A stretch of 6,898 nt of DNA from Candidatus Pacearchaeota archaeon. Lineage in GTDB: Archaea > Nanoarchaeota > Nanoarchaeia > Pacearchaeales > GW2011-AR1. The notes below the pieces were generated by a model. The model saw only the letters and a list, made by a program, of their open reading frames with translations, was not told the DNA's origin and did not search any database. The stretch is from the NCBI GenBank assembly GCA_002690445.1, contig NZER01000137.1:1-6898 (forward strand), written 5' to 3'. Of this stretch, positions 1 through 6,898 are shown piece by piece. Position 1 is the stretch's first letter. Each line of letters opens with the position of its first letter. The translations under genes and the position numbers were made by a program.

Positions 1-21
1 CTCCTTACATCGCTTTCCCAT
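1..21 (-). CDS. Possible start of a minus-strand gene running off the left edge
   Basis: On the minus strand an ATG at 21 is preceded by a good Shine-Dalgarno-like GGGGAG about five bases upstream (plus-strand 26-32) and opens MGKRCKE before the window ends. The basic start would suit a small ribosomal or RNA-binding protein, but seven codons cannot identify it. A weak AT-rich box near 75-83 (minus GTAAAAT) could be its promoter. The case rests only on the ribosome binding site and start codon. Confidence 0.3.
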
Positions 22-184
22 TTTGCTCCCCAGAATCTATGATCAGTTGCAAATTTCCTATGTTCTGTTCAGTATTTTACGATGTGAGAAAAGAAATTGG
101 GCATTCATAAAAATGTGTGCGAGAGCTGAAGCCGACAGGCGGAGCTCGAGCTGAAGTTTGATCGTAATAAATCATTTTAAGGTA

Positions 185-196
185 GGACATATGTCC
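185..196. repeat. Perfect 12-bp palindrome GGACATATGTCC
   Basis: GGACATATGTCC reads the same on both strands. A fully symmetric 12-mer in an intergenic region could be a dimeric regulator site, but there is one copy only and no promoter in a clear position next to it. Confidence 0.3.
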
Positions 197-282
197 CCTG
201 CGTGCACAAGTTTTGACCAGTATCTCCGATACTTATAAATCAATTTTGGAATTCCTAAATTTTGGGGGGTTGGGAAAAAATT

Positions 283-377
283 TCACTCTTGACAAACTAA
301 ACACCCTATTCCAAGAGTGAATCGCGAGTAGAACAAATTGCTCTTGACAATTTTCTTCCACAATTACAAGAGTGAAT
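283..377. repeat. Two inverted-repeat units phased by 55 bp
   Basis: Unit 1 has TCACTCTTG at 283-291 facing CAAGAGTGA at 312-320, a perfect 9-bp dyad with a 20-nt spacer. Unit 2 has CTCTTGACAA at 341-350 facing CAAGAGTGAAT at 367-377. Both the left arm (286 and 341) and the right arm (312 and 367) recur at exactly 55 bp, while the spacer between the arms has diverged. A related dyad lies at 413-430. On the minus strand unit 1 is followed by a run of six T (275-280), so it may act as a back-up terminator; repeated operator sites are the alternative. Confidence 0.6.
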
Positions 378-404
378 TATGAGTGATGTGAATTCCAAAA
401 TAGT

Positions 405-430
405 AAAAACTCATCAGAGATACTCTTGAT
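405..430 (-). terminator. Hairpin plus T-run after the Ig-like protein gene
   Basis: Reading the minus strand, ATCAAGAG (430-423) pairs with CTCTGAT (419-413) with one bulge across a three-base loop. GAG and a run of five T (409-405) follow. It begins 22 nt past the stop codon of the 453-1739 gene, a fitting place for termination. Archaeal terminators often need only the T-tract, so the hairpin may be incidental. Confidence 0.4.
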
Positions 431-452
431 AAAACACATCATATGCAACTCA

Positions 453-1739
453 TCACCGCCGCAACCTCTTCCTCAAAAAGAAAAACCACAACAAATTAAT
501 TAAAACCAATGTCACAATTCCTATTACCAAAACAACCACAAGTGTATTGCCTCCACCTTCTGAATCTGCAGAAATAACATAACCCAAACCAATAATCCCT
601 ATCTTGTTCTGCTCAACTTTTAATTTCAAATCATTAGGAATACTAACATCACCATATTTCAAATAAACTCGGGTATCATAAGTTCCCGCCTTAACCCCCG
701 AAGTATCCCAATAAGAAATCATGACTTCCTTGCTCAATGCAGGAATAATATATTCCGGCGACTTAAAATCTGCTGATACCTCTCCATCCTTATTATAAAC
801 TTCTGTCTGAGTATAAGCTCCCCTGATTGGCTCACTCCACTTATTCTCAACCAACATCTCCAGCTTAGCAATATCTCCTAAACTAAAATCTCTAACATCA
901 ATTCCCTGCAAATCCAGCACTTCACTCCCCACATTAAACCCCCCCTCCAACTGAACAACCTCGCCATCATAAATCAATGTAGCCAAGGCCCGATAAGCTC
1001 CAACAGGAACATCAGCCTCCCACTTATAAACAATCTCTCTCCTCGCCCCGCTATCAACAGAAATCTCATTTGTATTAAAACTATCCACCTTCTCCCCCAT
1101 CTTATTATAAATATCAACATTCGCCTTCACAGAAACTAAATCAAATTCCCCCCGCGACAAAACCGGGATAACAAAAACAACTTCATCGCCTTGATTTGCA
1201 TTAATAATATTCAATGTTGCTTCCGCATATTTCCCAGGATAAGGCACCTGAACATAAAGTTGAGTTACAACAGCCAACGCCGCTCCAATAAACGCTTCGC
1301 TTGTTCCAGATTTTCCAGGCAGCTGCATCACAACAACCTCCCCTATATGCAGCCCCGGAGAAAGTTTTGCCGGCAAATTAACATTATAAGACAACTGCCT
1401 CGATTCTTCACTAGCTGACATCTGAAAGGTATTTTCACTAACTCCGATACTTGCATTAAGCTCCCCTTGCACATAAACAACAATACTCATATCTTTTCCC
1501 TCAGAATTTAAAACAGAAAATCCAACCTCCCTCTGAAATCCAGGCTCAAAATCAATAGTTGTCCTCGCCGGAGTAATTCCAAGAGCTGAGACATTTGCTA
1601 CCAGCATAATTCCGATTAATAAAATCATAGCTAATTCTATAAGCTGAAAAAAGCTATTTTGATTAATCTGCTCATCTCTATCTAGGATGGGTGGATGGGA
1701 AAACCTCCCAACAAACCTACCCCACATTTTCCTAACCAT
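453..1739 (-). CDS. Membrane-anchored Ig-like extracytoplasmic protein
   Basis: I do not recognise a named family. The reading frame opens at a TTG at 1793, but ATG at 1739 is the better start: it overlaps the stop of the upstream gene by 8 nt (ATGGTTAG), follows a G-rich stretch and gives 428 residues. The N-terminus is basic, followed by a hydrophobic segment (QLIELAMILLIGIMLVANVSA) that can be a signal peptide or anchor. The centre is all-beta in appearance, with at least two Ig/CARDB-like sandwich repeats (for example motifs ending in GAYRALATLIYDGE and AGTYDTRVYLKYGD). A C-terminal transmembrane helix (VVVLVIGIVTLVLINLLWFF) ends in the basic tail RKRLRR. The layout implies most of the chain lies outside the cell, held at the C-terminus. 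Overlap with the 1732-2232 gene implies co-translation and perhaps a shared complex. Function unknown. Confidence 0.88.
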   Translation of the reverse strand: MVRKMWGRFVGRFSHPPILDRDEQINQNSFFQLIELAMILLIGIMLVANVSALGITPARTTIDFEPGFQREVGFSVLNSEGKDMSIVVYVQGELNASIGVSENTFQMSASEESRQLSYNVNLPAKLSPGLHIGEVVVMQLPGKSGTSEAFIGAALAVVTQLYVQVPYPGKYAEATLNIINANQGDEVVFVIPVLSRGEFDLVSVKANVDIYNKMGEKVDSFNTNEISVDSGARREIVYKWEADVPVGAYRALATLIYDGEVVQLEGGFNVGSEVLDLQGIDVRDFSLGDIAKLEMLVENKWSEPIRGAYTQTEVYNKDGEVSADFKSPEYIIPALSKEVMISYWDTSGVKAGTYDTRVYLKYGDVSIPNDLKLKVEQNKIGIIGLGYVISADSEGGGNTLVVVLVIGIVTLVLINLLWFFFLRKRLRR

Positions 1740-2232
1740 CCTGCCCCCCAACAAATTTACTTCCCTCTGCTTCAATTTCTTCACCCACTCCAACTTTCAC
1801 ATTTCCAACTAACTCTGTACCATTATAAACATCAACTTTCAAATTAACACTCCCAGCATTCACCACCCCAAACCGCCCCGCCGCCACACCCCCCAGCTTC
1901 TTCAACTTCAACTCCACTTCTGAATTAATAGTCAACTGCCGAACCTCACTCCCCCAAACCCCAACTGCCTTCCAATAATAATCACCTGGCTTCAGATTAA
2001 TTTCCAGCCCTTCTTTAACAACATATTCATCAGGAGTTGTAAAATCTAAATTATCATCAATCAAAATCCTGTCTGCCTTTTCAATTTCAAAAAGCACATT
2101 TGTCTCTACTGTCTCAAACTCATCAACCGGCGCAATAATCAGCGGACGCGAATAACCAACTAAAATAATCAGCCCAATCACAGTCACAGCTATCAAAACC
2201 ATATCAATTTTGAATATGTGTTTATTTTCCAT
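1732..2232 (-). CDS. Single-pass membrane protein with extracytoplasmic beta domain
   Basis: A 166-residue protein of unknown function. Residues 11-30 (MVLIAVTVIGLIILVGYSRP) form one hydrophobic helix after a short basic start, so the rest should sit outside the membrane. The outer part begins APVDEFETVETNVLFEIEKAD and contains a PGDYYWKAVGVWGSEVRQLTI stretch, typical of small PEGA or fibronectin-like sandwich domains in which a ligand or sugar-exposed strand is described as 'given'. A second Gly/Val-rich half (residues about 115-160) resembles another strand set. The start at ATG 2232 has only a weak CGGAA before it. Because a TATA-like box lies just 11-18 nt upstream, ATG 2202 (Met11, directly before the helix) is an alternative start. 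The stop overlaps the start of the next gene, so the two form a two-gene operon. Confidence 0.85.
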   Translation of the reverse strand: MENKHIFKIDMVLIAVTVIGLIILVGYSRPLIIAPVDEFETVETNVLFEIEKADRILIDDNLDFTTPDEYVVKEGLEINLKPGDYYWKAVGVWGSEVRQLTINSEVELKLKKLGGVAAGRFGVVNAGSVNLKVDVYNGTELVGNVKVGVGEEIEAEGSKFVGGQDG

Positions 2233-2242
2233 TTCCGAAAGT

Positions 2243-2250
2243 TTTATATA
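2243..2250 (-). promoter_or_regulatory. TATA-like box upstream of the 1732-2232 gene
   Basis: The minus strand reads TATATAAA here in an AT-rich stretch. Archaeal start sites usually lie about 25 nt downstream, which would be near 2221-2224. That is inside the annotated gene and fits initiation at ATG 2202 better than at 2232. It supports separate transcription of the two membrane-protein genes from the winged-helix gene upstream. Confidence 0.45.
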
Positions 2251-2269
2251 TTATGCCTCCCTTGACAAA

Positions 2270-2356
2270 ATGTAAAGACTGGGTGGAGGACCTGTATCAA
2301 TAACCAAACTACAGGATAATCGCCGTTATCACTCCTCACAGAGTCTGTCTTTACAT
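2270..2356. other. Multi-stem palindromic element, possible structured RNA
   Basis: The ends ATGTAAAGAC (2270-2279) and GTCTTTACAT (2347-2356) are a perfect 10-bp inverted repeat. Inside them GTGGAGGA (2283-2290) pairs with TCCTCAC (2333-2339) with one bulged G. Inside that are two small hairpins, CCTGT/ACAGG (2291-2295 with 2311-2315) and ATAA/TTAT (2316-2319 with 2326-2329, loop TCGCCG). The nested plan is a branched fold on either strand. It is not a tRNA: there is no T-loop motif. It could be a small RNA, a leader or terminator between genes, or a MITE-like element; no target-site duplication is visible. Confidence 0.45.
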
Positions 2357-2392
2357 AACTTCCTCTTACAGAGTAATTAAAATCATTGCTTT

Positions 2393-2659
2393 TCATTTAA
2401 CTACCTCCCAATAACCTCCTCTTGCAAAACCAACTCTCTTTAACAAACCTCTTTGCTTCAGCTTTTCGATATTCCACTCAATTGATTTCTTTGTTAACTT
2501 ACCTTTGATAATCATCTCACTTTTGCTAATATATGGGTCATTTTTTATCAAATTAATTATGGTCCTTTCATTCTCAGAAATTCTTTCTACCCCCTTTTCT
2601 ACCCCCTTTTCTACCCCCTGTTTCTCCACTTCTTCTCTTTCTCTCATTTCTTTTTCCAT
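2393..2659 (-). CDS. Small winged-helix DNA-binding protein
   Basis: Frame extends to a GTG at 2719, but ATG 2659 is chosen because GGTGA (2665-2669) sits five bases before it and the surface-protein stop codon (2661-2663) is one base upstream. This gives 88 residues. Residues about 1-26 are charged, with a tandem EKGV repeat; about 28-88 form a winged helix-turn-helix (ERTIINLIKNDPYISKSEMI, then KKSIEWNIEKLKQRGLLKRV and GGYWEV). The ending 'L+KRVG...GGYWEV' is the C-terminal wHTH seen on AlbA_2/AAA_4 'RecG-like' regulators, where a T/V-EK-V linker also precedes it. Those proteins are several hundred residues long, so this is either a detached domain with its own role or a remnant. Placement after the surface-protein gene suggests co-expression, possibly autoregulation. 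Confidence 0.75.
   Translation of the reverse strand: MEKEMREREEVEKQGVEKGVEKGVERISENERTIINLIKNDPYISKSEMIIKGKLTKKSIEWNIEKLKQRGLLKRVGFARGGYWEVVK
2587..2620 (-). repeat. Three 12-bp tandem repeats encoding EKGV
   Basis: CTACCCCCTTTT occurs at 2587-2598 and 2599-2610, with a third partial copy at 2611-2619. Each copy is four codons, so the protein gains or loses EKGV without a frameshift. The C-run and T-run inside each unit make it prone to replication slippage. Confidence 0.85.
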
Positions 2660-2660
2660 A

Positions 2661-5600
2661 TTATTCACCCAAACTTGATGTAAACAAGATTGTAATATTC
2701 CTGTCTCCCGGACCCTCACTCTGAGGCGTATCTATAAAGATATCAATCTCAGCTGAGTCAGTAGCATCAGTATAATTTAATTCTGCAAGACTAACAAAAA
2801 GACTGCCTGTAATCGGCACCGGATTCCAAGTTGTATTTGATATACCCCAATTAAACGAAGCATTTTCCCCGCTCTTATTATCTACCTTAAACCTATAATA
2901 ATCACTCGTGCTTCCCTGACTACTCCACAACGCAGTAGAATTAACACTCACATTCACAAAAACAGTCCCATCATTCTGAATTACAAACGGCGGCGGCAAA
3001 TCATCAGTTGTATCATTTGACTCCAGCGGATTTATTGTCCCAAAATTAACTTCATAAACAGGCAAACTCACAACAAGCGAAGCCGAAATATTCACAGTCC
3101 AATTAGCAGACCACGAACCATTAATAAACCCATCATCAGCTCGCACAGTCCAATTATAATAATTACCAGCCCCATTATCTATCAAACACTGCAGATCAGC
3201 TGACGGAATATAAAATGAATCTGATTGCCCAACATCATACCGCTCATCAGAAGCACAAGCTAAACTTGAAATATTAATTTCATAAGTCATACTATCACTA
3301 TCAGCATCAGTTGCAGTCCAGTCAAACAACGGAGTCCTATTAGTAGTCTGGCTCCCGCTCGCCGGCTCAACAAGACTAATCACAGGTGGACTATTCAAAA
3401 TCGTCAGCGTAGTTGAATTATCAGACAAAGTATACTCAATCCCATCATACACTCTCATTGTACAATTCCACAAATCCCCTTTTGTCGTGTTTGTCGATTC
3501 CAAAGTCGCAATAAACAGCGTATTATTTGCATAACTTTCATTATAATCCACAGTTAAATCCAGAACAGAGTCATTATACCAATAAACAGTCACATTCAAA
3601 TCCTCATTATCAAGATCGCCAATTGTTGCAGAACAATACAAATCCTCATCAGTATAATTTGTATCTTCTGAACTATTAATTGAAACTTCTGGAGAAAGCG
3701 GCGCTGCATTAATTGTTATTGCTCTAACATCTGTCTGATTCCAACTCCCCGCATCATCTTTTGCAAATGCTTGATAAGTATAATCCTTCCCTGCATCCAA
3801 CCCCACATTCGGACTTTTTGACTGGTTCACATACAAATGCCAATCAGTCACATTATACTTCTTCAGATTCGCCATGTAACTCGCATTTATCTCTGCTGCT
3901 GTCAAGCTTCTGTTCCATATGCGGACTTCGTCTATTGTGCCGTTGAGAGGATAATTCCCGCCTCCTGGTTTTCCTAAATATAAAGATAAACTGAAATTTA
4001 AATTAGTTAAATTAGTTGAAGTAGAATCTACTAATATCCCATTTTCATAAAATTTCATACTTATATTAGTCACATCAGTACTATCTCTTTCCCAAGTTCC
4101 AACTAAATGATTCCAATTACCTTCAAATTGACTCTCACTTGCTGTTCCTTCAATAGTTACCTGATCACTGCCATTTCCTATCTTGAAATATGGCCTTGAA
4201 TATGATTCATAAATCCACATACCTTTTGCTGAGGATTCCCAATACGCGCCTGTATTATGCAAATTTAAGTAGACATCGGATATCGCAGTGCCAAATTCTG
4301 AACCTTTTGTCCAATTATTAGAATTTAGCCACAAAGCAAATGTTCCTGATTCATTTAAGTTGACCGAACTTATAGTAGAAGTTGAAATATCATCATTAAT
4401 TCCATCAAAACTATAACAATACCCATATTTACATCCCCCACTGCTTGTATTAACTCTTGCACCAGTCACAGTCCCATTATTGCTATTTCCACTCCAAACT
4501 GCCAACCCACCCCCTCCGCCCCGCCTCACCAACACAACATCATTTTCTACATCAACATCATAAATCTTACCTGAATACGGAACTTTCTCAATACTCTTAA
4601 CTCTAACAAGCTTATCCTCTGAATCCAAAAACCAGATTTCCTCACCTTTTTCAAAAGAAGAATAAACATTTGTAATCTTTTGTAAACCAAAAGATTTATA
4701 AATATCAACATATTTATGTTTACTAACATAATCAACAGGAGTTAAAATGGCAACTGTAACATTATCAATTCCAGAGGAATTAAAATCTAAAATGGATAAA
4801 CATCCAAGAATTAAATGGTCTGAAATATTTAGAAGAATGATAGATTCTAAAATAGAACAATTAAAAAGATTAGAAGGAGATAAACTATAAATGCCATCTG
4901 TTACTTTTGCAGTCTCTGAAAAACTTAAATCTGAAATGAAAGAATTTGCTTGGGTAAACTGGTCAGAACTTGCAAAACAAGAAGTACTTAGACAAGATGA
5001 AAGAGCAAAATTATTTGAAGAACTTGAAGAATTAACAAAAGATAGCAAATTAACAGACAAGGATTGTCTAAAATTTGCTAAACTTGTCAAAGAAAGATTT
5101 GCAAAGAATTCAGGAGAACAATAAATGAGATTAGTAACTGATGCTAACATAGCATTTTCATTATTAAAAAAAGGATCATTTACAAGAAGATTAGCACACA
5201 AATATTCATTAGATTTATATTCACATAGATTTATCTTAGAAGAATTAGAAGAACATTCTGATGAACTTTGCGAATTACTCCAAATTTCTGAAGACAAATT
5301 TGAAAGAATAAAAGAAATATTATCAAAATTAATCAACTTAAAAATTAAAGTCTCTCCACAACAATTAAATTGGGCTAGCTCATTAATATCAGATCCTGAT
5401 GATTCTTCATATCTTGCATTAGCACTTAAACTAAACTTTCCTATTTGGTCAGAAGATCTACATTTTAAAGAACAATCAGTTGTAGAAGTATTCACAACTA
5501 AAGAACTTAAAGAATTTCTTGAAGATGAATAAACTCTATGCTTCTCACTAACAACTATCTCACTCTCGATTCCACCTTCATCAACTATCTCAATCCTGTA

Positions 5601-6898
5601 CATCTCACCCCCTAACTTATTGTTATCAAACACCTGCCACTCACTAGGCAACTGCCATTCCATCTCTCCACTTTCTTGATTCAATGTAGCAACCTTCTCT
5701 GTCCTATCAAGCTCACTAAACAACTTCCACCCACTACCTGTCAAAATCTCAGTCTCATTATCATAACAATACCCACTCAAATCTAAAACCCGCGTGTCAT
5801 TCTCCCCCAAATCAGTCACATTATCAAAATTAAACATCAACACAAGAGAATCATTAAACAAAGTATAATTTGTCCCATTCCAATTCCACATAACTTCATC
5901 TAAATTACTTTCAACAATCGAAACATTAAACTCCTGGCTAACATTTGTCGTATTAGTCCCATTAACCGGCGTAGGAGTCACATAATCTATCAAAGGAAAA
6001 CTCGCATCAACACTTACAGACCTAACATTTGTAAAATTCACATTCCCAGCATTATCCACAGCCCATCCCTTGAATGTATGATCCCCATCAGCCAAAGAAG
6101 TGAAATTATTCTGATATTGCGTCGCACTTGCATTGTATAATGCTAAAATTTCCGTATCATTTAAACTTCTGTTAAAGATTAAGACTTCGTCAATTACCCC
6201 ATCAAAACTTTGTGCACTAGTCCCCCACCTTCCTATTTCGATAGTCCCCGTTGAATTAGAATTGTCACTTAGCACCCCATAGAAATGAGTGTTACCTACT
6301 TCCCCATCACCATCTATAAACAAGGAGGCAGATGTGCCGTTAAACCTCCCACAAGCAAAATGCCATTCGTTCACAGCAAACGTATATCCAGGTGGATCAA
6401 TCTCATGCCAATCTTGAGTAGTATTATATACCAAAAACTTGATATTATTTAACCACCCATTCTGTAAAAGAGCAGTTATTGAAGTGTTTTCATCAGGGAT
6501 TCCTATAATCATCTCATTCTCAGTTACACTGTCTAAATTATACATCCAAGCACAGATTGTGAAATTTAAATTTGTAAAATTAAAGTTTTGTGAAGCAGCT
6601 ATTTCAATATAATCCCCACTCCCATCAAACTCCCACCCCTTCCCAAACCGCCCCGAATCAGTCTGATTTGCATTACCATAAGTTGTCCCATAATTATTAT
6701 AACTCGAATTATCCATCACCTCCCCGCTCCCATTCTGCTCATCCATCCGCCACCACCCCACCAAAGACTTATCAAAATCTAAAAATGCATAATGGTCATT
6801 TGTATCGTTAGATGTCATATTCACATAAATATCAGTATTTGCCTGACTCGATGCATTAGCCGGAGTCAAAGTTGTAAAATTAACAAAAGGCAGCAAAG
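2661..6898 (-). CDS. Giant LamG/Ig-like secreted surface protein, intein-interrupted, 5' partial
   Basis: At least 1411 codons are visible and the frame is still open at the right edge; the first codon there is TTG in mid-linker, so the true start lies outside. Residues are counted from 6896. A first LamG (concanavalin-like) domain spans about 43-255 (SLVGWWRMDE, WEFDGSGDYIEI, GVIDEVLIFNRSL). A linker with DGDHTFKGWAVDNAGN follows (about 262-300). A second LamG runs from about 350, is broken by an intein at 377-804, and continues to about 1007 (YSFDGINDDIS, GTIDEVRIWNRSL). After it come Ig/PKD-like repeats (about 1012-1062, 1063-1168, 1169-1272) and a C-terminal beta domain (1274-1411). N-x-S/T sequons are very dense, suggesting N-glycosylation. 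There is no C-terminal membrane helix. Likely role: carbohydrate binding or cell-surface adhesion (family-based inference). Residues 457-721 are antisense to the toxin-antitoxin genes. Confidence 0.88.
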   Translation of the reverse strand, partial: LLPFVNFTTLTPANASSQANTDIYVNMTSNDTNDHYAFLDFDKSLVGWWRMDEQNGSGEVMDNSSYNNYGTTYGNANQTDSGRFGKGWEFDGSGDYIEIAASQNFNFTNLNFTICAWMYNLDSVTENEMIIGIPDENTSITALLQNGWLNNIKFLVYNTTQDWHEIDPPGYTFAVNEWHFACGRFNGTSASLFIDGDGEVGNTHFYGVLSDNSNSTGTIEIGRWGTSAQSFDGVIDEVLIFNRSLNDTEILALYNASATQYQNNFTSLADGDHTFKGWAVDNAGNVNFTNVRSVSVDASFPLIDYVTPTPVNGTNTTNVSQEFNVSIVESNLDEVMWNWNGTNYTLFNDSLVLMFNFDNVTDLGENDTRVLDLSGYCYDNETEILTGSGWKLFSELDRTEKVATLNQESGEMEWQLPSEWQVFDNNKLGGEMYRIEIVDEGGIESEIVVSEKHRVYSSSRNSLSSLVVNTSTTDCSLKCRSSDQIGKFSLSANARYEESSGSDINELAQFNCCGETLIFKLINFDNISFILSNLSSEIWSNSQSSSECSSNSSKINLCEYKSNEYLCANLLVNDPFFNNENAMLASVTNLIYCSPEFFANLSLTSLANFRQSLSVNLLSFVNSSSSSNNFALSSCLSTSCFASSDQFTQANSFISDLSFSETAKVTDGIYSLSPSNLFNCSILESIILLNISDHLILGCLSILDFNSSGIDNVTVAILTPVDYVSKHKYVDIYKSFGLQKITNVYSSFEKGEEIWFLDSEDKLVRVKSIEKVPYSGKIYDVDVENDVVLVRRGGGGGLAVWSGNSNNGTVTGARVNTSSGGCKYGYCYSFDGINDDISTSTISSVNLNESGTFALWLNSNNWTKGSEFGTAISDVYLNLHNTGAYWESSAKGMWIYESYSRPYFKIGNGSDQVTIEGTASESQFEGNWNHLVGTWERDSTDVTNISMKFYENGILVDSTSTNLTNLNFSLSLYLGKPGGGNYPLNGTIDEVRIWNRSLTAAEINASYMANLKKYNVTDWHLYVNQSKSPNVGLDAGKDYTYQAFAKDDAGSWNQTDVRAITINAAPLSPEVSINSSEDTNYTDEDLYCSATIGDLDNEDLNVTVYWYNDSVLDLTVDYNESYANNTLFIATLESTNTTKGDLWNCTMRVYDGIEYTLSDNSTTLTILNSPPVISLVEPASGSQTTNRTPLFDWTATDADSDSMTYEINISSLACASDERYDVGQSDSFYIPSADLQCLIDNGAGNYYNWTVRADDGFINGSWSANWTVNISASLVVSLPVYEVNFGTINPLESNDTTDDLPPPFVIQNDGTVFVNVSVNSTALWSSQGSTSDYYRFKVDNKSGENASFNWGISNTTWNPVPITGSLFVSLAELNYTDATDSAEIDIFIDTPQSEGPGDRNITILFTSSLGE
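4695..4703 (+). promoter_or_regulatory. TATA box of the antisense toxin-antitoxin operon
   Basis: TTTATAAAT lies about 44-52 nt before the first antitoxin ATG (4747), with purine-rich AAAAGA just upstream as a possible BRE. A start site some 25 nt downstream would leave a leader of about 20 nt containing the ribosome binding site. The same bases encode intein residues DIYKSF on the other strand, so promoter and Hint coding overlap. Confidence 0.5.
4713..4727. repeat. Left copy of imperfect direct repeat flanking the cassette
   Basis: TTTATGTTTACTAAC matches TCTATGCTTCTCACTAAC at 5535-5552 in 13 of 15 bases, apart from one 3-base insertion. On the minus strand both copies encode the intein motif S-K-H-K or S-E-K-H-R. 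It ends 19 nt before the first antitoxin gene and marks the left edge of the inserted cassette. Confidence 0.55.
4737..4741 (+). promoter_or_regulatory. Ribosome binding site of the first antitoxin gene
   Basis: AGGAG is five bases before ATG 4747 and fixes the start of a 47-codon gene that would otherwise be easy to miss. The next two genes carry equivalent sites, GGAG at 4876-4879 and AGGAG at 5112-5116. Confidence 0.6.
4747..4890 (+). CDS. Ribbon-helix-helix antitoxin-like protein (first of two)
   Basis: A 47-residue protein, MATVTLSIPEELKSKMDKHP followed by RIKWSEIFRRMIDSKIEQLK and a short charged tail. The beta strand (TVTLSIP), first helix (EELKSKMDK) and WSEIFRRMID helix follow the N-terminal pattern of archaeal VapB-type ribbon-helix-helix antitoxins. 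Such proteins dimerise, bind the operon's operator and use a C-terminal extension to block a partner nuclease. Here that extension is almost absent, so this protein may serve mainly as a DNA-binding repressor, or be a shortened antitoxin. Its TAA stop abuts the ATG of the next gene, all three cassette genes share one frame, and AGGAG precedes it. Codons are strongly A-ending, unlike the surrounding host gene. It lies antisense within the intein. Confidence 0.78.
   Translation: MATVTLSIPEELKSKMDKHPRIKWSEIFRRMIDSKIEQLKRLEGDKL
4891..5124 (+). CDS. vapB: VapB-like ribbon-helix-helix antitoxin (second of two)
   Basis: A 77-residue protein that begins MPSVTFAVSEKLKSEMKEFA and continues WVNWSELAKQEVLRQDERAK. 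It matches the first antitoxin at the start (VT, LKS, M, WSE), so the pair probably arose by duplication or by joining related modules. Residues about 1-40 form the ribbon-helix-helix; about 41-77 form a long charged helical tail (LFEELEELTKDSKLTDKD onward), the part that in VapB proteins wraps the PIN toxin and covers its active site. A GGAG site ends 11 nt before the ATG. The stop codon abuts the toxin ATG, the usual antitoxin-first order with tight coupling. By family knowledge it should neutralise the PIN protein and, with it, repress the operon. The symbol is by family likeness only. Confidence 0.83.
   Translation: MPSVTFAVSEKLKSEMKEFAWVNWSELAKQEVLRQDERAKLFEELEELTKDSKLTDKDCLKFAKLVKERFAKNSGEQ
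5125..5532 (+). CDS. vapC: PIN-domain ribonuclease toxin, VapC-like
   Basis: A 135-residue protein of full PIN-domain length. It opens MRLVTDANIAFSLL, giving the first catalytic Asp (D6) and its Asn partner. FILEELEEH supplies the conserved Glu (E39/E40), DPDDSSYLALAL (90-101) the third acidic cluster and WSEDLHF (108-114) the fourth acid (D111). The C-terminus, VVEVFTTKELKEFL, is the typical last strand and helix. All expected metal-binding acids are present, so the nuclease looks intact. PIN toxins of this kind cut RNA, usually tRNA or rRNA, when not held by antitoxin; the target here is unknown. An AGGAG site is eight bases before the ATG. The stop codon at 5530-5532 is two bases from the right flanking repeat. 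The gene is very AT-rich with A-ending codons and lies antisense to an intein in the host gene. Confidence 0.87.
   Translation: MRLVTDANIAFSLLKKGSFTRRLAHKYSLDLYSHRFILEELEEHSDELCELLQISEDKFERIKEILSKLINLKIKVSPQQLNWASSLISDPDDSSYLALALKLNFPIWSEDLHFKEQSVVEVFTTKELKEFLEDE
5535..5552. repeat. Right copy of imperfect direct repeat flanking the cassette
   Basis: TCTATGCTTCTCACTAAC begins two bases after the toxin stop codon. On the minus strand it encodes intein block B (V-S-E-K-H-R), including the catalytic His. The left partner is at 4713-4727. The distance between equivalent ends is 822 or 825 bp, a multiple of three either way, so loss of one copy plus the cassette keeps the host frame. Confidence 0.55.

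Follow-up and report, generated by a model that had tools for sequence, protein, structure and literature searches.

Introduction

Homing inteins such as TliVMA and PI-SceI carry a LAGLIDADG endonuclease nested in sense and in frame, while mini-inteins consist of the Hint domain only and have no homing domain. Inteins that are free of an endonuclease are usually regarded as heading for loss. VapBC toxin-antitoxin (TA) systems of type II are built on another plan, with one or more ribbon-helix-helix (RHH) genes followed by a gene for a PIN toxin with four invariant acids. Here we describe an archaeal surface-protein gene that contains an intein and, inside it, an operon of the VapBC kind. Unlike homing inteins, this one harbours an antisense TA operon with a promoter-like box of its own. 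Like a mini-intein it has the Hint domain and no homing domain, and it would presumably splice as one; the difference is that in these archaea TA or tRNA genes have moved into the gap. The operon resembles VapBC in its acids, the VapC-like model of its PIN protein and, if the two upstream genes are RHH genes, its gene order, and departs from it in having two RHH genes, in belonging to the PIN_2 subfamily and in being embedded antisense in a gene that needs an open frame. In relatives, RelBE-like and DUF433-DUF5615 operons are also found in the same gap or in other intein loops.

No description of TA genes inside inteins was found in the literature searched, which extended to papers other than preprints and most subscription articles, in keeping with the preliminary description of this DNA, whose author knew of none; passages of PMC8966425, PMC4853749, PMC8987985 and PMC9957025 describe none either. 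To our knowledge the parts are familiar and the arrangement is new, a statement that concerns the arrangement and leaves aside the addiction step discussed below. We lean slightly towards the reading that the endonuclease-free intein is a docking site for an antisense VapBC-like operon with its own promoter, that the insertion is spliced out of the protein, and that the TA genes may help the intein to persist.

The intein and its operon

The window (the whole stretch of 6,898 nucleotides that was analysed) contains the following features:

2661..6896, minus strand: open reading frame of a LamG-type surface protein, the intein host; 1411 aa, 5' end open; Laminin_G_3 match 2.5e-34
4485..5768, minus strand: intein of 428 aa, from Cys1 to the terminal Asn; extein +1 residue Ser (4482-4484); Hint fold predicted by AlphaFold
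5529..5768, minus strand: N-terminal half of the Hint domain, with block A (Cys1) and block B (S-x-x-H; His at 5538-5540)
4485..4706, minus strand: C-terminal half of the Hint domain, blocks F and G (GKIYDVDV ... VWSGN); HMM match 4521-4706
4689..4702, plus strand: predicted BRE/TATA-like promoter, AAAAGA followed by TTTATAAA, at -52 from the ATG; octamer at 4695-4702
4737..4741, plus strand: Shine-Dalgarno-like AGGAG ahead of RHH1, read from the sequence
4747..4890, plus strand: RHH1, VapB-like antitoxin, 47 aa; VapB_Sulfo 5e-9, below the curated cutoff
4891..5124, plus strand: RHH2, VapB-like antitoxin, 77 aa; VapB_Sulfo 4e-4, below the curated cutoff
5125..5532, plus strand: PIN toxin (PIN_2, VapC-like), 135 aa; PIN_2 3.9e-17; acids D6, E40, D93 and D111

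The intein begins with the nucleophile Cys1 (5766-5768) and ends in VWSGN, that is, with the terminal Asn, followed by the extein +1 Ser. The relatives compared at the intein ends were chosen by a pattern requiring Cys1 and GN followed by S, C or T, so their agreement at Cys1 is no evidence. A penultimate His is typical of inteins and variants are known; here the residue is Gly. The Pfam family Intein_splicing scores the intein at 17.2 bits, under its curated cutoff of 35.8, and the best of the relatives tested, G038, at 31.9 bits. AlphaFold predicts that the two halves combine into one Hint fold and that residues 86-358 between them are disordered, and the sense frame on the minus strand is open from end to end. 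Joining the LamG flanks raises the Pfam LamG score to 65.2 bits, against 63.3 for the C-terminal flank alone, which says little because the intein lies at the N-terminal edge of the Pfam domain.

The preliminary description had placed an antisense TA operon between block B and the C-terminal half of a complete Hint domain, in the seat of the endonuclease, and profile matches and the predicted Hint fold bear this out. The intein has no LAGLIDADG or HNH match at E<=1. LAGLIDADG endonucleases occupy that very spot in related inteins, with LAGLIDADG_3 confirmed in all four that were tested (L076, L080, L145 and L148), none of which matches any of six TA profiles.

The three genes of the operon share one frame, each stop adjoining the next start. 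The PIN gene, described from the outset as having all its acids, keeps D6, E40, D93 and D111 invariant across 41 homologues; we take these to be the catalytic acids. Its predicted structure has a mean pLDDT of 91.7, and the best Foldseek match of the model is VapC of Rickettsia felis VapBC2 (E 4.9e-4). No PIN protein turned up when PDB sequences were searched with the PIN profile, and scans of IMG/VR found no relatives. As for the two putative antitoxins, two small genes do lie directly upstream of PIN, while their assignment to the RHH class comes from VapB_Sulfo matches below cutoff and a Pfam RHH_1 match of only 0.12.

Translated from the minus strand, the TATA-like box reads IYKSF, a type of peptide that recurs before the C-terminal Hint half in several relatives. 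An octamer of this kind, scanned with a pattern picked after the sequences had been viewed, lies at -30 to -58 from the first gene in 20 of 20 embedded operons of the 42-gene, 15-intein set described below (for one G065 operon the ATG used is downstream of the first possible start), as compared with a mean of 2.7 and a maximum of 8 in shuffles.

Elsewhere in the window, positions 286-384 hold two imperfect copies of CTCTTGACA...CAAGAGTGAAT, each apparently capable of forming a hairpin as judged by eye. A gene for a small winged-helix protein lies at 2393-2719 on the minus strand (HTH_24 9.8e-4 and Lrs14-like 0.0046, both below cutoff) and includes a 12-nt tandem repeat within 2584-2631.

Recurrence in related archaea

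Run over genome contigs, the PIN profile found one close relative, L001 (archaeon CSMAG_1761, 84% identity), and three distant ones. The LamG frame of L001 exceeds 3200 aa and has two inteins, one with antisense RHH-RHH-PIN genes like those of the window and the other with antisense RHH-PIN genes plus a RelBE-like pair. A search with the intein sequence, in which the best 7978 candidates were scored, found at least 67 proteins, and for at least 16 the alignment spans 97-100% of the intein with the antisense part included. The names of the sources (Nanoarchaeota, Woesearchaeota, Pacearchaeota, "archaeon") suggest that the carriers are DPANN archaea.

The preliminary description had proposed searching genomes for Hint halves split by antisense TA genes, and had named as the contrary case homologues whose middle region is a true sense-strand domain and which lack the plus-strand genes. 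Searches with the N-terminal Hint half in overlapping samples of 180 and 371 genomes gave 19 distinct hits when the threshold was placed, once the lists had been viewed, at E<=1e-23 (the next hit is at 6.5e-22). Antisense TA genes lie inside the intein in 17 of the 19: two each in G001, G022, G214 and G391, and one each in G016, G017, G038, G065, G114, G171 (C19), G174, G175 and G197. The sample may favour TA-bearing inteins, since its seed rows were proteins found with the window's intein. The other two strong hits are G105, which matches none of the six TA profiles and carries a tRNA gene instead, and G109, a LAGLIDADG intein in an apparent anaerobic ribonucleotide reductase. A continuous sense frame runs from Cys1 to the terminal Asn in 15 of the 17; the second intein of G391 runs off its contig and that of G171 is broken in its N-terminal half. 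Two more TA inteins came to light in G125 (on a 113-kb contig) through the PIN search rather than the Hint search, the second of them cut off at the end of the stretch examined.

Among the weaker Hint hits examined, nine loci (L076, L080, L081, L082 and L144-L148) match none of the six TA profiles, L076 being the G109 locus already counted in the 19, and antisense TA genes are present at two further hits that are weak or partial (G176 and C24 of G171). At L077 and L078, both in G171, the N-terminal half of the intein has lost its continuous frame and the TA genes are still open; these broken inteins are possibly decaying elements or assembly errors.

Cargo types and docking sites

The inteins carry three types of TA cargo: RHH-PIN, RelBE-like and DUF433-DUF5615. 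The last pair is recognised by matches of 8.2e-23 (DUF433) and 4.1e-11 (DUF5615), and we assume it to be a TA pair; the RelE-like protein matches ParE_toxin below threshold only. Up to two operons are present per intein, mostly between blocks B and F, and elsewhere between the first Hint strands (intein 1 of L001) or after block F (G174, G017 and G022). Hint domains with an empty B-F gap also exist (G174 and P0139), and the cargo has therefore been inserted after HKVY and ahead of the F-x-L-x-P-I segment. The scope is thus wider than first proposed, with three operon types, many genomes and, as described below, selection that keeps the intein frame open.

The occurrence of three unrelated operon types in the same gap bears on the objection that the middle region is a real domain of the sense strand and the plus-strand genes are spurious. 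The sense frame is indeed open throughout, but its residues 86-358 are predicted to be disordered, and the PIN gene opposite belongs to a known family, has a predicted VapC fold and is interleaved with free-standing homologues. Together with the three operon types this rules the objection out; we attach hardly any probability to it.

Without exception, the TA matches within the 17 inteins run antisense to the surface gene. This orientation, and the promoter-like box found at each of the 20 operons examined, would suit a regulatory coupling in which transcription of the surface gene antisense through the TA genes represses them, and its cessation, for example upon infection or a surface switch, releases them. 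However, a stop-free phase may simply be what the antisense orientation provides, and there are many free-standing copies that have no such frame across them, so that we consider this coupling improbable.

Insertions are also seen outside recognisable Hint domains. In G175, a surface-protein open frame with no detectable Hint holds antisense operons of the RHH-PIN and RelBE-like types (L068:3025-4370), which are flanked by repeats of the type EYxSFxDITNKV. In G067, RHH-PIN and DUF433-DUF5615 operons lie antisense to an open frame of 625 codons that has no Hint hit (L217:620-2065, contig C47). Three PIN genes stand in a row in L083 (G077:C23:1-9000), and the antisense strand of each is open for 284-412 codons, free of Hint hits. 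The 1.2-Mb genome G016 has eight matches of the DUF433 type.

Unusual genes of the tRNA-Leu(CAA) type are found in sense orientation inside inteins at L066:778-862, L068:9871-9956 (minus strand), L071:528-614, L077:480-562 and G171:C19:38958-39016. Those of L066, L068, L071 and L077 score 49-60 bits with the Rfam tRNA model, and short inverted repeats are visible by eye just outside the tRNA in L066, L071 and L077. That such a tRNA renders the intein indispensable is ruled out, since G105, G175, G022 and G171 each have another tRNA-Leu(CAA)-like gene at a different place, of more ordinary appearance, as located by a pattern scan with anticodons read by eye.

Selection on the intein frame

The sense phase is free of stops in all 42 embedded TA genes of 15 inteins (the two of G171 among them), where 20.3 are expected when synonymous codons are shuffled within each gene and 79.3 when the genes are recoded with pooled usage. 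The comparison with free-standing homologues read in the intein phase is as follows: PIN genes are stop-free in 17 of 17 embedded and 13 of 72 free-standing copies, RelE-like genes in 9/9 and 3/25, DUF433 in 8/8 and 10/18, DUF5615 in 8/8 and 8/18, and RHH in 20/20 and 45/70 (a count in which one G197 gene figures twice and the heads of two RelB genes are included), with no contrast for RelB (6/6 and 2/2); the embedded side of these comparisons includes eight gene rows from G175 and G067 whose long open frame shows no Hint, and the rows are related, which makes p values rough.

The RelE-like and DUF433 genes lie in phase 0, and the avoidance of certain codons there is the clearest trace of selection on the frame. 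Hint-frame copies of these genes differ from free-standing ones in having no TTA or CTA among 101 leucine codons, as compared with 110 of 313 (Fisher 1.4e-16), and no TCA among 56 serine codons, as compared with 35 of 180 (Fisher 5e-5). In L001 the RelB and RelE genes overlap by 4 nt, which fixes RelE in phase 0. Because stops are absent from all 42 genes and TTA, CTA and TCA from the phase-0 copies, we conclude that the intein frame is selected to stay readable, and we therefore take the surface protein to be translated through the antisense of the operon. The open antisense frame of the window alone is no proof of overprinting: it has a chance of about 0.05, and a minority of free-standing PIN genes are stop-free too. 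The codon-level adaptation to the overlap, and the same layout in many assemblies, also rule out an assembly artefact, to which we grant next to no likelihood.

Between the window and intein 2 of L001, the PIN proteins are 83.6% identical (dN 0.094, dS 0.73), RHH1 89.4% and RHH2 75.3%, and the Hint halves 56-60% (dN about 0.34), by a simple NG86 estimate that ignores the overlap of coding frames. Judged by their sequences, the TA genes appear to be under purifying selection as well, and they look intact.

Capture, turnover and persistence

Among 17 Hint domains compared, that of the window is nearest to G125's (70%), while its PIN is nearest to that of L001, whose Hint shares just 60% with the window's. 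In a tree of 89 PINs, made from few columns by a quick method, the 16 embedded ones (one of which, in L068, is outside a Hint, and with the G067 PIN in its long open frame scored as free-standing) need 15 label changes, as compared with 15.0 for shuffled labels, and starred branches force at least seven changes between the embedded and free-standing states. This scatter of embedded PINs among free-standing ones implies repeated capture. Inteins of the same genome with Hints 69-72% identical carry different families in G022 (RHH-PIN in one, DUF433 plus RelBE in the other), G214 (RelBE and RHH-PIN) and G391 (RHH-RelBE and RHH-PIN); the two inteins of G001 (Hints 66%) both carry RHH-PIN of different kinds, one of them with RelBE in addition. 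The turnover of cargo thus outpaces that of the intein, contrary to what would be expected of tight addiction. Free-standing TA genes of these families occur in this group of genomes as well, with PIN matches in 70 of 200 genomes and RelE-like matches in 70 of 180 (embedded ones counted in), hence capture may be passive.

We propose that the VapBC-like operon, lying antisense between blocks B and F, would be expressed from its own archaeal promoter, as its sequence suggests. The mRNA of the surface protein would be translated through the antisense of the operon to give a loop of about 270 residues, disordered in the model. The Hint halves would then fold together, splice, remove the loop and restore the LamG protein. 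With the loop spliced out, the insertion would be nearly free of cost to the host protein. Loss of the intein would mean loss of the labile antitoxin too, so the TA pair may penalise deletion, and such a penalty would help a non-homing intein to persist. It is plausible, as the preliminary description had supposed, that the TA genes thereby addict the host to the intein.

Repeated capture is explained equally well by a passive landing pad, where chance arrivals of TA genes survive because splicing removes the insertion and a stop-free phase can be kept, with no benefit to the intein. The at least seven forced changes in the PIN tree and its total no different from shuffled labels, the sister inteins with different TA families, the tRNA cargo and the TA insertion outside a Hint all agree with this. 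The high occupancy speaks against it, with TA genes in 17 of 19 Hints and an endonuclease (G109) or a tRNA (G105) in the other two, as do the intact look of the TA genes and the purifying selection on them. We consider a landing pad without benefit rather unlikely, though a serious contender. Occupancy and intact genes modestly favour a stabilising role of the TA genes; repeated gain and exchange of cargo, tRNA cargo and Hint-less insertions are no less consistent with a permissive docking site than with an addiction device.

Our broader proposal, put forward tentatively and at somewhat less than even chances, is that surface-protein inteins of these archaea, probably DPANN, form a distinct class of composite selfish element, in which splicing hides the insertion and interchangeable, repeatedly captured TA operons, overprinted antisense on the intein frame, replace homing by addiction as the way to persist.

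Implications

TA-carrying inteins free of an endonuclease offer a concrete and testable answer to the question of how non-homing inteins persist. If this answer is true, the element exchanges a gene-drive strategy for a hostage strategy. Entire cellular operons that are fully overprinted antisense on a translated frame are rare in nature, and these inteins provide such a case, in which codons bear evidence of selection on both strands. For the annotation of such genomes, TA genes can hide in the reading frames of surface proteins, and long sense proteins contain antisense filler.
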